NCBI GenBank assembly: GCA_020072845.1
Contig: JAIQGF010000007.1
Coordinates: 124,001-188,000, forward strand
Length of the DNA stretch: 64,000 nucleotides
Reading direction: 5' to 3'
From: Terriglobia bacterium
Lineage (GTDB): Bacteria; Acidobacteriota; Terriglobia; Terriglobales; Acidobacteriaceae
The position numbers and the translations under genes are program-made. Below, one piece after another: positions 1-64,000 of the stretch (its first letter is position 1; each line of letters begins with the position of its first letter). The notes below the pieces were generated by a model. That model was not told the origin of the DNA and did not search any database. It was given only the letters and a program-made list of their open reading frames with translations.

Positions 1-1226
1 ACGCGACCGGCTCCACTCCTCAGTGGGTTGCCGTGGCAGACTTCAATGGGGACGGTAAGCCGGACTTGGCGGTGGCGAATAACCTTGACAACACGGTGAG
101 TGTGCTGCTGGGGAACGGCGACGGCACATTCCTGGCGCAGGCTACCTATGCGACCCGCGATAAAGCATATTCCGTTGCCGTGGGAGACTTCAACGGGGAC
201 GGCCTCTTCGACCTGGTGGTGGCGAATTTCGGCGCCAACTCAGTCAGTGTGCTGCTGGGGAACGGGGATGGCACGTTTCAGACGCAAGTCACCTACCCGA
301 CCGGCACCAATCCATACTCCATCGCCGTGGGAGACTTCAATGGTGACGGCCTCTCCGACTTGGCGGTAGTGAATTTCACTTCCGAAACGGTGAGCGTGCT
401 GCTGGGGAACGGGGATGGGACGTTTGGGACGCAGGTCACCTACGCGACGGGCAGCCAGCCATACTTCGTTGCCGTGGGCGACTTCAATGGCGACGGCAAC
501 CCGGACCTGGCGGTAACGAACATAATTTCCGACACGGTGAACCTGTTGCTGGGGAACGGCGATGGCACGTTCCAGCCGCCAGTCGCCTACGCGGCGGGGA
601 GCACTCCAATTGGGATCGCGGCGGGAGACTTCAACGGCGACGGCATCCCAGACTTGGCGGTGGCGAATATCATTTCGGATACGGTGAGCGTGCTGTTGAA
701 CAACATCACCCAGACCGCGACGGCCACGATCTCCGGCATCTCGGTCCCGGGCTCGGGCGAGGAGCACTTGGTCAAGGCCGTCTATCCGGGTGACGCCAAT
801 TTTGCCGCCAGCGAGTCCGGGACGATATCCCTGATTTCAACCCTGACCCCGACGACCCGTGGGCAGCTCCAGCGGCGATCACGGATAACCACTAGCATGA
901 TACTGAGTGCCTCTCCGGCTTCGAGCAGTGATATCGGGCAGAAGGTAACGTTGAAGGCGAAGCTGAGTCCCTCTGCGGTGGGCAACTTCACCACGGGTGG
1001 CGAGACAATTACCTTCATAAACGGGGCGACGACGCTGGGGACGGGGACACTGTCCTCCGGGGTGGCGACGCTGCGCACGTCACGTCTGGCGGCGGGCAGA
1101 TACTCCCTGACGGCGGTGTACGCCGGAGACACGAACTTTCTGGCCAGCACCTCGCCGGCGGTGCACTATACGGTGCCGACGAGAGCGCGGCCGGGAGCTA
1201 CAAAGATTCCGTTTACCAAGAGATAG
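1..1226 (+). CDS. FG-GAP/VCBS-repeat surface protein with C-terminal Ig-like domain, 5' end outside window
   Basis: The reading frame is open from the first bases of the window, so the N-terminus and any signal peptide are missing. About five tandem repeats of roughly 46 residues carry the FG-GAP/VCBS signature (VGDFNGDGxxDLAVxN followed by VSVLLGNGDGTF). The Asp/Asn-rich DFNGDG loops are typical calcium-binding turns of integrin-like beta-propellers. After a linker, about 90 residues resemble a bacterial Ig-like domain (GTGTLSSGVATLRT, then LTAVYAGDTNFLAS). Such proteins are usually exported and bind calcium and ligands or glycans at the surface. The tail ends in a short basic stretch with no visible anchor. 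The exact partner is unknown. Confidence 0.85.
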   Translation, partial: ATGSTPQWVAVADFNGDGKPDLAVANNLDNTVSVLLGNGDGTFLAQATYATRDKAYSVAVGDFNGDGLFDLVVANFGANSVSVLLGNGDGTFQTQVTYPTGTNPYSIAVGDFNGDGLSDLAVVNFTSETVSVLLGNGDGTFGTQVTYATGSQPYFVAVGDFNGDGNPDLAVTNIISDTVNLLLGNGDGTFQPPVAYAAGSTPIGIAAGDFNGDGIPDLAVANIISDTVSVLLNNITQTATATISGISVPGSGEEHLVKAVYPGDANFAASESGTISLISTLTPTTRGQLQRRSRITTSMILSASPASSSDIGQKVTLKAKLSPSAVGNFTTGGETITFINGATTLGTGTLSSGVATLRTSRLAAGRYSLTAVYAGDTNFLASTSPAVHYTVPTRARPGATKIPFTKR

Positions 1227-1251
1227 CGCACGCCGATGCTGGGTACAGCAG

Positions 1252-1415
1252 GCTTCGAAGGTGGATTGGTCGCGGAAGCTTTCTGGGTCGAGGATTACAA
1301 GGTCGGCATCGGCGCCGACTTGCACGCGTCCCTTCTTGCGGGCTTCGGGCGTGCTGCGTCCCAGGCGAAGCGCGGGCATGACGGCGTGCATCAGGGTGAG
1401 AGAGCGGCGTGATCG
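1252..1415 (-). pseudogene. Remnant of the C-terminus of an amidohydrolase (N-acyl-D-amino-acid deacylase type)
   Basis: A short open stretch on the minus strand reads SLTLMHAVMPALRLG, then KKGRVQVGADADLVILDP and FRDQSTFEA. This matches the characteristic end of D-aminoacylase-like amidohydrolases (PAxRLG, GxIxxGxDADLVxxDP, DxATFE). It is preceded by a stop codon, has no catalytic part, and its first segment looks shortened. It lies in the otherwise empty 250-bp gap between the FG-GAP gene and galT, consistent with a decaying gene whose body has been deleted. The family assignment rests only on this motif. Confidence 0.55.
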
Positions 1416-1426
1416 TCAGCCAAATC

Positions 1427-1460
1427 AAAGACGCCCACGGTCAGATTTGTGGGCGTCTTT
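1427..1460. terminator. Bidirectional hairpin terminator downstream of galT
   Basis: A perfect 12-bp inverted repeat, AAAGACGCCCAC at 1427-1438 and GTGGGCGTCTTT at 1449-1460, is separated by a 10-base loop. The stem ends in A/T runs on both sides, so it could act in both directions. It lies 15 bases past the galT stop on the minus strand and also follows the FG-GAP gene on the plus strand. Confidence 0.75.
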
Positions 1461-1475
1461 CAATTTGCGGAAAGT

Positions 1476-2534
1476 TTATTTCGTTGCCGGTGCCGCCGGC
1501 CCAGGAACGGGCGCCTGCGTCTCCACGCTGGCCTCGCGCAGGAACTTGGCGGCTTCCTCCGGTGGCGTCGGATTGATATAAAACCCCGTGCCCCACTCGA
1601 ATCCCGCCGTCTTGGTCAACTTGGGCATGAATTCGATGTGCCAGTGATAGTGCTCGTTAAACGGGTCCTGCACCGGCGAGGTATGGATCACCAGGTTGTA
1701 CGCCGGATTGTCCAGGACGTTGTACGCCTTGGCGAGCAGGCTCTTGAGCGCCCGCGCCAGGTGCTCAAACATCGCCGATGAGGAATTCTCATACGCCGAC
1801 TCATGCCGCTTGGGCAGGATCCAGGTTTCAAACGGAAACCGCGGCGCATAAGGGGCCATGGTGACGAACTGCTCGTTTTCGCCCACTATGCGGATTCCGT
1901 TCTCCAGTTCCTGGCGGATGACGTCGCAGAACACGCACCGTTCCTTGTAGATGTAGTACTGCTTGGCGCCTTCCAGCTCTTCGACCACCTGCTTGGGAAG
2001 AATCGGCAGCGCGATCAACTGCGAGTGCGGGTGCTCCAGAGACGCGCCGGCCGCCTCGCCGTGGTTCTTGAAGATCAGGATGTACTTGAACCGCTTGTCC
2101 TGCTTGAGGTCGAGGATGCGGTCGCGGAACGCCCACAGCGAGTCCTCGACCCGCCGGTCCTTCATCGTGGCCAAGCTGGCCGCGTGGTCCGGCGTCTCGA
2201 TAATCACCTCATGCGCGCCGATGCCGTTCATGCGGTCGAACATTCCCTCGGCGCGGCGGTTGAGGTTGCCCTCGATGCCCAGCGCCGGAAACTTGTTCGG
2301 CACCACGCGCACGGTCCATCCCGGCGAGTCCTTGGGCGGCGTAGGGCCGCCGTTCGGACTCGGACGGTAGGCCAAAATCTCCGGCGGCGTCTTGCTTTCG
2401 TTGCCGTAGCAGAACGGGCAAAATCCGCCCTTGAGCTTGTTCTGCTCCCGGGCGAAGTCAGTGGGACGCTTGGCGCGGTCGGTGGAAATGATGACCCAGC
2501 GGCCTACAATCGGATCTTTTCTTAGTTCAGGCAA
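1476..2534 (-). CDS. galT: Galactose-1-phosphate uridylyltransferase
   Basis: This HIT-superfamily nucleotidyltransferase swaps UMP between UDP-glucose and galactose-1-phosphate in the Leloir pathway. The 352-residue length is normal. The active-site motif HPHSQ is at about residues 168-172, with the nucleophilic His second. Zinc-ligand candidates are the Cys pair CPFC at 39-42 and a later CxxC (CVFC). The C-terminal HIT-like half contains HYHWHIEFMP. The start is a TTG codon giving LPELRKDPIVGRWVII, which matches the family N-terminus, with a GGGGGAG Shine-Dalgarno upstream. No galE or galK is adjacent. Some members act on other sugar-1-phosphates, so substrate is by family only. Confidence 0.93.
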   Translation of the reverse strand: MPELRKDPIVGRWVIISTDRAKRPTDFAREQNKLKGGFCPFCYGNESKTPPEILAYRPSPNGGPTPPKDSPGWTVRVVPNKFPALGIEGNLNRRAEGMFDRMNGIGAHEVIIETPDHAASLATMKDRRVEDSLWAFRDRILDLKQDKRFKYILIFKNHGEAAGASLEHPHSQLIALPILPKQVVEELEGAKQYYIYKERCVFCDVIRQELENGIRIVGENEQFVTMAPYAPRFPFETWILPKRHESAYENSSSAMFEHLARALKSLLAKAYNVLDNPAYNLVIHTSPVQDPFNEHYHWHIEFMPKLTKTAGFEWGTGFYINPTPPEEAAKFLREASVETQAPVPGPAAPATK

Positions 2535-2570
2535 AGAGGACTCTCCCCCGGTAATGCGCTACCTACGATT

Positions 2571-3023
2571 CTACGGCATTGGGAAGGCATTTTTGAATAG
2601 GGTGATATCCGGAGAGTTATCCTCGGTGTCGTAATACACCGTAAGCACGTCAAAACGCAGGGCTGGCTCGCCCGGCAGGCGGCGGCGAAAATCGCGCGCC
2701 ACTGCACCAAGATCGCTGCGTTTTTCGTCGTCCACCGCCGCTTCGGCGGGCTTAACGTCGCGCGTGGTGCGGGTCTTGACTTCGATGAAGCAGAGCACGT
2801 CGCCATCCCAGCCCACCAAGTCCAACTCGCCCCGATGCCGCGGCGAACGCCAGTTGCGCGCCACCATCACATAGCCAAGCCGTCGCAGATAGAAGTAGGC
2901 ATCGTCCTCGCCGCGCCGCCCGGTCAGCAGGTGTTCGGGAAGGCGGTCGGGATTTTCGCGGCCCACCGCACCCGCCGCACGGTCCAGCGCATGCGCGAGC
3001 TTTTCGACGACTTTGCCGTTCAT
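2571..3023 (-). CDS. YraN/UPF0102-family putative endonuclease-like protein
   Basis: A 150-residue protein with the YraN signature: GRRGEDDAYFYLRRLGY (about residues 35-51), then GELDLVGWDGDVLCFIEVKTRT. The E-D-ExK arrangement is that of PD-(D/E)XK restriction-type nucleases, giving probable metal-binding residues Glu, Asp, Glu and Lys. The N-terminal 35 residues are a modest extension over the usual ~120-residue family length. It lies just upstream of galT on the same strand, 36 bases away, so the two may be co-transcribed. The family's biological role is not well defined; a link to DNA repair or uptake has been proposed. Confidence 0.88.
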   Translation of the reverse strand: MNGKVVEKLAHALDRAAGAVGRENPDRLPEHLLTGRRGEDDAYFYLRRLGYVMVARNWRSPRHRGELDLVGWDGDVLCFIEVKTRTTRDVKPAEAAVDDEKRSDLGAVARDFRRRLPGEPALRFDVLTVYYDTEDNSPDITLFKNAFPMP

Positions 3024-3201
3024 GCCACCGCAAGACTAGCAAACAACGCGGAGCCAGTCTGTGACGGACGCACTGCCGGCGTTCCCTGAACGGGATTTCC
3101 AAGCTGCCATCGGCCGGCGATGCAGGCTGTGGCGGTTGCAAGATTGCAGCGCCCCGTGTAATTTCGGGTGTCGGACCGCGCCGCGAGAGGAGGCGTGCTG
3201 T

Positions 3202-4434
3202 ATGGCCCCGCGCCCAGGGTCAACCCTTCCGGATCTGTCTCCGCTCAAGATTGACGACCGCGCCCGCGGCAGCGGCGGCCGGCGCAAATTCCTGCCCTGG
3301 TTCGCGGCAGTACTGGGTGCGGTTCTCCTGGTGTCAGCCCTTGTTATCGTGCTGCAGCGCCAGACTCCCCTGGTGGAAGTTGCGGTCGCGCGCACTGCCG
3401 GGGACAACGACCGGGTGGCGCTTTTGAATGCGAGCGGCTACGTGACGCCGCGGCGGCGCGCCACGGTTGCCGCCAAGATCACCGCGCGTGTCACCGTCAT
3501 GAACGCCGAGGAAGGCATGCGGGTACAGCAGGGTCAGGTGCTGGCGCTGCTGGACGACTCCGACGCCCGCGTGCGCCTCAATTCGGCCATCGCCGATCGC
3601 GACGCCACTTCCGCCGCGCTGCGCGATCTTGAGGTTAACCTGGCCAACGCAGACCGCGAGTTACGCCGCACCGAAGCGCTGGAAAAGGGGGGCGTCGCCA
3701 GCCCGCAGGCACTCGATCTGGCCCGCACCACCGCGGACAGCTATCGCGCCAAGATCGCGCTGGCCAAGGAGCAAATCCGCGCCGCCGACGCCCGCATCAA
3801 GGTCGCGCAGCAGGACTTGGACAACTGCACCGTGCGCTCGCCCTACAACGGCATCGTGGTCTCCAAGGACGCGCAGGTCGGAGAAATGGTGTCGCCGATC
3901 TCCGCCGGAGGTGGCTTCACGCGTACCGGCATCGCCACGGTTGTGGATATGGACTCCAATGAGATCGAGGTGGACGTCAACGAGTCCTACATCGCCCGGG
4001 TTATACCCGGCCAGCCGGTCACCGCCACGCTCGACGCCTATCCCGACTGGAAAATACCCTGTAAGGTCCGCACGGTGATTCCCACCGCCGACCGCCAGAA
4101 GGCGACGGTGAAGGTGCGCATTTCTTTTGATAAGCTCGATCCGCGCATTCTGCCCGACATGGGAGTGAAAGTCGCGTTTCTGAGTGACGAGCCCGCGGGC
4201 AAGCAGACTGCGGCCAAGCAAGTGGTCGTTCCCAAGTCCGCAGTACGCGACGAAGGCGGGCAGCAGGCGGTTTTCATCTACAAGGATGGCCGCGTGGAAC
4301 ACCGTGCCATCCGCGCGGGCGGCACGCGGGGTGAGGACCAGGTCGTACTGGCCGGCGTTTCGGACGGCGATCAGGTTGTAGTCGGCGGGGCTGAGGGGCT
4401 GAAGGATGGCAGCAGGGTGGGGATAAGAAAGTAA
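3202..4434 (+). CDS. Efflux periplasmic adaptor subunit (HlyD/MacA family)
   Basis: A 410-residue membrane-fusion protein of a tripartite-type ABC exporter. The ATG at 3202 is preceded by GAGAGGAGG; the upstream in-frame extension has no family character. A basic N-terminus is followed by one transmembrane segment (about 31-51), then the split lipoyl domain, a long helical hairpin (about 105-195) and beta-barrel and membrane-proximal domains typical of MacA-like adaptors. It heads a four-gene plus-strand set with one ABC ATPase and two FtsX-like permeases (3202-7573), which points to export of a lipid, peptide or other small molecule. No TolC-type outer-membrane gene is adjacent. Confidence 0.9.
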   Translation: MAPRPGSTLPDLSPLKIDDRARGSGGRRKFLPWFAAVLGAVLLVSALVIVLQRQTPLVEVAVARTAGDNDRVALLNASGYVTPRRRATVAAKITARVTVMNAEEGMRVQQGQVLALLDDSDARVRLNSAIADRDATSAALRDLEVNLANADRELRRTEALEKGGVASPQALDLARTTADSYRAKIALAKEQIRAADARIKVAQQDLDNCTVRSPYNGIVVSKDAQVGEMVSPISAGGGFTRTGIATVVDMDSNEIEVDVNESYIARVIPGQPVTATLDAYPDWKIPCKVRTVIPTADRQKATVKVRISFDKLDPRILPDMGVKVAFLSDEPAGKQTAAKQVVVPKSAVRDEGGQQAVFIYKDGRVEHRAIRAGGTRGEDQVVLAGVSDGDQVVVGGAEGLKDGSRVGIRK

Positions 4435-4436
4435 GT

Positions 4437-4505
4437 GGCCAGTGCTCAGTGGCCAGTGGTCAGCGAAACCTAAAGACTGGCCCCTGACCACCGACCACTT
4501 GGCCG
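4437..4505. repeat. Intergenic imperfect palindrome built on GGCCAGTGGTCAG units
   Basis: The gap between the adaptor and the ATPase is filled by a degenerate repeat. The left side holds GGCCAGTGCTCAGTGGCC and GGCCAGTGGTCAG. The right side holds CTGACCACCGACCACTTGGCC-type sequence, which is nearly the reverse complement. RNA would form a long imperfect stem inside the presumed operon transcript. It looks like a member of a dispersed intergenic repeat family, but no second copy is present in this window. Confidence 0.6.
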
Positions 4506-4518
4506 TTCAGGAGATTCC

Positions 4519-5256
4519 ATGGTCAGGGTTGACGGTCGCGGCGACGGCACCAGCCTGGTCCGGGTACGCGGGCTGGACAAGAAATATCAGCGCGGCAGCG
4601 AGGAAATCCACGTGCTGCAGGGCCTGAACCTCGACGTGGACGCCGGCGATTTTGTCGCCTTCATGGGTCCCAGCGGCTCGGGCAAGACGACGCTGCTCAA
4701 CCTGCTGGGCGGGCTCGACCTGCCTTCGGCCGGCAGCATCACCGTCGCCGGTGACGAGATCACCCGCATGTCTGCGGGCAAGCTGACCAGCTGGCGGGCC
4801 CGTCACGTCGGCTTCATCTTTCAGATGTACAACCTCATTCCCGTGCTGACCGCGTTCCAAAACGTGGAACTGCCGCTGCTCTTGACCAGGCTCTCCAAGG
4901 CGGAACGGCGACAGCACGTGGAAACCGTGCTCCAGGTGGTTGGGCTGGCTGACCGCATGCATCATTTTCCGCGGCAATTATCGGGCGGCCAGGAGCAGCG
5001 TGTCGCCATCGCGCGCGCCATCGTTGCCGACCCCACGTTCCTCCTCTGCGACGAGCCCACCGGCGATCTCGACCGCAAGAGCGCCGACGAGATCATGGAC
5101 CTGCTCACCCGGCTGGTCAGCGAGCACAAGAAAACCGTGCTGCTGGTCACCCACGATCCGGCCGCGGCCGAGCGCTCCCAGGTGGTGCTGCACCTTAACA
5201 AGGGCGTGCTGGAGGAAAAGGTCTGGGCGGAGAAATTGACTGGGGAGAGACAGTGA
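4519..5256 (+). CDS. ABC transporter ATP-binding protein (MacB/LolD type)
   Basis: A 245-residue nucleotide-binding subunit with Walker A GPSGSGKTTLLN, Q-loop FQMYNLIP, signature LSGGQEQRVAIARA, Walker B FLLCDEPTGDLD and H-loop VTHD. The DEPTGDLD form is typical of the LolD/MacB/FtsE branch that works with FtsX-like permeases. Its stop is followed one base later by the first permease gene, so translation is probably coupled. Energises the export or membrane-remodelling machine encoded by the neighbouring adaptor and permeases. Confidence 0.95.
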   Translation: MVRVDGRGDGTSLVRVRGLDKKYQRGSEEIHVLQGLNLDVDAGDFVAFMGPSGSGKTTLLNLLGGLDLPSAGSITVAGDEITRMSAGKLTSWRARHVGFIFQMYNLIPVLTAFQNVELPLLLTRLSKAERRQHVETVLQVVGLADRMHHFPRQLSGGQEQRVAIARAIVADPTFLLCDEPTGDLDRKSADEIMDLLTRLVSEHKKTVLLVTHDPAAAERSQVVLHLNKGVLEEKVWAEKLTGERQ

Positions 5257-5257
5257 A

Positions 5258-6400
5258 ATGAAATACCGCCATCTCCTCTTCTCCAACTTGTCGCGGAAGA
5301 AGATCCACACCACGCTAACCATCGGCTCTTTCGCGGTGGCGCTATTCCTGTTTGGACTGCTGGCAGTGGTGCGCGGCGCTTTCAATCAGGGGTTGGACGT
5401 GGCAGGCGCCAACCGGCTCGTCATCATTAACAAAGTTTCGCTCATTCAGCCGTTGCCCATCTCCTACAAGGAGCGCCTTCTCCAGATCCCGGGGGTGAAG
5501 GCCGTCACGCACGCCAACTGGTTCGGCGGCGTTTACCAGGACGAGCGCAACTTCTTCCCGCAGTTCGCCATTGACACCGAAACCTATCGCGCCATGTTCC
5601 CCGAGTTCGTCATGCCGGACGAGCAATGGAAAGCCTTCCTCGCCGACCGCGAAGGCGTCATCGCGGGCGAGGACTTGGTGAAACGTTTTCACTGGAAGGT
5701 CGGCGACCGCGTACCCATCAAAGGCACGATTTTCCCCGGGACATGGGAATTCAACATTCGCGGCATTTATCATGGCAGCCGCCAGGCCGACGACACCACC
5801 CAATTCTGGTTTCACTACAAGCTTCTGGAGGAACGGCAAAACCAGTACTGGCATGGGCTGGTCGGCTGGTACACGGTGCGCATTGACAATCCCGACCACG
5901 CAGTGAGGATCGCCAAGGCGATTGACGAAAGTTTCGCCAACTCGCCCTGGGAGACGAAAACGGATACCGAGAAGGCCTTTGCCGCATCGTTTGTGAAGCA
6001 GGCAGGCAATATCGAGTTCCTGATGCTCAGCATCGGAGGCGTGGTCTTCTTCACCCTCCTGCTGGTCACCGGCAACACCATGGCGATTGCGGTGCGCGAC
6101 CGCGTCCGCGAACTGGCGGTGCTCAAGGCGGTGGGATACTCCGACAAATTTGTCCTCGGCATGATATTGGCAGAATCGTTGCTGCTGGCATTGGTAGGCG
6201 GCGGCATCGGCATTCTGCTCGCGAAACTTCTTACCCTGAACGGCGACCCTACCCGGGGCATGCTGCCCTTCTTCTATTTGGCGCCCGGCGCGGCGGTCGC
6301 CGGCATCGCCCTCGCGCTGCTGGTCGGCATCCTCGGTGGAATTCTGCCCGCACTCTCGGCCATGCGGCTCAGGGTCGTGGACGCTTTGCGGAGCGTGTGA
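5258..6400 (+). CDS. FtsX/MacB-type ABC permease, first of two
   Basis: A 380-residue permease with one N-terminal membrane helix (about 21-42), a large extracytoplasmic domain of roughly 210 residues, and three C-terminal helices (about 250-275, 300-325 and 345-370). The FtsX signature RVRELAVLKAVGYS lies between the second and third helix. It lacks the fused ATPase of true MacB; the ATPase is the separate gene just upstream. The next permease starts three bases after its stop. A heterodimeric permease pair with the downstream gene is the simplest reading. Confidence 0.92.
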   Translation: MKYRHLLFSNLSRKKIHTTLTIGSFAVALFLFGLLAVVRGAFNQGLDVAGANRLVIINKVSLIQPLPISYKERLLQIPGVKAVTHANWFGGVYQDERNFFPQFAIDTETYRAMFPEFVMPDEQWKAFLADREGVIAGEDLVKRFHWKVGDRVPIKGTIFPGTWEFNIRGIYHGSRQADDTTQFWFHYKLLEERQNQYWHGLVGWYTVRIDNPDHAVRIAKAIDESFANSPWETKTDTEKAFAASFVKQAGNIEFLMLSIGGVVFFTLLLVTGNTMAIAVRDRVRELAVLKAVGYSDKFVLGMILAESLLLALVGGGIGILLAKLLTLNGDPTRGMLPFFYLAPGAAVAGIALALLVGILGGILPALSAMRLRVVDALRSV

Positions 6401-6403
6401 ACC

Positions 6404-7573
6404 ATGGCGATCCCTCTGACCTACAACCTCCGCAGCTTGCGCGTGCGCTGGACGTCCACCGTGGTTGCCGTACTCGGCATTGCGGGCACGGTTGGCGTGT
6501 TCGTCGCCATGTTGTCTTTAGCCAAGGGATTTAAATCCACCCTGGTTTCCTCCGGCTCGCCGCGCAACGCCGTGGTGCGCCGTGCGGGCGCCACGTCGGA
6601 GATGGACAGCGCTGTCTCGGTGGACCACGTCAAGATCATCGAAGAGGCGGGCGGCGTGGAGCGCGGCGCCTCCGGCCCGCTGGTCAGCCCGGAAACTGTA
6701 GTTGTCGCCGCATTTCCTCTGAAGTCGACCGGGACCGACGCCAACGTTCAGGTGCGCGGCGTCTCCCCGAAGGCCTTGCAGGTCCGCGACAACGTCAAGA
6801 TTGTTTCCGGGCGCATGTTCGAGCCCGGCCTCAACGAGCTGGTAGTCGGCCGCTACGTCGCCGGCACGTACGCTGGACTTGAACTCGGAAACACGGTGAA
6901 GTTTGGCGGCGGCAGCTGGACGGTGGTAGGCGTGTTTAACGCCGGCGGCAGCGCCTTCGACTCAGAGATCTGGGCCGACGCCAATGTCGTGAAGGACGTT
7001 TACAAGCGCCCTCCGGCGAACTTCTCCTCGCTGACTGTGCGCCTCACCTCACCGGACGCGTTCAAGGCCTTCAAGGACGCGCTCACCTCCGACCCGCGCC
7101 TCTCCGTCCAGGCGGACCGCGAGATCGAGTACTACGATAAGCAATCGCGGGCGATCACTAATCTCATCCTCGTGCTCGGGACCATGGTGGGCATTGTCAT
7201 GGGGATCGGCGCGGTGTTTGGCGCGCTCAATACCATGTACTCGGCGGTCGCCGAGCGCACCCGGGAAATCGCCACCATGCGCGCCCTGGGTTTCGGCGCG
7301 GGCAGCGTGGTCTCATCCTTTGTTTTCGAAGCCCTGTGCATCGCGTTCATTGGCGGCGTGCTCGGCTGCCTTGCGATCCTGCCGCTCAACGGGCTCACCA
7401 CCGGCACCATGAACTGGCAGACCTTCTCGCACCTGGCGTTTGCGTTTCGGGTTACGCCCGCGCTGCTCGCCGGAGGCGTTGTATTTGCGCTGCTGATGGG
7501 CATCGTCGGCGGTGTGCCACCGGCTGTCCGCGCTGCCCGCGCCCGCGTCGCCGTCGCCCTGCGGGAACTCTGA
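6404..7573 (+). CDS. FtsX/MacB-type ABC permease, second of two
   Basis: A 389-residue paralogue of the preceding permease with the same layout: N-terminal helix (about 19-40), MacB-like periplasmic core, then three helices with the signature RTREIATMRALGFG between them. Start at ATG 6404 directly after the previous stop. It completes the adaptor-ATPase-permease-permease set. Two diverged permeases suggest an asymmetric transporter. No substrate can be deduced from sequence. Confidence 0.92.
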   Translation: MAIPLTYNLRSLRVRWTSTVVAVLGIAGTVGVFVAMLSLAKGFKSTLVSSGSPRNAVVRRAGATSEMDSAVSVDHVKIIEEAGGVERGASGPLVSPETVVVAAFPLKSTGTDANVQVRGVSPKALQVRDNVKIVSGRMFEPGLNELVVGRYVAGTYAGLELGNTVKFGGGSWTVVGVFNAGGSAFDSEIWADANVVKDVYKRPPANFSSLTVRLTSPDAFKAFKDALTSDPRLSVQADREIEYYDKQSRAITNLILVLGTMVGIVMGIGAVFGALNTMYSAVAERTREIATMRALGFGAGSVVSSFVFEALCIAFIGGVLGCLAILPLNGLTTGTMNWQTFSHLAFAFRVTPALLAGGVVFALLMGIVGGVPPAVRAARARVAVALREL

Positions 7574-7819
7574 AGAACGGGTCCCCGACGAATCTCCGAG
7601 GTTTGTAGCACGGTTGCGCAGGCGTCACGCGGCGTCCGGCAGTTGTGCGGAAAGACGTTGACCAGGGACGAATAGGCAAGGCGGCAGTGAGGAACCAGGG
7701 CTAAAAACAACAAGTGCCGGAGGGCGGGGATGATCGGCCTATGAAAGGGAACCGCTATGAAAACCCCACCCGGTCCGGCAAACCTGGCCACAGTGTGAGC
7801 CCGTGGGAGCCAATCACGG

Positions 7820-7835
7820 TGTGATGCGGGTCACA
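7820..7835. promoter_or_regulatory. CRP/FNR-family palindromic site TGTGA-N6-TCACA
   Basis: The 16 bases TGTGATGCGGGTCACA match the classical CRP consensus half-sites exactly, with the standard six-base spacer. It sits 172 bases before the protease start codon. A second perfect example with a similar spacer occurs at 27134-27149. Sequence fits a CRP/FNR-superfamily regulator; which one cannot be told. Confidence 0.55.
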
Positions 7836-7887
7836 ATCAAGGGTGATGAGTATTCAAGTTGGGAAATCGGCCCGAACAAGGCGGGAG

Positions 7888-7926
7888 CCGGGGTAATCCC
7901 CGGAACGGAAAAAAGCTCCGTTCCGG
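7888..7926 (+). other. Two overlapping inverted repeats in a leader region
   Basis: CCGGGG-TAAT-CCCCGG (7888-7903) forms a 6-bp stem, and CCGGAACGGA with TCCGTTCCGG (7900-7909 and 7917-7926) forms a perfect 10-bp stem around a 7-base loop. They share bases 7900-7903, so the RNA could not form both fully at once. No U-tract follows, so this is not a standard terminator. It lies 81 bases upstream of the protease ATG. Confidence 0.5.
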
Positions 7927-8007
7927 CCCAGGTAGGGCAGTCGCGGGCGCGGGTTGCGCATCTTATACACCAGGACTGCGTTCTTACGCGCAGGCGAATT
8001 CACCTCT

Positions 8008-9600
8008 ATGCCAAATTCAAACCGATCCTCCGTGGCCCTCATCGTAATTCTCATTGCGTCCGGATTGCTGGGCATGGTTTTCGGGCAGCGTGTACAAACG
8101 GCGCAGAACGAGGACGCCGACATGCAGCAAAACCTGCGCCACTTCACGCAGGTGTACGACGTGGTAGAACAGAATTACGCCGAGCCGGTCAAGCCCGACA
8201 AGGCAATCTATGACGGGGCGATCCCGGGCATGCTGCGCGCGCTGGACCCGCATTCGACGTTCTTCGACCCCAAGGCGTTCGCGCAGCTCAATGAAGAGCA
8301 ACGGGGCAACTACTTCGGCGTTGGCATGGAGATCGGCCCGCGCGGCAACAGGATCGTAGTGATCTCGCCGTTTGTTGGCGCACCCGCGTACAAAGCAGGA
8401 ATTCGCGCCGGCGACGTCATCATGGCGGTGGACGGGAAGCCCACCGACAACATGACCACGGGCGAAGTTGCCGACCTGGTGAAGGGCCCGCGGGGATCGC
8501 AGGTGCACATCAGCATCCTGCGCGAAGGCGCGCCGAAGCCGCTGGAGTTCACGCTGACGCGCGACGAAATTCCACGGCACAGCGTGGATGTGCATTTCCA
8601 GGTGCGGCCGGGGATCGGTTATCTGCACATCAGTTCCTTCATCGAAACCACCGAACACGAACTCGACATGGCACTGGCGGAGTTCGGGAACCTGAATGGG
8701 TTGATTCTCGACCTGCGACAGGACCCGGGCGGTTTGCTGAAGGAAGCGGTGGCGGTGGCGGACAAGTTCCTGCCCAAGGGCGCGGTGGTGGTGTCGCAGC
8801 GCGGGCGGTCGTCGCCGGAAATCGTGTATCGCGCCAAGAACGGCAACGCCGGCAAGAACTACCCGATTGTCGTGCTGGTCAACCGCGGCACGGCTTCAGC
8901 GGCGGAAATCGTATCGGGCGCGATCCAGGACCACGACCGCGGGCTGGTGCTGGGTGAAAACACATTCGGCAAGGGGCTGGTGCAAACGGTGTACCCGCTG
9001 TCCGACCACACAGGTCTGGCGCTGACCACGGCGAGGTACTACACACCGAGCGGCCGCCTGATCCAGCGAAAATATACCGGCATGTCACTCTACGACTACT
9101 ACTACGGCGCGGGGAGCCAGGACAACACCGCCGGGCGCGAGGCCAAAGCCACCGATAGCGGGCGTACCGTGTACGGGGGCGATGGCATCACGCCGGACGT
9201 GAAGTTCGCCGAGCCGAAGCCGAACGCATTCCAGACTGAGATGCAGATCCACTACGTGTTCTTCGATTTTGCCAAGCGTTACCTGAGCAGCCGTCCGATC
9301 TCGCGCAGCTTCACCGTCGATGATCAGGTGCTGCAGCAATTCCGGGAATTCCTCAACGCCAATAAAGTGCCGTGGACCGAGGCCGACCTGCAGCAGAACC
9401 TGGATTGGGTGAAGTCGAACGTCAAAGGCGAGTTGTTTACCGAAGCATTTGGCCTCGACGCCGGCCTGCAAGCCAGAGCGGAGGCGGACCCCGAAGTGGC
9501 CAAGGCACTCGAGCTTTTACCGCAGGCAAAACAACTGACCGAGAACGCGCGGCGCGTCATCGCTGCCCGCTCAACCGGCGGCGACGCGGGCAGACAATAG
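8008..9600 (+). CDS. S41-family C-terminal processing peptidase
   Basis: A 530-residue Tsp/CtpA-type serine protease acting outside the inner membrane. The ATG at 8008 gives an N-terminal hydrophobic signal or anchor (residues 8-27). A PDZ domain follows (about 100-190, GVGMEIGPRGNRIVV and KAGIRAGDVIMAVDG). The S41 core has the catalytic Ser at 297 (NRGTASAAE) and Lys at 322 (FGKGLVQ); the 25-residue spacing matches the family dyad. The remaining ~150 residues are helical and family-variable. It degrades or trims proteins from their C-termini. It stands alone with a long leader and faces the LIV operon tail to tail. Confidence 0.92.
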   Translation: MPNSNRSSVALIVILIASGLLGMVFGQRVQTAQNEDADMQQNLRHFTQVYDVVEQNYAEPVKPDKAIYDGAIPGMLRALDPHSTFFDPKAFAQLNEEQRGNYFGVGMEIGPRGNRIVVISPFVGAPAYKAGIRAGDVIMAVDGKPTDNMTTGEVADLVKGPRGSQVHISILREGAPKPLEFTLTRDEIPRHSVDVHFQVRPGIGYLHISSFIETTEHELDMALAEFGNLNGLILDLRQDPGGLLKEAVAVADKFLPKGAVVVSQRGRSSPEIVYRAKNGNAGKNYPIVVLVNRGTASAAEIVSGAIQDHDRGLVLGENTFGKGLVQTVYPLSDHTGLALTTARYYTPSGRLIQRKYTGMSLYDYYYGAGSQDNTAGREAKATDSGRTVYGGDGITPDVKFAEPKPNAFQTEMQIHYVFFDFAKRYLSSRPISRSFTVDDQVLQQFREFLNANKVPWTEADLQQNLDWVKSNVKGELFTEAFGLDAGLQARAEADPEVAKALELLPQAKQLTENARRVIAARSTGGDAGRQ

Positions 9601-9641
9601 CGGGTAACGCAGCTTTTTGGCCACTTTTCAGAGGAGAGGCG

Positions 9642-10373
9642 TTAGTACAGTCCCAGATAGGCGGCGCGGACCTGCTCGTTGTTTAACAATTCCTCCGCCG
9701 ACCCTTGCAGAATGACCGCGCCATTTTCGACCACGTAGCCGCGCTTGGAGACGCTCAGGCCGTCGACGACGTTCTGTTCCACGACCATGACGGTGACGCC
9801 CTTTTCCCCGATTTGGCGGATTTTCTGGAAAACCTCCTCCACCAGCTTGGGCGCCAGTCCGAGAGAGGGTTCGTCGAGCAGGAGCAGCTTCGGTTCCGAC
9901 ATCAGCCCGCGCGCGATGGCCACCATCTGCTGCTCACCGCCCGACAAGGTTCCCGCCATTTGTTTGCGGCGCTCCTTCAGAACCGGAAACATCGTGAACT
10001 GCTCTTCCATCAACAGCGGAATTCTGGGGCGCGTGCGCTGGATGTAGGCGCCAAGCGCGAGGTGCTCTTCCACCGTCATGTAGGGAAACAGTTGCCGGCC
10101 CTCGGGTACGTGGCTGATGCCGCGCGCTACGATTTCGTGCGCCGGCGTCTTGGCGATATTCTGCCCTTCGAAGCTGACGGCACCCTTGGTCGCGCGCAGC
10201 AGGCCGCTGATCACGCGCAAGGTCGTGGTTTTTCCCGCGCCGTTGGCGCCAATCAGGGTCACGATCTCGCCGCGGTTCACGGTCAAAGTGATGTTGAACA
10301 ACGCCTGGAAATCGCCGTACGCGGCTTCAACCTCCGTCAACTCCAGCAGCGGAGTATTTCCGTTGGCGCTCAT
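9642..10373 (-). CDS. livF: Branched-chain amino-acid ABC transporter ATPase LivF
   Basis: A 243-residue ATP-binding subunit with Walker A GANGAGKTTTLR, signature LSGGEQQMVAIARGL, Walker B LLLLDEPSLGLAP and the LivF-type ending VLQGSAEELLNNEQVRAAYLGLY. The true start is the ATG at 10373, which overlaps the livG stop as ATGA. It is the last gene of the five-gene LIV operon. It probably pairs with LivG as a heterodimeric motor for import of branched-chain amino acids, or of amides or urea in related systems. Confidence 0.94.
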   Translation of the reverse strand: MSANGNTPLLELTEVEAAYGDFQALFNITLTVNRGEIVTLIGANGAGKTTTLRVISGLLRATKGAVSFEGQNIAKTPAHEIVARGISHVPEGRQLFPYMTVEEHLALGAYIQRTRPRIPLLMEEQFTMFPVLKERRKQMAGTLSGGEQQMVAIARGLMSEPKLLLLDEPSLGLAPKLVEEVFQKIRQIGEKGVTVMVVEQNVVDGLSVSKRGYVVENGAVILQGSAEELLNNEQVRAAYLGLY

Positions 10374-11104
10374 TTCAGCAATTCCTTGTACTTCACTCCC
10401 AGGTAGGCCGCGATCACTTCCGGCCAGCGAACCACGTCCTGCGGCTTGCCTTCCGCGATCTTGACGCCGTGGTCGAGCACCACCACGCGATCGGCGATCT
10501 TCATCACCACTTGCATCACGTGCTCGACGCCGCCAATGGCCGCGATGCCCCACTCCGGCAGGCGCTTCAGCAGGTCCGCCAGTTTCAGCGCTTCCACCGT
10601 CGGCAAGCCGGCCACGACTTCGTCCAGCAGGATCAACTTCGGTTTGGTCGCCAGTGCGCGCGCAATCTCCAGCCGTTTCATCATCGCCACTCCCATGCCG
10701 CGCGCCGGCAGGTGCATGACCTTCCCCATGCCGAGAAATTGCAGCACCTTGGCTGCCTCCTGCGCGGCCACATGCGGCGACGGCGTATGCAGGAACGCTC
10801 CCAACATGGCGTTCTCCAGCACCGTCAGGTTGCGCAACGGTTTGACGAGCTGGAAGGTGCGGCCGAGACCCAGCTTCGCGGCCTTGTCGGGCGATGAATG
10901 CGTGATGTCGCGCCCGTCAAAGATGATCTGCCCCGCATCGGCCTGGTGCACGCCGGTGATCAGGTTAAAGAGCGTCGTCTTGCCGGCGCCGTTGGGCCCG
11001 ACGATGAACGCGATTTCGCCGGCCTCCACCGCCATCGAGACCTCCGAGACGGCCTTCAGTCCGCCAAACCGCTTGCTCACGTTCTTGATTTCCAGCAACG
11101 CCAT
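10370..11104 (-). CDS. livG: Branched-chain amino-acid ABC transporter ATPase LivG, with altered signature motif
   Basis: A 244-residue LivG-like subunit. Walker A GPNGAGKTTLFNLI and the LivG ending RVVVLDHGVKIAEGKPQDV are intact. The ABC signature, expected as LSGGQ or PYGQQ, reads MGVAMMKRLEIARAL, so the usual Gly and Gln are replaced by Ala and Met. Walker B reads LILLDEVVAGL, with Val in place of Pro; the H-loop His is kept (GVEHVMQ). ATG at 11104 chosen (MALLEIKNVSKRFGG). It overlaps livF by four bases. ATP hydrolysis at the composite site using this signature may be impaired, with LivF supplying the consensus site. Confidence 0.92.
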   Translation of the reverse strand: MALLEIKNVSKRFGGLKAVSEVSMAVEAGEIAFIVGPNGAGKTTLFNLITGVHQADAGQIIFDGRDITHSSPDKAAKLGLGRTFQLVKPLRNLTVLENAMLGAFLHTPSPHVAAQEAAKVLQFLGMGKVMHLPARGMGVAMMKRLEIARALATKPKLILLDEVVAGLPTVEALKLADLLKRLPEWGIAAIGGVEHVMQVVMKIADRVVVLDHGVKIAEGKPQDVVRWPEVIAAYLGVKYKELLK

Positions 11105-11129
11105 AGGCAAGAATCTCGGAACTTACAAC

Positions 11130-12140
11130 TCACTCCGACTGCGGTTGCGGTAGCGGCACGCGTTTGCTCTCCTCCGCCGGTCCGGGCGGCGGCGTACTCG
11201 AAAACGGCGTGACTGGCCCAGGCCTGAACCAGCGCAGCTTCCGGCTCAACGTCCCCACAATGCCTTCCGGCAGGAACAGCACCACCAGCACCACCAGGAT
11301 GCCGTAGATCAGCAGGTGCGCTTCTTTGAAGATGTTCTTGAACACTTCCGACGCCGTCTCCAGCACCAGCGATCCCACCACCGGCCCCAGTAGCGTCCCG
11401 GCGCCGCCCAGCATCGGCAAAATCGCGATTTCGACCGACACTTCAATTCCAAACATCTGGTCGGGCACGATGAACAGGAAGAGGCTGGCGTAGAGCGCGC
11501 CGGCCAGTGCCGACACGGCCGCGCTGAGCAGCAGTGCCCACAGTTTCACCCTTGCGGTATTCACGCCTACGGACAGCGCCGTGTCCTCGTCCTCGCGGAT
11601 GGCCATCAGGTAATAGCCGAAGCGCGACCGCTCCACCCAGTAGTTGAGCGCGAACGCGGCGATGGCCAGCACCACGCAGGCGTAATAAAACGACACCATC
11701 GTGTTGCGCGGAAACAGCGACGGCACCGCCGCGCCGACGTCACCACCGGTAACATCGGGCAGGTTCTTGGCGATCAGCCGCACCACCTCAGCGAAAGCGA
11801 TGGTCGCCAGGCAGAAGTAGGGTCCGCGCAAGCGGAAGGAGACGCTACCGATAATCACGGCGGCGACCAGAGCGAGAACCACGCCCCCACCAATCGCCAG
11901 CCATGGCGACACCTTCTGGCTCAGCAGCGCCAGTCCGTATGCGCCAATGCCGAAGAACGCGGCGTGGCCCAGTGACAACTGCCCGGTATATCCGCCGACC
12001 AAATTCCACGCCAGACCGAGCGTGGCGAACAGAAACAGCCGGAAGATGACCTGGAGGAAGTAGTCGTTGTGCAGGAACAACGGGATGACGAGCGCCACCG
12101 CGAATATCGCCGCGCCGATCATCACCTGCGGGCGCTTCAT
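11130..12140 (-). CDS. livM: Branched-chain amino-acid ABC permease LivM
   Basis: A 336-residue inner-membrane permease with about ten hydrophobic helices. Family motifs seen are GLAWNLVGGYTGQLSLGHAAFFGIGAY, FRLRGPYFCLATIAFAEVVRL and the EAA-like MAIREDEDTALSVGVN loop that contacts the ATPases. The start at 12140 overlaps the livH stop as ATGA; an upstream in-frame extension inside livH is not homologous. The C-terminal ~30 residues are Pro/Ser-rich and variable. It forms the channel with LivH. Confidence 0.93.
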   Translation of the reverse strand: MKRPQVMIGAAIFAVALVIPLFLHNDYFLQVIFRLFLFATLGLAWNLVGGYTGQLSLGHAAFFGIGAYGLALLSQKVSPWLAIGGGVVLALVAAVIIGSVSFRLRGPYFCLATIAFAEVVRLIAKNLPDVTGGDVGAAVPSLFPRNTMVSFYYACVVLAIAAFALNYWVERSRFGYYLMAIREDEDTALSVGVNTARVKLWALLLSAAVSALAGALYASLFLFIVPDQMFGIEVSVEIAILPMLGGAGTLLGPVVGSLVLETASEVFKNIFKEAHLLIYGILVVLVVLFLPEGIVGTLSRKLRWFRPGPVTPFSSTPPPGPAEESKRVPLPQPQSE

Positions 12141-13015
12141 ACGCGCTGGCTCCCGAAAATGCCGCTGGGCTTGAACGACAGCACAAGAATAAAGATGACG
12201 AAGTCCACCACCAGCGCCCACTCATTGCCCCAGTACAGGCTGGTGAGACTCTCGACCACGCCCAGCACCAGGCCCGCGGCCGCTGCGCCCTCGATCGATC
12301 CCATGCCGCCCATCACCACCATCAGGAACGACTTCAGGTTGAACAGGTGGCCGACGTCCGGATACAGATAGAAAACCGGCAACAACAGTCCGCCGGCAAT
12401 TCCCGCCGCCGCCGCTCCCAGCCCAAACGTGACCGCCTGCACGCGGTGGACGTTGATGCCCATCAGCGGCGCTGAATAGGGATTCTGCGCGATGGCGCGC
12501 GCCGCGCGACCGAACATGGTGCGCATCACGAACATGTACAGCCCGGCTGCCGCCAGCATCGCGATCCCGAACGAAATCACCCACGGCGCATTGAGCGAAA
12601 TCTGCGATCCCAGCCGGAAGTTCTTGCCGAGGAGCGGAAAGTTGAGCTGGTGATAATCAGCGCCGAAGATCAGCAGAATGCTGTCGACGCAAATCAGCGA
12701 CACGCCCAGCGTGAGCAGGATGATCATGAACTCGGCCTGCACCGGAACGTGCCGCACCAAGCCCGCATAGACCGCCGCGCCGATGGCGAACAGCAGCATC
12801 CCGGCGGCAAGGAAGCCAAAATATGGATTGACGTGGCCGTACTCGAAGATCACCCAGGTGGCGTACATGCCGAGCATGAGGAAGGCGCCGTGGGCGAAGT
12901 TCACGATGCGCATGACGCCGAATATCAGCGCCATGCCCATCGCGATCAGCGCGTACAGCGATCCCGTCAGCAAGCCGTTCAGGACCGCCTGCAAAAAAGG
13001 ATAGAACCAGTCCAC
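12137..13015 (-). CDS. livH: Branched-chain amino-acid ABC permease LivH
   Basis: A 292-residue permease with eight or so membrane helices, starting MDWFYPFLQAVLNGLLTGSLYALIAMG, which is characteristic of LivH. The sequence FGVMRIVNFAHGAFLMLGMY and the loop ARAIAQNPYSAPLMGIN, which couples to the ATPases, are conserved. It lies 27 bases after the substrate-binding protein gene and overlaps livM. Substrate assignment follows family and operon context rather than any specific residue. Confidence 0.93.
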   Translation of the reverse strand: MDWFYPFLQAVLNGLLTGSLYALIAMGMALIFGVMRIVNFAHGAFLMLGMYATWVIFEYGHVNPYFGFLAAGMLLFAIGAAVYAGLVRHVPVQAEFMIILLTLGVSLICVDSILLIFGADYHQLNFPLLGKNFRLGSQISLNAPWVISFGIAMLAAAGLYMFVMRTMFGRAARAIAQNPYSAPLMGINVHRVQAVTFGLGAAAAGIAGGLLLPVFYLYPDVGHLFNLKSFLMVVMGGMGSIEGAAAAGLVLGVVESLTSLYWGNEWALVVDFVIFILVLSFKPSGIFGSQRV

Positions 13016-13042
13016 CGCGTTACCCCGCCCGCAACTCGCTGT

Positions 13043-14257
13043 TTACAGCTCGCCCGACTTCTTACGCTGGCTCCATGTCGGTGTGGGATAAATCGGCTTG
13101 GCTTCGGCCGCATCCAGGGGCCAGACCACCTTGTATTTCTGGTCCTGGACTTGCGTCACCAAGGTCGGGTGCGCGTTCTGACCTGTGGCGTCGAACTTGA
13201 TGGAGCCGAACGGCGTGGTGGGCATATCGGTCTTGCGGACCTCATCGCGGATGGCCGCCGGCGATGTCATGTTCTTTTTCATGGCTTCCGCCGCGACCAT
13301 CAGCGCGATGTACGCCTCGAGCGCATGGAACGACGGATGCGTTTTCGTCAACTGAAAAAATTTCTCATCGAACTCTTTCGAGCCCGCCCATTTCGCCGAC
13401 GGCAGCCACTGCGCCACCGAGAAAGTGTAGTTGGCGTACTTGCCGGCGCCCTTCTCCGTCGGGAAATCCGCCACCGCAAAACCGGTGCCGGCGGAGGTGT
13501 AGTACTTCGGGTTGAAGGTCCCCTGCTCGGATTGCCGCATCAGCGTGGTCGCGTCCAGCAGGTAGGAGGCGAAATACACGACCTCCGGGTTCTTCGACTT
13601 CACCCGCTGCAGCAGCGACTTATAGTCGGGCGAGCTGGTCTGGTAGGCCTCGGTGTCCACAAGGTTCATTCCGTCAGCGGTTGCTGCTTCGCTCATAGAT
13701 TTGAAATTCGCCTGGCCGAAATTCGTGTTCTCATACACGATGGCCAGGTTTTTCGGGTTGCCGTTGTTCTTCAGAAAATCCAGCGTCGACTTGGCATAAT
13801 CGCCCGAGCCCGCGCACAGCCGGAAGATCCACTGCGACCCGGTCTGCATGATGTTGTCCGCGACCGCCGTCGGAATGATGAGCGGAACCTGCTTCGCGGT
13901 CACAACCGGAACGATGGCGCGCGTGCTCTCGGAGGAATACGATCCCAGGATGATGGGCACGTGGTCCTGGTCGACCAGCTTGTTGACGCCCTGCACCGCC
14001 TGGTCGGGCTTGCTCTGGTCGTCGTAAAAATCCAGCTCGACTTTCTTGCCGTTGATTCCGCCCTTGGCGTTCAACTCTTCCAGCGCGATGGCGTAGCCGT
14101 TTTTGTGAGCCTGGCCGAACGCAGCCTGGCTACCGGTCAATGAGCTGATCACGCCGATCTTGACGGTGTTGCCGCCACCTTTGTTCTGGCAGCCGACCAG
14201 GACAGCGACACTCAACAATACGATGATGACGAGGACAGCAGAGGTTCTGGGGCGCAT
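13043..14257 (-). CDS. LIV-type periplasmic substrate-binding lipoprotein
   Basis: A 404-residue type I periplasmic binding protein (Peripla_BP_6 family), the first gene of the LIV operon. The ATG at 14257 has a GGAGGAG Shine-Dalgarno and is followed by a hydrophobic signal ending in the lipobox LVGC, so the protein is probably lipidated. The mature start VKIGVISSLTGSQAAFGQAHKNGYAIALEELNAKGG is typical of LivJ/LivK-like proteins. The length is slightly above E. coli LivJ. Ligand could be a branched-chain amino acid, another amino acid or an aromatic acid; acidobacterial paralogues are diverse. Confidence 0.9.
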   Translation of the reverse strand: MRPRTSAVLVIIVLLSVAVLVGCQNKGGGNTVKIGVISSLTGSQAAFGQAHKNGYAIALEELNAKGGINGKKVELDFYDDQSKPDQAVQGVNKLVDQDHVPIILGSYSSESTRAIVPVVTAKQVPLIIPTAVADNIMQTGSQWIFRLCAGSGDYAKSTLDFLKNNGNPKNLAIVYENTNFGQANFKSMSEAATADGMNLVDTEAYQTSSPDYKSLLQRVKSKNPEVVYFASYLLDATTLMRQSEQGTFNPKYYTSAGTGFAVADFPTEKGAGKYANYTFSVAQWLPSAKWAGSKEFDEKFFQLTKTHPSFHALEAYIALMVAAEAMKKNMTSPAAIRDEVRKTDMPTTPFGSIKFDATGQNAHPTLVTQVQDQKYKVVWPLDAAEAKPIYPTPTWSQRKKSGEL

Positions 14258-14351
14258 GACCACTCCTCCACAAGAGATTGATCCGAACTGGGGTTGCAGG
14301 CCCCCTTGATCGTGAGTGGAGATTGTACGCTTCCGAGCCCATGAACGGCGA

Positions 14352-14379
14352 CAGGCGCCGGTCATGCAACCGGCGCCTG
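14352..14379 (-). terminator. GC-rich hairpin between the porin and LIV genes
   Basis: A perfect 11-bp inverted repeat (CAGGCGCCGGT / ACCGGCGCCTG) around the 6-base loop CATGCA lies 26 bases past the porin stop codon. No T-run follows, so it may stop transcription weakly or protect the RNA 3' end. It is about 95 bases upstream of the LIV operon start codon. Confidence 0.5.
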
Positions 14380-14404
14380 CGGTTGATCAACGTTGGGTTT
14401 CGGT

Positions 14405-16189
14405 TTACGGGAAGAACCACCGAATGGCAGCGAACGCGACGTGCTCGGTGCCCTCGGGAGTACCGTGTGGGCTGAGCACGGGGGTGCTACGCCATCCGCT
14501 ACGTTTAATCCACTCATATTCAAGCCCCACGCGCAAAGTGCCGGCAGGGCCCTTGTAAAAGCTGTGCCATATCACGGGCGTTACCTCAAAAATAGCACGG
14601 TTGTCGGCGTTGCAGTTCGTGCCACCCTCGGTGTAGCACCCGACCTGGCTTTGCGTGCGATAGCCGTAGCCGCCACTTCCGCCAGCTCCGAACTCTGTTC
14701 GGTCGTAGTACTCAGCTCCGGTATACAGGTAGACATCGGTGAGCGGGGTGGGGTGACCTTCGATTCCGAACATGCCGATCCCCCCCAGAACCCCTTGCAG
14801 ACCTCCGTTGGCTTTGACGATCACGTCCGGGCCTCCGGCAGGACCATAGCGCCCGACCCCTTTGCCCGCCAAGGTGTTGATAAGGACATCCACCTTCTTG
14901 GGAACCACGTGGAATGTGGCGTTGAAAGTGCCGGCGCCAGTCGCGGCCACGTTGTTCGAACCGCCTGACCTGGCAGCAGCATCCGTGACCACGCGGTCGC
15001 GGAAGAAGCGTACGATGCCGCCGAGTTCAATGTGGGCGAAGCTGGGCTCGAAGGCGATCTTGCCCACGAAGTCAGGAGCGGCGTCGGTCGTCACTGCGGC
15101 GGAGAAGCCGGATCCCTGGACGCCGGCCGTAACGGCGTTGGCGGGTGCCCCCACCGTAACGTACTTCTGTTCCGGATTCTCAACCGCAAATGCGGCCCAT
15201 GCCTTGTTGTTGAAGTTCTTGGTAACGCGGAACGAGCCGAGGCGGGCATAGTGATAACCAACGAGGTAGGAAGCGTCGACGGTGGCGGGACGTTTCTCAT
15301 TGGCCGGAGCGATGCCCTTTATATTCGGCGTCAACAGGCTCCAAGTCTGGCCTGCGAGGAAGGCAAGGCCATCTTTCTTTTCGACATTGACCCAGGCCTC
15401 TCGGACACGCGGATTGAAGCTGCTGCTGATGACTTCATTGGCGCCTACGCCCGCGCCCTCGAAGTCGATCTCGAAGTAGGCAATTGTTTTCAGCCCTTTG
15501 GTTTCGCCATCCGCCCTGAGGCTCAGGTTGGTATGGCGCGGGGTTATGCGAAACTCGGAAAGATGCGCATTGGACCCGGTGTTTGTGAACGGGAAGGTGC
15601 CGAGATTGCTAGTGGCGTCGGAACCGGTGTTTTGGTTGCGCCAGAGCCCATACAACGCGACGAAGCCGCCCGGTGTAAGTTTGACGCCTTTGTAGCGGAG
15701 CGAGACCGGCTCCTCAAGACCCTTGACGCGCTTCTCCATCCCTTGGACCGCCGTCGTGGTCGTTTTTTCGACCGTGGTGACATTCGTCCTCAGGGCTGCC
15801 AGCGCGTCCTCGTTTTGCTTGCTGCTGCTTTGCGCCGCCTGCGCGGTGCTCTGCGCCTGTTGCGCCGCCGATTGCAGCGAGTTCACCTGCTGCTGAACTT
15901 GCTGTACGGCCGCATCGCGGCGAGCAAGTTCGTCGCGCAGCATCTGGATCTGCTGTTGCTGCGCGCTCACCGCGTCGCGCAGCGTCTGCATCTCCGTCTC
16001 TTTCGTCGGCTTTGCCATCGGCTTCTTCGCCGTGGCAGCCGGCTTCTTCTTAGCTTTAGGTTTTGCGGTGGTCGCGGTGGTCGTGGTGGTGGTTGTGGTG
16101 GTTGTCGTTGTCTTTGGCTTTGCCGCCGTTTGCGCCAACAATGGGGCAGAAACCATTAACAGAAGAATACTTGCCAGCCAAGATCTCAT
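14405..16189 (-). CDS. Outer-membrane porin with N-terminal Thr-rich linker and coiled coil (DcaP-like)
   Basis: A 594-residue exported protein. A signal peptide (residues 1-20, ending LLAQ) is followed by a run of 12 consecutive Thr and a Lys/Ala/Pro-rich stretch that could thread peptidoglycan. A long Gln/Ala-rich coiled coil follows (about 65-150, QQQQIQMLRDELARRD and related heptads). The remaining ~420 residues have alternating beta-strand character with motifs FVALYGLWRNQNTG and LSLRADGETKG like trimeric DcaP-type porins. The end (AAIRWFFP) has aromatic residues close to the C-terminus, as in beta-barrels. Solute specificity is unknown. It lies upstream of the LIV transporter on the same strand. 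Confidence 0.8.
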   Translation of the reverse strand: MRSWLASILLLMVSAPLLAQTAAKPKTTTTTTTTTTTTATTAKPKAKKKPAATAKKPMAKPTKETEMQTLRDAVSAQQQQIQMLRDELARRDAAVQQVQQQVNSLQSAAQQAQSTAQAAQSSSKQNEDALAALRTNVTTVEKTTTTAVQGMEKRVKGLEEPVSLRYKGVKLTPGGFVALYGLWRNQNTGSDATSNLGTFPFTNTGSNAHLSEFRITPRHTNLSLRADGETKGLKTIAYFEIDFEGAGVGANEVISSSFNPRVREAWVNVEKKDGLAFLAGQTWSLLTPNIKGIAPANEKRPATVDASYLVGYHYARLGSFRVTKNFNNKAWAAFAVENPEQKYVTVGAPANAVTAGVQGSGFSAAVTTDAAPDFVGKIAFEPSFAHIELGGIVRFFRDRVVTDAAARSGGSNNVAATGAGTFNATFHVVPKKVDVLINTLAGKGVGRYGPAGGPDVIVKANGGLQGVLGGIGMFGIEGHPTPLTDVYLYTGAEYYDRTEFGAGGSGGYGYRTQSQVGCYTEGGTNCNADNRAIFEVTPVIWHSFYKGPAGTLRVGLEYEWIKRSGWRSTPVLSPHGTPEGTEHVAFAAIRWFFP

Positions 16190-16850
16190 CGTCTCTCTCC
16201 CCCTCTACGTCGGTGCTGCTGGGCCCAGACTCACCGATGGCGGCTTCGAGCTCTTGGCTCACCGCTGTCGCCTGCGACTGCTGAACAAGTGCTGAGTCAC
16301 CGCCTCGGTTGTTGGAAAAAATGTGGTGATGCCGATTTTCACGCCAGACTTAGCCTTTGCTTCTCTCCGTCGGTTTGCCAGAAAGATACAAAGATACAAG
16401 GAATCCACGCCAACCTGCGGAAACAACGGATTAAGCCCGACCGAACAGCCCTATACTTAGCTCCCAACTGTGCACGTTCCAAGCCAAACAAACCTGGTAG
16501 AAGAATCAACTACTTACGCCAGTTCCCTGGCCCCCGATACTGACTCCGATTTTGAAAATCACAGCAATGTATGAAAAATGGGATCGGGGCTGTCCGCCGA
16601 TGGAATTCGATACATCACAAATCGCAAATGAAAAAGCCCGCCTCTCAGTCAACTCCGCAGGTGATGCTGGATCGTCCCGCTTGAATTTCCGCAGCAATAT
16701 AGGAAACAAACCGCGTAAATGCAAGTGATTAACGAACTTTTAACAATAACTGGGGTACATAAGTAGTTACACACTCCCCCACCGGTTTGCTGTCTCCCCT
16801 TCACATCGCCGCCTCGGGGCACCGCAGGTCACCGCCACCGCGCACCCTCG
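16190..16850. other. 661-bp gene-free stretch
   Basis: Short open frames occur here on both strands, but none has a convincing ribosome-binding site, family motif or consistent codon use. The part from 16690 to 16770 is clearly AT-richer than the neighbourhood. It probably contains the porin promoter (minus strand, near 16190) and 3' flanking sequence of the STAS gene. Nothing specific was recognised. Confidence 0.5.
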
Positions 16851-17210
16851 CTAGTCGGGCGTATGCCCCAACATGTCGTCGTGGCCCTCAAAGATCGGCG
16901 CCAGGTTCGTCATGGTGAACAGGTCTTTTAACCGCGGGGTCAGGTTGACGAGGTTGAGCGGCGCCCCGCCATGCTTGCAGGAGACGTACAAGCCCACCAG
17001 AGAACCCAGGCCGGAGCTGTCCACATAGTTGGTGCTCGTCAGATCGAGCACGATGCGTTTCTTTTCCGGGATCAGCCCGCGAACGGCAGCTTGCAGTTGA
17101 TCGGTTGTTGCCGATGTGATCTTGCCGCTGCAGCGAATGATGTTTTCCGTCGGAGTTTTCTGCGTTTCCAGATTGATCTGGGCAGAGGGAACTACCGGAT
17201 TTGCCGCCAT
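16851..17210 (-). CDS. STAS-domain anti-sigma factor antagonist
   Basis: A 119-residue single STAS-domain protein like SpoIIAA/RsbV. The conserved strand-loop VLDLTSTNYVDSSGLGSLVGL contains adjacent serines at 65-66, the expected phosphorylation site for an anti-sigma kinase. It starts at an ATG behind a strong GGAGGAGG Shine-Dalgarno. Such proteins release sigma factors, or regulate stressosome-like or transporter partners, according to phosphorylation. No anti-sigma kinase is adjacent, so its partner is encoded elsewhere. Confidence 0.9.
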   Translation of the reverse strand: MAANPVVPSAQINLETQKTPTENIIRCSGKITSATTDQLQAAVRGLIPEKKRIVLDLTSTNYVDSSGLGSLVGLYVSCKHGGAPLNLVNLTPRLKDLFTMTNLAPIFEGHDDMLGHTPD

Positions 17211-17285
17211 ATTGCCTCCTCCTGTTGAACTTAGTCGGGCGGGGAATCAGTGGAGGTTGGCGCGGCCCACCTCCGCGCCAGCCGC

Positions 17286-18044
17286 CTATGCTACTCCAAC
17301 CGAACGTTTGCCTGAGACAACTTGCGGCGTAGTCGAGGTTGCCATGGCGTCAGCCTTCGCAATTGTCCTAGCCGCCACCGGCTTCAGCCACAGGAGTGCC
17401 AGAAACGCTGCGATCACGTCACAGGCGATCATCACCCAGAAGACCCGGCTCCAAGCTCCAGTCTTTTCAAACAACCACGCTGCGCCGAAACCGGCGAACA
17501 ACGACGCCGTCCCTTTGGCGGTATAAACAATGCCATAGTTTGTCGTTGCCCACGTCTTTCCGAACAGGTCCCCGGTTATCGCCGGGAAGAGCGAGAAGAT
17601 CTCGCCCCAGGCGAAAAAGCACAACCCGGACAGCACGATGAACCACAAGGGCTTGTGGATCAGTTGCAGGAGCGCGAACACCGCTGCCGCCTCCGCCATG
17701 AAGGCGATGAACATGGTGTTCTCACGGCCAATGTGGTCCGACACCCAGCCCCAGAAGGGGCGGGTCACGCCATTGAGGAGTCGGTCGACCTCGATGGCCA
17801 GCACCAGCGCCGTCATGCCGCCGAACACGACGACCTTGTCCACCTTATAAGACGCCGCCATCGGGTTCAGCTGCGCGGTCACGACCAGCCCGCCGAAGGC
17901 GACCATGGTCATCATCAGGTAGACCACCCAGAACGATCCGGTGCTCACCATCTGCCAGGGCGTCATGTCCACCGCCGAGCTGCGGACTTTGGCCTTGATC
18001 AGCACTTCCTTTTGCTTCCAATCGGAGGTGCCAACTGTCCCGGG
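17286..18044 (-). pseudogene. C-terminal half of an OxlT-type (oxalate/formate antiporter) MFS transporter
   Basis: The frame encodes about 250 residues with six membrane helices. It matches the second half of OxlT-family MFS proteins: SSAVDMTPWQMVSTGSFWVVYLMM-type linker and helix 7, then DRLLNGVTRPFWGWVSDHIGRE between helices 8 and 9. A normal protein has about 12 helices and 430 residues. The frame runs upstream only to a TAA at 18045-18047, just past the upstream gene's stop, so helices 1-6 and the true start are missing. A GTG at 18005 could start a six-helix product, but a functional half-transporter is unlikely. It directly follows the oxalate-oxidoreductase-like operon, which suggests a once-complete oxalate uptake gene. 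Confidence 0.75.
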
Positions 18045-18049
18045 TTACA

Positions 18050-18071
18050 CCCGCCGGCTTACGCCGGCGGG
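18050..18071. repeat. GC-rich hairpin with the upstream gene's stop codon in its loop
   Basis: CCCGCCGGC-TTAC-GCCGGCGGG is a perfect 9-bp inverted repeat with a 4-base loop. On the minus strand the TAA of the oxidoreductase beta gene is in the loop. It could act as a transcript 3'-end stabiliser or weak terminator, or be a dispersed palindrome. It marks the boundary at which the OxlT-like gene is truncated. Confidence 0.65.
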
Positions 18072-19084
18072 TTATCGGCTGCCAAATCTTTTTCGAACGG
18101 AATCACGCCCGGGATCAGCCATTTGGTCCACATTTCATCGATCTTGCTCTGGAAATAATCCAGATCGTCGTTGGTGAAGTGCGCGAACCGACCCTGCCGC
18201 AGCAGGTAATCGCGAACCGGCTTGCGCGGTATCTTCTTGTCGGCGATCTGCTGCGTTCTCCCCGTGAGCCGCAGCTTGCCATCCTCAACTTCGTAAAGCG
18301 GCCAAATGCCGGTCTGGACGGCCAGTTCACCCAGCTCGTGCGACTGGATCGGATCGTAATCCCATCCCTTGGGACACGGATCCAGCGAGTGAATAAAGGT
18401 CGGCCCGCCGATCGTCAGCGCTTTGCGAATGCTGTTCATACCATGTAAGCCATAGGACATGCAAATGGTAGCGACGTACCGGCAGGTCGGATGTCCCACC
18501 GCCATCAGGCCCGCCATGTTCTTTTTCCAGCGGTGGTGCATGATGCGCTTCACCGTTCCGGGCGTGCTGAAGGTGGTGTTCGCGCCCCAGGGCGTGCTGC
18601 CGGATAGCTGGATGTCGGTGTTGGCATACGACTCATTGTCGTACAGCAGGATGAGGAGGTTGTAGTCGGGATGGGTCATGGTCGCCGAGATCGCGCCCAG
18701 GCCCATGTCGGCGCCGCCGCCGTCGCCGCAGAACGCAATGACGTTGATCGGCTCCTTCTTCATCTTGCCCTTGCGCATCTGGGCCTTCAGTCCGGCCGCC
18801 GCTCCCAGCGCCGCCGAGCCGCTGCTTCCCAGTTGGGTGTGCATCCACGGCACCACCCACGACGTGCTGTAGTAGGTGGTGTTCGCCACGTACATGCAGC
18901 CCGTGCTGCCCAGCACGATGGTGCGCGGGCCCGCTGCCTTCACCATCATCTTCATGACCAGCGCCGACTCGCACCCCTGGCAGGTGCGGTGCCCCGAGGT
19001 GAAAAACTCGTGCGTCGGGATTTTCTTGACTGACTTGAACGGATCCAAATGTTGCGTTGGATCAATCTGTATGATTGTCGCCAT
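18059..19084 (-). CDS. 2-oxoacid:ferredoxin oxidoreductase beta subunit, probable oxalate oxidoreductase
   Basis: A 341-residue thiamine-diphosphate-binding subunit. Cys at about 35, 38 and 63 (CQGC, then STGC) and a later Cys (DPCPKGW) give the four ligands of the proximal [4Fe-4S] cluster. The ThDP/Mg motif runs from GDGGGADMG (about 120) to DNESYANT (about 149-156). Start at ATG 19084 with GAGGAG. It is the third structural gene of the operon, 52 bases after alpha. Function as the oxalate enzyme is inferred from the alpha subunit's substrate-site residues; as a generic PFOR-family beta subunit it is certain. Confidence 0.88.
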   Translation of the reverse strand: MATIIQIDPTQHLDPFKSVKKIPTHEFFTSGHRTCQGCESALVMKMMVKAAGPRTIVLGSTGCMYVANTTYYSTSWVVPWMHTQLGSSGSAALGAAAGLKAQMRKGKMKKEPINVIAFCGDGGGADMGLGAISATMTHPDYNLLILLYDNESYANTDIQLSGSTPWGANTTFSTPGTVKRIMHHRWKKNMAGLMAVGHPTCRYVATICMSYGLHGMNSIRKALTIGGPTFIHSLDPCPKGWDYDPIQSHELGELAVQTGIWPLYEVEDGKLRLTGRTQQIADKKIPRKPVRDYLLRQGRFAHFTNDDLDYFQSKIDEMWTKWLIPGVIPFEKDLAADNPPA

Positions 19085-19136
19085 AACTCCTCACCCTTTC
19101 GTCTGATCTTGTAGGGAACGCGCCTTCGCCCGTGGG

Positions 19137-20369
19137 CTACTCGCGCAACCCAATCCATTGCGTCAACGGCTGCGCCTTGCCTTCCGCGGCCTTGTAGACG
19201 GAATCCGTGATTCTCTCCACGTCCGGGATGGTCACCTCGCGCCCGCCCAGGCCGCAGATGAAGTCCAGCACGGGCGGCTTCTTGCCTGCTCCCGGATACA
19301 GCGCGTTGCGCACCTCGCCGGCCAGCACCCCGCCGAGATGCGGCGAACCGAACGAGTAATCGCGGTCGATCACGCCCACCGCCTTGAACCGGGACAGGCA
19401 CTTGGCCACGCCGTCGGCATCGAACGGACGGAACCAGCGCATACGCACGAACCCGACCTTCTTCCCGGCCTTGCGCATCTGGCGGATCGCGACCTTCACC
19501 GGCGTGGACAGCGTGCCCATGCCCATCAGCACCACGTCGGCATCGTCGGTCTCGTATTCGTCGAAGAACGGGTTGCCATACGACCGTCCGAAGATGCGCT
19601 CGAAGTCGGCGTACGCTTCCTTGATGACGCCGAATGTTCTCTCCATCGCGGCGTAGCCCTGGCGCCGGATCTCCATCACCCAGTCTTCGTTCGCTTGCGG
19701 GGCGACCGTAATCGGGTTGTCGGGATGCAGCAGGAGATCGGCGCGGTTATACCTGGGCAGGAATTCGTTGACCTTCTGCTGTGAGGGGACCTTGACCAGC
19801 GATTGCGAGTGCGTCAGGAAGGCGCCGTCGCAACTGATGGCGCAGGGCAGGAAGATGCGCCGGTCCTCGGCCACGCGATACGCGATCAGGGTGGTGTCCA
19901 GGGCCTCCTGGCCGCTGTCCACCCAGTTCAGCATCCAGCCCAGGTCGCGGACCGTCAGCGCGTCGTTGTGTTCCGTGCCGAAGGCGCCCGGGTCGTCGAG
20001 CGCCCGGTTGCCGACCATGCACACCATGGGAAGACGCAGTGCCGGCGTCACCGTCAGCGCTTCCATCGCGTACATCCAGCCCACACCGCTGGAGCCGCAG
20101 AAGACACGCGCCCCCACCGCGGAGGCGTGCTTCACGATTTCAAACTGCGAGTGTTCGCCTTCGGCCACGATGTATTCGCAGTCCATCTCGCCGTTCGACA
20201 CCAGCTTCGAGATGTACTGCATCACCGTGTCGTAGGGGCGGATGGGATACGCCGTGATCACATCCACGTCGGCGAGCTGACAAGCGACCGCAATCGCTTC
20301 GGCTCCGGTGATGAGCGCTGTCTTTTCTACACTCTTCTTTTCGTCTATCGCAGGGGCTATTGTCGCCAT
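19137..20369 (-). CDS. 2-oxoacid:ferredoxin oxidoreductase alpha subunit with oxalate-type active site
   Basis: A 410-residue PFOR-family alpha subunit with the pyrimidine-binding domain, followed by the transketolase C-terminal-like domain. Pyruvate enzymes read YPITP in the substrate loop; here residues 41-45 are YPIRP. A second Arg lies at 122 (VGNRALDDPG). From memory, the Moorella oxalate oxidoreductase uses alpha Tyr28, Arg31 and Arg109; a constant 13-residue offset maps Tyr41, Arg44 and Arg122 onto all three. This favours oxalate, split to two CO2 with reduction of ferredoxin, over pyruvate. Strong Shine-Dalgarno (GAGGAG). Other small 2-oxoacids are not excluded. Confidence 0.85.
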   Translation of the reverse strand: MATIAPAIDEKKSVEKTALITGAEAIAVACQLADVDVITAYPIRPYDTVMQYISKLVSNGEMDCEYIVAEGEHSQFEIVKHASAVGARVFCGSSGVGWMYAMEALTVTPALRLPMVCMVGNRALDDPGAFGTEHNDALTVRDLGWMLNWVDSGQEALDTTLIAYRVAEDRRIFLPCAISCDGAFLTHSQSLVKVPSQQKVNEFLPRYNRADLLLHPDNPITVAPQANEDWVMEIRRQGYAAMERTFGVIKEAYADFERIFGRSYGNPFFDEYETDDADVVLMGMGTLSTPVKVAIRQMRKAGKKVGFVRMRWFRPFDADGVAKCLSRFKAVGVIDRDYSFGSPHLGGVLAGEVRNALYPGAGKKPPVLDFICGLGGREVTIPDVERITDSVYKAAEGKAQPLTQWIGLRE

Positions 20370-20390
20370 GACTTCTCTTCTCCTCGCGTC

Positions 20391-21563
20391 TTAGCTTTCT
20401 TGGGCGATTTGCAGCATCTCGCCGACCTGTTCCTGGTACTGGCCGAGATAGCGGAAGCCATGCGACCGCTCCGGCCGGTGTTCGATCTTTTCGTTCAGCC
20501 ACTTCAAGTAGCCGGTCGAATCCTTGCGCCACATTTCCCACTGGCTGCCGTTGTCCTTGAACTCGGTTTCGGCCACCATGGTCACGCACTTGTCCACCGG
20601 GCAAACCGCTTCGCAAACGCCGCAACCGCAGCAAGCTTCCATGTTGGCGTCGTACAGGCCTTCCGGCGTCACGTCGAAGCAGGTGTCCGGGCACTGTAGC
20701 CAGCACAGCGTGCACTTGATGCAGGTCTCGAAATTCACCACCGGCCGCATGGTGCGCGTGGAGAACTTCTTGAACGTCGGGTTTCGGTCCGGACGGATGC
20801 CGCCCATCACGTGCGTGGTCGGGTCCTCCATCTGCTTGCCCGCCGTAATGCACGGGATCGCGACACCCTCGCCCATTTCATGCCACTTCGGCAGGTCGAA
20901 CTTGTAGGGCGTCTCCGGATTGCCCTGCCCCGGTTTCACCGCTACCTTGGTGACCCGGTTGTACGACTTCTCCGCCGACGTCACCTTCAGCGGGTCTTTC
21001 CACTCGCTTTGAATCGTCTGCTTGATCGCGTCCAGGCTGAAGATTTCCGGCAGCACCTTGGCGATCGCGCCCATGATGCGCACATCGCTGTGGTCGTCTT
21101 TGAACACCCACAGTCCGGAAAAACTCCTGGTGCCCTTCACGATCGCCAGGTTGTACGGCGTGTCCTTGCTGTGGGCCATGCCGATCAGAGTCTCCGGCGG
21201 CTCCATGGAGGTGATGATCAGCGTCCCGCCGGGCTTGGTCAGCTTGTTGATCGGCTGGAGTCCATACCATGCCCAGGACTCGACACCCTTGCACAGCGTG
21301 TCATCCACGCAGATGGTGACGTCCACTTCCTTGGGTTCGTATTTCGCCATGCCTTCCTGGAGCGTCTGCTCGTCGGTGGCAACGATGGCGAAGTTCTTGG
21401 CCGGAATGCCGTTGCGCTCCGGGCTGTCGCCGTAGCGGCCGAAGCTGATCCCCGGCTTCCCGTCCAGGTGCGCCGCCAGCACGATGGCACGGCTGATGTT
21501 GTTGGCCAGTTTCTTCTGGAATATGCCTCGATAAACGATCTCGACCGCGAACAACCTGCCCAT
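20391..21563 (-). CDS. 2-oxoacid:ferredoxin oxidoreductase fused gamma-delta subunit
   Basis: A 390-residue protein. Residues 1 to about 215 form the gamma domain (GRLFAVEIVYRGIFQKKLANNISRAI, normally starting with RxxGxGGQG-like sequence). A linker leads to a ferredoxin-like delta domain with two [4Fe-4S] motifs, CIKCTLCWLQCPDTC and CGCGVCEAVCPVDKC. Fusion of gamma and delta is the arrangement known for the Moorella oxalate enzyme. The ATG at 21563 has GGAGG at good spacing; a GTG one codon upstream is less likely. It is the first structural gene, 17 bases past the regulator's stop. Confidence 0.87.
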   Translation of the reverse strand: MGRLFAVEIVYRGIFQKKLANNISRAIVLAAHLDGKPGISFGRYGDSPERNGIPAKNFAIVATDEQTLQEGMAKYEPKEVDVTICVDDTLCKGVESWAWYGLQPINKLTKPGGTLIITSMEPPETLIGMAHSKDTPYNLAIVKGTRSFSGLWVFKDDHSDVRIMGAIAKVLPEIFSLDAIKQTIQSEWKDPLKVTSAEKSYNRVTKVAVKPGQGNPETPYKFDLPKWHEMGEGVAIPCITAGKQMEDPTTHVMGGIRPDRNPTFKKFSTRTMRPVVNFETCIKCTLCWLQCPDTCFDVTPEGLYDANMEACCGCGVCEAVCPVDKCVTMVAETEFKDNGSQWEMWRKDSTGYLKWLNEKIEHRPERSHGFRYLGQYQEQVGEMLQIAQES

Positions 21564-21579
21564 CACGTCCTCCGCTCTG

Positions 21580-22296
21580 TCAAAACTTCGTGAGTACGAT
21601 CTTCTCCACTGACTCGATGTGCCGGCACATGGCAGTTTCCGCGCCGATCGGATCCTGGCGCTTGATCGCGTCCAGGATGTCCCGGTGGCCGGCCATGGAA
21701 CGCTCCGGCCTTCCTTCCACCTGCAATGACCGCTCGCGCGTTTCGCGCAATAAGTCCATCAGTACGTCCAGCACCTTCAGCACCACGCTGTTGTCGGCTG
21801 CCAGCGCAATCGCGTAGTGAAAATCGTTGTCCTCTTCAATCGCAAGTTCGCCGCCCCGCATCTTCTCTTCCTGGCGCCGCAGGATGTTGTCCATCTCCGC
21901 GACTTCGTCCGAGGTGGCGTGCACCGCCGCCCGTGCCGCCAACGGTGGCTCGATCATCTTGCGCACCTCGAGCAGTTCACCCACCAGCTTGCGTTTTTGC
22001 ACGAGCACTTGCGTGAGTGGATTGACCACGGCATCGGCGGCGTGTTCGCGCACCACGGTGCCCAACCCCTGCCGCGCTTCCACCAGGCCCGACATTTCCA
22101 GTGTGCGGATCGCGTCACGGATCGAACTGCGGCTCACGCCGAACATGTCGGCCAATTGCCGCTCCGGCGGAAGCCGGTCACCCGTCTTCATCTTCTCCGT
22201 GATCATCTTTTCGATTTGCCGGGCGATCTCTTCATAGATCCGGTTGCGCCGGACTGCTTCGAACTCGGGTTTGACGGCCGGGCTCATGACTTCCAT
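21580..22296 (-). CDS. GntR-family transcriptional regulator, FadR/FCD type
   Basis: About 238 residues from the ATG at 22296 (a second ATG follows at 22287). The N-terminal winged helix has GDRLPPERQLADMFGVSRSSIRDAIRTLEMSGLVEARQGLGTVV, the classic GntR motif in order. The C-terminal FCD domain contains RKMIEPPLAARAA, DNDFHYAIALAA and a GHRDILDAI-type segment; Asp and His residues probably bind a metal and carboxylate effector. FCD regulators commonly sense organic acids, which fits an oxalate or 2-oxoacid operon. It heads the operon and probably represses its own promoter through the palindrome at 22304-22343. Confidence 0.92.
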   Translation of the reverse strand: MEVMSPAVKPEFEAVRRNRIYEEIARQIEKMITEKMKTGDRLPPERQLADMFGVSRSSIRDAIRTLEMSGLVEARQGLGTVVREHAADAVVNPLTQVLVQKRKLVGELLEVRKMIEPPLAARAAVHATSDEVAEMDNILRRQEEKMRGGELAIEEDNDFHYAIALAADNSVVLKVLDVLMDLLRETRERSLQVEGRPERSMAGHRDILDAIKRQDPIGAETAMCRHIESVEKIVLTKF

Positions 22297-22303
22297 AGGG
22301 CGG

Positions 22304-22371
22304 AATTCCCGTTCCGGGAATTGGTCCGATGACCGGACCAATTCTACGCCGCTTGTGGACACGCATGTCAA
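22304..22371 (-). promoter_or_regulatory. Promoter with overlapping palindromic operators for the regulator/oxidoreductase operon
   Basis: On the minus strand, TTGACA (22366-22371) and TAGAAT (22341-22346) are separated by 19 bases. A perfect 10-bp inverted repeat, AATTGGTCCG-ATGAC-CGGACCAATT (22319-22343), touches the -10 box and covers the likely start of transcription. It contains TTGGT/ACCAA arms like those bound by FadR-branch GntR proteins. A second palindrome, AATTCCCG-TTC-CGGGAATT (22304-22322), overlaps it by four bases. The 19-base spacer is longer than ideal. The layout fits autorepression. Confidence 0.7.
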
Positions 22372-22834
22372 CAGCTTGGAAAACTTTTTATTTCCTTTCT
22401 TATGAGCAAGATATGTCCGGTATGGCGTTTGCGAGTTTTCCACAGCCTGCCGATTCCCGCACTACTGGCCGCTTCCCACGGTGTGCCTCATTAAACACCA
22501 ATGTCCTCGCGGCTCTGGTTGCATCCGCCCCATGCGCTTTTGCTCGTGCAATGCAAGAAACCTATTTTCGGAATCAGTCTTTCCGATTTCGCTCTTGGCG
22601 CGCGCGAACCGAATGGGTGGCCTGCTCCACAACGCGTCGTGAACGCTGGCTCCGCGGGCGAACGAAACGAATGCAGGTAATAGATTTTTCTTGTGGTCCC
22701 GTGCCTCGCACCACGAGATATTTTTGCGTCCGCGATGTTGCCCCTGAGATCAAAGCGGAATACAGTTCGCAACCAAATTTCACGGGGCGACTCGGCACAA
22801 CATTTTCCTTGATTTCCCATTCAGGAGGCGACAC
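22372..22834. other. Divergent intergenic region between the GntR operon and the acetamidase gene
   Basis: About 460 bases without a supported gene. It contains an AT-rich patch near 22380-22410, an imperfect hairpin around 22691-22718 (CTTGTGGT pairing with ACCACGAG) and an AGGAGG Shine-Dalgarno just before 22835. No promoter for the acetamidase gene could be assigned with confidence. Confidence 0.5.
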
Positions 22835-23965
22835 ATGAAGTGGGGCGCTGCCAGTACATCCGCGCTTGCTCTGATGGTCGCTGCCAGCCTCTGTTCCGGC
22901 GCGCAGCAGACTTCGAAAACGAAAACGACGAAGAAGAGCTCCATGCCAGCGGGAAAGCACTACACCTTGCCCGCGACCAAGGAGAACGTGCAGTGGGGCT
23001 GGTTCGACGTCAATGAGAAGCCGCGGCTCACGATCAATTCCGGCGATACCGTCTCGATCGAGACCTGGTACCACGCGCTCGACGCCATCAAGCCGGCGCC
23101 GACCGATCACACCATCGCCGGCCCGCAGATGGACGAACTGGGGCGTTTGCGCAAAGCCAATCCCGGCGGGGGCCCACACTCCATCACCGGACCGATTTAC
23201 GTCGAGGGCGCCGAACCCGGCGATACGCTCGAGATCCGGTTCCTCAAAATCGTTCCCAAGGAATACGGGCAGAACTTCAATCTTCCCGGCAAAGAGTTCC
23301 CCACGGGTTTGCTGCCCAAGGAATTTCCCGAAGGCTTCGTTCGCTACTACCAGTTCGACCTGAAGAAGATGCAAACCGAATTCAAGCCGGGCATCATGGT
23401 CGACCTCAAGCCGTTTCCCGGGATCATTGCCGTGGCGCCTGATCCGGCCGAGCCCAAGGAAAAGGCCGGTCCGCCGATCAAGGATGCCAAGGGACGCACC
23501 AGCACGCTGCGTCCGTGGAAGAACGGATCGAACATGGACCTGAACGAACTGCAGGCAGGCTCGACCTTGTATCTGCCGGTGTTCGTGAAGGGCGCACTGA
23601 TCTGGACCGGGGACTCGCACTGCCGCCAAGGCAACGGCGAGATGAACCTGGAAGCGATTGAGTGCGCCTACAAGGAGATCGAGATCCAGCCCATCGTGCA
23701 CAAGGGCATGAAGACCGATTGGCCGTGGGCGGAGACGCCGACGCACTGGATCTTCCTCGGCTTCGACGAAGACCTCACCGAAGCCACCAAGATCGCGGTG
23801 CGCAACACCATCGACTGGCTCTCCACGCAGAAGATGGTGCCCATGGACCGCTACGAGGCGTACGCACTCACGTCGATCGCCGTGGACTGCGACATCACCC
23901 AGATGGTGGACATCCGCAAGGGCGTCCACTGCATGGTTCCGAAGTCGATTTTCGTAAAGAAATAA
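22835..23965 (+). CDS. Secreted acetamidase/formamidase family protein
   Basis: A 376-residue protein of the FmdA_AmdA family, which hydrolyses short amides to ammonia and the acid. Family motifs include the glycine/proline-rich ITGPIYVEGAEPGDTLEI, NMDLNELQAGSTLYLPVFV and GDSHCRQGNGEMN, whose Asp/His/Glu residues bind metal. Unlike cytoplasmic formamidases it has a clear N-terminal signal peptide (about residues 1-23, ending CSGAQQ), so it probably acts in the periplasm. Start supported by AGGAGG. It is transcribed away from the GntR operon. Its position next to a candidate oxalate operon may be coincidental. Confidence 0.88.
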   Translation: MKWGAASTSALALMVAASLCSGAQQTSKTKTTKKSSMPAGKHYTLPATKENVQWGWFDVNEKPRLTINSGDTVSIETWYHALDAIKPAPTDHTIAGPQMDELGRLRKANPGGGPHSITGPIYVEGAEPGDTLEIRFLKIVPKEYGQNFNLPGKEFPTGLLPKEFPEGFVRYYQFDLKKMQTEFKPGIMVDLKPFPGIIAVAPDPAEPKEKAGPPIKDAKGRTSTLRPWKNGSNMDLNELQAGSTLYLPVFVKGALIWTGDSHCRQGNGEMNLEAIECAYKEIEIQPIVHKGMKTDWPWAETPTHWIFLGFDEDLTEATKIAVRNTIDWLSTQKMVPMDRYEAYALTSIAVDCDITQMVDIRKGVHCMVPKSIFVKK

Positions 23966-23978
23966 ACGGGGGAAACGC

Positions 23979-24047
23979 AACCGCGGATTCACACGGATTT
24001 TCGCTGATCAATTTCCGATCCGCGTCAATCCGCGTCAATCCGCGGTT
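23979..24047. repeat. Palindromic intergenic repeat built on AATCCGCG units
   Basis: The left arm AACCGCGGATTCACACGGAT (23979-23998) pairs with the right arm ATCCGCGTCAATCCGCGGTT (24028-24047) with two mismatches. An extra copy of CCGCGTCAAT precedes the right arm. It separates two convergent genes and could end both transcripts. The last codons and stop of the truncated FAH frame lie inside the right arm, suggesting that the repeat replaced the original 3' end. Confidence 0.7.
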
Positions 24048-24562
24048 AGTCTTGTTTGCGCCAGCTCGAATTTCAACTCACCCAACTTTTCCAGGCTGCA
24101 CGCAATCTTGTCTCCCGGCTTCAGCCATACCTGCTTGTCCTTGGGCATGCCGTTGATCACGCCGTGGGGAGTGCCGGTATAAATAATGTCGCCAGGCTTC
24201 AGCGTCATGTGCTTCGAGATGTAGGCGATCAACTGCTTGCACGGGAAGATCATGTCGTTGGTGTTCCACGACTGCCGCGTCTCGCCGTTGACCCGGCACC
24301 CCAGCTTCAGATTCTGCGGATCAATCTGGTCGGCCGTCACCATGTACGGTCCCACGGGCGCGAAGCCGTCGGGCGTCTTGCCGATCAGCCACTGTCCGCC
24401 ACGCTCGTATTGCAGGTCGCGCGCCGTGAAATCGTTGCCCGTGGCGTAACCGGCGACATAGGAGAGCGCATCCGCCTCGCTCACGTTGTGCGCCGTCTTA
24501 CCCATGACGATCACCAATTCGATCTCGTAGTCGAACTTCTCCGCCACTTTGGCGGTGCGTGG
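24035..24562 (-). pseudogene. 5'-truncated fumarylacetoacetate hydrolase (FAH) family gene
   Basis: About 175 codons match the catalytic C-terminal domain of FAH-family hydrolases: FDYEIELVIVMGK, VAGYATGNDFTARDLQ, NTNDMIFPCKQLIAYIS, TLKPGDIIYTGTPHGV. The Glu pair (YEIEL) that binds metal is present. The frame opens directly after the stop codon of the cytochrome P460 gene, without a start codon where homologues have about 100 further N-terminal residues. The Asp/Glu metal-site elements on the missing side are therefore lost. It is read as a deletion remnant; a short product from a GTG at 24547 is possible but unlikely to be active. Confidence 0.75.
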
Positions 24563-25192
24563 TCAGCGGGCTGGCTCTACGCTCGCCGTTTCCTTCACAT
24601 ACGCAGGGCTGAGCGTGTTCTTCTTCTTCGCAACCTGCAGCAGCGTTGGATAGAACTGCACGAAGGTCGTGTCAACGGCGGCGTGTTGCTGGTGGCAGGA
24701 GTAGCAGTCGGCGGAAGTGGGGATCATCTTCCCCGGCTTTTCGTCGTCAAAGCCAAAGAAGGCCCACTTTCCGGGAAATTTCGCCTCATCCTTTATATGA
24801 ACTTCCACCCCCATGAATTCGGCGTTTTGGAATTTTCCGGCATGGTTGATGGAGCCCTTGGATTCGGCGCCGCGGACTTCCAGCACCAGGATGGTTTTAT
24901 CGGGCCACGTGCCGGTTTCGAGGAACGCCTTGTAAGCCTCGGGATTGACAAAGACGTTGTCGAACATGGAGTGGTTCATCGCCATCGCGCGCGGGTTATA
25001 GCTCATGTCAATGCCCGAACTCAGGAAGATCCACTCGCGGTAACCGGCGGGAAACTCCATTTTTCCGTCCGCGGTGTATCGCGGACTGAGCGGGGTCTTC
25101 ACCGCCATTTGTGCCTGCATGGAATCAGCGGCGTAATGCAACGCGAGCACGACAAGAAATCCAGACAGCAGATATGCGAGTTTCCTGAGCAC
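24563..25192 (-). CDS. Cytochrome P460 family protein
   Basis: A 209-residue exported heme protein. A hydrophobic signal occupies residues 6-25. The P460 domain shows FPAGYREWIFLSS, then GTWPDKTILVLEVRGAESKGSINHAGKFQ and KWAFFGFD. The heme attachment CYSCHQQH is near the C-terminal third. P460 proteins oxidise hydroxylamine or other small N-compounds or detoxify NO-related species; many members are uncharacterised. A Lys crosslink to heme cannot be inferred here. Start is GTG at 25192. Its stop codon coincides with the start of the truncated FAH frame. Confidence 0.87.
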   Translation of the reverse strand: MLRKLAYLLSGFLVVLALHYAADSMQAQMAVKTPLSPRYTADGKMEFPAGYREWIFLSSGIDMSYNPRAMAMNHSMFDNVFVNPEAYKAFLETGTWPDKTILVLEVRGAESKGSINHAGKFQNAEFMGVEVHIKDEAKFPGKWAFFGFDDEKPGKMIPTSADCYSCHQQHAAVDTTFVQFYPTLLQVAKKKNTLSPAYVKETASVEPAR

Positions 25193-25355
25193 GCCTCACC
25201 CCCACTCACAAACAGACGTTTGATCTGTAAATACGTGAGCCGGTGACAATTGGTTCCGGGACAAAATGTCGCATCGCACGTTTCGTCCCTGCCACGGTTG
25301 GGCCATGCGCAGGCGGCAAAAAGCAGCTAGAATGCGCGCCACAATCGGAGGTTTT

Positions 25356-25961
25356 ATGGCACAGCGCATTCTGCTGGCGGGAATCCTGGGGGGCATTGCA
25401 ATGTTTGCCTGGTCGTCCATTGCGCACATGGTTCTGCCGCTCGGCATGACCGGCATCGGCGAAATTCCCAACGAACAGGCGGTCTTATCCGCCATGCAGA
25501 CCTCCATGGGGGGACGCTCGGGCATGTACATGTTTCCCGGCATGGGGCTGGGGCCGAGTCCGAGCATGAAAGACGTGAACGCTGCCATGCCGCAGTATGA
25601 AAAAAAGCTGGCGAGCAATCCGCAGGGGCTGCTCATTTATCATCCGCCGGGCGGCAAGGCGATGGAGCCGCGCCAACTGGTGACCGAGTTCGTCACCGAG
25701 GTGGTCGAGGCGCTGCTGGCGGCATGGCTGCTGTCGCGGACGCGCCTGGCAAGCTATGCCGCGCGCGTCGGATTCGTGTTCGTCGTCGGGCTGGCGGCCG
25801 CAATCCCGACCAACATTCCCTACTGGAACTGGTACGGTTTCCCGGGCAGCTACACGGTCGCGTACATGACCATCGAAATCGTGGGCTTTCTCGTCGCAGG
25901 ACTGGTCGCGGCGGCGGTGCTGAAGCGGCCGATGTCGGAGGCAATGGCAGCAGGCCGGTAG
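25356..25961 (+). CDS. Small multi-pass membrane protein of unknown function
   Basis: A 201-residue protein that starts at ATG 25356 behind CGGAGG. Four hydrophobic helices are visible: near the N-terminus (about 4-30), after a ~75-residue Met/Pro/Gly-rich extracytoplasmic stretch (about 105-125), at about 130-150 and at about 160-190. I do not recognise a named family with certainty; it resembles small conserved integral membrane proteins annotated only as hypothetical. It stands alone and diverges from the P460 gene. No function can be assigned. Confidence 0.75.
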   Translation: MAQRILLAGILGGIAMFAWSSIAHMVLPLGMTGIGEIPNEQAVLSAMQTSMGGRSGMYMFPGMGLGPSPSMKDVNAAMPQYEKKLASNPQGLLIYHPPGGKAMEPRQLVTEFVTEVVEALLAAWLLSRTRLASYAARVGFVFVVGLAAAIPTNIPYWNWYGFPGSYTVAYMTIEIVGFLVAGLVAAAVLKRPMSEAMAAGR

Positions 25962-26043
25962 AAGCTGGCGACCGCACGCCCGGCCCCCCCTACGCTCTTA
26001 CGGGCGGCAGTGCTGATGCCGACGGCGTTGTGATTTGGGCTCG

Positions 26044-26442
26044 CTAGGCGTAGTCGATGGGATGCCGATCGAGCCAGTGCTCGTCGCGAACTCTGCCGAT
26101 GTTTCTCATAGCACCGGAAGCGATGCTGGCGCCCAGACGACGGCTTTCCCAGGCGACGCCCGCGCCGAACCCAACCACGCAACCAAGAACGCCGGAGGTG
26201 AAGGCGCGCGCGGCGGACCTGTGCCGGCTGCCAGGATGACTTCCGAAGAAACCGAGGAACGCGCCGAGTGCCGCGGGCGCCAAAGCAATCCGCGCTGATC
26301 GATTCAAGAAGGGGCTGAGGCGCGCTCCGCCAAGGAATGCTTGCTCACCGGAACGCGCTCCCTCCAGCCCTGAGTCCAGAAGCTTCCGGCCGTAGTGAAG
26401 ATTGGAACTCGACCACTGGCGCAAGGTCATTGCTGCCCCCAT
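26044..26442 (-). CDS. Hypothetical small protein with glycine-rich hydrophobic segments
   Basis: A possible 132-residue protein (or 128 from an inner ATG at 26430). Two hydrophobic stretches, ALAPAALGAFLGFFG and TSGVLGCVVGFGAGVAW, resemble glycine-zipper membrane hairpins. The end is charged (DEHWLDRHPID). The ribosome-binding site is weak and no family was recognised. It lies 39 bases downstream of another small minus-strand gene and might be co-transcribed with it. Confidence 0.45.
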   Translation of the reverse strand: MGAAMTLRQWSSSNLHYGRKLLDSGLEGARSGEQAFLGGARLSPFLNRSARIALAPAALGAFLGFFGSHPGSRHRSAARAFTSGVLGCVVGFGAGVAWESRRLGASIASGAMRNIGRVRDEHWLDRHPIDYA

Positions 26443-26480
26443 TCACATACGAAGCTCTGCCGCGGCCCCAGGTCTGCCGT

Positions 26481-26903
26481 TCAGTCCGCGGCCATGAGTG
26501 TCGGCGCCGGCCGCCTCGCCCGTGGCTGGGTAGCCGGAGACCGAGTCGGCGACGGCGGAAGAGGCAAACCGAGTGTGTGCACCTGGGCTTCAGGCGCCGC
26601 TTCTTGCACTGGTTTCAGCCTGGCCGGCGGCCGGGCGACAGCCCGTTCCTCGAACAGAAGCCGGCGAAGAGAACGGAGATCGTTGAGGATCCGCCGGCTC
26701 TTGTTCAAATGCAGCTCCAACCTCTCCAGGTTATACGCGGCCAGTCGCAAGGCATCCAAGCGGCGCGGAGCGTTCGAGGTCAACTCGCGCTGAAGGTCGG
26801 ATTCAATTTCTCGCTTGGCGTCGGCGACGGAATCGGAGAACAAGCTGATGAAATCGTGCGCGCTCTCGATGCTGTCAAAAGGACTTCCAGATGTATGGGT
26901 CAT
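26481..26903 (-). CDS. Hypothetical protein with helical core and Pro-rich tail
   Basis: A 140-residue protein from the ATG at 26903, preceded by AGAGGA at good spacing; the frame upstream has no supporting feature. Residues 12-85 are predicted strongly helical and charged, with heptad-like leucines (LDALRLAAYNLERLELHL, then RRILNDLRSLRRLLFEE). The last 45 residues are rich in Pro, Ala and Arg and probably disordered. No family was recognised. It diverges from the large operon starting at 27279 and shares a 375-bp intergenic region with a CRP-type site. Confidence 0.6.
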   Translation of the reverse strand: MTHTSGSPFDSIESAHDFISLFSDSVADAKREIESDLQRELTSNAPRRLDALRLAAYNLERLELHLNKSRRILNDLRSLRRLLFEERAVARPPARLKPVQEAAPEAQVHTLGLPLPPSPTRSPATQPRARRPAPTLMAAD

Positions 26904-27278
26904 CGTCGTCCTCTTTTCTGCGGTTGAAGGTCTAGGCATCGATCGACGGCAAGGCAAATCGCGACTGATGTTTTCACCTCGCGGAAAAATCTTCAGTGAC
27001 ACGTAGCACCAAATCGGGTGACGAGGGGCGGGTGATGGCGCAAAGTGGGAAACCGGCATCCCGTTTTTGCATGGTTCCAAACTTGAATTGAAACGCTCCT
27101 GATTCGGGAAAATTGGCTGCAAGTACCGCGTTGTGTGATGGGCCTCACAGCAGACAGAAGGGGTGAAAACCATAATGCCCACGCCAGAAGATCGATACCG
27201 GCTGCGAGTGGCAGTTACCGAGCGAGGTCATCATTAGCACCGACAGTTGCTGCCTTTCGAGCGTGAAACCGCCGCCCC
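26904..27278. other. Divergent regulatory region upstream of the EMO/ETF/megasynthase operon
   Basis: About 375 bases separate the hypothetical gene (minus) from the large plus-strand operon. One clear element was seen, the palindrome at 27134-27149. No good -35/-10 pair was identified for either direction. Confidence 0.5.
27134..27149. promoter_or_regulatory. CRP/FNR-family palindromic site TGTGA-N6-TCACA
   Basis: TGTGATGGGCCTCACA is a perfect match to the CRP half-site consensus with six-base spacing, and shares the first eight bases with the site at 7820-7835. It lies 130 bases before the ATG of the large operon. An activator there would suit a respiratory or lipid operon controlled by redox state or cAMP-like signals. 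Confidence 0.55.
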
Positions 27279-29357
27279 ATGGACATGCAATCACCCGCGC
27301 ACGCGACCTACTGGTTGATCCAGGGGAAGATACTGTACCTCGCGCTTCACCTGCTGGGCCTGGCGTGCTTTTCCTGCATCGTGGCCAGGCGGCTGGCGCC
27401 ACTGGTACGGGGCGAACGCGATTTTCGTTTTGATCGCCCGTGGTTGCGCCTGGGCAGGGTCCTTCAGTTTTGGTTGGGGCAGTGGAAGCACCCTCGCTTC
27501 CCGACGGCGGGAATCCTCCACATCCTTGTTTTTGCCGGCTTCATCATCCTGGCGGCGCGGGCATTCACTCTCCTGGTTCTCGGAGTGGACGACGGCTTCG
27601 TCATGCCGGGCTTCTCGGGGAGCGCCGGTCACGTCTACGACGTTATCCGGGACTATGCCACCACTCTGGTGTTCGTCTGCATGGCCGTTCTCATCATCCG
27701 CCGGGCGGCATTTAAACCGGCGCGGTACGCGGTGCCGGCAAAGTACGGCAAGGGTCATGCCGCCGACGCGATCTTCCTCCTGACGCTGATTGCGACCTTG
27801 ATGCTGGCCGACAGCATCTTTGACGCGGCCAAGGCAGCCGCGCAGACGCGACAAGGTCAACCCATTGAATTCCTGGCGGCCTTTTCCCTGCCGTGGCTGT
27901 TGAAGAGTGTTTTTCTCGCCAGTTCGCTGTCCACTCTGCAGCACCTTCACCTCGGCGCTTACTTTCTGCACGAAGTGACCTTCTTCTTTTTGCTGTGCTA
28001 CCGGCCTTTTGGGATCCAGTTCCACGTGGAAACGTCGCTGTTCACGATCTATTTCGCGAAGTTAGACCGGGAGATCCTCAAGCCGGTGCGGTGGGGTGTG
28101 AGCGATGAGCAACTGAACCAAGTGAAATCCTTCGGGGTGAAGACATTCACCGATTTCACCTGGAAGCACATGCTGGATTTCTATTCCTGTGCCGATTGCG
28201 GCCGGTGCGCGGACCAATGTCCGGCGAACGCGGTGGGCAGGCCCTTGTCGCCAAGATTCCTGACCATCAAGGCGAGAGATTACAGCTTCCGACACTACCC
28301 GGTACTCGGACGGTCCGGCAACGGCACGCCCCTGATCGGCGGGATTTACTCCGAAGACGAAATCTGGTCCTGCACGACCTGCGGCGCTTGCGAGCAGGAA
28401 TGCCCGCTGTTGGTGGAGTACGTCGACAAGATCGTCGATTTGCGCCGCGGCATGATTGACGACGGCAAGGTCCCGCAGACTCTGCAGAAGCCGCTGAAAG
28501 CTCTCGAGAGCCGTGGCAACCCGTACGGAAAGCTGGAAAAGAAGAAAGCAGACTGGACGAAAGCGAAAGAGTTGCAGCCGGCCTGCGCGGTCAAGATCCT
28601 GGACGGGGCCAACGGCGCGGACACTTTGTACTTCGTGGACAGCATGAGCTCGTATGACGACCGCATGCAGGCGATCGCGCGCGCCACGGCGAGGATTCTC
28701 AGCCACACAGGGACGAACTTCGGGATCCTGGGCGCAGCGGAAAAGGACAGCGGCCATGAGGTGCGGCGGTTTGGCGAAGAGACGCTGTTCATGGCCTTGC
28801 GGGACCACAACGTGGAGGCGATCAAAGCATCGGGCGTGCAACGGATCGTTACCTCCGACCCGCACGCCTACAACGCGTTGAAGCACGATTACCGGGATGT
28901 GCCGCCGGTGGAACACATCAGCCAGGTGATCGCCCGCGAAGTAAAGTCCGGCAACATCAACTTCACACCCGCAGAAAACGGAAACGTTTACACCTATCAC
29001 GACGCCTGCTACCTGGGCCGGCACAACCAGATTTACGACGAGCCGCGAGCCGTGCTGGACGCGATCCCGGGTCTCCAGCGAGTCGAAATGCGCCGTTCGC
29101 GCGACCGTTCGTTCTGCTGCGGCGGCGGCGGGCTGATGCTGTTTTACGAGCCGAAGGAAGAACAAAGGATGGGCGTGTTGCGGGTGAAGATGGCGGCCGA
29201 GGCGGGGGCAAACGTGATCGTGACTGCGTGCCCGTTCTGCATGGCCAATATGGAAGATGCGATCAAGGTTGCGGGCCTGGAAGGAAAGATGACCGCCATT
29301 GACCTGGCGGAGCTGGCCGACAAGCACCTGGCGCGCGAAGGCGCGCCGGCATTGTGA
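27279..29357 (+). CDS. Membrane-bound FeS/heme ETF:quinone oxidoreductase (EMO-like, HdrD/CCG-domain)
   Basis: A 692-residue redox protein. Residues 1-260 are a NarI-like membrane domain with five or six helices and several His suitable for b-heme ligation (HILVFAG, HVYDVIRDYAT, HLHLGAYFLHE). Two [4Fe-4S] motifs follow, CADCGRCADQCP near 303 and CTTCGACEQECP near 364. The C-terminal part is HdrD-like; a complete CCG domain is at about 570-660 (YHDACYLGRHN and CCGGGG), while the first copy lacks the Cys pair. Proteins of this type beside EtfBA pass electrons between ETF and (methyl)menaquinone. It is the first gene of a plus-strand run that continues through etfB, etfA and acyl-CoA dehydrogenase. 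Confidence 0.87.
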   Translation: MDMQSPAHATYWLIQGKILYLALHLLGLACFSCIVARRLAPLVRGERDFRFDRPWLRLGRVLQFWLGQWKHPRFPTAGILHILVFAGFIILAARAFTLLVLGVDDGFVMPGFSGSAGHVYDVIRDYATTLVFVCMAVLIIRRAAFKPARYAVPAKYGKGHAADAIFLLTLIATLMLADSIFDAAKAAAQTRQGQPIEFLAAFSLPWLLKSVFLASSLSTLQHLHLGAYFLHEVTFFFLLCYRPFGIQFHVETSLFTIYFAKLDREILKPVRWGVSDEQLNQVKSFGVKTFTDFTWKHMLDFYSCADCGRCADQCPANAVGRPLSPRFLTIKARDYSFRHYPVLGRSGNGTPLIGGIYSEDEIWSCTTCGACEQECPLLVEYVDKIVDLRRGMIDDGKVPQTLQKPLKALESRGNPYGKLEKKKADWTKAKELQPACAVKILDGANGADTLYFVDSMSSYDDRMQAIARATARILSHTGTNFGILGAAEKDSGHEVRRFGEETLFMALRDHNVEAIKASGVQRIVTSDPHAYNALKHDYRDVPPVEHISQVIAREVKSGNINFTPAENGNVYTYHDACYLGRHNQIYDEPRAVLDAIPGLQRVEMRRSRDRSFCCGGGGLMLFYEPKEEQRMGVLRVKMAAEAGANVIVTACPFCMANMEDAIKVAGLEGKMTAIDLAELADKHLAREGAPAL

Positions 29358-29397
29358 AGAAGGATCAGGGACCAAAACAAGGCGTGGAGGTTTTGAC

Positions 29398-30189
29398 GTG
29401 GAAATTCTAGTGTGCGCAAAACGCGTGCCGGACACTTCGGAGAACGAAATCGAGATCAACAGCGCAGGCAACGACATTGAGCGCGACGACCTGGTGTACT
29501 CGGTCAACGAGTGGGACAACTACGCCGTGGAAGAGGCGCTGCAGATCGTGGGCCGGGTCGGAGGAGACGTCACCGTGGTTACCGTGGGCGGCGAGGACGA
29601 TGAGGAAGTGCTGCGCCGAGAGATGGCGATGGGAGTCAAGCGCGGCGTGCTCCTCTCCGACGATGCGTTCACCGGGTCCGACGGCGCGGGCATCGCCACA
29701 ATCCTGAAAGCCTTCGTGCAGAACGGTCATTACGACCTGATCCTCACCGGTGTGCAGGCGGCGGACGGGTGCGCTCAGGTGGGCGGCATGCTGGCGGCGA
29801 TGCTGGACTATCCGTTTGCGTCCCTGGTGAATTCGATCGAAGAGCTCGATGGCACGAAGCTGAAGGTGACACGCGAGGTGGAGGGCGGGGACAAGGAGAT
29901 CAACGAGATCGATCTGCCATGCGTGCTCTCGATTCAGACCGGCATTAACGAGCCGCGCTACGTCGGCATGCGCGGCATCCGCCAGGTTGCGTCCATTCCC
30001 ATTCCGACGCTGGGCGCGGCGGGCCTGGGCCTTGCGCCAACAGCGGCAGGAGCGGCGGCGGCGAAAGTCAAACGCACGGACTACTTCATGCCGGTGCTCG
30101 GCAAAGGCGCCGAGATGCTCGAAGGCAGCGGCGAAGAGATGGCCGACAAAGTGATTGAGCTGATGAAAGCCAAGGGAGGGTTGCGATGA
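29398..30189 (+). CDS. etfB: Electron transfer flavoprotein beta subunit
   Basis: A 263-residue EtfB. The GTG start at 29398, with GGAGG upstream, gives VEILVCAKRVPDTSENEIEI, the standard N-terminus. The conserved VNEWDNYAVEEAL and the AMP/nucleotide region VTVVTVGGEDDEEVLRREMAMG are present, as is GVQAADGCAQVGGMLA. The signature VEGGDKEINEIDLPCVLSIQTGINEPRY precedes the C-terminal arm that wraps EtfA. It accepts electrons from acyl-CoA dehydrogenase through the EtfA FAD. The stop overlaps the etfA start as ATGA. Confidence 0.94.
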   Translation: MEILVCAKRVPDTSENEIEINSAGNDIERDDLVYSVNEWDNYAVEEALQIVGRVGGDVTVVTVGGEDDEEVLRREMAMGVKRGVLLSDDAFTGSDGAGIATILKAFVQNGHYDLILTGVQAADGCAQVGGMLAAMLDYPFASLVNSIEELDGTKLKVTREVEGGDKEINEIDLPCVLSIQTGINEPRYVGMRGIRQVASIPIPTLGAAGLGLAPTAAGAAAAKVKRTDYFMPVLGKGAEMLEGSGEEMADKVIELMKAKGGLR

Positions 30190-31166
30190 GGATTTTCGCG
30201 TACATCGAGCACAAGGCCGGAGCGGCCGACGATTCCGCGGCTGAGCTGGCGGCGGCCGCAAGAAAGATCGATCCCTCGACGCTGCCCACGGCGATTGTCA
30301 CCGGTTGGGGCGCGGACCTGGATGCCGTCTGCCAAGCCCTCCCGGGTTCTTATGGCGAGATATGGAAGATGGCGCACGAGGCCCTTGCCTACCCGAACGC
30401 CGAGCTGGTGCGGCAGGCGCTGGTGAAGGTCTTGCCGCGCGGCAGCATCCTGCTGGTCCCGCACGATCACTTCGGGCTCGATTTGTCACCGGGACTTTCC
30501 GTGAAGTTGAACGCAGCGTTTGTCCCCGACGTGTTGCAGATTGAGGCAGTGGACGGGACTCATCTCAACCTGGTCCGCCAGGAATTCAGCGGGCAGGTTA
30601 GCGCACATGTGCGCTGCGACATTTCCGCGGGAGCGGTGATCAGTGTGCGGCCGGGCGCGTTCAAGCCGCTGGAGAGCGCCGCCACCGCGGCCCCGGTGGT
30701 CGAGAAGTCATCCGCAATCGGCGCGCTGGCCGCGAAGCGGCGCTATCTCGGACGGCTGGCGGCGGAGGCGGGCGATGTGGACATCAGCAAGCAACCCATC
30801 CTGGTCTCCGTCGGGAGAGGAATCCAGGAGCAGGACAATGTGGCGATCGCACAGGAACTGGCCGACGCGATGGGCGCAGTGGTGAGCTGCTCGCGTCCGG
30901 TGGTGGATGCCAAGTGGATGCCAAAGTCGCGCCAGGTCGGGACATCGGGAAAGACAGTGAAACCGAAGGTGTACTTGGCGTGCGGTATCAGCGGGGCCTT
31001 CCAGCACCTGGCCGGGATCAAGGGGAATGCATTCATCATTGCCATCAACAAGAACCCCAGAGCTCCCATCTTCCAGGTGGCCGACGTTGGAATCGTCACC
31101 GACATGCTGGAGTTCCTGCCGCAGTTGACCAACAAGATCAACGAAATGCATTGCGTGAAGCACTGA
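30186..31166 (+). CDS. etfA: Electron transfer flavoprotein alpha subunit
   Basis: A 326-residue EtfA. The C-terminal FAD-binding domain is complete: LVSVGRGIQEQDNVAIAQELA, VVDAKWMPKSRQVGTSGKTVKPKVYLACGISGAFQHLAGI and INKNPRAPIFQVADVGIV, all near-identical in order to the family. The N-terminal domain is more divergent than usual. It carries electrons from the adjacent acyl-CoA dehydrogenase to the EMO-like membrane protein. There is no extra FeS domain or sign of the FixB/bifurcating subtype that I could identify. Confidence 0.94.
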   Translation: MRIFAYIEHKAGAADDSAAELAAAARKIDPSTLPTAIVTGWGADLDAVCQALPGSYGEIWKMAHEALAYPNAELVRQALVKVLPRGSILLVPHDHFGLDLSPGLSVKLNAAFVPDVLQIEAVDGTHLNLVRQEFSGQVSAHVRCDISAGAVISVRPGAFKPLESAATAAPVVEKSSAIGALAAKRRYLGRLAAEAGDVDISKQPILVSVGRGIQEQDNVAIAQELADAMGAVVSCSRPVVDAKWMPKSRQVGTSGKTVKPKVYLACGISGAFQHLAGIKGNAFIIAINKNPRAPIFQVADVGIVTDMLEFLPQLTNKINEMHCVKH

Positions 31167-31178
31167 GAGGCACTGGCC

Positions 31179-32870
31179 ATGATTGCAAACAAAACGCTGA
31201 AACTCAGCTTGAAGTCGCTCCGGGACTTCGCCAAGAAACGCCTGCCGGACGAGACGCTTCTGGACCTGGACGAGCGCGACGAATGTCCGCTGGAAATTGT
31301 TCAGCACATGTGCAGCCCCGACAAGCTCGGGATCCAGCTCCTGTTCATTCCCGAAGACTACGGCGGCATGGGCGGAGGGGCGTTCGACGTGTACTGCGTC
31401 TGCGAGGAGATGGCGCGCATTGACCTGGGCATCGCCACCGCCGTGCTGGCCACCTTCCTGGGCAGTGATCCGATCAGGGTCGGTGCGACTCCGGAGCAAA
31501 AGAAGAAGTGGCTGAGCCGCATCGCCGACGAGGGAATCCTGTTCGCCTACGGCGCCACCGAACCGGAAGCGGGCAGCGACCTGGGCGCACTAAAAACGAC
31601 GGCCGATCCCGTCAAACAGGATGGACGGACGGTGGGTTACAAGATCAACGGCAACAAGCAATGGATCAGCAACGGCGGCGTAGCCGACGCGTACACCGTG
31701 CTGGCGAACACGCCCGCGGGTCCGGGTTGGTTCATCGTGGAAAAGGGCGCCAAGGGTTTTACGCACGACGAACCCGAAGAGAAACACGGCATCCGCCTGA
31801 GCAACACGGCTGCGCTCGCGTTCAATGACGTCTACGTGGACGCCGACCGGCTGATCGGCGGCGTGGAAGGACAGGGATTGCTCCAAGCGCAGGCCGTATT
31901 CGGTTACACGCGCCTGATGGTGGCGGCGTTTGGCCTGGGCGCGGGCTGGGCCGCGCTCGATCGCGCCATACCCTACTCGACCAAGCGCATCCAGGCCGGC
32001 GCGCCACTCTCGGAAAAGCAGGGCTATACGCACAAGCTGATCGTGCCGCCGGTGGCTCGGCTTGAGGCCGCCCGCGCATATATCGAGGAAACGGCGGCGC
32101 GCATTGACGCCGGCGGCGAAGGCAGCTTGAACACCGAAGGCGCGATTGCGAAGTACATGGCAACCGAGGCCGGCAATCAGGCTGCCGAAGCCAGCATCCA
32201 GGCACTCGGCGGCTATGGCTACACGCACGAGTACATGGTGGAGAAGATCAGCCGCGACGTTCGCATTACCACCATCTACGAAGGCACCTCCGAGATCATG
32301 GAGATGACGATCAGCCGCGACCGCTGGCAGGTGCACTTGAAAACACGCGGCCAGCACTACCACGAAGAGGCGCGCAAGCTGGAGGCGCTGCACGCGCGGC
32401 ATCCGGACGTGGGCGCCGGGATCGCTGCACTGGCGTCGCATGCCTTGGCCGAAGTGATGGAGCGGGCGAGGGTCGCGCGCCTCACCCGCTACCAGCACAT
32501 TCTCCTGCGCCTCGGCGAGCTGATCGCTTTCGCCGAATGTGCCGGCTGTTTATCTCGCCGGGCGGCGCTCGCGTCGGAAAACCGGCTGCACGAGAAAACG
32601 AATCGCCGTTTCGATGCGACCGCTTTGGAAATGCTCAGCCGGGTTTTTGCGCGCGAGGCAGCACTCAAGGTCGCGCAAGAAGGATTGCGTCTGGTCATCG
32701 GCGCGGGCGGCGTAGCTGACGCCGACCTGCCAGCGTTGGAAGCGGCTTTACAAATGCCCGCCATTCACCGTGCACAAGCGGGTTGGTTGGCCGACATGGA
32801 TAGCATTGCGGACGTCCTCTACGATCGCGCCGCCAAGAGCGCACTCAAGAGCGCACTCATGTCCGCCTAA
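31179..32870 (+). CDS. Acyl-CoA dehydrogenase (long form)
   Basis: A 563-residue flavoprotein; typical short-chain types have about 380, so it belongs to the longer group with an added C-terminal helical domain (about 400-563). Motifs include [33 protein letters not shown] (FAD/substrate loop), [18 protein letters not shown] and the catalytic-region [17 protein letters not shown]. It oxidises an acyl-CoA to the trans-2-enoyl form and passes electrons to ETF. It starts 12 bases after etfA and is followed 65 bases later by the megasynthase. Its acyl substrate may be produced or consumed by that enzyme. Confidence 0.92.
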
Positions 32871-32935
32871 AAGGAAACGACAGCAGTCCGGCCCCGATCC
32901 GCAGGTCGGACGGTTTCGAGTTGAGGAGCGCCATC

Positions 32936-35900
32936 ATGGAAAACAACGTTCATCGCGCGATGGCAATTGTGGGCGTGGGTGCGGTCCTGCCCGACGCCCC
33001 GAACGCGGCAGCTTTCTGGGAAAACGTGAAGAACGGCCGCTACAGCATCGCCGAGGTCCCGCCGGAGAGATGGGACCCGGCACTCTACTACGATGCCGAT
33101 CCCGCCGCGCCCGACAAGACGTATTCCAAGATCGGCGGCTGGGTGAGAGAGCACGTATGGGACCCGATGAAGTGGCACTTGCCGATTCCGCCACGGGTTT
33201 CCGCGGCCATGGACGAGACGCAGCAGTGGGCGATCGAATGCACGCGCGAAGCATTGGAGGATTATGGCTATCCCAAGCGGCCGCTGAACCTGGAGCGCAC
33301 GGCGGTGATCCTGGGCAACGCCATGGGCGGAGAGAAACATTACTTCACGGTCATGCGTGCCCTGTTTCCCGAATTCGCGCGCGAGCTGGCGGAAGGCGCG
33401 AGTTTTGCCGCGCTGCCAGAGCCGGTGCGGAACACGATTCTCGACGAAGTGCACGGCCGCATGAACCATCTGTGTCCGGAAATCACCGAAGACACCATGC
33501 CGGGCGAGTTGTCCAACTGCGTTGCCGGGCGGATCGCAAACCTATTCAATTTTCGAGGTCCCAATTACGTGGTGGACGCTGCCTGTGCTTCGGCCATGGC
33601 GGCGCTGAGCGCGGCGGTTGAGGGACTGGCGGAACACGATTTTGATGTCGCAATCACTGGCGGCATTGACCGCAACATGGGCCCGTCAACCTTCGTGAAG
33701 TTCTGCAAGATCGGCGCGCTGTCGGGGACGGGATCGCGTCCCTATGCCGAGGGCGCGGATGGCTTTGTCATGGGCGAAGGCGCGGTGGTATTTGTGATCA
33801 AGCGCCTGGCCGATGCCGAGCGCGACGGCGACAAAATCTATGCGGTGCTGCGAGGGGTCGGCGGCTCCAGCGACGGCAAGGGAAAAGGCATTACGGCGCC
33901 GAACCCGGTGGGGCAGCGGCTGGCAATGCAGCGGGGATGGGAAAATGCCGGGCTGTCACCCACACCCGGGACGTTGATCGAAGGTCACGGCACGTCCACG
34001 CGCGCGGGTGACTTGGCGGAATTGCAAAGCCTGCTGGACGTGCTCAGCGATCTTCATCTTCCCACGCACTCCGTGGCGCTCGGCTCGGTGAAATCGAATA
34101 TCGGGCACCTGAAGAGCGCGGCGGGGGCGGCCGGTTTGCTGAAAGCCGCCCTTGCGATACACGACAAGGTTTTGCCGCCCAGCGTGCACTACGAGCGTCC
34201 CAACCCCGGCATTGATCTTGCGCACTCGCCGGTTTACGTGAATACCGAGCTCAAGCCGTGGACGATGGCCGCCGATGGTGTGCGCCGCGCCGGCGTGAGC
34301 GCTTTTGGTTTTGGCGGCACCAACTTCCACTGCGTGCTGGAAGAGCACATTCCCCACAAGCTGACCGGCAATGGCAAGCGGTCGGTGGCAGTCAGCAACA
34401 TAGGGCCGGTCACGGCGGAAGGCGGAGCCATGAATACGAGCGGTGTTTCCCAGACTTCCCATGCCGAGTTGTCGGACAAGGCGCCGTTACGCGGAGCGCT
34501 GGTCATCGGCGCTGACTCAGACGCCGCCCTTGCCGACCGTTTGCGGCCGGTGCAGAAGGCTGCGGCAGCGGGCCGCGCGCCGGCTTGGCTTGCTCCTGCG
34601 GAATCGGACCTGCGAGCGCCGGAACGCCTGGCGATTGACTACACCGACGCCGCCGATCTGGCGGAGAAATCGAGCAAGGCACTGCAGGCGCTGGCCGCAA
34701 ATCAGCCGGCGGTCTGGAAAGCGTTGCGCGCGCAAGGAATCTTCCGCGGCCACGGCCCCGCGCCCAAGGTGGCGTTCCTCTATACCGGCCAGGGCTCGCA
34801 GTACGTCAACATGCTGAAGCCGCTGCGCGCCGTTGAGCCCATCGTGGCCGACACGTTCGCCGAGGCGGACCGGATCATGACACCGCTGCTGGGGAAACCG
34901 CTGTCGGAATTCATCTTTGTTGAGTCAACGGACGCCGATGCAGTGGCAAAGGCGGAAGCGGATCTGATGCAGACGGCAATTACGCAGCCGGCCGTGCTGG
35001 CCACCGACCTCGCGCTCACCCGGCTGCTCGCGGCTTACGGCATTCGGCCCGACATGACGATGGGACACAGCTTGGGCGAATACGGCGCACTGGTTGCGGC
35101 CGGCGCGCTTCCGCTGGCCGGCGCTTTGGAGGCGGTCAGCGCGCGCGGGCGCGAGATGACGCGCGTGGCGTTCGGCGACAACGGCAAAATGGCCGCCGTG
35201 TTTGCGCCTATTTCCGAGATCGAACGCATCCTGAAATCGGTGGATGGCTACGTGGTGATCGCGAATATTAACAGCGACCGCCAGGGAGTGATCGGCGGCG
35301 CGAGCAAGGCGGTCGAGCAGGCGATGGAACTGCTTCTCAAGGCCGGCTACGAAGTGACTCCGCTCACCGTCAGCCATGCGTTCCACACTTCGATCGTGGC
35401 TCCGGCGAGCGAGCCGCTGCGGCAGGCGCTGGCGCGGCTTGGCCTGCAATCACCGCAGTTGCCCATCGTCGCCAATGTCAACGGCGAGTTTTATCCGACC
35501 GGTCCGGATGTCGTGCCGCAAATGCTCGACATTCTCGCCCGCCAGGTCGCTGCCCCGGTGCAATTCGTGAAAGGCTTGCGCACGCTGTACGACGCCGGCG
35601 CGCGCGTGTTCGTGGAAACCGGGCCGAAGAAGGCGTTGCAGGGGTTCGCCGAAGATGTGCTCGGCGGGCGCGGTGACGTGGTTTCCCTGTTCACCAATCA
35701 TCCGAAAGTCGGCGACGTGGCGTCATTCAACCAGGCGCTTTGCGGACTTTATGCGGCCGGCTTAGGACACGGTCGCGCCGAGCAGGCGGCGGCGACCCCG
35801 CAGCGTGCGATCGCGCCGGCGGAAAAACGCGCTGAATCGCTGCCTGTGGTCGCGGCTGCGCCGAAAGCTCCCACGGCAACGAGCGCGCCGGCGGCTGATG

Positions 35901-38900
35901 ATCGCTACATCGCCCTCGGGCGCATCTTCGCCGAAGCCGTGGAACGCGGCTTGCAACTTTACCAGGGACAGAAGTCAACCGTGGACGTGCGGCCTATCGC
36001 AATTACCGGGGCCGCGCTGGGACTGCCCGGAACCGAACATATCTTCGATGACGCGAACATCGGCCGCATTTTGCGCGGCGAGCAATTCATCGATGCCATC
36101 CCGGCGCGCTTCCGCCGCGCCATGCTCGACAAGCACATCACGCGCCTGGTGAAGAACGAGAACGGAGGTCCAACGTTCGACACCATCACCGACCTGGCGG
36201 ACGTGATCAAGTTAGCGGGGCGCGGAGGGGTGTTCGACCTGGAAAGCGAGTTTGGTGTTTCCGCGGAGCGGATCGCCGCTCTCGACCGCGTGACCCGGCT
36301 GGCGATCGGGGCCGGTATTGATGCCCTGCGCGATGCCGGCATTCCCCTGGTGATGCGCTACAAGAAAACCAGCAAGGGAACGCAACTGCCGGACCGGTGG
36401 GGGCTGCCCGAGGTGATGCGCGACGACACCGGAGTGATTTTCGCCTCCGCATTTCCCGGCATGGATTCGCTGATCGGAGAGGTCACGCATTGCTGCGCCG
36501 ACCAAGCTCGCCGCGAGCAGTTGGAGCTGCTGGAACGGTTGCGGACACGGGCGGTGGAGGCGAACGGTCATGCCTCCAGTTTGCGGCAGGAAATTGAGCG
36601 GCGCATGGAAGAGCTGCGCGCAGTCATCGAAAAAGAGCCGTATCAATTCGACCGGCGTTTCCTGTTCAGGACATTGTCCATGGGACATTCGCAGTTCGCC
36701 GAATTCATCGGCGCGCGTGGTCCCAACACGCAAATCAATGCCGCGTGCGCCAGCACGACGCAGGCCATCTCTCTGGCGGAGGACTGGATCCGCGCCGGAC
36801 GGTGCCGCCGGGTGATTGTGGTCTCGGCCGACGACGTCACCTCCGACAACATGCTGGAATGGTTTGGGGCCGGGTTCCTGGCAAGCGGAGCCGCGGCGAC
36901 GGATGAGATCGTGGAAGAGGCGGCCATTCCCTTCGACCGCCGCCGGCACGGCATGTTGATCGGCATGGGCGCCGCGGCGCTGGTGGTGGAGAGCGCGGAG
37001 GGCGCGCGCGAGCGGGGCATCCAGCCGATTTGCGAAGTGCTGAGCGCAGTGACGGCAAACAGCGCCTTCCACGGCACCCGGTTGGACGTCCAGCATATCG
37101 CGCAGGTCATGGAGAAGCTGGTGGTCCGAGCCGAATCGCAGAGCGCCATTCAGCGTCATCAGATCGCGGCGAAAACGGTCTTCGTCTCGCATGAGACCTA
37201 CACCCCGGCACGGGGCGGCAGCGCGTCGGCGGAAATCCATGCATTGCGGCGGGTGTTCGGTGACGCCGCGGACCAGATCGTGATCGCCAATACCAAGGGC
37301 TTCACTGGGCATGCGATGGGCACGGGGATCGAGGACGTGGTCGCGATCAAGGCGCTGGAAACCGGGTGCGTGCCGCCGGTGGCCAATTTCAGGGAAATTG
37401 ATCCTGAGTTGGGGCGGTTGAACTTGTCGAAGGGCGGCGCTTATCCGGTGGAGTATGCGTTGCGGCTCGCCGCCGGCTTCGGCTCGCAAATCAGCATGAC
37501 GCTGACGCGCTGGGTGGCGACAGCGGACGGAGTGCACCGTAGTCCCAATGCCCTGGGCTATGCCTATCGCATTGTCGACCCCAATGCATGGAATGCCTGG
37601 CTGACTCGCATCGTGGGACATTCGGCCGCCGACCTGGAAGTGGTTCACCGGACGCTGCGCGTGCGCGATGAGGCGCAAGCTGCACGCGACGCAGAATCCG
37701 CGCAGCAATCCAAGCCGGCGCCGGCACCCGTGATGCAATCAGCGCCGCCGATACCTGCAGAGCAACAGCGGCCCGCGACTCCGCGCACTGCGGTTGCCGC
37801 GCCGGCGAAACCCGTGGCAGCGGCGGCGACCGCAATCGCTGCAACCAAAGTGGAGGTGGTGAAGGTTGCAGCCGCAGCGCCCTCAGTTTCTGCGCCTGCG
37901 AAGGTTGCGGCCGCAGCCCCCCCGCCGTTTGCGCCTCCGCAGCCCGCGGCAGGCGGCGATGCGGTCAAAGAGCGGATCCTCGCCCTGGTAGCGGAGAAAA
38001 CCGGGTATCCGGTTGACATGCTCGACCTGGACCTGGACTTGGAAGCGGACCTGGGCGTTGACACCGTGAAGCAGGCAGAGGTATTTGCCGCCATCCGCGA
38101 AGCGTACGGCATCGTACGCGACGACAAAATCAAGCTGCGGGATTTCCCGACTCTTGCCCATGTGATCCGCTTCGTCTACGAACGGCGTCCGGAGCTTGCA
38201 CCGACTGCGGCAGCGATAAAGATAAAGGAGGAAGTAAAAGCGCCCATTGCAATCGCTGCCCCCACCACAGCCGTGGCCGACGATGCGGTCAAGGAGCGGA
38301 TTCTCGCACTCGTAGTGGAGAAGACCGGGTACCCGAAAGACATGCTGGACCTGGACCTCGATCTGGAAGCGGACCTGGGAGTTGATACAGTCAAGCAGGC
38401 GGAGATGTTCGCGGCGATCCGCGAGATCTACAACATTCCGCGCGATCAGAATCTCAAGCTACGCGATTTCCCCACGTTGAAACACGTCATGCAGTTTGTG
38501 TACGACAAGCGCCCGGACCTTGCGGCCCCACCTGCTCCGACAAGGGCGGCAGACAAGGAACCGGCGGCGATTGCGCTCGCTGCCCCCACGACACCCGCGG
38601 CCGACGACGCGGTTAAGGAGCGGATACTCGCACTCGTCGTGGAAAAGACCGGCTACCCGAAAGACATGCTGGACATGGACCTCGATCTGGAAGCGGACCT
38701 GGGAGTTGACACGGTAAAGCAGGCGGAGATGTTCGCGGCGATCCGCGAGATCTACAACATTCCGCGCGATCAGAATCTCAAGCTACGGGATTTCCCCACG
38801 TTGAAACACGTCATGCAGTTCGTGTACGACAGGCGTCCGGACCTTGCCGCGCCAGCCCCTCCAGTAACGGTGGCAGAGAAGCAACCCGAACCGATCAAGC

Positions 38901-41767
38901 CCACGGTCGAACCAGCGGCCACGGCCGAAGATCCAATTGCGGACGCGGTACTGCAGATCGTCGCCGAGAAGACCGGATATCCCAAAGACATGCTGGACCT
39001 GGACCTCGATCTGGAAGCGGACCTCGGCATTGACACGGTAAAACAGGCGGAAATGTTTGCGGCCATCCGCGAGTTGTACAAAATTCCGCGCGACCCGAAT
39101 CTCAAACTGCGGGACTTCCCCACGCTGGCACAAGTCATTAAGTTCGCGCACGACCGGCAGCCGGCCGCGGCAGCACCAACCGCAACGCCTCCTGCCGCCC
39201 CGGTGGACCAGCATGGGCCGGCGGAGGAAACACCCAAAGCACGCCCGGCGGTCGCCAGTTTCGACGCGGCTAATCTTATCCCGCGCCGCGTGCCGACACC
39301 CGTGGTGCGTCCCACACTCGACATCTGCAAGCCGACCGGCGTGGCGCTCAACCACGGCGAGCGCGTGATCGTCATGCCGGACAAAGGCGGCGTGGCGAGC
39401 GCGCTGGCACAGTTGCTCCAGGGGATGGGCGTGGAAGTACTCCAGCTCGACCGGGAGCTGTCTGCGGACGCGCTCAGCGAATATCTCAACCGGTGTCTGG
39501 CTGCGGGCCCGGTGCACGGAGTCTTTTGGCTTCCTGCCTTGGACGACGAGGGCAACCATCGCGAGATGGATCTCAAATCCTGGCGCGAGGCGGTGCGTAT
39601 CCGTCTGAAGTCTTTTTACGTCGCCATGCGCAGGCTCTACGACCAGATTGCGGCGCCGGGAACATTCCTGGTTTCCGCCACTCGCCTGGGAGGGCAACAC
39701 GGCTACGATCCGGCGGGAGCAGCCGCACCGCTGGGTGGCGCCGTGGCGGGCTTCAGCAAAGCTTACAAGCGCGAGCGTATTGACGCTCTGGTGAAGGCAG
39801 TCGATTTCGAATCACGCCGCGGCGCGTTCCAGATTGCTGAGACCCTCATTGAAGAAGCGCTGCGCGATCCCGGCGCGGTCGAGATCGGCTACAAGGAAGG
39901 ACTACGCTGGGCGGTTGGGCTGCGGGAAGAGCCGGCGGCCGACGGCCAGCCTGGCCTGACCCTGGACAAAGACACTGTCTTCCTGATCACCGGCGCCGCG
40001 GGCAGCATCGTCTCGGCCATCACCACGGATCTGGCGGCGGCTTCCGGCGGCACGTTTTATCTGCTCGACCTGGTGCCGGAGCCCGATAGCAATGATCCCG
40101 ACCTCAAACTTTTTGTCAGCGACAAAGACGCGCTGAAACGCGCCCTGTTCGCCCGCATCCAGCAACGCGGGGAGCGGGCTACTCCGGCGCTGGTGGAAAA
40201 GGAACTGGCGGCGCTGGAACGGGCGCAGGCGGCGGCGAGCGCGATTGCGGCCGTGCAGGCGGCCGGCGGCACCGCCCGGTACTTCAGCGTGAATCTGACC
40301 GATCCGGATGCGGTGGCCAAGGTCGTCGATCAAGTACGTGCGCGCAGCGGCCGGATTGACGTGATGCTGCACGCCGCCGGGATCGAGCGCAGCCACTTGC
40401 TTCCGGACAAGACACCAAGTGAGTTCGATCTGGTGTTTGACGTCAAGACCATCGGCTGGTTCAACTTGCTGCGCGCGATCGGCGACATGCCGCTGGGCGC
40501 GACCGTGGCGTTCAGTTCGGTGGCGGGACGCTTCGGCAACGCAGGACAAACGGACTACAGCTCGGCCAACGATCTGCTTTGCAAGCTGACATCGAACTTG
40601 CGAACCACCCGGCCGCGGACGCGCGGCATCGTGCTTGACTGGAGCGCGTGGGGCGGCATTGGCATGGCGACACGCGGTTCCATCCCCAAGATGATGGAAT
40701 TGGCCGGTATTGACATGATTCCGCCGGAAGCGGGCATTCCCATGATTCGCCGCGAACTGACGGCGGGAGCAACCCGCGGCGAAATCGTAGTCGGGCAACG
40801 ACTCGGCATTCTGACTAACGAGTGGGACGTCGCCGGCGGACTGGAAACGACGGCGGCTTCCCGTACGAATCGCCTGCAAGGACCGATGATTGGCAAGGTC
40901 ACGGGCGCCGGGCTTCACAGCGCGGGGCTGCTCATTGAGGCGACGCTCGACCCCAAGATCCAACCGTTCCTGTACGACCATCAGATCGAAGGCACGCCCG
41001 TGCTGCCTGGGGTGATGGGCGTCGAGGCATTCGTCGAAGCGGCCTTGTGGATGCTTCCGGGCTGGCACGCCGAGGCGATCGAGGATGTGAATTTCCTGGC
41101 GCCTCATAAGTTTTATCGCAGCGAGCCACGCACCCTGACAACGGAAGCAACGTTCTATGCGCAGGGTGATTCCATCCTCGCCGATTGCCGTTTGATCGGC
41201 CGCCGCTCACTGCCCAACCAGAAGGACCCGCAAGTCACGACACATTTCACGGGCCGGGTGCGGCTGACGCGCAAGCCGCCGCAGGCGGTGACGGTGGTTG
41301 CGCCTGGCGCGCCGCCGGGAAAGACCATCGAAGCCGCCGATATCTACCGCATTTATTTCCACGGACCGGCCTACCAGGTGATCGGGCGGGCGTGGCGGGA
41401 TGGGAAACGGATGATCGGACAGTTGGCGAAAGGCCTGCCCTGCAATCACCAGCCGTCCGAATGGCCGGCCGTGAGCGCGCCGCGGCTGCTCGAGCTTTGC
41501 TTCCAAACTGCCGGCCTGCTGGAGATGACAGGGGAAGGCCGGTTTGGCCTGCCGCAGCACGTGGACCGGGTCTGCGTTTGCAGCGCACCCGGCTTGGCGG
41601 ATGCGCAGCTCTATGCCGTGGTTACGCCCTCCGCCGGGGGAAGGTTCGACGCGGAAGTTGTGGACGAGAGAGGGACGCGGTACGTTCAGCTCAGCGGCTA
41701 CCACACCGTCGCGCTGGCCAACAAGATCGAGGGCGAAGCGCTGAAAGCGTTGCAAGCAGTGGCGTGA
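32936..41767 (+). CDS. Giant PfaA/HglE-like megasynthase, KS-AT-KS-ACP4-KR-DH
   Basis: A 2943-residue multidomain synthase; ATG at 32936 with GAGGAG. Domains: KS1 (about 8-460; Cys217 in DAACASA, His in EGHGTST and SNIGHLK), AT (about 608-925; Ser712 in GHSLG), KS2 (about 1015-1540; Cys1271 in NAACAST, later SHETYTP and TGHAMGTG, with a charged helical insert near 1190-1240), four ACPs (about 1670-2085), KR (about 2345-2640; TGAAGSI, Tyr2541 in TDYSSAND) and a double-hotdog DH (about 2670-2943; His2682 in HQIEGTPVLPG, then ELCFQ). No enoyl reductase is seen. It is likely to be an iterative secondary-lipid or polyketide synthase. All ACPs show DTVKQ where Ser carries phosphopantetheine in normal ACPs. 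Confidence 0.9.
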   Translation: MENNVHRAMAIVGVGAVLPDAPNAAAFWENVKNGRYSIAEVPPERWDPALYYDADPAAPDKTYSKIGGWVREHVWDPMKWHLPIPPRVSAAMDETQQWAIECTREALEDYGYPKRPLNLERTAVILGNAMGGEKHYFTVMRALFPEFARELAEGASFAALPEPVRNTILDEVHGRMNHLCPEITEDTMPGELSNCVAGRIANLFNFRGPNYVVDAACASAMAALSAAVEGLAEHDFDVAITGGIDRNMGPSTFVKFCKIGALSGTGSRPYAEGADGFVMGEGAVVFVIKRLADAERDGDKIYAVLRGVGGSSDGKGKGITAPNPVGQRLAMQRGWENAGLSPTPGTLIEGHGTSTRAGDLAELQSLLDVLSDLHLPTHSVALGSVKSNIGHLKSAAGAAGLLKAALAIHDKVLPPSVHYERPNPGIDLAHSPVYVNTELKPWTMAADGVRRAGVSAFGFGGTNFHCVLEEHIPHKLTGNGKRSVAVSNIGPVTAEGGAMNTSGVSQTSHAELSDKAPLRGALVIGADSDAALADRLRPVQKAAAAGRAPAWLAPAESDLRAPERLAIDYTDAADLAEKSSKALQALAANQPAVWKALRAQGIFRGHGPAPKVAFLYTGQGSQYVNMLKPLRAVEPIVADTFAEADRIMTPLLGKPLSEFIFVESTDADAVAKAEADLMQTAITQPAVLATDLALTRLLAAYGIRPDMTMGHSLGEYGALVAAGALPLAGALEAVSARGREMTRVAFGDNGKMAAVFAPISEIERILKSVDGYVVIANINSDRQGVIGGASKAVEQAMELLLKAGYEVTPLTVSHAFHTSIVAPASEPLRQALARLGLQSPQLPIVANVNGEFYPTGPDVVPQMLDILARQVAAPVQFVKGLRTLYDAGARVFVETGPKKALQGFAEDVLGGRGDVVSLFTNHPKVGDVASFNQALCGLYAAGLGHGRAEQAAATPQRAIAPAEKRAESLPVVAAAPKAPTATSAPAADDRYIALGRIFAEAVERGLQLYQGQKSTVDVRPIAITGAALGLPGTEHIFDDANIGRILRGEQFIDAIPARFRRAMLDKHITRLVKNENGGPTFDTITDLADVIKLAGRGGVFDLESEFGVSAERIAALDRVTRLAIGAGIDALRDAGIPLVMRYKKTSKGTQLPDRWGLPEVMRDDTGVIFASAFPGMDSLIGEVTHCCADQARREQLELLERLRTRAVEANGHASSLRQEIERRMEELRAVIEKEPYQFDRRFLFRTLSMGHSQFAEFIGARGPNTQINAACASTTQAISLAEDWIRAGRCRRVIVVSADDVTSDNMLEWFGAGFLASGAAATDEIVEEAAIPFDRRRHGMLIGMGAAALVVESAEGARERGIQPICEVLSAVTANSAFHGTRLDVQHIAQVMEKLVVRAESQSAIQRHQIAAKTVFVSHETYTPARGGSASAEIHALRRVFGDAADQIVIANTKGFTGHAMGTGIEDVVAIKALETGCVPPVANFREIDPELGRLNLSKGGAYPVEYALRLAAGFGSQISMTLTRWVATADGVHRSPNALGYAYRIVDPNAWNAWLTRIVGHSAADLEVVHRTLRVRDEAQAARDAESAQQSKPAPAPVMQSAPPIPAEQQRPATPRTAVAAPAKPVAAAATAIAATKVEVVKVAAAAPSVSAPAKVAAAAPPPFAPPQPAAGGDAVKERILALVAEKTGYPVDMLDLDLDLEADLGVDTVKQAEVFAAIREAYGIVRDDKIKLRDFPTLAHVIRFVYERRPELAPTAAAIKIKEEVKAPIAIAAPTTAVADDAVKERILALVVEKTGYPKDMLDLDLDLEADLGVDTVKQAEMFAAIREIYNIPRDQNLKLRDFPTLKHVMQFVYDKRPDLAAPPAPTRAADKEPAAIALAAPTTPAADDAVKERILALVVEKTGYPKDMLDMDLDLEADLGVDTVKQAEMFAAIREIYNIPRDQNLKLRDFPTLKHVMQFVYDRRPDLAAPAPPVTVAEKQPEPIKPTVEPAATAEDPIADAVLQIVAEKTGYPKDMLDLDLDLEADLGIDTVKQAEMFAAIRELYKIPRDPNLKLRDFPTLAQVIKFAHDRQPAAAAPTATPPAAPVDQHGPAEETPKARPAVASFDAANLIPRRVPTPVVRPTLDICKPTGVALNHGERVIVMPDKGGVASALAQLLQGMGVEVLQLDRELSADALSEYLNRCLAAGPVHGVFWLPALDDEGNHREMDLKSWREAVRIRLKSFYVAMRRLYDQIAAPGTFLVSATRLGGQHGYDPAGAAAPLGGAVAGFSKAYKRERIDALVKAVDFESRRGAFQIAETLIEEALRDPGAVEIGYKEGLRWAVGLREEPAADGQPGLTLDKDTVFLITGAAGSIVSAITTDLAAASGGTFYLLDLVPEPDSNDPDLKLFVSDKDALKRALFARIQQRGERATPALVEKELAALERAQAAASAIAAVQAAGGTARYFSVNLTDPDAVAKVVDQVRARSGRIDVMLHAAGIERSHLLPDKTPSEFDLVFDVKTIGWFNLLRAIGDMPLGATVAFSSVAGRFGNAGQTDYSSANDLLCKLTSNLRTTRPRTRGIVLDWSAWGGIGMATRGSIPKMMELAGIDMIPPEAGIPMIRRELTAGATRGEIVVGQRLGILTNEWDVAGGLETTAASRTNRLQGPMIGKVTGAGLHSAGLLIEATLDPKIQPFLYDHQIEGTPVLPGVMGVEAFVEAALWMLPGWHAEAIEDVNFLAPHKFYRSEPRTLTTEATFYAQGDSILADCRLIGRRSLPNQKDPQVTTHFTGRVRLTRKPPQAVTVVAPGAPPGKTIEAADIYRIYFHGPAYQVIGRAWRDGKRMIGQLAKGLPCNHQPSEWPAVSAPRLLELCFQTAGLLEMTGEGRFGLPQHVDRVCVCSAPGLADAQLYAVVTPSAGGRFDAEVVDERGTRYVQLSGYHTVALANKIEGEALKALQAVA
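37960..39165 (+). repeat. Four tandem 324-bp acyl-carrier-protein repeats
   Basis: The equivalent Thr codons of the four ACPs start at 38063, 38387, 38711 and 39035, an exact 324-bp (108-residue) period including the Ala/Pro linkers. Each repeat has EKTGYPxDMLDLDLDLEADL then GxDTVKQAE and KLRDFPTL. Repeats 2 and 3 are almost identical at DNA level over roughly 190 bases, which points to recent duplication or gene conversion; repeats 1 and 4 have diverged. Confidence 0.9.
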
Positions 41768-41796
41768 ACATCGGCCTCAGCAAGGCGCGCCCCATC

Positions 41797-42555
41797 ATGA
41801 CCATGGACGTTTATTGGCTGGAACAGACGGAGTCGGATGTTCCGCCGGGCAATGAGTGGCTCAGCGGAAACGAAATCATCCTGCTCGAAGGACTTCATGT
41901 CGCCAAGCGCCGAGCCGACTGGCGGCTGGGACGCTGGACGGCAAAAAGCGCGGTGGCCGCCTACCTGAAGCTGCGCGTTCCTCCGGCTTGCATGGCGGAA
42001 ATTGAAATAAGTGCGCGGCCATCCGGAGCGCCGCAGGTGAGGTTGGCGACCGGGCCCGCGCCGGCTGAAATTTCCCTAAGCCACCGCGGCGGCGTCGCCA
42101 TGTGCGCGGTCGCGGGGCCGGACGCGGCGATCGGATGCGACCTGGAGATCGTGGAAACCCACAGCACGGCGTTCATCCGGGACTACTTTACCGATAAAGA
42201 GCGGGTGGAAATTGCGCGGGCGCCTGCGAGCCACCAGCGATCGCTTGTGGCCGCCCTGTGGAGCGCGAAGGAGAGCGCGCTCAAGGCACTGCAAGAGGGA
42301 CTTCGGCTCGATACCCGGTCGGTGTCGGTCCGCCTGAGTGGGTGGGCCGACGAAGTCCATCGCTGGTATTCGCTGCAGGTTGATTGCGAACACGGTGAAG
42401 TGTTCCATGGCTGGTGGCAAAGGGCAGGCACTGTGGTGCGCACCATGGTTGCCAGACCCCAGCCGGCAATGCCGATGCTCCTGCCGATATTGAGCTTCGC
42501 AAGCCGGCGAATGGAAGCCCAGGCCGACGCTGCCCCACCACTGCGACCTATTTAG
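41797..42555 (+). CDS. 4'-phosphopantetheinyl transferase (Sfp type)
   Basis: About 252 residues with the Sfp signature: ISLSHRGGVAMCAV, IGCDLEIVE (Mg-binding Asp/Glu), FTDKERVE and LWSAKESALKAL. It would transfer phosphopantetheine from CoA to the carrier domains of the megasynthase encoded just upstream. The ATG at 41797 gives a natural N-terminus (MTMDVYWLEQ); a GTG at 41764 overlapping the megasynthase stop as GTGA is an alternative coupled start. Its stop overlaps the converging glycosyltransferase gene by eight bases. The C-terminal 60 residues extend past the usual core. Confidence 0.9.
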   Translation: MTMDVYWLEQTESDVPPGNEWLSGNEIILLEGLHVAKRRADWRLGRWTAKSAVAAYLKLRVPPACMAEIEISARPSGAPQVRLATGPAPAEISLSHRGGVAMCAVAGPDAAIGCDLEIVETHSTAFIRDYFTDKERVEIARAPASHQRSLVAALWSAKESALKALQEGLRLDTRSVSVRLSGWADEVHRWYSLQVDCEHGEVFHGWWQRAGTVVRTMVARPQPAMPMLLPILSFASRRMEAQADAAPPLRPI

Positions 42556-43465
42556 CTCTGTCCTTCACCCAATCGGTGAAAACACCTTCATTGACGCTGA
42601 AGTAGTGGCACCCCAAGGCGGAGGTTTGCTCTCGGCTGGTTGAGAGGAATTCCTGGCCTTGCAAGAAATCGTGCCACGCGAAAATTCCGCACGAGACTTC
42701 CGGCAGGCGCCCTAGCATCATCCAGAACGCCACTTCATCAGCGATCCAGGCGTTGGAGGAAGGAAACGGCAGCGGAGGGTGCGACGGTTCCGCTGAACCG
42801 ACGGCGCTGTTGGGATCGCACTCCGGCGTCCGGTAAGGCAACGCGCCATCGTGGTGCAAGCGCAACCACATCATCAAGCGCGATGCGTAGTCCAGCATGA
42901 AACCGAGCATCGGCGCCAGTTTGCGGTGCAGACCACGATTCAACAGCAGAGCGCCGGCATTCAAGGTTGGAACTTCGCGCAAGGCTTCCGATTTCAGCAA
43001 GGCCGCCAGCGCGGCAGGATCGAGATACGCGGCATCGCCATGAGCGCTATACGGGGAAAAAGGCTCTTCGCGCCCGTAGCATTCGCATTCCGCATAGCGT
43101 TCAAACAGCTTGGTGACGTCGTCGAAGAAGAAAGTGTCGCAATCAACCAACAGCAACTGCGCCACGTCCACATCGGCCAGTTTGGCGAGCGACAAATACT
43201 TGCAGAGAACGCCATAGCTACTCAGCGCCTCCGCATGCGGCGACAGACTGCCAAGCGAGGCGACGTAGGCGCCGACCGGCTTCACACAGATGTGGTTCGC
43301 TTCCAGGAGAGCCGCAGCGGCCGACGGCAAATCGCCATACACGAACACCCACACCGGGATGTTGGTGTTGTATTGCCGCAGGCTGGCAGTGCTGCGCAGT
43401 AGCTGGTCGAGATGCGGTCCTTCACCGCAATCGGTCACCGAATAACAGACGAGCCGGCTGGCCAT
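42548..43465 (-). CDS. GT-A-fold glycosyltransferase-like protein
   Basis: A 305-residue protein with a nucleotide-sugar transferase look. The start RLVCYSVTDCGEGPHLDQLLRS is followed by a Rossmann-like region and a DxD motif at 108-110 (LLLVDCDTFFF), as in GT8-like enzymes that bind UDP-sugar through a metal. Further features are LREVPTLNAGALLLNRG and the acidic IADEVAFWMMLG. No signal peptide, so cytoplasmic. The family assignment is by fold motifs only. It is transcribed divergently from the Pro-rich peptide/oxygenase genes with 193 bases between, which makes a joint role in peptide modification possible but unproven. Confidence 0.65.
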   Translation of the reverse strand: MASRLVCYSVTDCGEGPHLDQLLRSTASLRQYNTNIPVWVFVYGDLPSAAAALLEANHICVKPVGAYVASLGSLSPHAEALSSYGVLCKYLSLAKLADVDVAQLLLVDCDTFFFDDVTKLFERYAECECYGREEPFSPYSAHGDAAYLDPAALAALLKSEALREVPTLNAGALLLNRGLHRKLAPMLGFMLDYASRLMMWLRLHHDGALPYRTPECDPNSAVGSAEPSHPPLPFPSSNAWIADEVAFWMMLGRLPEVSCGIFAWHDFLQGQEFLSTSREQTSALGCHYFSVNEGVFTDWVKDRAK

Positions 43466-43487
43466 TTTCTCGGGTGGCTGCCCTTTC

Positions 43488-43516
43488 TTGACAATCGAGG
43501 CGGCACATTCTATCGT
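43488..43516 (+). promoter_or_regulatory. Sigma70-like promoter for the Pro-rich peptide operon
   Basis: TTGACA at 43488-43493 and TATCGT at 43511-43516 are separated by exactly 17 bases. Transcription would start near 43523, leaving a leader of about 135 bases before the peptide ATG at 43659. This is the only good plus-strand promoter candidate in the divergent region. Confidence 0.6.
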
Positions 43517-43658
43517 TTGCGACCAACTCTTACGAAGCCAGCTTTCATTTCACTGCATTCGGACCCATTGCAACTCAGTGCGCGACCACTCGGAATCCAG
43601 GTGAGCGGCGGCGTGCGCGATTTACGCAGGATCAACTGGTTGGCTAAGGAGAAGCCGT

Positions 43659-43865
43659 ATGACAGACATCTCAACTTCCGACGCAGGACGGAGGAGTATG
43701 CAGTGCAGCCCACCGGGTGGACCGAAACCAGGTCATGTTCCCGGTGCGGCGCCAACCGCCCCAAGACCAGGCCCACCTCCCGGTGCGGCGCCAACCGCCC
43801 CAAAACCAGGACCGAAACCCGGTCCTGTTCCCGGTGCGGCGCCTACTAGCAGGCCGAAGACATAG
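43659..43865 (+). CDS. 68-residue Pro/Gly-rich repeat peptide, candidate oxygenase substrate
   Basis: A small gene with an ideal Shine-Dalgarno (AAGGAG, 7 bases before ATG). A 16-residue polar N-terminus (MTDISTSDAGRRSMQC) is followed by a core containing all 20 of the 20 prolines, with eight Pro-Gly pairs and three PGAAPT repeats separated by APRPGPP, APKPGPKPGPV and SRPKT. The DNA repeats are obvious (CCCGGTGCGGCGCC three times). It ends 15 bases before a prolyl-hydroxylase-like oxygenase gene. There is no signal peptide. Role as precursor or substrate for the neighbouring oxygenases is inferred from position and from the Pro-Gly motif, the usual target of prolyl 4-hydroxylases. No known family was recognised. 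Confidence 0.65.
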   Translation: MTDISTSDAGRRSMQCSPPGGPKPGHVPGAAPTAPRPGPPPGAAPTAPKPGPKPGPVPGAAPTSRPKT

Positions 43866-43880
43866 CAGGATCGCAAACCG

Positions 43881-44480
43881 ATGAGGTCTGCGGCAACGAA
43901 ACCGGAGTTCGTTGTGCTGGAGGAATTCCTTTTTCCTGACGAACTGTCGGCACTGCTGCAATACGCGATTAGCCGGGAAGCGGATTTTCAAGCCGGCACA
44001 GTTGTGACCGCCGAGAACGAGCGCGCCCTCATGCTCGATCACCGGCGGTCGCGGCTGTTGTATGAACTGGGTCCGTTTTTCTCACTGGTGACCGGTCGCG
44101 TCCGCCATTTCCTGGATTACGCGCTGGAGAGATTGGCGCGCAAGCCCTTCCCTGTCCTGGAGGTTGATGCCGGTCTCAGCGCCAGCAATGACGGAGATTT
44201 TTTCGGCCCTCATCGCGACGTGGATGCCGCCAATTCCACCCGGGAGATCTCCTACGTCTACTACTTTCATCGCGAGCCGAAGGCGTACTCCGGCGGAGAA
44301 CTCCGCATCTACGAAGAGGATAGTTGGAACCACGACGTCATCGTGCCGGGGCAGAATTTCGTCGTTTTCTTCTCTGCCGCAGCCATCCATGAGGTTTCCG
44401 TCGTGCATTGCCCGTCGCGTGACTTCGCCGACAGCCGGTTTGCCTTGAACGGATGGATCCACTGTGACCGCAGCGCCTAG
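43881..44480 (+). CDS. 2-oxoglutarate/Fe(II)-dependent oxygenase, prolyl-4-hydroxylase-like
   Basis: A 199-residue double-stranded beta-helix enzyme of the SM-20/Tpa1-like 2OG oxygenase group. The iron facial triad is His111 and Asp113 (GPHRDVD) with His170 (AAIHEV); Arg180, ten residues later, is placed to bind 2-oxoglutarate. The motif SGGELRIYEED is typical of prolyl hydroxylases of this group. No export signal. It begins 15 bases after the Pro-rich peptide gene and its end overlaps the next oxygenase gene by 17 bases, so the three are probably one operon. Proline in the peptide is the obvious candidate target. Confidence 0.85.
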   Translation: MRSAATKPEFVVLEEFLFPDELSALLQYAISREADFQAGTVVTAENERALMLDHRRSRLLYELGPFFSLVTGRVRHFLDYALERLARKPFPVLEVDAGLSASNDGDFFGPHRDVDAANSTREISYVYYFHREPKAYSGGELRIYEEDSWNHDVIVPGQNFVVFFSAAAIHEVSVVHCPSRDFADSRFALNGWIHCDRSA

Positions 44481-45465
44481 CCCGCAACTTGCCGATCATC
44501 GGGCGGACGCCGCCGCCGCTGAATGCGCAGGTGGCGCGGTGTTTCGCTGCGTACTTGACGAGCAGCCCGGATACCTTTCGCCATCCTCGGCCGGACGCCC
44601 TCGCGTTGCTTCCAAGCGGCTCATCATCAACCCGGATTGCCGTTTTTCCTGGACGAGCGGAACACCGCGCGAGGTAGCGGAAGCTGCTGCGTGGCTGGCC
44701 GCCGGCGCGCATGACCCAATCGTCTGGGTTCCAACTGCAACCGGGTGGCAAGCATTCTGGGCAGGAGACGCGTACCGAAAACTGCTGAACCATTGCTCTC
44801 TCGGCGGGCCCGTTCCGGACGGCGCGTCGGACCGCACCGTTGACGTCTTGCGTCAGGCCGGCATTCTAGTAGAGAGCAGCCGCGTGGACGCTGCCGGCAA
44901 GCGGTGGCACGCCGCGGCTGCGACATCGGCGCGCCGGTTTCGCCAACGCCGCTACACAACCGTGTCCGGCCTGATTCACGCCTTCCAGATCGACGCCCTC
45001 CGCAAGTACTACCGCCGCCTGGTTCGCACCGGCGGCATGTGTCTCGGCGATGCTCAGGCGTCCTGCCGTTACGCCTGCCACAATGAGGCTGTCTCGCGCT
45101 TTTTCCACCATCAGCTGACTGACGCCATCAGCGAAATTGCCGGCGAGAAGCTGAAGCCGTCGTACACCTACGTGGTTTCTTACCAGGGCGGCGCGGAATT
45201 GGAACCGCACACCGACCGCGAGCAGTGCGAATTCACGCTGAGCGTTCTGGTGGATTATCCCCCGGAGCGAGAGCGGGAGTCGCCTTGGCCCTTGTGCATC
45301 CAGCCAGGCAAGCGCACGGTGAGAGTGATCCAAAATGTCGGGGACGCGGTTTTGTTCTGCGGACGTCAGTTGCCGCACTTCCGCCCCAAACTTGTCGAAG
45401 GATTTACCTCCACCACGCTGTTGCTGCATTACGTGCGGGAGGATTTCGCCGGACCGCTGGATTGA
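44464..45465 (+). CDS. Second 2OG/Fe(II)-type oxygenase with an extra N-terminal domain
   Basis: A 333-residue protein starting at a GTG inside the previous gene. The C-terminal half (about 170-333) has the 2OG-oxygenase pattern: TYVVSYQGGAELEPHTDREQCEFTLSVLVDY with His249 and Asp251, then His305 (QLPHFRPKL) and STTLLLHYV. The N-terminal ~160 residues are not a known oxygenase part; the segment DRTVDVLRQAGILVE looks like the end of a winged-helix or PqqD-like recognition domain, a speculative reading. It differs strongly from the first oxygenase and may perform a second oxidation or act on a different residue. Cys residues are frequent in the middle. Confidence 0.75.
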   Translation: MTAAPSPQLADHRADAAAAECAGGAVFRCVLDEQPGYLSPSSAGRPRVASKRLIINPDCRFSWTSGTPREVAEAAAWLAAGAHDPIVWVPTATGWQAFWAGDAYRKLLNHCSLGGPVPDGASDRTVDVLRQAGILVESSRVDAAGKRWHAAAATSARRFRQRRYTTVSGLIHAFQIDALRKYYRRLVRTGGMCLGDAQASCRYACHNEAVSRFFHHQLTDAISEIAGEKLKPSYTYVVSYQGGAELEPHTDREQCEFTLSVLVDYPPERERESPWPLCIQPGKRTVRVIQNVGDAVLFCGRQLPHFRPKLVEGFTSTTLLLHYVREDFAGPLD

Positions 45466-45499
45466 GAGTGACTTCCGAACCTCGTGGCTCACCCACGTT

Positions 45500-48040
45500 T
45501 CATTTCAGGTTCCGCACCACGTACAACGTCGACAATACCCGGTAATAGTTGTAGGCGTACGCTTTGCCGTCGGGCGTGATGACGGCGCCGCCGATATTGA
45601 CCAGGCCGGCCGGATCGTTCGGCATCATCTTGCGGACGAGCTGCCGCTTTCCCGTCGCAATGTCCACGAGGTAGACATTATTGGGCAGAGAAGCGGGCTC
45701 GGAAACGTAAAGCGCCCCAGGATCGGCGCTCCAGCCAATCGGGTCGAAACCGGTGGGCAGGTTGGGAATGCGCCGTGACGGTGATCCGTCCACCGCATAA
45801 ACCGTGATCAGATGCTCGTTGTCGGGAGCGGCCACCAACCTGCCATCCGGCGAGACGACCAGTGCGGGAACTCCTTCAGGCGTGATGGCGCGGGGTTGGC
45901 TTCCGTGCTGGTCGATGATGTAAGCGCGAGCCGCGTGACCCTTCTCCGCCGCATTGAGCAGGAGATGCTCGCCGTCTGGAAAAATCCGCGCGCTGCCGAA
46001 GTTTTCCAACCCGGTGACGCTGACCGTGATCGGTTGCCCCGCCCCGGTCGGAAGCAATGTCACCTGGGTGGGCGTCGTCGCCACCACCCACTTGCCATCA
46101 CGCGACAGACCGCCGGGGCTGCCCTCGCCCAGCCGCAGCGGCGGGCTTGCGTCGAATTTCCGCAGCCCCGCCATGTAATGCTCGCCGGCGGGCGCGCCTG
46201 CTTCTTCGAACAGCAGCAACTTGCCGTCGGGTGAAATGTCGCGCGCAATCGTCCAGTCGAACCAGGACAGGTCGCGTTCCGGCCCGCTGCCATCGGTCCC
46301 TTGCATGAGCGATCGCTCGTCTTCCGATGTCAGCAGCACGCGGCCGTCGCTGGCGATGTCCTGCAGCGTCATCCCGGTGGGTACGGCCAGCACCTCCCGC
46401 TCGTGACCCGACATGCTGATGGCATACAAGGACCGGCTGAAGCCGCGTCGGGTCGCGCTTACCCACACCTCTCCGCTTGGCGACCAGGCCAGCCCGTCCG
46501 CCGCCTCCCAGCCGCTGGAGAGGACCGTCCGTTTGCCGGACGTGTCAATCACGCAAACCGTCCCGCGATCGTCGGACCAGATCGCGTGATCGAGAAAAGC
46601 AATGCGATCTCCCGTGGGTGAGAACCGGATATGACTGATCCACCCGGGCGTTTCGTACAGTACCTTGCCGATCGGGTACTCCAGCCGGCTGCGGCCCGCC
46701 GGCCCGCCCTGGTGACGCACCACGGCCAATTCTCCATGTGGATCCCAGTCCGCCCAGCGGACATTTTCGGCGACATCGCGAGGCGCGCCACCCGCCATCG
46801 GAGCGCGCGCCAGCGTCCCGAACACAACGACCAGATGCGCCGATAACCTGCCGTGCCTCAGCAGCGCGAGTTCGCCGGTGCGCGATATGCCCAGGACGGT
46901 GGCATCGCCCAACCCGAGCGGCCTTGACGACGGGAATTCCGGGCTGGTCGAGTAGACCTCGACCGGAGAGCCCGACCAGGACGCCGAGTAAATAATGTTG
47001 TGTTCGTCGGGAGCGAAGCGCGCCGCCGCGATGGTTCCCCGCTCGTAGGTCAGGCGATCGAACTGCGGCTGGACTATCGTCGCTCGCCGCACGGCGAAAA
47101 CGGCTGCTGCCAGCAGCACCAGCGCGCCGGCAATTTCCAGCACCCCGCGCCGCCCTACGCGCCGGGCCGGCTGCGGCGTTACCCGCACCCGCACAGTGGC
47201 GGAAGTTTCTCCCACCGTTCCCTGCAAAGCAAACACCAGGTCGCGTGCCGATTGGAAACGGTTCGCCGCGTCTTTTTCCATGCAGTGTTGCAGCACGCGC
47301 CGCACCGCGGCAGGAATCTTTTCCGCTGCCGGTTCTTCCAGCGGATCGAGGTTGAGGATGGCGCGCACGGTCTCGGTTCGGCTGGGACTCGAGAACGGCG
47401 GCGCCCCCACCAGCATCTCGTAGAGCACTCCTCCCAGGCTGAAGATGTCGCTGCGATGATCCACCGCCGCCCCGCACACCTGTTCCGGCGACATGTAGGT
47501 GAGCGTGCCCATGATCACGCCCGCGGTGGTCAAGGTTGGCTGATCTCCGCCTGGGTCCGGCGCCGACAGCTTGGCAATCCCGAAATCGAGAATCTTGACT
47601 TGCCCGTCTTTCGTCAGGAAGACGTTGTCGGGCTTCAGGTCGCGGTGGATGATTCCTTTTTCGTGCGCCGTGGCCAGCCCGGATGCAATTTGACCCGCAA
47701 TCTCAATCGCGCCACGCGTCGGCAACGGACCCGTCCGGAGCCGGTCCCGGAGGGTCATCCCCTCGAGCAACTCGGAAACAATGAACGGCGTGCCTTCGCA
47801 GGTGCCGACATCGTAGACCGCAAGAATGTTGGGGTGGTTGGTGCTCGCCGTGATCCGTGCTTCCTGCTGGAAGCGGCGCAGTCGGTCTGGGTCGAGACCG
47901 ATTCTTTCCGAGAGAATCTTGATGGCGACTTCGCGGCCCAGTTCCAGGTCGCGGGCGCGGTACACCTCGCCCATGCCGCCGGCGCCGATCGCCGACACAA
48001 TCTCATACCGGCCGAGTTTGGAGCCGGGTAGGAGCGGCAT
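45500..48040 (-). CDS. Membrane Ser/Thr protein kinase with C-terminal beta-propeller
   Basis: An 846-residue eukaryotic-like kinase. Gly loop IGAGGMGEVYRA, invariant Lys in VAIKIL, catalytic loop HRDLKPDNVFL, DFG in ILDFGIAKL and an APE-like MSPEQVCG are all intact. After the kinase domain (about 10-280) one transmembrane helix lies near 315-335. The remaining ~510 residues form a TolB/PD40-type beta-propeller (repeats such as ISPDGKLLLFEEAG, VSPDGRLVAAPDNE) outside the membrane, probably a sensor. ATG at 48040 preferred over a TTG 15 codons upstream. This architecture is common in Acidobacteria. Targets are unknown. Confidence 0.92.
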   Translation of the reverse strand: MPLLPGSKLGRYEIVSAIGAGGMGEVYRARDLELGREVAIKILSERIGLDPDRLRRFQQEARITASTNHPNILAVYDVGTCEGTPFIVSELLEGMTLRDRLRTGPLPTRGAIEIAGQIASGLATAHEKGIIHRDLKPDNVFLTKDGQVKILDFGIAKLSAPDPGGDQPTLTTAGVIMGTLTYMSPEQVCGAAVDHRSDIFSLGGVLYEMLVGAPPFSSPSRTETVRAILNLDPLEEPAAEKIPAAVRRVLQHCMEKDAANRFQSARDLVFALQGTVGETSATVRVRVTPQPARRVGRRGVLEIAGALVLLAAAVFAVRRATIVQPQFDRLTYERGTIAAARFAPDEHNIIYSASWSGSPVEVYSTSPEFPSSRPLGLGDATVLGISRTGELALLRHGRLSAHLVVVFGTLARAPMAGGAPRDVAENVRWADWDPHGELAVVRHQGGPAGRSRLEYPIGKVLYETPGWISHIRFSPTGDRIAFLDHAIWSDDRGTVCVIDTSGKRTVLSSGWEAADGLAWSPSGEVWVSATRRGFSRSLYAISMSGHEREVLAVPTGMTLQDIASDGRVLLTSEDERSLMQGTDGSGPERDLSWFDWTIARDISPDGKLLLFEEAGAPAGEHYMAGLRKFDASPPLRLGEGSPGGLSRDGKWVVATTPTQVTLLPTGAGQPITVSVTGLENFGSARIFPDGEHLLLNAAEKGHAARAYIIDQHGSQPRAITPEGVPALVVSPDGRLVAAPDNEHLITVYAVDGSPSRRIPNLPTGFDPIGWSADPGALYVSEPASLPNNVYLVDIATGKRQLVRKMMPNDPAGLVNIGGAVITPDGKAYAYNYYRVLSTLYVVRNLK

Positions 48041-48210
48041 AACTGGTTGCAGTGCGGGATTATACGTCAGCCCCTGCACCGGCAAAGAACAGGGTTCCGG
48101 GCTGGGCTGCGCCGTTTACCCTCGAATGCCAGGTGCGACCAAGGCTGCAAAGCACATTCAGGAGAGAGCGCAGATCTTGGAAACGAGCCCGCGTCTCCCG
48201 CGCACGCCGT

Positions 48211-48480
48211 CTACTTTCGCGCTATCATCCAGCCGATAAGCCCTCCGACGATCACTCCAAAAAAGAAGGTGGCGGCCATGGTTTCTGCAGGGTGACGCTT
48301 CACGCGCTGGGTCGCATCGTCCATCAGTTCCTCAGCCGCATCGCCGCTCCGTCTCACGGCACGCTTGATCACCCCTACACCCTCGTCAATCGCGTCTGCC
48401 ATCGCAGAGGTTGCGCGTGTAAGTTTGTGGATCGATTCCGCGACCTGCACGTCGGCTTTTTCGAATACAGACTCTGCCAT
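48211..48480 (-). CDS. DUF883/ElaB-YqjD-like small membrane-anchored protein
   Basis: An 89-residue protein: an amphipathic charged helical region (about 1-65) followed by one C-terminal membrane helix with glycine-zipper spacing (TMAATFFFGVIVGGLIGWMIARK). This matches the YqjD/ElaB type, some of which tether ribosomes to the membrane in stationary phase. The sequence RVKRHPAETMAATFFFGVI has the typical HPxxS/T-like turn before the helix. Strong AGGAGG Shine-Dalgarno. It stands alone on the minus strand. Confidence 0.8.
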   Translation of the reverse strand: MAESVFEKADVQVAESIHKLTRATSAMADAIDEGVGVIKRAVRRSGDAAEELMDDATQRVKRHPAETMAATFFFGVIVGGLIGWMIARK

Positions 48481-48619
48481 AAACCGTTACCTCCTATACG
48501 GAGCTACATCCTTACCCGATGTTATCGTACTCCTCAATGCGCTCTCGGGTTGAGTCTGTTGTTTCCGGATACAGGCGACTGGCCGGACTCCCGGCTGCCG
48601 ATTGCGTGGGTCGGGTGAG

Positions 48620-48637
48620 GCACGACTTCAGTCGTGC
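48620..48637. repeat. Short palindrome GCACGAC-TTCA-GTCGTGC
   Basis: A perfect 7-bp inverted repeat with a 4-base loop in the 180-bp gap between the DUF883-like gene and the beta-barrel gene. It could end minus-strand transcription of the barrel gene, 24 bases past its stop. It looks like a dispersed intergenic palindrome; no other copy was seen here. Confidence 0.55.
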
Positions 48638-48661
48638 TGAGACGGCGCGGGTGCAGTCGCG

Positions 48662-49261
48662 CTAACGCTTTCCGAAGCGGAAGACGACTCCCGCGGATAA
48701 CCGCAAATTATGCTGGTGGTTGGTGGCGCCGTTGGGAAATTCTGTGAAAAACCAATCGGCCTGGAAAGCGCGGATAGCAAAATGCCGGCTGATATTTACA
48801 TCCAGCCCCCCGCTCAGGGCCATGGCAAAGGCGTTGCGCGCCGACGGCGGGGCCGATCCTTCGCGAAAAGTGCGCGTGTAGACTGTGCCCCCCGCGTGGC
48901 CGCCGCCGAACAGTGCCTGTGCAAAGGGTGTGAAACGCTCGCTCCGGCGATAGGAAAAACGGGGCCCGAAAACGAAGGGAAAGACGCTGAGCGAGTCGCC
49001 TGAGTTGCGCACGTTCCCGGTGTAATAGCCGCCGAAATCGCCGACCAGACTCAGCCATTGGTTCACGCCGACGGCTGCCGAAACGCTGCCGCCGTTCATG
49101 TTGAAGCAACAGCCCCCGGCGACCACGGTTCTGGCGCGCACGTAGGTATAGTCGAGGGCGACCTCCACTTGCGGCGTGATGTTGGCAGGCGCAGCACTCT
49201 GCGCGGCCACGGGCACCACGGCAAGGAGCATGCCAGCCAGCCCTAACCGGATTCTGTGCAT
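48662..49261 (-). CDS. Small outer-membrane beta-barrel protein
   Basis: A 199-residue exported protein. The signal peptide covers about residues 1-22 (ending VAAQSA). The rest shows alternating-hydrophobic strands, glycine and aromatic girdles (QWLSLVGDFGGYYTG, FVFGPRFSYRRSERFTPFAQALFGG) and an end LSAGVVFRFGKR typical of eight-stranded OmpA-like barrels. A CC pair at about 50-51 (GGCCFNMNGG) is unusual. No peptidoglycan-binding domain. It is 27 bases downstream of the Ig-repeat gene and could share its transcript. Function unknown. Confidence 0.8.
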   Translation of the reverse strand: MHRIRLGLAGMLLAVVPVAAQSAAPANITPQVEVALDYTYVRARTVVAGGCCFNMNGGSVSAAVGVNQWLSLVGDFGGYYTGNVRNSGDSLSVFPFVFGPRFSYRRSERFTPFAQALFGGGHAGGTVYTRTFREGSAPPSARNAFAMALSGGLDVNISRHFAIRAFQADWFFTEFPNGATNHQHNLRLSAGVVFRFGKR

Positions 49262-49288
49262 CGAGCATCCTCCTGGACCGCCGAATCC

Positions 49289-51553
49289 CTACTGCACCGT
49301 CAGCGAAACGGTGGTGGTCCGCTGCAACGTGCCGGAAGTCGCTACCACGGTCACCGTGTAGGTGCCAGCAGGCGTGCCCTGCACGCCAGCGCTTCTCGCC
49401 GGGAAGCCGGTGCCTACGGCCCCACAGCCGGCGATGTAGCCCACCATGAGGACCAGCATGCCGAAGGCTGCGATCCGCGCTGGGGCAAACTTCGGCGCGC
49501 GTTTTGAGAAAGAAGCCAGTGACATCGCGATCATCGCCAACAGGGCCAGCACGGCCGCCGGCAGGACCCCGAGCGGCAGGCCGAACCCTCCACCACTGCC
49601 GACGCTGGCGGCCGTGGTTGGCCGGGCTGTCGTCGTGATCCCCAGCCCGAACGGCGTGTTCCCGGAATCGGCGGGCAGGGACGGTGGGTTGAACGCGCAG
49701 GCCGAGTTCGCCGGCAGGTTCTGACAGGAAAACGTTGTTGGATTGACCGACTTATCCGCAATCGCGACGAAGTTGAGCGTGTAGTTCGCGGTGCCGCCGG
49801 CTGCGACCGCCTGGGTTCCCGTGGCGGAGGCTACGCTGAAGTCCACGTTGGTCATCGCGAACGCGGCCGACGTTGCCACTCCCGGCACGGTGGCATTCAC
49901 GTTGTAGCTGCCGGAGGCCGAGTTGGCGGTGAACGTGGCCGAGGTGGCCACGCCGCTGGCGTTGGTCACCGCCGTATTCACGCCTCCTGCGAAGGTGCCG
50001 CTGGCCCCGCTGCCCGGCGCCGTGAAGGTCACGGTCACACCCGGAACAAGGTTGCCATCGCTGTCTCTCACGGTCACCTGCAGCGGCAAGGCAAAAGCTG
50101 TAGTGACGGCCGCGCGTTGCCCCGAACCGCCGTTGGCCGCAACCGAGCTTGCCGGTCCCGGAGTGTTGGTGAGCGAATAGTTCGCCGGCGTTGCGATGCC
50201 GGTCACCGTTCCTGTCGCCGTGTAAGGCCCACCCACCGTACCGTTGGCGGTGAGCGTAGGCGAGGTGGCCGTGCCGGTGGCGTCAGTCACCACTTGAACC
50301 GATAGCACTCCACCGGGGAAGGTTGCGCTCGGTCCGCTGCTCGGCACCGTGAACGTCACTGTCACACCGGGAACAGGAGTCCCACCGCTGTCCTTAACCG
50401 TCGCCTGCAACGGCAACGGAAATGCGGTGTGGATCATCGTGCTCTGCGACCCGCTGCCGTTTCCGCCGGTGCTGATCGTCGCCCCGGAGCTCAGTGTGTT
50501 GGTGAGCGAGTAGTTGGCCGGCGTCTCGATTCCGGTCACCGTTCCTGTCGCCGTGTACGGACCGCCCACCGTGCCGTTGGCGGTGAGCGTAGGCGAGGTA
50601 GCCGTGCCGGTGGCGTCGGTCGTCACTTGGACCGACAGCACCCCTCCTGGGAAGGTCCCACTGGGTCCGGTGTCTGGCACCGTAAAGGTGATGGTCACGC
50701 CGGGAACGCCGACGCCACCGCTATCCTTCACTACCGCTTGCAGCGGCAACGGAAAAGCGGTGTGGATGGGCGTGCTCTGCGTACCGCTGCCGTTTCCCCC
50801 GGTGCTGATCGCCGCCCCGGCGCTCAGCGTGTTGGTGAGAGAGTAGTTTGCCGGCGTTGCAATGCCCGTCACCGTGCCCGTCGCGAGGTAGGAGCCGACC
50901 GTGCCGTTGGCGGTCAGCGTAGGAGCAGTAGCTACGCCGCTGTCATCAGTCGTCACTTGAATCGAGAGCACTGCTCCGGGGAAGGTTGCGCTCGCTCCGC
51001 TGTCGGGTGCGGTGAACGTCACCGTCACGCCGGGAACAGGGGTTCCATCGATGTCTTTCACCGTCGCTTGCAGCGGCAAAGGAAAAGCGGTGTGGATGGG
51101 CGTGCTCTGCGATCCGCTGCCGCCGCCCGCGGTGATGGTTGCGCCCGCGCTCAATGTGTTGGTCAGCGAATAGTTCGCCGTTAGAGGGCCCGTCCCTGCC
51201 CCGTTCGCGCGGTACGAGCCCACCGTGACGCTGGCGCTGCGGGGAGATTCAGGTGCGCCGCCATCCGCCACTGTCCCCGTTCCGAGGTACGAGCCCACCG
51301 TGCCGTTGGCGGTGAGCGTAGGCGAGGTGGCCGTGCCGGTGGCGTCAGTCGTCACTTGAACGGAGAGCACTCCGCCGGGGAAGGTCCCACTCGGTCCGCT
51401 GCCCGGCACTGTGAATGTCACTGCCACGCCGGGGACACCGTTGCCGGCACTGTCCTTTACTATTGCTTGCAACGGCAGCGGAAAAGCGGTGTGAATAGGC
51501 GTGCTCTGCGATCCGCTGCCGCCGCCTGCGGTGATGGTGGCCGGCGCTCCCAC
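49289..51553 (-). pseudogene. Ig-like-repeat surface protein, 5' end truncated
   Basis: About 754 residues with five Ig-like repeats of roughly 105-130 residues, each containing TAFPLPLQAxVKDxxGxxVPGVxVTFT and TSPTLTANGTVG, as in bacterial invasin/adhesin Ig-like domains. The C-terminal part has a TFSCQNLPANSACAF domain, a hydrophobic segment and a TPAGTYTVTVVATSGT domain common in acidobacterial surface proteins. The frame begins abruptly inside a repeat at 51553 and is closed by a stop about 25 bases further out; no signal peptide or natural start exists. Repeats are very similar in DNA. The N-terminal portion has been lost, or the assembly is misjoined here. Confidence 0.75.
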
Positions 51554-51567
51554 TTCAGCAGCGAAAT

Positions 51568-52575
51568 GTCGGTCTCAGTGCTGAAACCATTTTCGGAAAT
51601 ATCGGTGCGGCCAGCCCGAAGGCACACGAAGACTATTTGAAAGGCCGGTTCTTTTGGAACCAGCGCACCCAGGCGGGCTACCTGAAGGCGATTGAATACT
51701 TCCAGCAAGCGGTAACCGCAGACCCACAGTTCGCACCAGCGTACGCCGGGCTGGCGGATGCCAATGCTTTGTTGGGTTCGTTGCCCGGCGCAGCAATCCC
51801 GCGCGAGACGGCAATGCCCAAAGCCAAAGATGCGGCGCTGACGGCGTTGCGCCTGGATGACTCGCTGGCCGACGCGCACACCTCACTGGCTTTCGTCAAA
51901 ATGCATTACGAATGGAAGTTTGCGGAAGCGGAACAGGAGTTCAAGCGCGCCCTTGCGCTGAACCCAAATTATTCCGTCGCTCACCAATGGTATGCATTTG
52001 ATCTCGTCGCTCTTGGCAGGACCGAGGACGCGGTAGCGGAAATGAAGCGGGCACTGGAAAGCGACCCGCTTTCACCCATCATCAACACTGATTTAGCAGA
52101 GATGCTCTACTTCGACCACAGGTATGACGAAGCCCTGAAGCAGGCCCGCGCCACGGCTGATCTGCATCCTAACTTTTCCATGGTTCACCGCATGCTGGAG
52201 CGCATTTACAACCAAAAGCATCTGTTTGCCCAAGCCATTGCTGAAGGCCGGCGCGCGGTGGCGCTCAATCAAGATGATGTCTGGATGTTGTGTGAGCTGG
52301 CGCTCACCTACGCCCTGGCGGGCAAAAACTCAGAAATGCAAGCCTGCTTGAAAAAGGCTGCCCGTATGAGCCGGGGCGGTGTTTTGCCTGACGAAGTCAT
52401 CGTTATCGAAATTTATGGCAATCTGGGCGAAAAAGACCTGGCTTTCAGGTCCATGGAGCAGGCATATCGCAGCCACGTTGGTGGATTTATCCTGCTCAAT
52501 GCGGAACCCTACCTTGACAGTTTAAGATCCGATCCGCGTTTCCAACAGTTTGTCCGTCGTGTGGGCCTCCCCTAA
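51568..52575 (+). pseudogene. TPR-repeat protein, 5' end truncated
   Basis: About 335 residues with TPR units (GYLKAIEYFQQAVTADPQFAPAYAGLADA and AEQEFKRALALNPNYSVAHQWYA). It matches the C-terminal part of acidobacterial proteins that normally begin with a winged-helix or kinase domain followed by a TolB-like region; the marker SPKAHEDYLKGRFFWNQRT starts the conserved block. No natural start codon or N-terminal domain is present; the frame emerges at the junction with the Ig-repeat gene. A short product from a TTG at 51637 is possible. Function of the full protein would be signalling or scaffolding. Confidence 0.7.
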
Positions 52576-52820
52576 ATCTGATCAGAAGCGACCATGTCCT
52601 GCTTAGCCAAGTTCCAGGCAGTATGCAAGTTGTCGAACTGATTGTTCAAGTCGTGAAGGACGACCGGCGCTTCCACCTGCTGTCTTGCCGCTGCGTCGGC
52701 GCCTGCCAAACCTCGACCGAGGTCCCGCGCTCCGAGCGGCCGGTCGAGCCCTTCGCTCGGCCCACCCGCACGGCGCCATTGCTTAATCCCACCGGGGTGT
52801 GCACACTGGGATTCGCAACC

Positions 52821-53900
52821 ATGACTATTTCGAAGATGTTGCAGGAAATCCGGCAACAACCCGCCGTACTGGAACGCACCCTGAAGGCCGAGCTGCCGGG
52901 CGGCAACCGCTTGCGGCGCCTGTTCGAGAAGAAGAAGCCGCGGCTGATCGTGCTGGTGGCGCGAGGAACCTCGGACAATGCCGCACAGTTCGGGCGCTAT
53001 CTGCTGGAGATCATGACCGGCATTCCGGTGTCGCTGGCGGCGCCGTCCATTTACACGCTGTACCACGCATCGGTGAACCTGCATGACACGCTGGTGGTGG
53101 CGATTTCGCAGTCGGGCGAATCAACGGACACGAACCTGGTGCTGACCGAGGCGAACCAGCAACACGCCATGACGGTGGGGATCACGAATGAGGCGTCGAG
53201 CACACTGGCCAAGCTTGCCGATCACGTGTTCCTGGTCGGGGCAGGAAAAGAGAAAAGCGTGCCGGCGACCAAGACGTACACCGGCCAGTTGCTGATGCTG
53301 TATCTGCTGGCGCACGCCCTCGGTGGCGCGATTGATCTAGACAAATTGCGGCGCGTGCCGGAGTGGGCCGGCGCGGCGTTGAAGATGGAAACAGAAATCG
53401 CCGAGCGCGCTGAGCGCTATCGCTTCATGGACCAGGCATTGGTCGTTGGGCGCGGGCTGAATTATTCAAACGCATTTGAATTTGCGCTCAAATTGATGGA
53501 GACATGTTATGTGGTGGCGGAGCGGTTTTCTTCCGCCGATCTCCTCCATGGTCCGATCGCGATGCTGGAGGCGGCGTTTCCGGTCTTCCTGTTTGCCCCG
53601 CCGGGCGTGACTTGGACCGGCCTGGCACAGTTGCTGGAGCGGCTGGTTCAGATCCGGGCAGAAATGCTGATGATCACCGATCAGAGCCAGCGGGCAGCGG
53701 TCGAGAGGTTCGGCTCCGGCAGGCTCAGCAATCACATTCTCATTCCGCTTGATTTGGCGGCGAGCCGCGGGCCGCGAGATCTATACACACCGATTCCCTA
53801 CATTATTCCAGCGCAATTGTTCGCGGCGTCGCTCGCCGAGGTGAAAGGGCTGGATCCGGATCGTCCGCGTGCGCTCAAAAAGATTACCCAGACGGTGTAA
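52821..53900 (+). CDS. Double SIS-domain sugar isomerase/deaminase (GlmS C-terminal-like)
   Basis: A 359-residue protein with two SIS domains like the isomerase half of GlmS or NagB-II/AgaS-type enzymes, without the glutaminase. Motifs include LVARGTSDNAAQFGRYLLE, AISQSGESTDTNLVLTEA (sugar-phosphate loop), GITNEASSTLAKLADHVFLVGAGKEKSVPATKTYTGQL and the C-terminal LDPDRPRALKKITQTV. It probably deaminates glucosamine-6-phosphate or isomerises an amino-sugar phosphate. ATG at 52821 chosen; the in-frame upstream part is unrelated. A GH20 hexosaminidase lies 4 kb downstream, consistent with amino-sugar use. Confidence 0.88.
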   Translation: MTISKMLQEIRQQPAVLERTLKAELPGGNRLRRLFEKKKPRLIVLVARGTSDNAAQFGRYLLEIMTGIPVSLAAPSIYTLYHASVNLHDTLVVAISQSGESTDTNLVLTEANQQHAMTVGITNEASSTLAKLADHVFLVGAGKEKSVPATKTYTGQLLMLYLLAHALGGAIDLDKLRRVPEWAGAALKMETEIAERAERYRFMDQALVVGRGLNYSNAFEFALKLMETCYVVAERFSSADLLHGPIAMLEAAFPVFLFAPPGVTWTGLAQLLERLVQIRAEMLMITDQSQRAAVERFGSGRLSNHILIPLDLAASRGPRDLYTPIPYIIPAQLFAASLAEVKGLDPDRPRALKKITQTV

Positions 53901-53971
53901 CGCGCATGCGGGGGGCCTAGGCCAGAATGGGAATGGGTTTGATGGGGCGCAAATGTAAGTGAAATTTCTCC

Positions 53972-54002
53972 TTGAAAGCGTCCCACATGCTAGGCGTAGA
54001 AT
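53972..54002 (+). promoter_or_regulatory. Possible promoter of the Oar-like receptor gene
   Basis: TTGAAA (53972-53977) and TAGAAT (53997-54002) with 19 bases between, the same long spacing and same -10 as the promoter at 22341-22371. A leader of about 100 bases would follow before the ATG at 54113. Confidence 0.4.
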
Positions 54003-54112
54003 AACCCGCCTGTTTTCCAATGCAAGCTTGTGCTCCGACGCGAAGTTCGGAGATTGCTGATCCGCCACAAAGGTGGACCGCCGTGCTCTTCAACCTTGGT
54101 TTGGGAGGCGAT

Positions 54113-57100
54113 ATGAGGCACAAAGTAATGAGTGGAGGAATTTTACCGTTCAAGATCACGTCGGTGTGTTTGCTCGCCGTGCTGCTCTGTTGTTCCGGGG
54201 CATGGGCGCAGGTGAACACGGGGCTGATCGCCGGAACGGTGAAAGATGCCAGCGGAGCGGTGGTCCCGAACGCTACGGTCACTCTGACTAACACCGATAC
54301 CAACGTTGTTGTGCGAACTGTCAAGACCGGGGGAGGAGGAGAATTTACCGCCCCGTTGCTGCCGATCGGGCACTACTCATTGTCGGTCGAGGCTGGAGGC
54401 TTCCAGAAATCCACGCAAACTGGCATCGTGCTCAACGCCGGGGACAAGCTGACGTTCTATCCCGAACTGAAGGTGGGCTCGACCTCGCAACAGGTGACGG
54501 TGCAAGCCGCCCCCTTCCAGGTGGAAATGCAGTCGGCGCAGGCGGCGGGCCTGGTGACAGGGACGCAGGTGCGGGAGCTGTCTCTGAACGGCCGCAACTG
54601 GGAACAACTGGTCACCCTGACACCCGGAGTGTCCGCCAGCAACGATTCCGACGTGATGTACGTGGGAGCCTTCGCCCCCCAGGGCACGAACCTGATCACG
54701 TTCTCCATGAATGGGGGTAGGCGCGAAGAGAACAACTACATGATTGACGGCGCCGACAACATAGATCGCGGCAGCAATCTGACGCTGCTGGCTTTCCCCA
54801 GCGTTGACGCGATTGCGGAATTCCGCGTCATTCGCGGCCAGTACGATCCGGAATACGGGCGGGCGGCGAGCGGACAGGTGAACGTGATCACCCGCTCCGG
54901 CACCAGTTCGCTGCACGGCGGCGTCTACGAGTTCTGGCGCAACGACGCCCTCAATGCCCGGCCCTTCGCCAACAAGTACCCGACCATCCTGCCGCACATT
55001 CCCTACCTGCGGTATCACGATTTCGGGGGGACGATCGGCGGCCCGGTCTGGATCCCCAAGATTTACGAAAAGAAAAACAAGACCTTCTTTTTCTTCTCCG
55101 AAGAAGCGCGTCGCAACATCAATTACGTTTCGACATTTTCGGATGTGCCGACCGCGGGCATGTTCCAGGGTCAATTCGCCCACCCGGTATGCGTGGCCTT
55201 TAACGCCAACAACACATGCGCCACGACCGGCAACTCGATAACGGCGTTCGATCCCATCGCGCAGGCCTACCTGAAGGACATCTACTCGCATTATCCGCCG
55301 CAGCCGAACGCGGCTACCGCGGGCGATCCCTTTGGATACACTGCCACCCTGCAGGCGATTTTCAATTTCCGGGAAGAGCTCGTAAAGATTGACCACGTAT
55401 TCGGCCCAAAGCTGAGCGTATCCGGAAAGCTGCTCCGCGACACCATTCCCACGCAGGAACCGGGAGCCTTGTTCTCCAGCGGTCCGGCGGTGGCGGGTAT
55501 CGGAACGACCTCGACCAATTCCCCCGGCCACAACTACACGGTCAGCGCCACCATCACCTTGAGTCCGACACTCCTGATCGAGTCCGGATACGCCTACTCC
55601 TATGGCGCCATCATCAGCAACCCGATCGGCTTGATGAACACGGCGAACTCTCCCGATGTCGCCGCCGCAGTCAAGCTGCCGTTTGCGTCAACCCTACCCC
55701 GCATTCCGAATCTGACGTTCGCCGGCGTCTCCGTCACTAGTGGGTTCACCACCGGTCCGGGCAGCTACGGGCCTTATGGCGATTTCAACCGCAATCACAC
55801 CGTTTTCGGCAATGTCACGAAAATTGCGGGCAACCACACGATCAAGTTCGGCGCGACCTACTACCACTACAACAAGCAGGAAAACAACGCCAGCAGCAAC
55901 GCCGGATCGTTCGCCATGAACAACAATGGAGTGCCCACCGGTTCGTTCTCCTTCGAGCAGGCGTGGGCCAATTTCCTGTTGGGGCGCGTGGGCACCTTCA
56001 GCCAGACTTCGTTCGACCTCACCGCCAACATCATGGACAATCAATTCGAGTATTACGTTCAGGATACCTGGCGCGTGAAGCCGAACTTCAGCTTAACCTA
56101 TGGCATCCGCCACTCGTTCTTCCGGCAACCGACGGACGCCAACGGATTGCTGGGTCAGTTCGATCCTGCATTCTATGATCCGGCCAAAGCGCCGTGTGTG
56201 CTGTCGAACGGCAACCTGGATACGAGCCTGAATGCCAGCGGGCAGATCGTCAGCGCCTGCAACCCCAACTTCAGCCCCTTCAATGGCTACATCTTCGCCC
56301 ACCCACCCGCCGGCGGGACCAAGTCGCCCTATGGCGACAAGCTGGGTAAGGAATATAACCGCGGCATCGCTCCGCGGATCGGTTTTGCCTGGGACCCGTG
56401 GTCGAATGGGAAGACCTCCATTCGGGCGGGTTTCGGAATGTTCTATGACAACGGCCAGGAGTTCGGAAACGCCGAGAATGACGTTTTTCTCGGCACCGGA
56501 TTTGTGACCAGCCTCTCCGTTACCAACGCCACCATGCAGAATCCCACGGGTGGAACGCGCAGCTTTTCGCCCGCCGCGGCGCAGCTCCAAAGCCGCGTCC
56601 CGATCGACTACAAGTACCCCTACACCACGCAGTGGAGCCTCGACGTACAGCGTCAAGTGGGACATGGCTGGTTGGTGGATGTCGGATACTACGGCAACTC
56701 AGGCATTCACCTGCCGGGATTTATTGACATCAACCAGCCGGCGCCGAACGCCTATCTGGCGTGCAACGCCACCACTCCGTGCCATAGCGGGCCGAACACC
56801 ATCAGCTTCACGCATAACGTGAATGGCGTGCCCACGACGGTGGTTGATACCAGCAACACGAGCCTGCTGAATGTAGTTCGGCCGTACATCGGATGGGCCG
56901 GCGGCAACGGGTTCCGCGAGATCTACACCTCCAACTACAACGCCTTGCAAGCCCAACTGCAGAAGCAGTTCTCGGCCAACACGCTCATCAATGTCGCTTA
57001 CACCTGGTCGCACTGCCTCACTACCTACCAGGCCGATCGCACCACCGGCAGCATCATGCCGGTGCAAGGCGATCTTGCGGCGAATTACGGGCCCTGCGTA

Positions 57101-57655
57101 GCTGATCGCCGCCACGTACTGACGGGCAGTTTCGTTTGGGACCTGCCGTGGCTGCGCGCCCAGCAGGGATTCATCGGGCACGTCCTGGGCGGCTGGGAGA
57201 TTTCGGGAATCCAGACCTTCCAGACCGGAATTCCCGCGACCGTCGCTGCCAACCAGTTGATCGATCCGACGGGAGCGGATTGCCTTGGCCCATCACCATG
57301 CGTGCTCCGAGCCAACCAGGTCGGCAATCCGAATAGCGGCCAGCCTCAGTCTTACGAGAACTGGTTCAATGCAGCCGCCTTTACGAACCCGGTGGCCGGC
57401 CAGGCTACGCCTCCCTCGGAAAGACCGGGTGCGCTCCGTCTCCCCGGCTACTGGCGCACCGATATGTCGGTTTTCAAGAACATAAAATTTACCGAGCGTC
57501 TCGGCGGCCAGGTACGTTTGGAGACCTTCAATACGTTCAACCACCTCAACCCCATCTGCTGCGCCTCATTCACAACCAGCAGCGGCAGCTACAACAAAAT
57601 TCGCTCGGCGCGCGATCCTCGAACCATGCAGGTCGGCATGAAGCTGAATTTCTGA
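54113..57655 (+). CDS. Oar-like TonB-dependent outer-membrane receptor with carboxypeptidase-regulatory domain
   Basis: A 1180-residue outer-membrane protein. The ATG at 54113 follows GGGAGG and gives a signal peptide ending SGAWAQ. Next is a carboxypeptidase-regulatory-like beta-sandwich (about 35-115, GLIAGTVKDASGAVVPNATVTLTN), then a TonB plug region (VRELSLNGRNWEQLVTLTPGV, YDPEYGRAASGQVNVITRSG) and a long barrel. The end QVGMKLNF has the C-terminal Phe of outer-membrane barrels. Such receptors are expanded in Acidobacteria and import oligosaccharides or other large substrates. The strong terminator right after it suggests a monocistronic unit. Confidence 0.92.
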   Translation: MRHKVMSGGILPFKITSVCLLAVLLCCSGAWAQVNTGLIAGTVKDASGAVVPNATVTLTNTDTNVVVRTVKTGGGGEFTAPLLPIGHYSLSVEAGGFQKSTQTGIVLNAGDKLTFYPELKVGSTSQQVTVQAAPFQVEMQSAQAAGLVTGTQVRELSLNGRNWEQLVTLTPGVSASNDSDVMYVGAFAPQGTNLITFSMNGGRREENNYMIDGADNIDRGSNLTLLAFPSVDAIAEFRVIRGQYDPEYGRAASGQVNVITRSGTSSLHGGVYEFWRNDALNARPFANKYPTILPHIPYLRYHDFGGTIGGPVWIPKIYEKKNKTFFFFSEEARRNINYVSTFSDVPTAGMFQGQFAHPVCVAFNANNTCATTGNSITAFDPIAQAYLKDIYSHYPPQPNAATAGDPFGYTATLQAIFNFREELVKIDHVFGPKLSVSGKLLRDTIPTQEPGALFSSGPAVAGIGTTSTNSPGHNYTVSATITLSPTLLIESGYAYSYGAIISNPIGLMNTANSPDVAAAVKLPFASTLPRIPNLTFAGVSVTSGFTTGPGSYGPYGDFNRNHTVFGNVTKIAGNHTIKFGATYYHYNKQENNASSNAGSFAMNNNGVPTGSFSFEQAWANFLLGRVGTFSQTSFDLTANIMDNQFEYYVQDTWRVKPNFSLTYGIRHSFFRQPTDANGLLGQFDPAFYDPAKAPCVLSNGNLDTSLNASGQIVSACNPNFSPFNGYIFAHPPAGGTKSPYGDKLGKEYNRGIAPRIGFAWDPWSNGKTSIRAGFGMFYDNGQEFGNAENDVFLGTGFVTSLSVTNATMQNPTGGTRSFSPAAAQLQSRVPIDYKYPYTTQWSLDVQRQVGHGWLVDVGYYGNSGIHLPGFIDINQPAPNAYLACNATTPCHSGPNTISFTHNVNGVPTTVVDTSNTSLLNVVRPYIGWAGGNGFREIYTSNYNALQAQLQKQFSANTLINVAYTWSHCLTTYQADRTTGSIMPVQGDLAANYGPCVADRRHVLTGSFVWDLPWLRAQQGFIGHVLGGWEISGIQTFQTGIPATVAANQLIDPTGADCLGPSPCVLRANQVGNPNSGQPQSYENWFNAAAFTNPVAGQATPPSERPGALRLPGYWRTDMSVFKNIKFTERLGGQVRLETFNTFNHLNPICCASFTTSSGSYNKIRSARDPRTMQVGMKLNF

Positions 57656-57676
57656 GTCGCGTTCGTGGAAACATGA

Positions 57677-57708
57677 GGGGCCTGCCTGTGCAGGCCCCCC
57701 TTTTTTTT
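57677..57708 (+). terminator. Strong Rho-independent terminator after the Oar-like receptor gene
   Basis: GGGGCCTGC-CTGT-GCAGGCCCC forms a perfect 9-bp stem with a tetraloop, followed by CC and eight T residues (57701-57708). It begins 22 bases after the receptor stop codon. Confidence 0.93.
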
Positions 57709-57775
57709 GCGGCGCACCGGGTCACACCCGCTCCGCTGCTATATTGACGTGATCCTTCCATGGTTCAGGACTTGT

Positions 57776-60025
57776 ATGCGTAGATCATCCGCAATTTTGT
57801 TGCTGCTCTGCGCGCTCGCGCCGCCGGTCGCCGCGCAGGAGCTCAAGCTGATTCCCGAACCGCGCGAGGTACAGCGCAAGAGCGGCAGGTTTGAGGTCGG
57901 TGCGGCCACTCGTATCGTGGTCGGCGCCAAGCACGCGGGCGAAGATCGCGTCGCCGCCGAAACCATCGCCGCGGAGATTGAAAACGCCACCGGGCGCAAG
58001 CTGCGCATTACCGCCGGCGCACTGCCTTCCGGCGCCGGCCTGATTTACCTGGCGCGTACCGACGAGCCCGGAGTCGCCCGGCGCCTGCAAGCCGCCAACC
58101 TGCAAATTCCCGACGACTTCGACGAAGAAGGCTACGTGCTCGACGCCACGCCGTCGAGCATTCTGATCGTCGCGCGCACTGGTTCGGGCGTGTTCTACGG
58201 CGCACAGACGCTGCGGCAGATGCTGCTTCCCGCCGCCGGGGACCCGAAAAAGCTGAGCGTGCCTGCGGTGGCGATCCGCGACTGGCCGGCGATGCGCTGG
58301 CGCGGCGTCCATGATGACATCAGCCGCGGCCCCATTCCCACGCTCGAGTACATGAAAAAAGAGGTGCGGACACTGGCCGAGTACAAGATGAACCTGTTCT
58401 CGCTCTACATGGAGCACGTCTTCGACTACGCCAGCCAGCCGCTGGTCGCGCCCCACGAGGCGGCGATCACGCCGGAGCAGGTCAAGGAACTGGTCGCCTA
58501 CGCCAGGCGTTACCACGTCACCGTCATGCCCGAACAGGAGCCCTTCGGGCACCTGCACCACGTGCTCAAGTACGAGCTGTATCAGGACATCGCCGAAACG
58601 CCGCACGGGCACGTCATCACGCCGACGAACCCCCGGAGCTTCGAATTTGTGCGCAGCATGTTCGCCGAGCTGGCGCAGGCATTTCCCTCCCCGCTCTTCC
58701 ACATCTGCGCCGACGAGACCTTCGAGCTCGGCCAGGGGCGCACCCAGGAACTGGCGCAGAAGGAAGGTCTCGGGAAGGTCTACCTCGACGACATCATCCA
58801 GCTCTACGAAATCATGAAGCCGTACCACAAGCGGCTGCTGTTCTGGGCCGATGTTGCGGAGAAGTATCCGCAACTGCTGGGCGCTCTGCCCAAGGACATG
58901 ATCGCCAACGCGTGGGGATATGATGCGCGTCCCGACTTCACCTCGAAGATCAAGCCGTTCCGCGATACCGGCCTCGACGTCTTCGTTTCGCCGGGATCGA
59001 ACTCCTGGAATCGAGTCTGGCCGGACCTCGACGTGGCCTTCGTCAACGTGCGCAATTTCGTGCGCGACGGCCAGAAGCTCGGCGCGATGGGAATGCTGAA
59101 CACCACCTGGGACGACGATGGCGAGGCGTTCTTCGGCTCGACTTGGGCCGCGCTGGTGCTGGGCGCCGCGGCCTCGTGGCAGCCCGGCGAAGTGGACATC
59201 CAGAGAGTCCTTGCCAACTACGACTGGGCGTTCTACCGCAACCACCAGGACAACACGTTTCGCGACGTCATCCTGAACCTGAACACGACCAACGCGCTGC
59301 TCAAGCAGGCCGGCGCCGGCGCCGCGTCGAACGACATGTTCTGGATCGATCCGTTCACGCCCGAGGGCGCGCGCTTGGTCGGGCGGACCCTGCCGGTCAT
59401 GCACGACCTGCGAATCGCAGCGGAGAACGCGCTGGTCGCGCTCTACAAGAATGCGCCGAAAGCGCGCCTGCACGCCGACACGCTCGACTACATGGTTGTT
59501 GCCGCCATGCGGCTCGATCTGCTCGGCATGAAGGTGCAGTTTGCCGATGAGATCAACCGCTGCTACCGCGACGCCCAACAGGCGCATCAGGAAGCGGCGC
59601 AGAACCCGGCGGCGCGTGGGCGCATCAACCGCGACATCGCCCAAATCACCGGAACCAACGGACGCCTGCAGGACTTGCGCGACGCCACCACGCGCGCGGA
59701 AAAGTTTTATTCGGACCTGTGGCTGAAGGAGAGCCGGCCGTACTGGCTGGCGAACGTGCAGGTCCGGTACGACCACCTGGCGGACCTGTATACGGCAAAG
59801 ATCCAAGCGGTCAAGGCGGCAAAAGCGAATGCGCAAGACACCGGCGTGATGACGCCGGCGGAAGAGTTGGGGTTCTACAACCCGGTGCCCCCGCCTCCGC
59901 CGCAGCCGAAGCCGGGCACTCCCGCACCGCCAACGTCGTCGCCAACAATCACGCCGCCTGCGCAGCCGCCGGCACAGATGCCGAGCGCGCAACCTCCAGC
60001 GTCGGGCTCTGCGTCCGCGAGATAA
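57776..60025 (+). CDS. Secreted GH20 family beta-N-acetylhexosaminidase
   Basis: A 749-residue exported glycoside hydrolase. A signal peptide (about 1-20, ending PPVAAQ) is followed by the GH20b zincin-like domain (LKLIPEPREVQRKSGRFEVG to about 140). The catalytic barrel starts near IRDWPAMRWRGVHDDISRG; the acid/base pair is Asp-Glu in LFHICADETFELGQG (GH20 members usually read H.GGDE), and the WGYDARPDF and NTTWDDDGEAFFGSTW segments line the site. The last 45 residues are a Pro-rich disordered tail. It probably releases N-acetylhexosamine from chitin- or peptidoglycan-like glycans. The variant Asp-Glu context makes exact specificity uncertain. Confidence 0.85.
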   Translation: MRRSSAILLLLCALAPPVAAQELKLIPEPREVQRKSGRFEVGAATRIVVGAKHAGEDRVAAETIAAEIENATGRKLRITAGALPSGAGLIYLARTDEPGVARRLQAANLQIPDDFDEEGYVLDATPSSILIVARTGSGVFYGAQTLRQMLLPAAGDPKKLSVPAVAIRDWPAMRWRGVHDDISRGPIPTLEYMKKEVRTLAEYKMNLFSLYMEHVFDYASQPLVAPHEAAITPEQVKELVAYARRYHVTVMPEQEPFGHLHHVLKYELYQDIAETPHGHVITPTNPRSFEFVRSMFAELAQAFPSPLFHICADETFELGQGRTQELAQKEGLGKVYLDDIIQLYEIMKPYHKRLLFWADVAEKYPQLLGALPKDMIANAWGYDARPDFTSKIKPFRDTGLDVFVSPGSNSWNRVWPDLDVAFVNVRNFVRDGQKLGAMGMLNTTWDDDGEAFFGSTWAALVLGAAASWQPGEVDIQRVLANYDWAFYRNHQDNTFRDVILNLNTTNALLKQAGAGAASNDMFWIDPFTPEGARLVGRTLPVMHDLRIAAENALVALYKNAPKARLHADTLDYMVVAAMRLDLLGMKVQFADEINRCYRDAQQAHQEAAQNPAARGRINRDIAQITGTNGRLQDLRDATTRAEKFYSDLWLKESRPYWLANVQVRYDHLADLYTAKIQAVKAAKANAQDTGVMTPAEELGFYNPVPPPPPQPKPGTPAPPTSSPTITPPAQPPAQMPSAQPPASGSASAR

Positions 60026-60058
60026 AGCGCTAACATTGATCTACGATCGGAGACCGCG

Positions 60059-61411
60059 ATGGAACCGTTCCGCTTTCATCTTTTCGTCTGCACGCAGCAA
60101 AAGCCAGAAGGCGTCCCCTCCTGCCCGGCCAGCGGGTCGTTCGCTGTGCTCGACGCGCTCGACCGCGAGATAGGGGCGCGCGGCCTCCACAGCGATGTGC
60201 AACTCACCACCTGCGGCTGCATGGGACTGTGTGATGAAGGTCCAGTGATAGTCGTCTATCCCGCAGGGGTGTGGTACCGGCGTGTGCAACCGGCCGATGT
60301 AGGCGAAATCGTCGGTGCGCATCTGCGGGACGGCAAGCCCGTCGATCGTCTCCTATGGAACGATGCGCTGGCGATGAAGGCCATGTCGGTCGAGCATGGG
60401 GAGAAGTTCCGTGACGCGATGGCGGCCCGCGACAAAGCAGGGACGCTGCCGGATCGCCTCGATCAGATGATCCGCGGCTACATGCCGAGTCGCTGCATTC
60501 TTACGGCGCTTGAACTCGACATCTTTACCGCCGTCGGGGACGGGGCCAATGCCCAACAGATCGGGACCAAGATCCACGCGAATGTCCGCGCGGCAGGTAT
60601 GCTGCTCAACGCGCTGGTCGCTCTCGGGCTACTCTCGAAGAGCGGCGACGCTTACAAGAACACGCCCGAGTCAGCACGCTTCTTTGTTCAGGGCTCCAAG
60701 GACAACCACCGCAATGGTCTGCTGCACACCGCCAACATCTGGCATCGCTGGAGCACGCTGACCGACGCCGTGCGCCAGGGTACCCGCACCGCCGTGCGCG
60801 ACAAGAGCCCCGAATGGACACACAACTTCATTGCCGGCATGCAGCGCATCGCCAAGGATCGCGCCCCACTTGTGGTGAAGACCCTGGGCACAGCCGGGGT
60901 TCGCCGCATCCTCGATCTCGGCGGCGGCTCCGGCGCCTACTCCATCGCCTTCGCCAAGGCTTCTCCCGATGTGCAGTGCGAGATCCTTGACATCCCGGAG
61001 GTCGTGCCGCTCGCCGCCGAATATGTCAGCAAGGCCGGTGTCTCAGCGCAAGTCAGCCTTCGCGCTGGAGACATGCTGCATGACGATTTTGGCTCCGGCT
61101 ACGACCTCATCATGCTGAACGCGATCTGCCACATGTTTTCCGAGGAGCAGAACCGGGACATCTTCCGCCGGGCCCGCCAGGCACTGGCGCCGAACGGCCG
61201 CCTCGTCGTGCAAGACTTCATCCTCAATCCCGACAAAACCGCGCCGCAACAGGCGGCACTGTTCTCCCTGAACATGCTCGTCGGCACCGACGCCGGCGCC
61301 AGTTACAGCGAGCTCGAGTACACCCGCTGGATGAAGGATGCGGGGTTCACCGAGGTAGGCCGGATCAACCTGCCCGGGCCGAGCGACCTGATGGTGGGTC
61401 TGGTGAAATAG
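60059..61411 (+). CDS. Fusion of [2Fe-2S] thioredoxin-like ferredoxin and SAM methyltransferase
   Basis: A 450-residue fusion. Residues 1-95 are a thioredoxin-like [2Fe-2S] ferredoxin with Cys at about 11 and 22 (CTQQKPEGVPSC) and in TTCGCMGLCDEGPVIVVYP. Residues ~135-450 resemble plant-type O-methyltransferases: a dimerisation helix-turn-helix region (RCILTALELDIFTAVG, ALVALGLLSKSG) and a Rossmann SAM domain with RILDLGGGSGAYSIAFAKA and a GRLVVQDFILNP strand. A redox-active cluster attached to a methyltransferase could sense redox state or supply electrons. The substrate is unknown. It starts 33 bases after the hexosaminidase gene. Confidence 0.85.
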   Translation: MEPFRFHLFVCTQQKPEGVPSCPASGSFAVLDALDREIGARGLHSDVQLTTCGCMGLCDEGPVIVVYPAGVWYRRVQPADVGEIVGAHLRDGKPVDRLLWNDALAMKAMSVEHGEKFRDAMAARDKAGTLPDRLDQMIRGYMPSRCILTALELDIFTAVGDGANAQQIGTKIHANVRAAGMLLNALVALGLLSKSGDAYKNTPESARFFVQGSKDNHRNGLLHTANIWHRWSTLTDAVRQGTRTAVRDKSPEWTHNFIAGMQRIAKDRAPLVVKTLGTAGVRRILDLGGGSGAYSIAFAKASPDVQCEILDIPEVVPLAAEYVSKAGVSAQVSLRAGDMLHDDFGSGYDLIMLNAICHMFSEEQNRDIFRRARQALAPNGRLVVQDFILNPDKTAPQQAALFSLNMLVGTDAGASYSELEYTRWMKDAGFTEVGRINLPGPSDLMVGLVK

Positions 61412-61540
61412 GGCTGCCCATACTTCCGGATAGCCCGTTACTCGGGAACCATCGTCCAAGCGTCAGGAATGGCGACAAGTCTGCCATTGCCCTCTCGAAT
61501 CGCCTGAATTTCTGATCGGAAACATGCCGTCCGCGCGACA

Positions 61541-62239
61541 TTACCGGCCGGCAAACCGGTATCCAGCGCCACGAACCGTCAGCAAGTAAGCCGGGGAGCG
61601 AGGATCATCTTCGATTTTTGCGCGGATTTTGCTGATGAACGCGTCCACCGCGCGCGGGCTGGATTCAAATACGTCGCTGCCGATGGTGCGCAAAATTCGC
61701 TCGCGACTGAAAACTCGCCCTGGCGACCGGGCCAGCATTTCCAGAATGCGGAACTCAACCGTGGTCAGAGTCTTTTCTACACCGCGAACGCGGAGCAACA
61801 TAGCCGCAGTGTCGATTTCAAGATCCCCGAATCTCAGGATTGCCGGGTCGTCGCCCTGCTTGCGCAGAGCGGCCTTGACACGAGCCACCAATTCCCGAGG
61901 ACTGAAAGGTTTCGTGATGTAGTCGTCGCCGCCGCACTCGAAGCCGAGGATGCGATCGTCTTCCGAACCCTTCGCGGTCACAAAAATGATCGGGGTCTTG
62001 CTGAATTCCGGCATGCTGCGGAGGCGCTGGCAAAATTCAAGCCCGTCCTCGCCCGGCACCATGATGTCGAGCAGAAACAGAGATGGTGGTTGAATTCTTG
62101 CCTTGGCCAGAGCCGACAGTACGTTCGTGAAGGGCTCGGCGATGTATCCCGCGGTTTGCAGGTTGGTGCGAATCAGCCGATTCACGTCCGGGTCATCTTC
62201 AACGACGAAGACGGTTTGTCGTGGTTGGACCTGGGTCAT
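61541..62239 (-). CDS. OmpR/PhoB-type response regulator
   Basis: A 232-residue two-component regulator. The receiver domain (about 8-125) has the acidic pocket EDDPD, the phosphorylation site Asp58 (FLLDIMVPGEDG) and the switch TKPFSPRELVARV. The C-terminal winged helix (about 135-232) has EFRILEMLARSPGRVFSRERIL and AVDAFISKIRAKIEDDP, typical of OmpR/PhoB DNA binding. The start codon immediately follows the sixA stop, so translation is probably coupled to the phosphatase gene. No histidine kinase is adjacent. Confidence 0.94.
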   Translation of the reverse strand: MTQVQPRQTVFVVEDDPDVNRLIRTNLQTAGYIAEPFTNVLSALAKARIQPPSLFLLDIMVPGEDGLEFCQRLRSMPEFSKTPIIFVTAKGSEDDRILGFECGGDDYITKPFSPRELVARVKAALRKQGDDPAILRFGDLEIDTAAMLLRVRGVEKTLTTVEFRILEMLARSPGRVFSRERILRTIGSDVFESSPRAVDAFISKIRAKIEDDPRSPAYLLTVRGAGYRFAGR

Positions 62240-62773
62240 TTAGCGTAGCCCCCGTGCGCGAGGCGGCCCGCTATTCTGCTCCGCCAGATATGCACGGAGC
62301 ATCTGTTGCGTCAGGCACCACTGCAGCGTAGCGGCGCCCGCGCGCCTCTTTACAACCTTAGCTACTGCGCCCGTATTCAGATGAATGCCGGCGCGCCCGC
62401 TGCTGTTGCTGATCAGTTTTCCGATGAATTCGGCGAGCTTGAGATTGTGCCCGATCAGCAAGGCGGAATCGGCGTTTCGCATCCCGGAGAGCAGTTCGAG
62501 GAACCGTTCGTAGGTGCCGTCCGGCCGCAATGCCGGCGCGCGCGCAATCCGGCCTTGATAACCGGTTTGTTGGGCAATGATGGCGGCAGATTCGGACGCT
62601 CGCCGCAGTGGGCTGGAGACAATTGTGTCGAATCGGATGCCAAGCGCCGCCAGAAGCTTGCCGATCAGCTCGCATTGCCGCCGCCCTTCTCGATCGAGCC
62701 CGCGCGCGGCGTCCGCCTGTGGATGTGGTCTGGGGGCGCCGGCGCTTCCGTGTCTCACGAAATACAAGTTCAT
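62240..62773 (-). CDS. sixA: SixA-like phosphohistidine phosphatase
   Basis: A 177-residue histidine-phosphatase superfamily protein. The N-terminal RHG motif (LYFVRHGSAG, nucleophilic His at 8), a conserved Arg in IVSSPLRRASESA and the second His in LLIGHNLKLAEF define the active site. The truncated core without the long insertion is SixA-like. SixA removes phosphate from histidine phosphotransfer domains. Here it lies directly upstream of, and abutting, a response regulator, which suggests it tunes that phosphorelay. The last ~20 residues are Arg/Pro-rich. Confidence 0.9.
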   Translation of the reverse strand: MNLYFVRHGSAGAPRPHPQADAARGLDREGRRQCELIGKLLAALGIRFDTIVSSPLRRASESAAIIAQQTGYQGRIARAPALRPDGTYERFLELLSGMRNADSALLIGHNLKLAEFIGKLISNSSGRAGIHLNTGAVAKVVKRRAGAATLQWCLTQQMLRAYLAEQNSGPPRARGLR

Positions 62774-63013
62774 GCAACCACGCCCGGATAGCCTTAGGCC
62801 ATGCGGCGAGCTACTGGTCGTGATGCTAGGTTGAGTCTGTTACGGGAGGATTACTGGAATGTGAAAACTCCGTGACAGGAATCGGCCACCGGGATTTCAT
62901 GGCTTGGGTGATGTTCAGCACCCTCCTAACGATCCTGGTTCCCGCACGCCGATGTGAACGCTAATTCACCTGGCTGTCATCGAACGTTAACTTAAGCCGG
63001 TTTCTAATGTGGC

Positions 63014-63721
63014 ATGGACACCGTTATCGCCGATACGATTCTCGTGTCCGACCTGCACTTGGGATCCGAGACCAGCCGTGCCCGCGAGGCTGCGCAGTTC
63101 TTGCATTCCGCCATGTTCAATCGGTTGATCCTCCTGGGCGACATTTTCTGCGATCTCAACTTCCGGCGGCTCAAGAAGGAGCACTGGCAGTTCCTTTCCT
63201 TGATCCGGAAGCTCTCGAACCCGAAACGTGGAGTCGAAGTCGTCTGGGTTGAGGGCAATCACGATCGCGGCCTGGCGCAGTTGATGTCGCACCTGGTCGG
63301 CGTGCGCGTGTACGACGACTACGGGTGGCAATACCGCGGCGTAAAGTATCGCGGCATTCATGGCCACCAGTTCGACCGCTTTCTCGTGGACAGCGCCTTG
63401 CTGAGTGCGCTCGGCGAGTTGATTTACCTCCACATTCAGAAGGTTGATTTCAAGGACAGCAAGATCGCACGCTGGTTGGATCGCAAGAATTCACGATGGT
63501 TGCGGCTGACCGAAACCGCTCACCGGCTACTCCGCCGTTTGGATCAGAACGACGCACACCTGATCTTCCAGCCGACGCACGGACATTTCTACTTTGGCCT
63601 TGGCATGGCAATCGTGGACGCCGTTCGGGAGGTGACCGTGGACGCGCTGGTTCGTCCTGGTCTCATCGTGCGCGACAAAGCCACGACCACACCGATCGAT
63701 TCGCATCAGCAGCAAGGGTAA
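63014..63721 (+). CDS. LpxH-like metallophosphoesterase
   Basis: A 235-residue calcineurin-like phosphoesterase of the LpxH/YbbF-like group. Metal motifs in order are DLHLGS (9-14 region), GDIFCD, EGNHDRG and HGHQFDRF, with a final GH in PTHGHFYFG. Related enzymes cleave UDP-2,3-diacylglucosamine in lipid A synthesis, but acidobacterial paralogues are diverse. The C-terminal segment is less like LpxH, so the exact substrate is uncertain. ATG at 63014 gives the natural start MDTVIADTILVSDLHLG. Confidence 0.82.
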   Translation: MDTVIADTILVSDLHLGSETSRAREAAQFLHSAMFNRLILLGDIFCDLNFRRLKKEHWQFLSLIRKLSNPKRGVEVVWVEGNHDRGLAQLMSHLVGVRVYDDYGWQYRGVKYRGIHGHQFDRFLVDSALLSALGELIYLHIQKVDFKDSKIARWLDRKNSRWLRLTETAHRLLRRLDQNDAHLIFQPTHGHFYFGLGMAIVDAVREVTVDALVRPGLIVRDKATTTPIDSHQQQG

Positions 63722-63786
63722 GCGGTTCCTGGCTGTACTGGGAGTTCGCTCCTAGGCTACGGGATCAGAACCCGTTTTCACCGGGA

Positions 63787-64000
63787 TCATTTGGGCAGTT
63801 GGTCCGCAGCCCTGGGGTCTGGTTCCACAGGATCATCGGCACGAGCGGCAGAGGTGAGGCGTTGGGCCGCAGCAAAGGCCTTGGCGCGCTTTTCCGAGCT
63901 GACGACAAAAACGAAGGACATGGCTACCGCCACGATGAAGAACCCGATGGTTAAGTACCAGAAGTAATTCACTAGAAACAACAAAATCTTGGATTCGCAA
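63787..64000 (-). CDS. Small single-pass membrane protein, may be incomplete at window edge
   Basis: A frame of at least 65 residues with one N-terminal membrane helix (VNYFWYLTIGFFIVAVAMSFVF) followed by a basic then acidic hydrophilic tail (SEKRAKAFAAAQ, DDPVEPDPRAADQLPK). No in-frame ATG precedes the helix; a GTG just before NYFWYL or a TTG at 63984 could start it, and the frame stays open to the last base of the window. No family recognised. Confidence 0.5.
   Translation of the reverse strand, partial: CESKILLFLVNYFWYLTIGFFIVAVAMSFVFVVSSEKRAKAFAAAQRLTSAARADDPVEPDPRAADQLPK

Follow-up and report, generated by a model that had tools for sequence, protein, structure and literature searches.

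Proline-rich repeats beside a prolyl-4-hydroxylase-like oxygenase and a second 2OG oxygenase in Acidobacteriota: a candidate bacterial hydroxyproline system

The stretch of DNA analysed here (the window) comprises 64,000 nucleotides of Terriglobia bacterium GCA_020072845.1 (contig JAIQGF010000007.1, positions 124,001-188,000, forward strand). An ORF read from the sequence at 43659..43865 (+) encodes a Pro/Gly-rich peptide of 68 aa, the proposed substrate of the system discussed below. It is followed on the same strand by the genes of a P4H-like 2OG-Fe(II) oxygenase (P4H; 43881..44480, 199 aa) and of a second 2OG oxygenase, OX2 (44464..45465, 333 aa). The gap between the peptide and P4H ORFs is 15 bp, and the P4H and OX2 ORFs overlap by 17 bp. 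A probable GT-A-like glycosyltransferase (GT) is encoded divergently (42548..43465, - strand), and a Ser/Thr kinase with a PD40-like C-terminus convergently (45500..48085, - strand). The genes and the placement described in an earlier sequence-only reading of this DNA were confirmed; position 43466, given there as the start, is the base adjoining the GT start, and the peptide itself begins at 43659.

The make-up of the peptide was recounted with the same result as before: 20 Pro among 68 residues, eight Pro-Gly pairs and three PGAAPT units. This composition is not ordinary, since only two of the 501 open stretches in the six frames of the window (at least 68 codons) reach at least 18 Pro per 68 residues, the peptide being one of them. 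Between copies 1 and 2 of the 39-nt unit of its gene there are four codon differences, two of them synonymous and the others Arg/Lys and Pro/Lys. A Shine-Dalgarno-like AAGGAG lies at 43646..43651 (+), 7 nt 5' of the ATG, in agreement with the earlier description. The sigma-70-like promoter with 17-bp spacing that had also been proposed can be located (TTGACA-17-TATCGT, 43488..43516, +), but shuffled sequences already lead one to expect 0.5 such sites against the one found, so it counts as weak evidence.

No Pfam or NCBIfam family matched the peptide at E 0.1. Gly does not occupy each third residue, and on this repeat spacing a collagen label was dropped; a Pro-rich repeat of the kind found in hydroxyproline-rich glycoproteins is present (20 of 68 residues). 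By gene order the peptide resembles a RiPP precursor, its ORF adjoining genes of modifying enzymes, with its expression predicted. A conserved leader recognised by an enzyme (through an RRE or otherwise) was not found, the N-terminus of the peptide having no homologue among the compared loci. Indeed, tblastn of the peptide, its first 16 residues and repeats included, against the fetched loci gave no match beyond loci derived from the window. The expectation that the first 16 residues would be conserved therefore gained no support, and the window repeats are like those of the relatives described below in composition and place only.

The first oxygenase proved to be P4H-like, as had been suggested: it matches PF13640 with E 1.1e-16 and 62 bits, against a curated cut-off of 27. 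Four residues, H294, D296, H362 and R378 (in the numbering of the relative L069), are invariant in the 25 rows of alignment A4, the window included; we take them to be the HxD...H metal triad and the Arg that follows it. Judged by its sequence, the window enzyme is a member of the P4H-like 2OG-Fe(II) oxygenases, for which prolyl hydroxylation is predicted.

OX2 matched no Pfam or NCBIfam family at E 0.1, and H249, D251 and H305 are invariant in 30 rows of its alignment. The best Foldseek matches of its model (pLDDT 86.3, pTM 0.85) were Pseudomonas putida P4H, SnoN and PHD2, with a top E of 7.3e-10 for 4j25. Foldseek and the alignment together assign to OX2 the double-stranded beta-helix and HxD...H of the 2OG oxygenase fold; the C-terminal half is taken as the matched part because the HxD...H columns sit there. 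As models of both enzymes match prolyl hydroxylases, calling the two oxygenases unrelated was too strong. By eye the N-terminus of OX2 looked PqqD/RRE-like; three tests found nothing and no such domain is claimed.

OX2 served as the probe for relatives. Matches were obtained in 15 of 150 family genomes and 7 of 396 phylum genomes, as well as at 21 loci on named acidobacterial contigs, and a larger profile matched in 49 of 398 family genomes; in three other genomes of the genus of the window neither P4H nor OX2 was found at E 0.001. The tally started from 86 rows, OX2 rows below 150 bits (e.g. a partial copy of G051) being omitted. Removal of near-copies, i.e. rows 99% alike across the 150 C-terminal residues of OX2, left 44, among which close relatives remain, and 39 of these have P4H within 2.5 kb of OX2. 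The five entries without P4H are L081 (a cut fragment from the L079 place), L113, L039 and L103 (at contig ends) and L065 (no P4H in the stretch examined).

A locus was scored as fused when at least 12 Pro in 40 residues occurred within the open frame before P4H. In 34 of the 39 P4H+OX2 loci the repeats lie inside the P4H polypeptide, 33 by this criterion and L091, whose frame is broken by an N, judged by eye. In three loci, those of the window, G066 and G841:C38, the Pro-rich ORFs are separate from P4H. The remaining two are L090, which is cut, and G043, which has no adjacent Pro-rich gene; three open frames of G043 reach exactly 12 Pro in 40, and none of them adjoins P4H on its strand. Pro-rich sequence thus accompanies P4H+OX2 in 37 of 39 loci, or in 36 of 38 when the window is omitted, its repeat having been the reason for choosing it. 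The predicted association of both oxygenases with Pro-rich sequence was borne out, but in a form not foreseen, the small separate gene being the exception and a repeat fused to P4H the usual arrangement. Homologous loci lacking a small Pro-rich gene, named beforehand as evidence against the proposal, do formally exist, with the repeat present in another form.

As a control, 50 family genomes were scanned for PF13640, giving 33 matches, 30 of them with loci (7 OX2-linked and 23 not). None of the 23 oxygenases without OX2 nearby had a Pro-rich stretch in frame. Such a stretch was in frame or just upstream in five of the seven OX2-linked genes, a group that is not independent because it includes the window and already known loci; the two lacking it were L126 (G043) and L145 (G027, with a distant OX2). 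When any upstream frame was counted, one of the 23 (L123) had 14 Pro in 40; the ORF concerned, 159 aa long and hydrophobic at its C-terminus, lies 384 bp before the oxygenase, and after its sequence had been read out it was not counted as a relative. The OX2 relatives G378, G482 and G500 had no P4H match in the fetched stretches. Together with G043 they indicate that OX2 can occur without the P4H/Pro-rich partner set, which speaks against a strict system.

Each fused protein starts with an N-terminal domain some 80 residues long, after which come repeats (e.g. GPQPPS, GPGPK or EPDPPG) and then P4H. Their middle stretch, compared in 21 of them, contains 23-39% Pro and in no case Cys, and the repeats vary in type and number; L029 has a frame break between the N-domain and the repeats. 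The dN/dS of the middle stretch was 0.10-0.44 (10 of 11 pairs gave a value), a soft figure owing to the repeats, and that of the flanks 0.06-0.23 for the N-domain and 0.06-0.18 for P4H. A profile of the N-domain picked out 8 of 399 class genomes, where the matches lie within open frames 385-458 codons long, and had no match in the genome of the window. In the model of L069, four helices at the N-terminus are of moderate confidence, the repeat, with pLDDT 34-49, is predicted to be disordered, and the P4H domain is confident. Foldseek matched this domain to Dictyostelium PHD, PHD2 and P. putida P4H and, at rank 30, to an algal P4H with (Ser-Pro)5.

The main rival to a substrate role of the repeat is that it forms a stiff spacer between the N-domain and P4H, that the oxygenases modify another protein, e.g. 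a translation factor, and that the window peptide represents either a relic or a by-product. The position of the repeat between two domains, its predicted disorder and the rapid change of its sequence agree with a spacer, as does the crystallisation with EF-Tu of P. putida P4H, a top structural match. On the other hand, the absence of an in-frame Pro-rich stretch from PF13640 genes without OX2 (0/23) argues against it, and in the window, G066 and G841 the Pro-rich sequence is on separate proteins, where it could not sensibly serve as a spacer. We regard this explanation as possible, yet on the whole unlikely.

Glycosyltransferases accompany the two other unfused clusters. The genes of the G066 cluster share one strand. 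They encode an O-FucT-like protein (its 26.7 bits fall short of the cut-off of 31.5), a GT10 (36 bits, which passes the cut-off), two Pro-rich proteins, a protein that by eye looks GT2-like, two very large proteins, P4H and OX2. One of its Pro-rich proteins has a leader-like N-terminus, and the other long Ser-Pro/Thr-Pro/Ala-Pro repeats. G841:C38 (the place of L026) encodes a homologue of the window GT, two long Pro-rich proteins, a GT2-like protein (by eye), a GT4-containing protein and likewise two very large proteins, P4H and OX2. A C-terminus of the Cys-plus-TAITAIA type is common to all four Pro-rich proteins; among 12 genomes tried it occurred in G066 and G908 alone, and it was not found in the genome of the window. 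G841 and G908 agree in contig places and were counted as one genome, which also has a fused locus.

The very large proteins precede the unfused P4H in both clusters (L042:10292-14461, -, and L026:2721-7337, +, with preceding ORFs of about 1.05-1.2 thousand residues). They had no Pfam or NCBIfam match, and one of them carries PVKPIVPVKPI repeats. At G841:C38:59690-61778 (L080), three tandem paralogous secreted-looking proteins share a motif of the ECCSCFLSPDG type.

The window GT itself matched no Pfam or NCBIfam family at E 0.1 and gave no notable PDB match. The divergent GT-A-like enzyme proposed earlier is present as an ORF, and its label is based on a D-C-D motif and on the relative in the G841 cluster (31% over 299 residues, E 8e-41), which in its genome of 5.0 Mb is some 11.5 kb away from OX2. 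Used alone as query, the window GT found itself in 1 of 150 family genomes, and a GT profile matched 2 of 396, the two genomes used to build it; the link of this GT to the oxygenase pair therefore recurs once, in one other cluster of one other genome. None of the fetched loci of the fused class contained this GT. A GT downstream of OX2 in L026 was also compared with that of the window and bears no real similarity to it.

In the P4H+OX2 tree, the window groups with L026 and L042 against the 21 fused rows with a support of 94/92, which is below the starred level, and its branch is long; with L043 as outgroup, the support for the window position is 44. The tree thus places the window on the side of the unfused clusters. 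The convergent kinase ties it to the fused class instead, as this conserved neighbour is found near OX2 in all 33 loci scored as fused.

These ties bear on the possibility that the window copy is a decaying fused gene, which has lost its N-domain and in which a stop has split the repeats from P4H, leaving a functionless peptide. The peptide and P4H share one reading frame, with a single TAG and five codons between them, and the lack of the N-domain from the genome, the kinase in common with fused loci and the long branch of the window row would all fit such decay. Yet a separate Shine-Dalgarno precedes the peptide, neither oxygenase frame is interrupted and both keep their conserved columns, the tree (with the reservation on its support given above) separates the window from the fused rows, and the GT ties it to an unfused cluster. 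Decay of this kind seems to us improbable.

At 32921-42555, the window contains a 2948-residue synthase-like ORF (by eye) and then a phosphopantetheinyl transferase (PF01648). It could be argued that the oxygenases tailor the product of this large synthase (32921-41767) and not a peptide, as it lies less than 4 kb from them and the phosphopantetheinyl transferase and the GT adjoin. No synthase was, however, noticed by eye upstream of the fused P4H in relatives; the gene there, judged by eye, is presumably purQ in 8 of the 20 loci with listed upstream sequence. The link of the oxygenases to the synthase was dropped on this neighbourhood, and we consider it very improbable.

We propose that the locus belongs to a bacterial hydroxyproline system that acts on Pro-rich repeats, with optional glycosylation, and that it is a small form in which the repeats have a gene of their own; we estimate the probability of this reading at roughly 0.55. 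Its observed basis comprises the gene order and frames, the repeats and their recurrence, the fold class, the conserved columns and the GT association in one other cluster. The argument for the mechanism is the recurrence, at the sequence level, in three arrangements.

The substrate, its hydroxylation, the order of steps, the glycosylation and the destination of the product are inferred as follows. The P4H-like oxygenase would hydroxylate prolines of the Pro-rich repeats. In most relatives these are tethered between the N-terminal helical domain and the catalytic domain, and the fused enzyme would therefore act on its own chain or on that of a dimer partner, while in the window the 68-residue peptide would be modified in trans. 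OX2 may then carry out a second oxidation of the same chain. In the window, G841 and G066, the GTs would probably glycosylate the repeats, on hydroxyproline or on Ser/Thr, so that a glycopeptide or a surface glycoprotein results.

Several known systems resemble parts of this scheme. Borosins, as described in excerpts of PMC8429565, are modifying enzymes whose substrate stretch is part of the same polypeptide, and split borosins, in which the precursor is separate, are also known; according to an excerpt of PMC7878506, the enzyme is a methyltransferase with the core at its C-terminus. The relatives described here share the tethered substrate stretch and the split form. They differ in having a 2OG oxygenase, N-terminal repeats, a partner oxygenase and a product that is putative. 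Enzyme and repeat lie in one polypeptide in 34 relatives and on separate ORFs in the window.

The excerpted text of PMC8968730 reports that the P4H of Bacillus anthracis hydroxylates Pro-rich synthetic peptides and that BclA is glycosylated. A bacterial P4H, Pro-rich peptides and a glycosylated protein are thus combined there as well, but BclA is collagen-like, whereas here Gly is not at each third residue and P4H is mostly fused to the repeat in relatives. P. putida P4H (4iw3, 4j25) is, by the models, a close structural match of both oxygenases; it was solved with EF-Tu, to which no result here points. The hydroxyproline-rich glycoproteins of plants and algae offer a further parallel, with Ser-Pro/Ala-Pro/Thr-Pro repeats beside P4H and GTs, and the fold of the P4H domain matches that of the algal P4H mentioned above. 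They differ from the present case in its bacterial gene clusters, cis-fused form and OX2, and here the modification is a prediction.

Judging from the excerpts of PMC8968730 and PMC8429565, P4Hs acting on Pro-rich peptides and tethered-core enzymes are each known, separately. Among the titles and abstract openings covered by a literature search, none dealt with a P4H fused to a Pro-rich substrate or with this gene set. A broader proposal, which we advance tentatively and hold slightly short of an even chance, is that of a class of bacterial hydroxyproline-rich (glyco)peptides, made by a prolyl hydroxylase to which the substrate repeat is in most members attached, together with a partner oxygenase and, in the unfused branch that includes the window, dedicated GTs. 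Such a class would parallel, in prokaryotes, the extensins and arabinogalactan proteins and would add a tethered-core case to that of the borosins. Our results suggest a counterpart of plant hydroxyproline-rich proteins in bacteria.

If this is true, bacteria produce hydroxyproline-rich, possibly sugar-decorated repeats by dedicated enzymes, and an acidobacterial 2OG oxygenase family so far without a substrate hypothesis would gain one. The loci would also provide compact encoded enzyme-substrate pairs for hydroxyproline materials, and the natural series of fused, split and long proteins could inform on how a hydroxylase chooses among tethered prolines.

Three further loci deserve mention. At L043:8395-11900 (-), a sulfotransferase (PF13469) forms one protein with OX2, while P4H has an additional N-terminal part, and no Pro-rich gene is adjacent. 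L046:8916-9767 (-) encodes a distant OX2-like oxygenase whose C-terminus is PqqD-like at 17.1 bits, below the cut-off. At L064:2694-6470, small proteins featuring a PqqD domain, a TAT-like segment and a Cys-rich tail flank a distant homologue of OX2, and an HprK-like kinase adjoins them.
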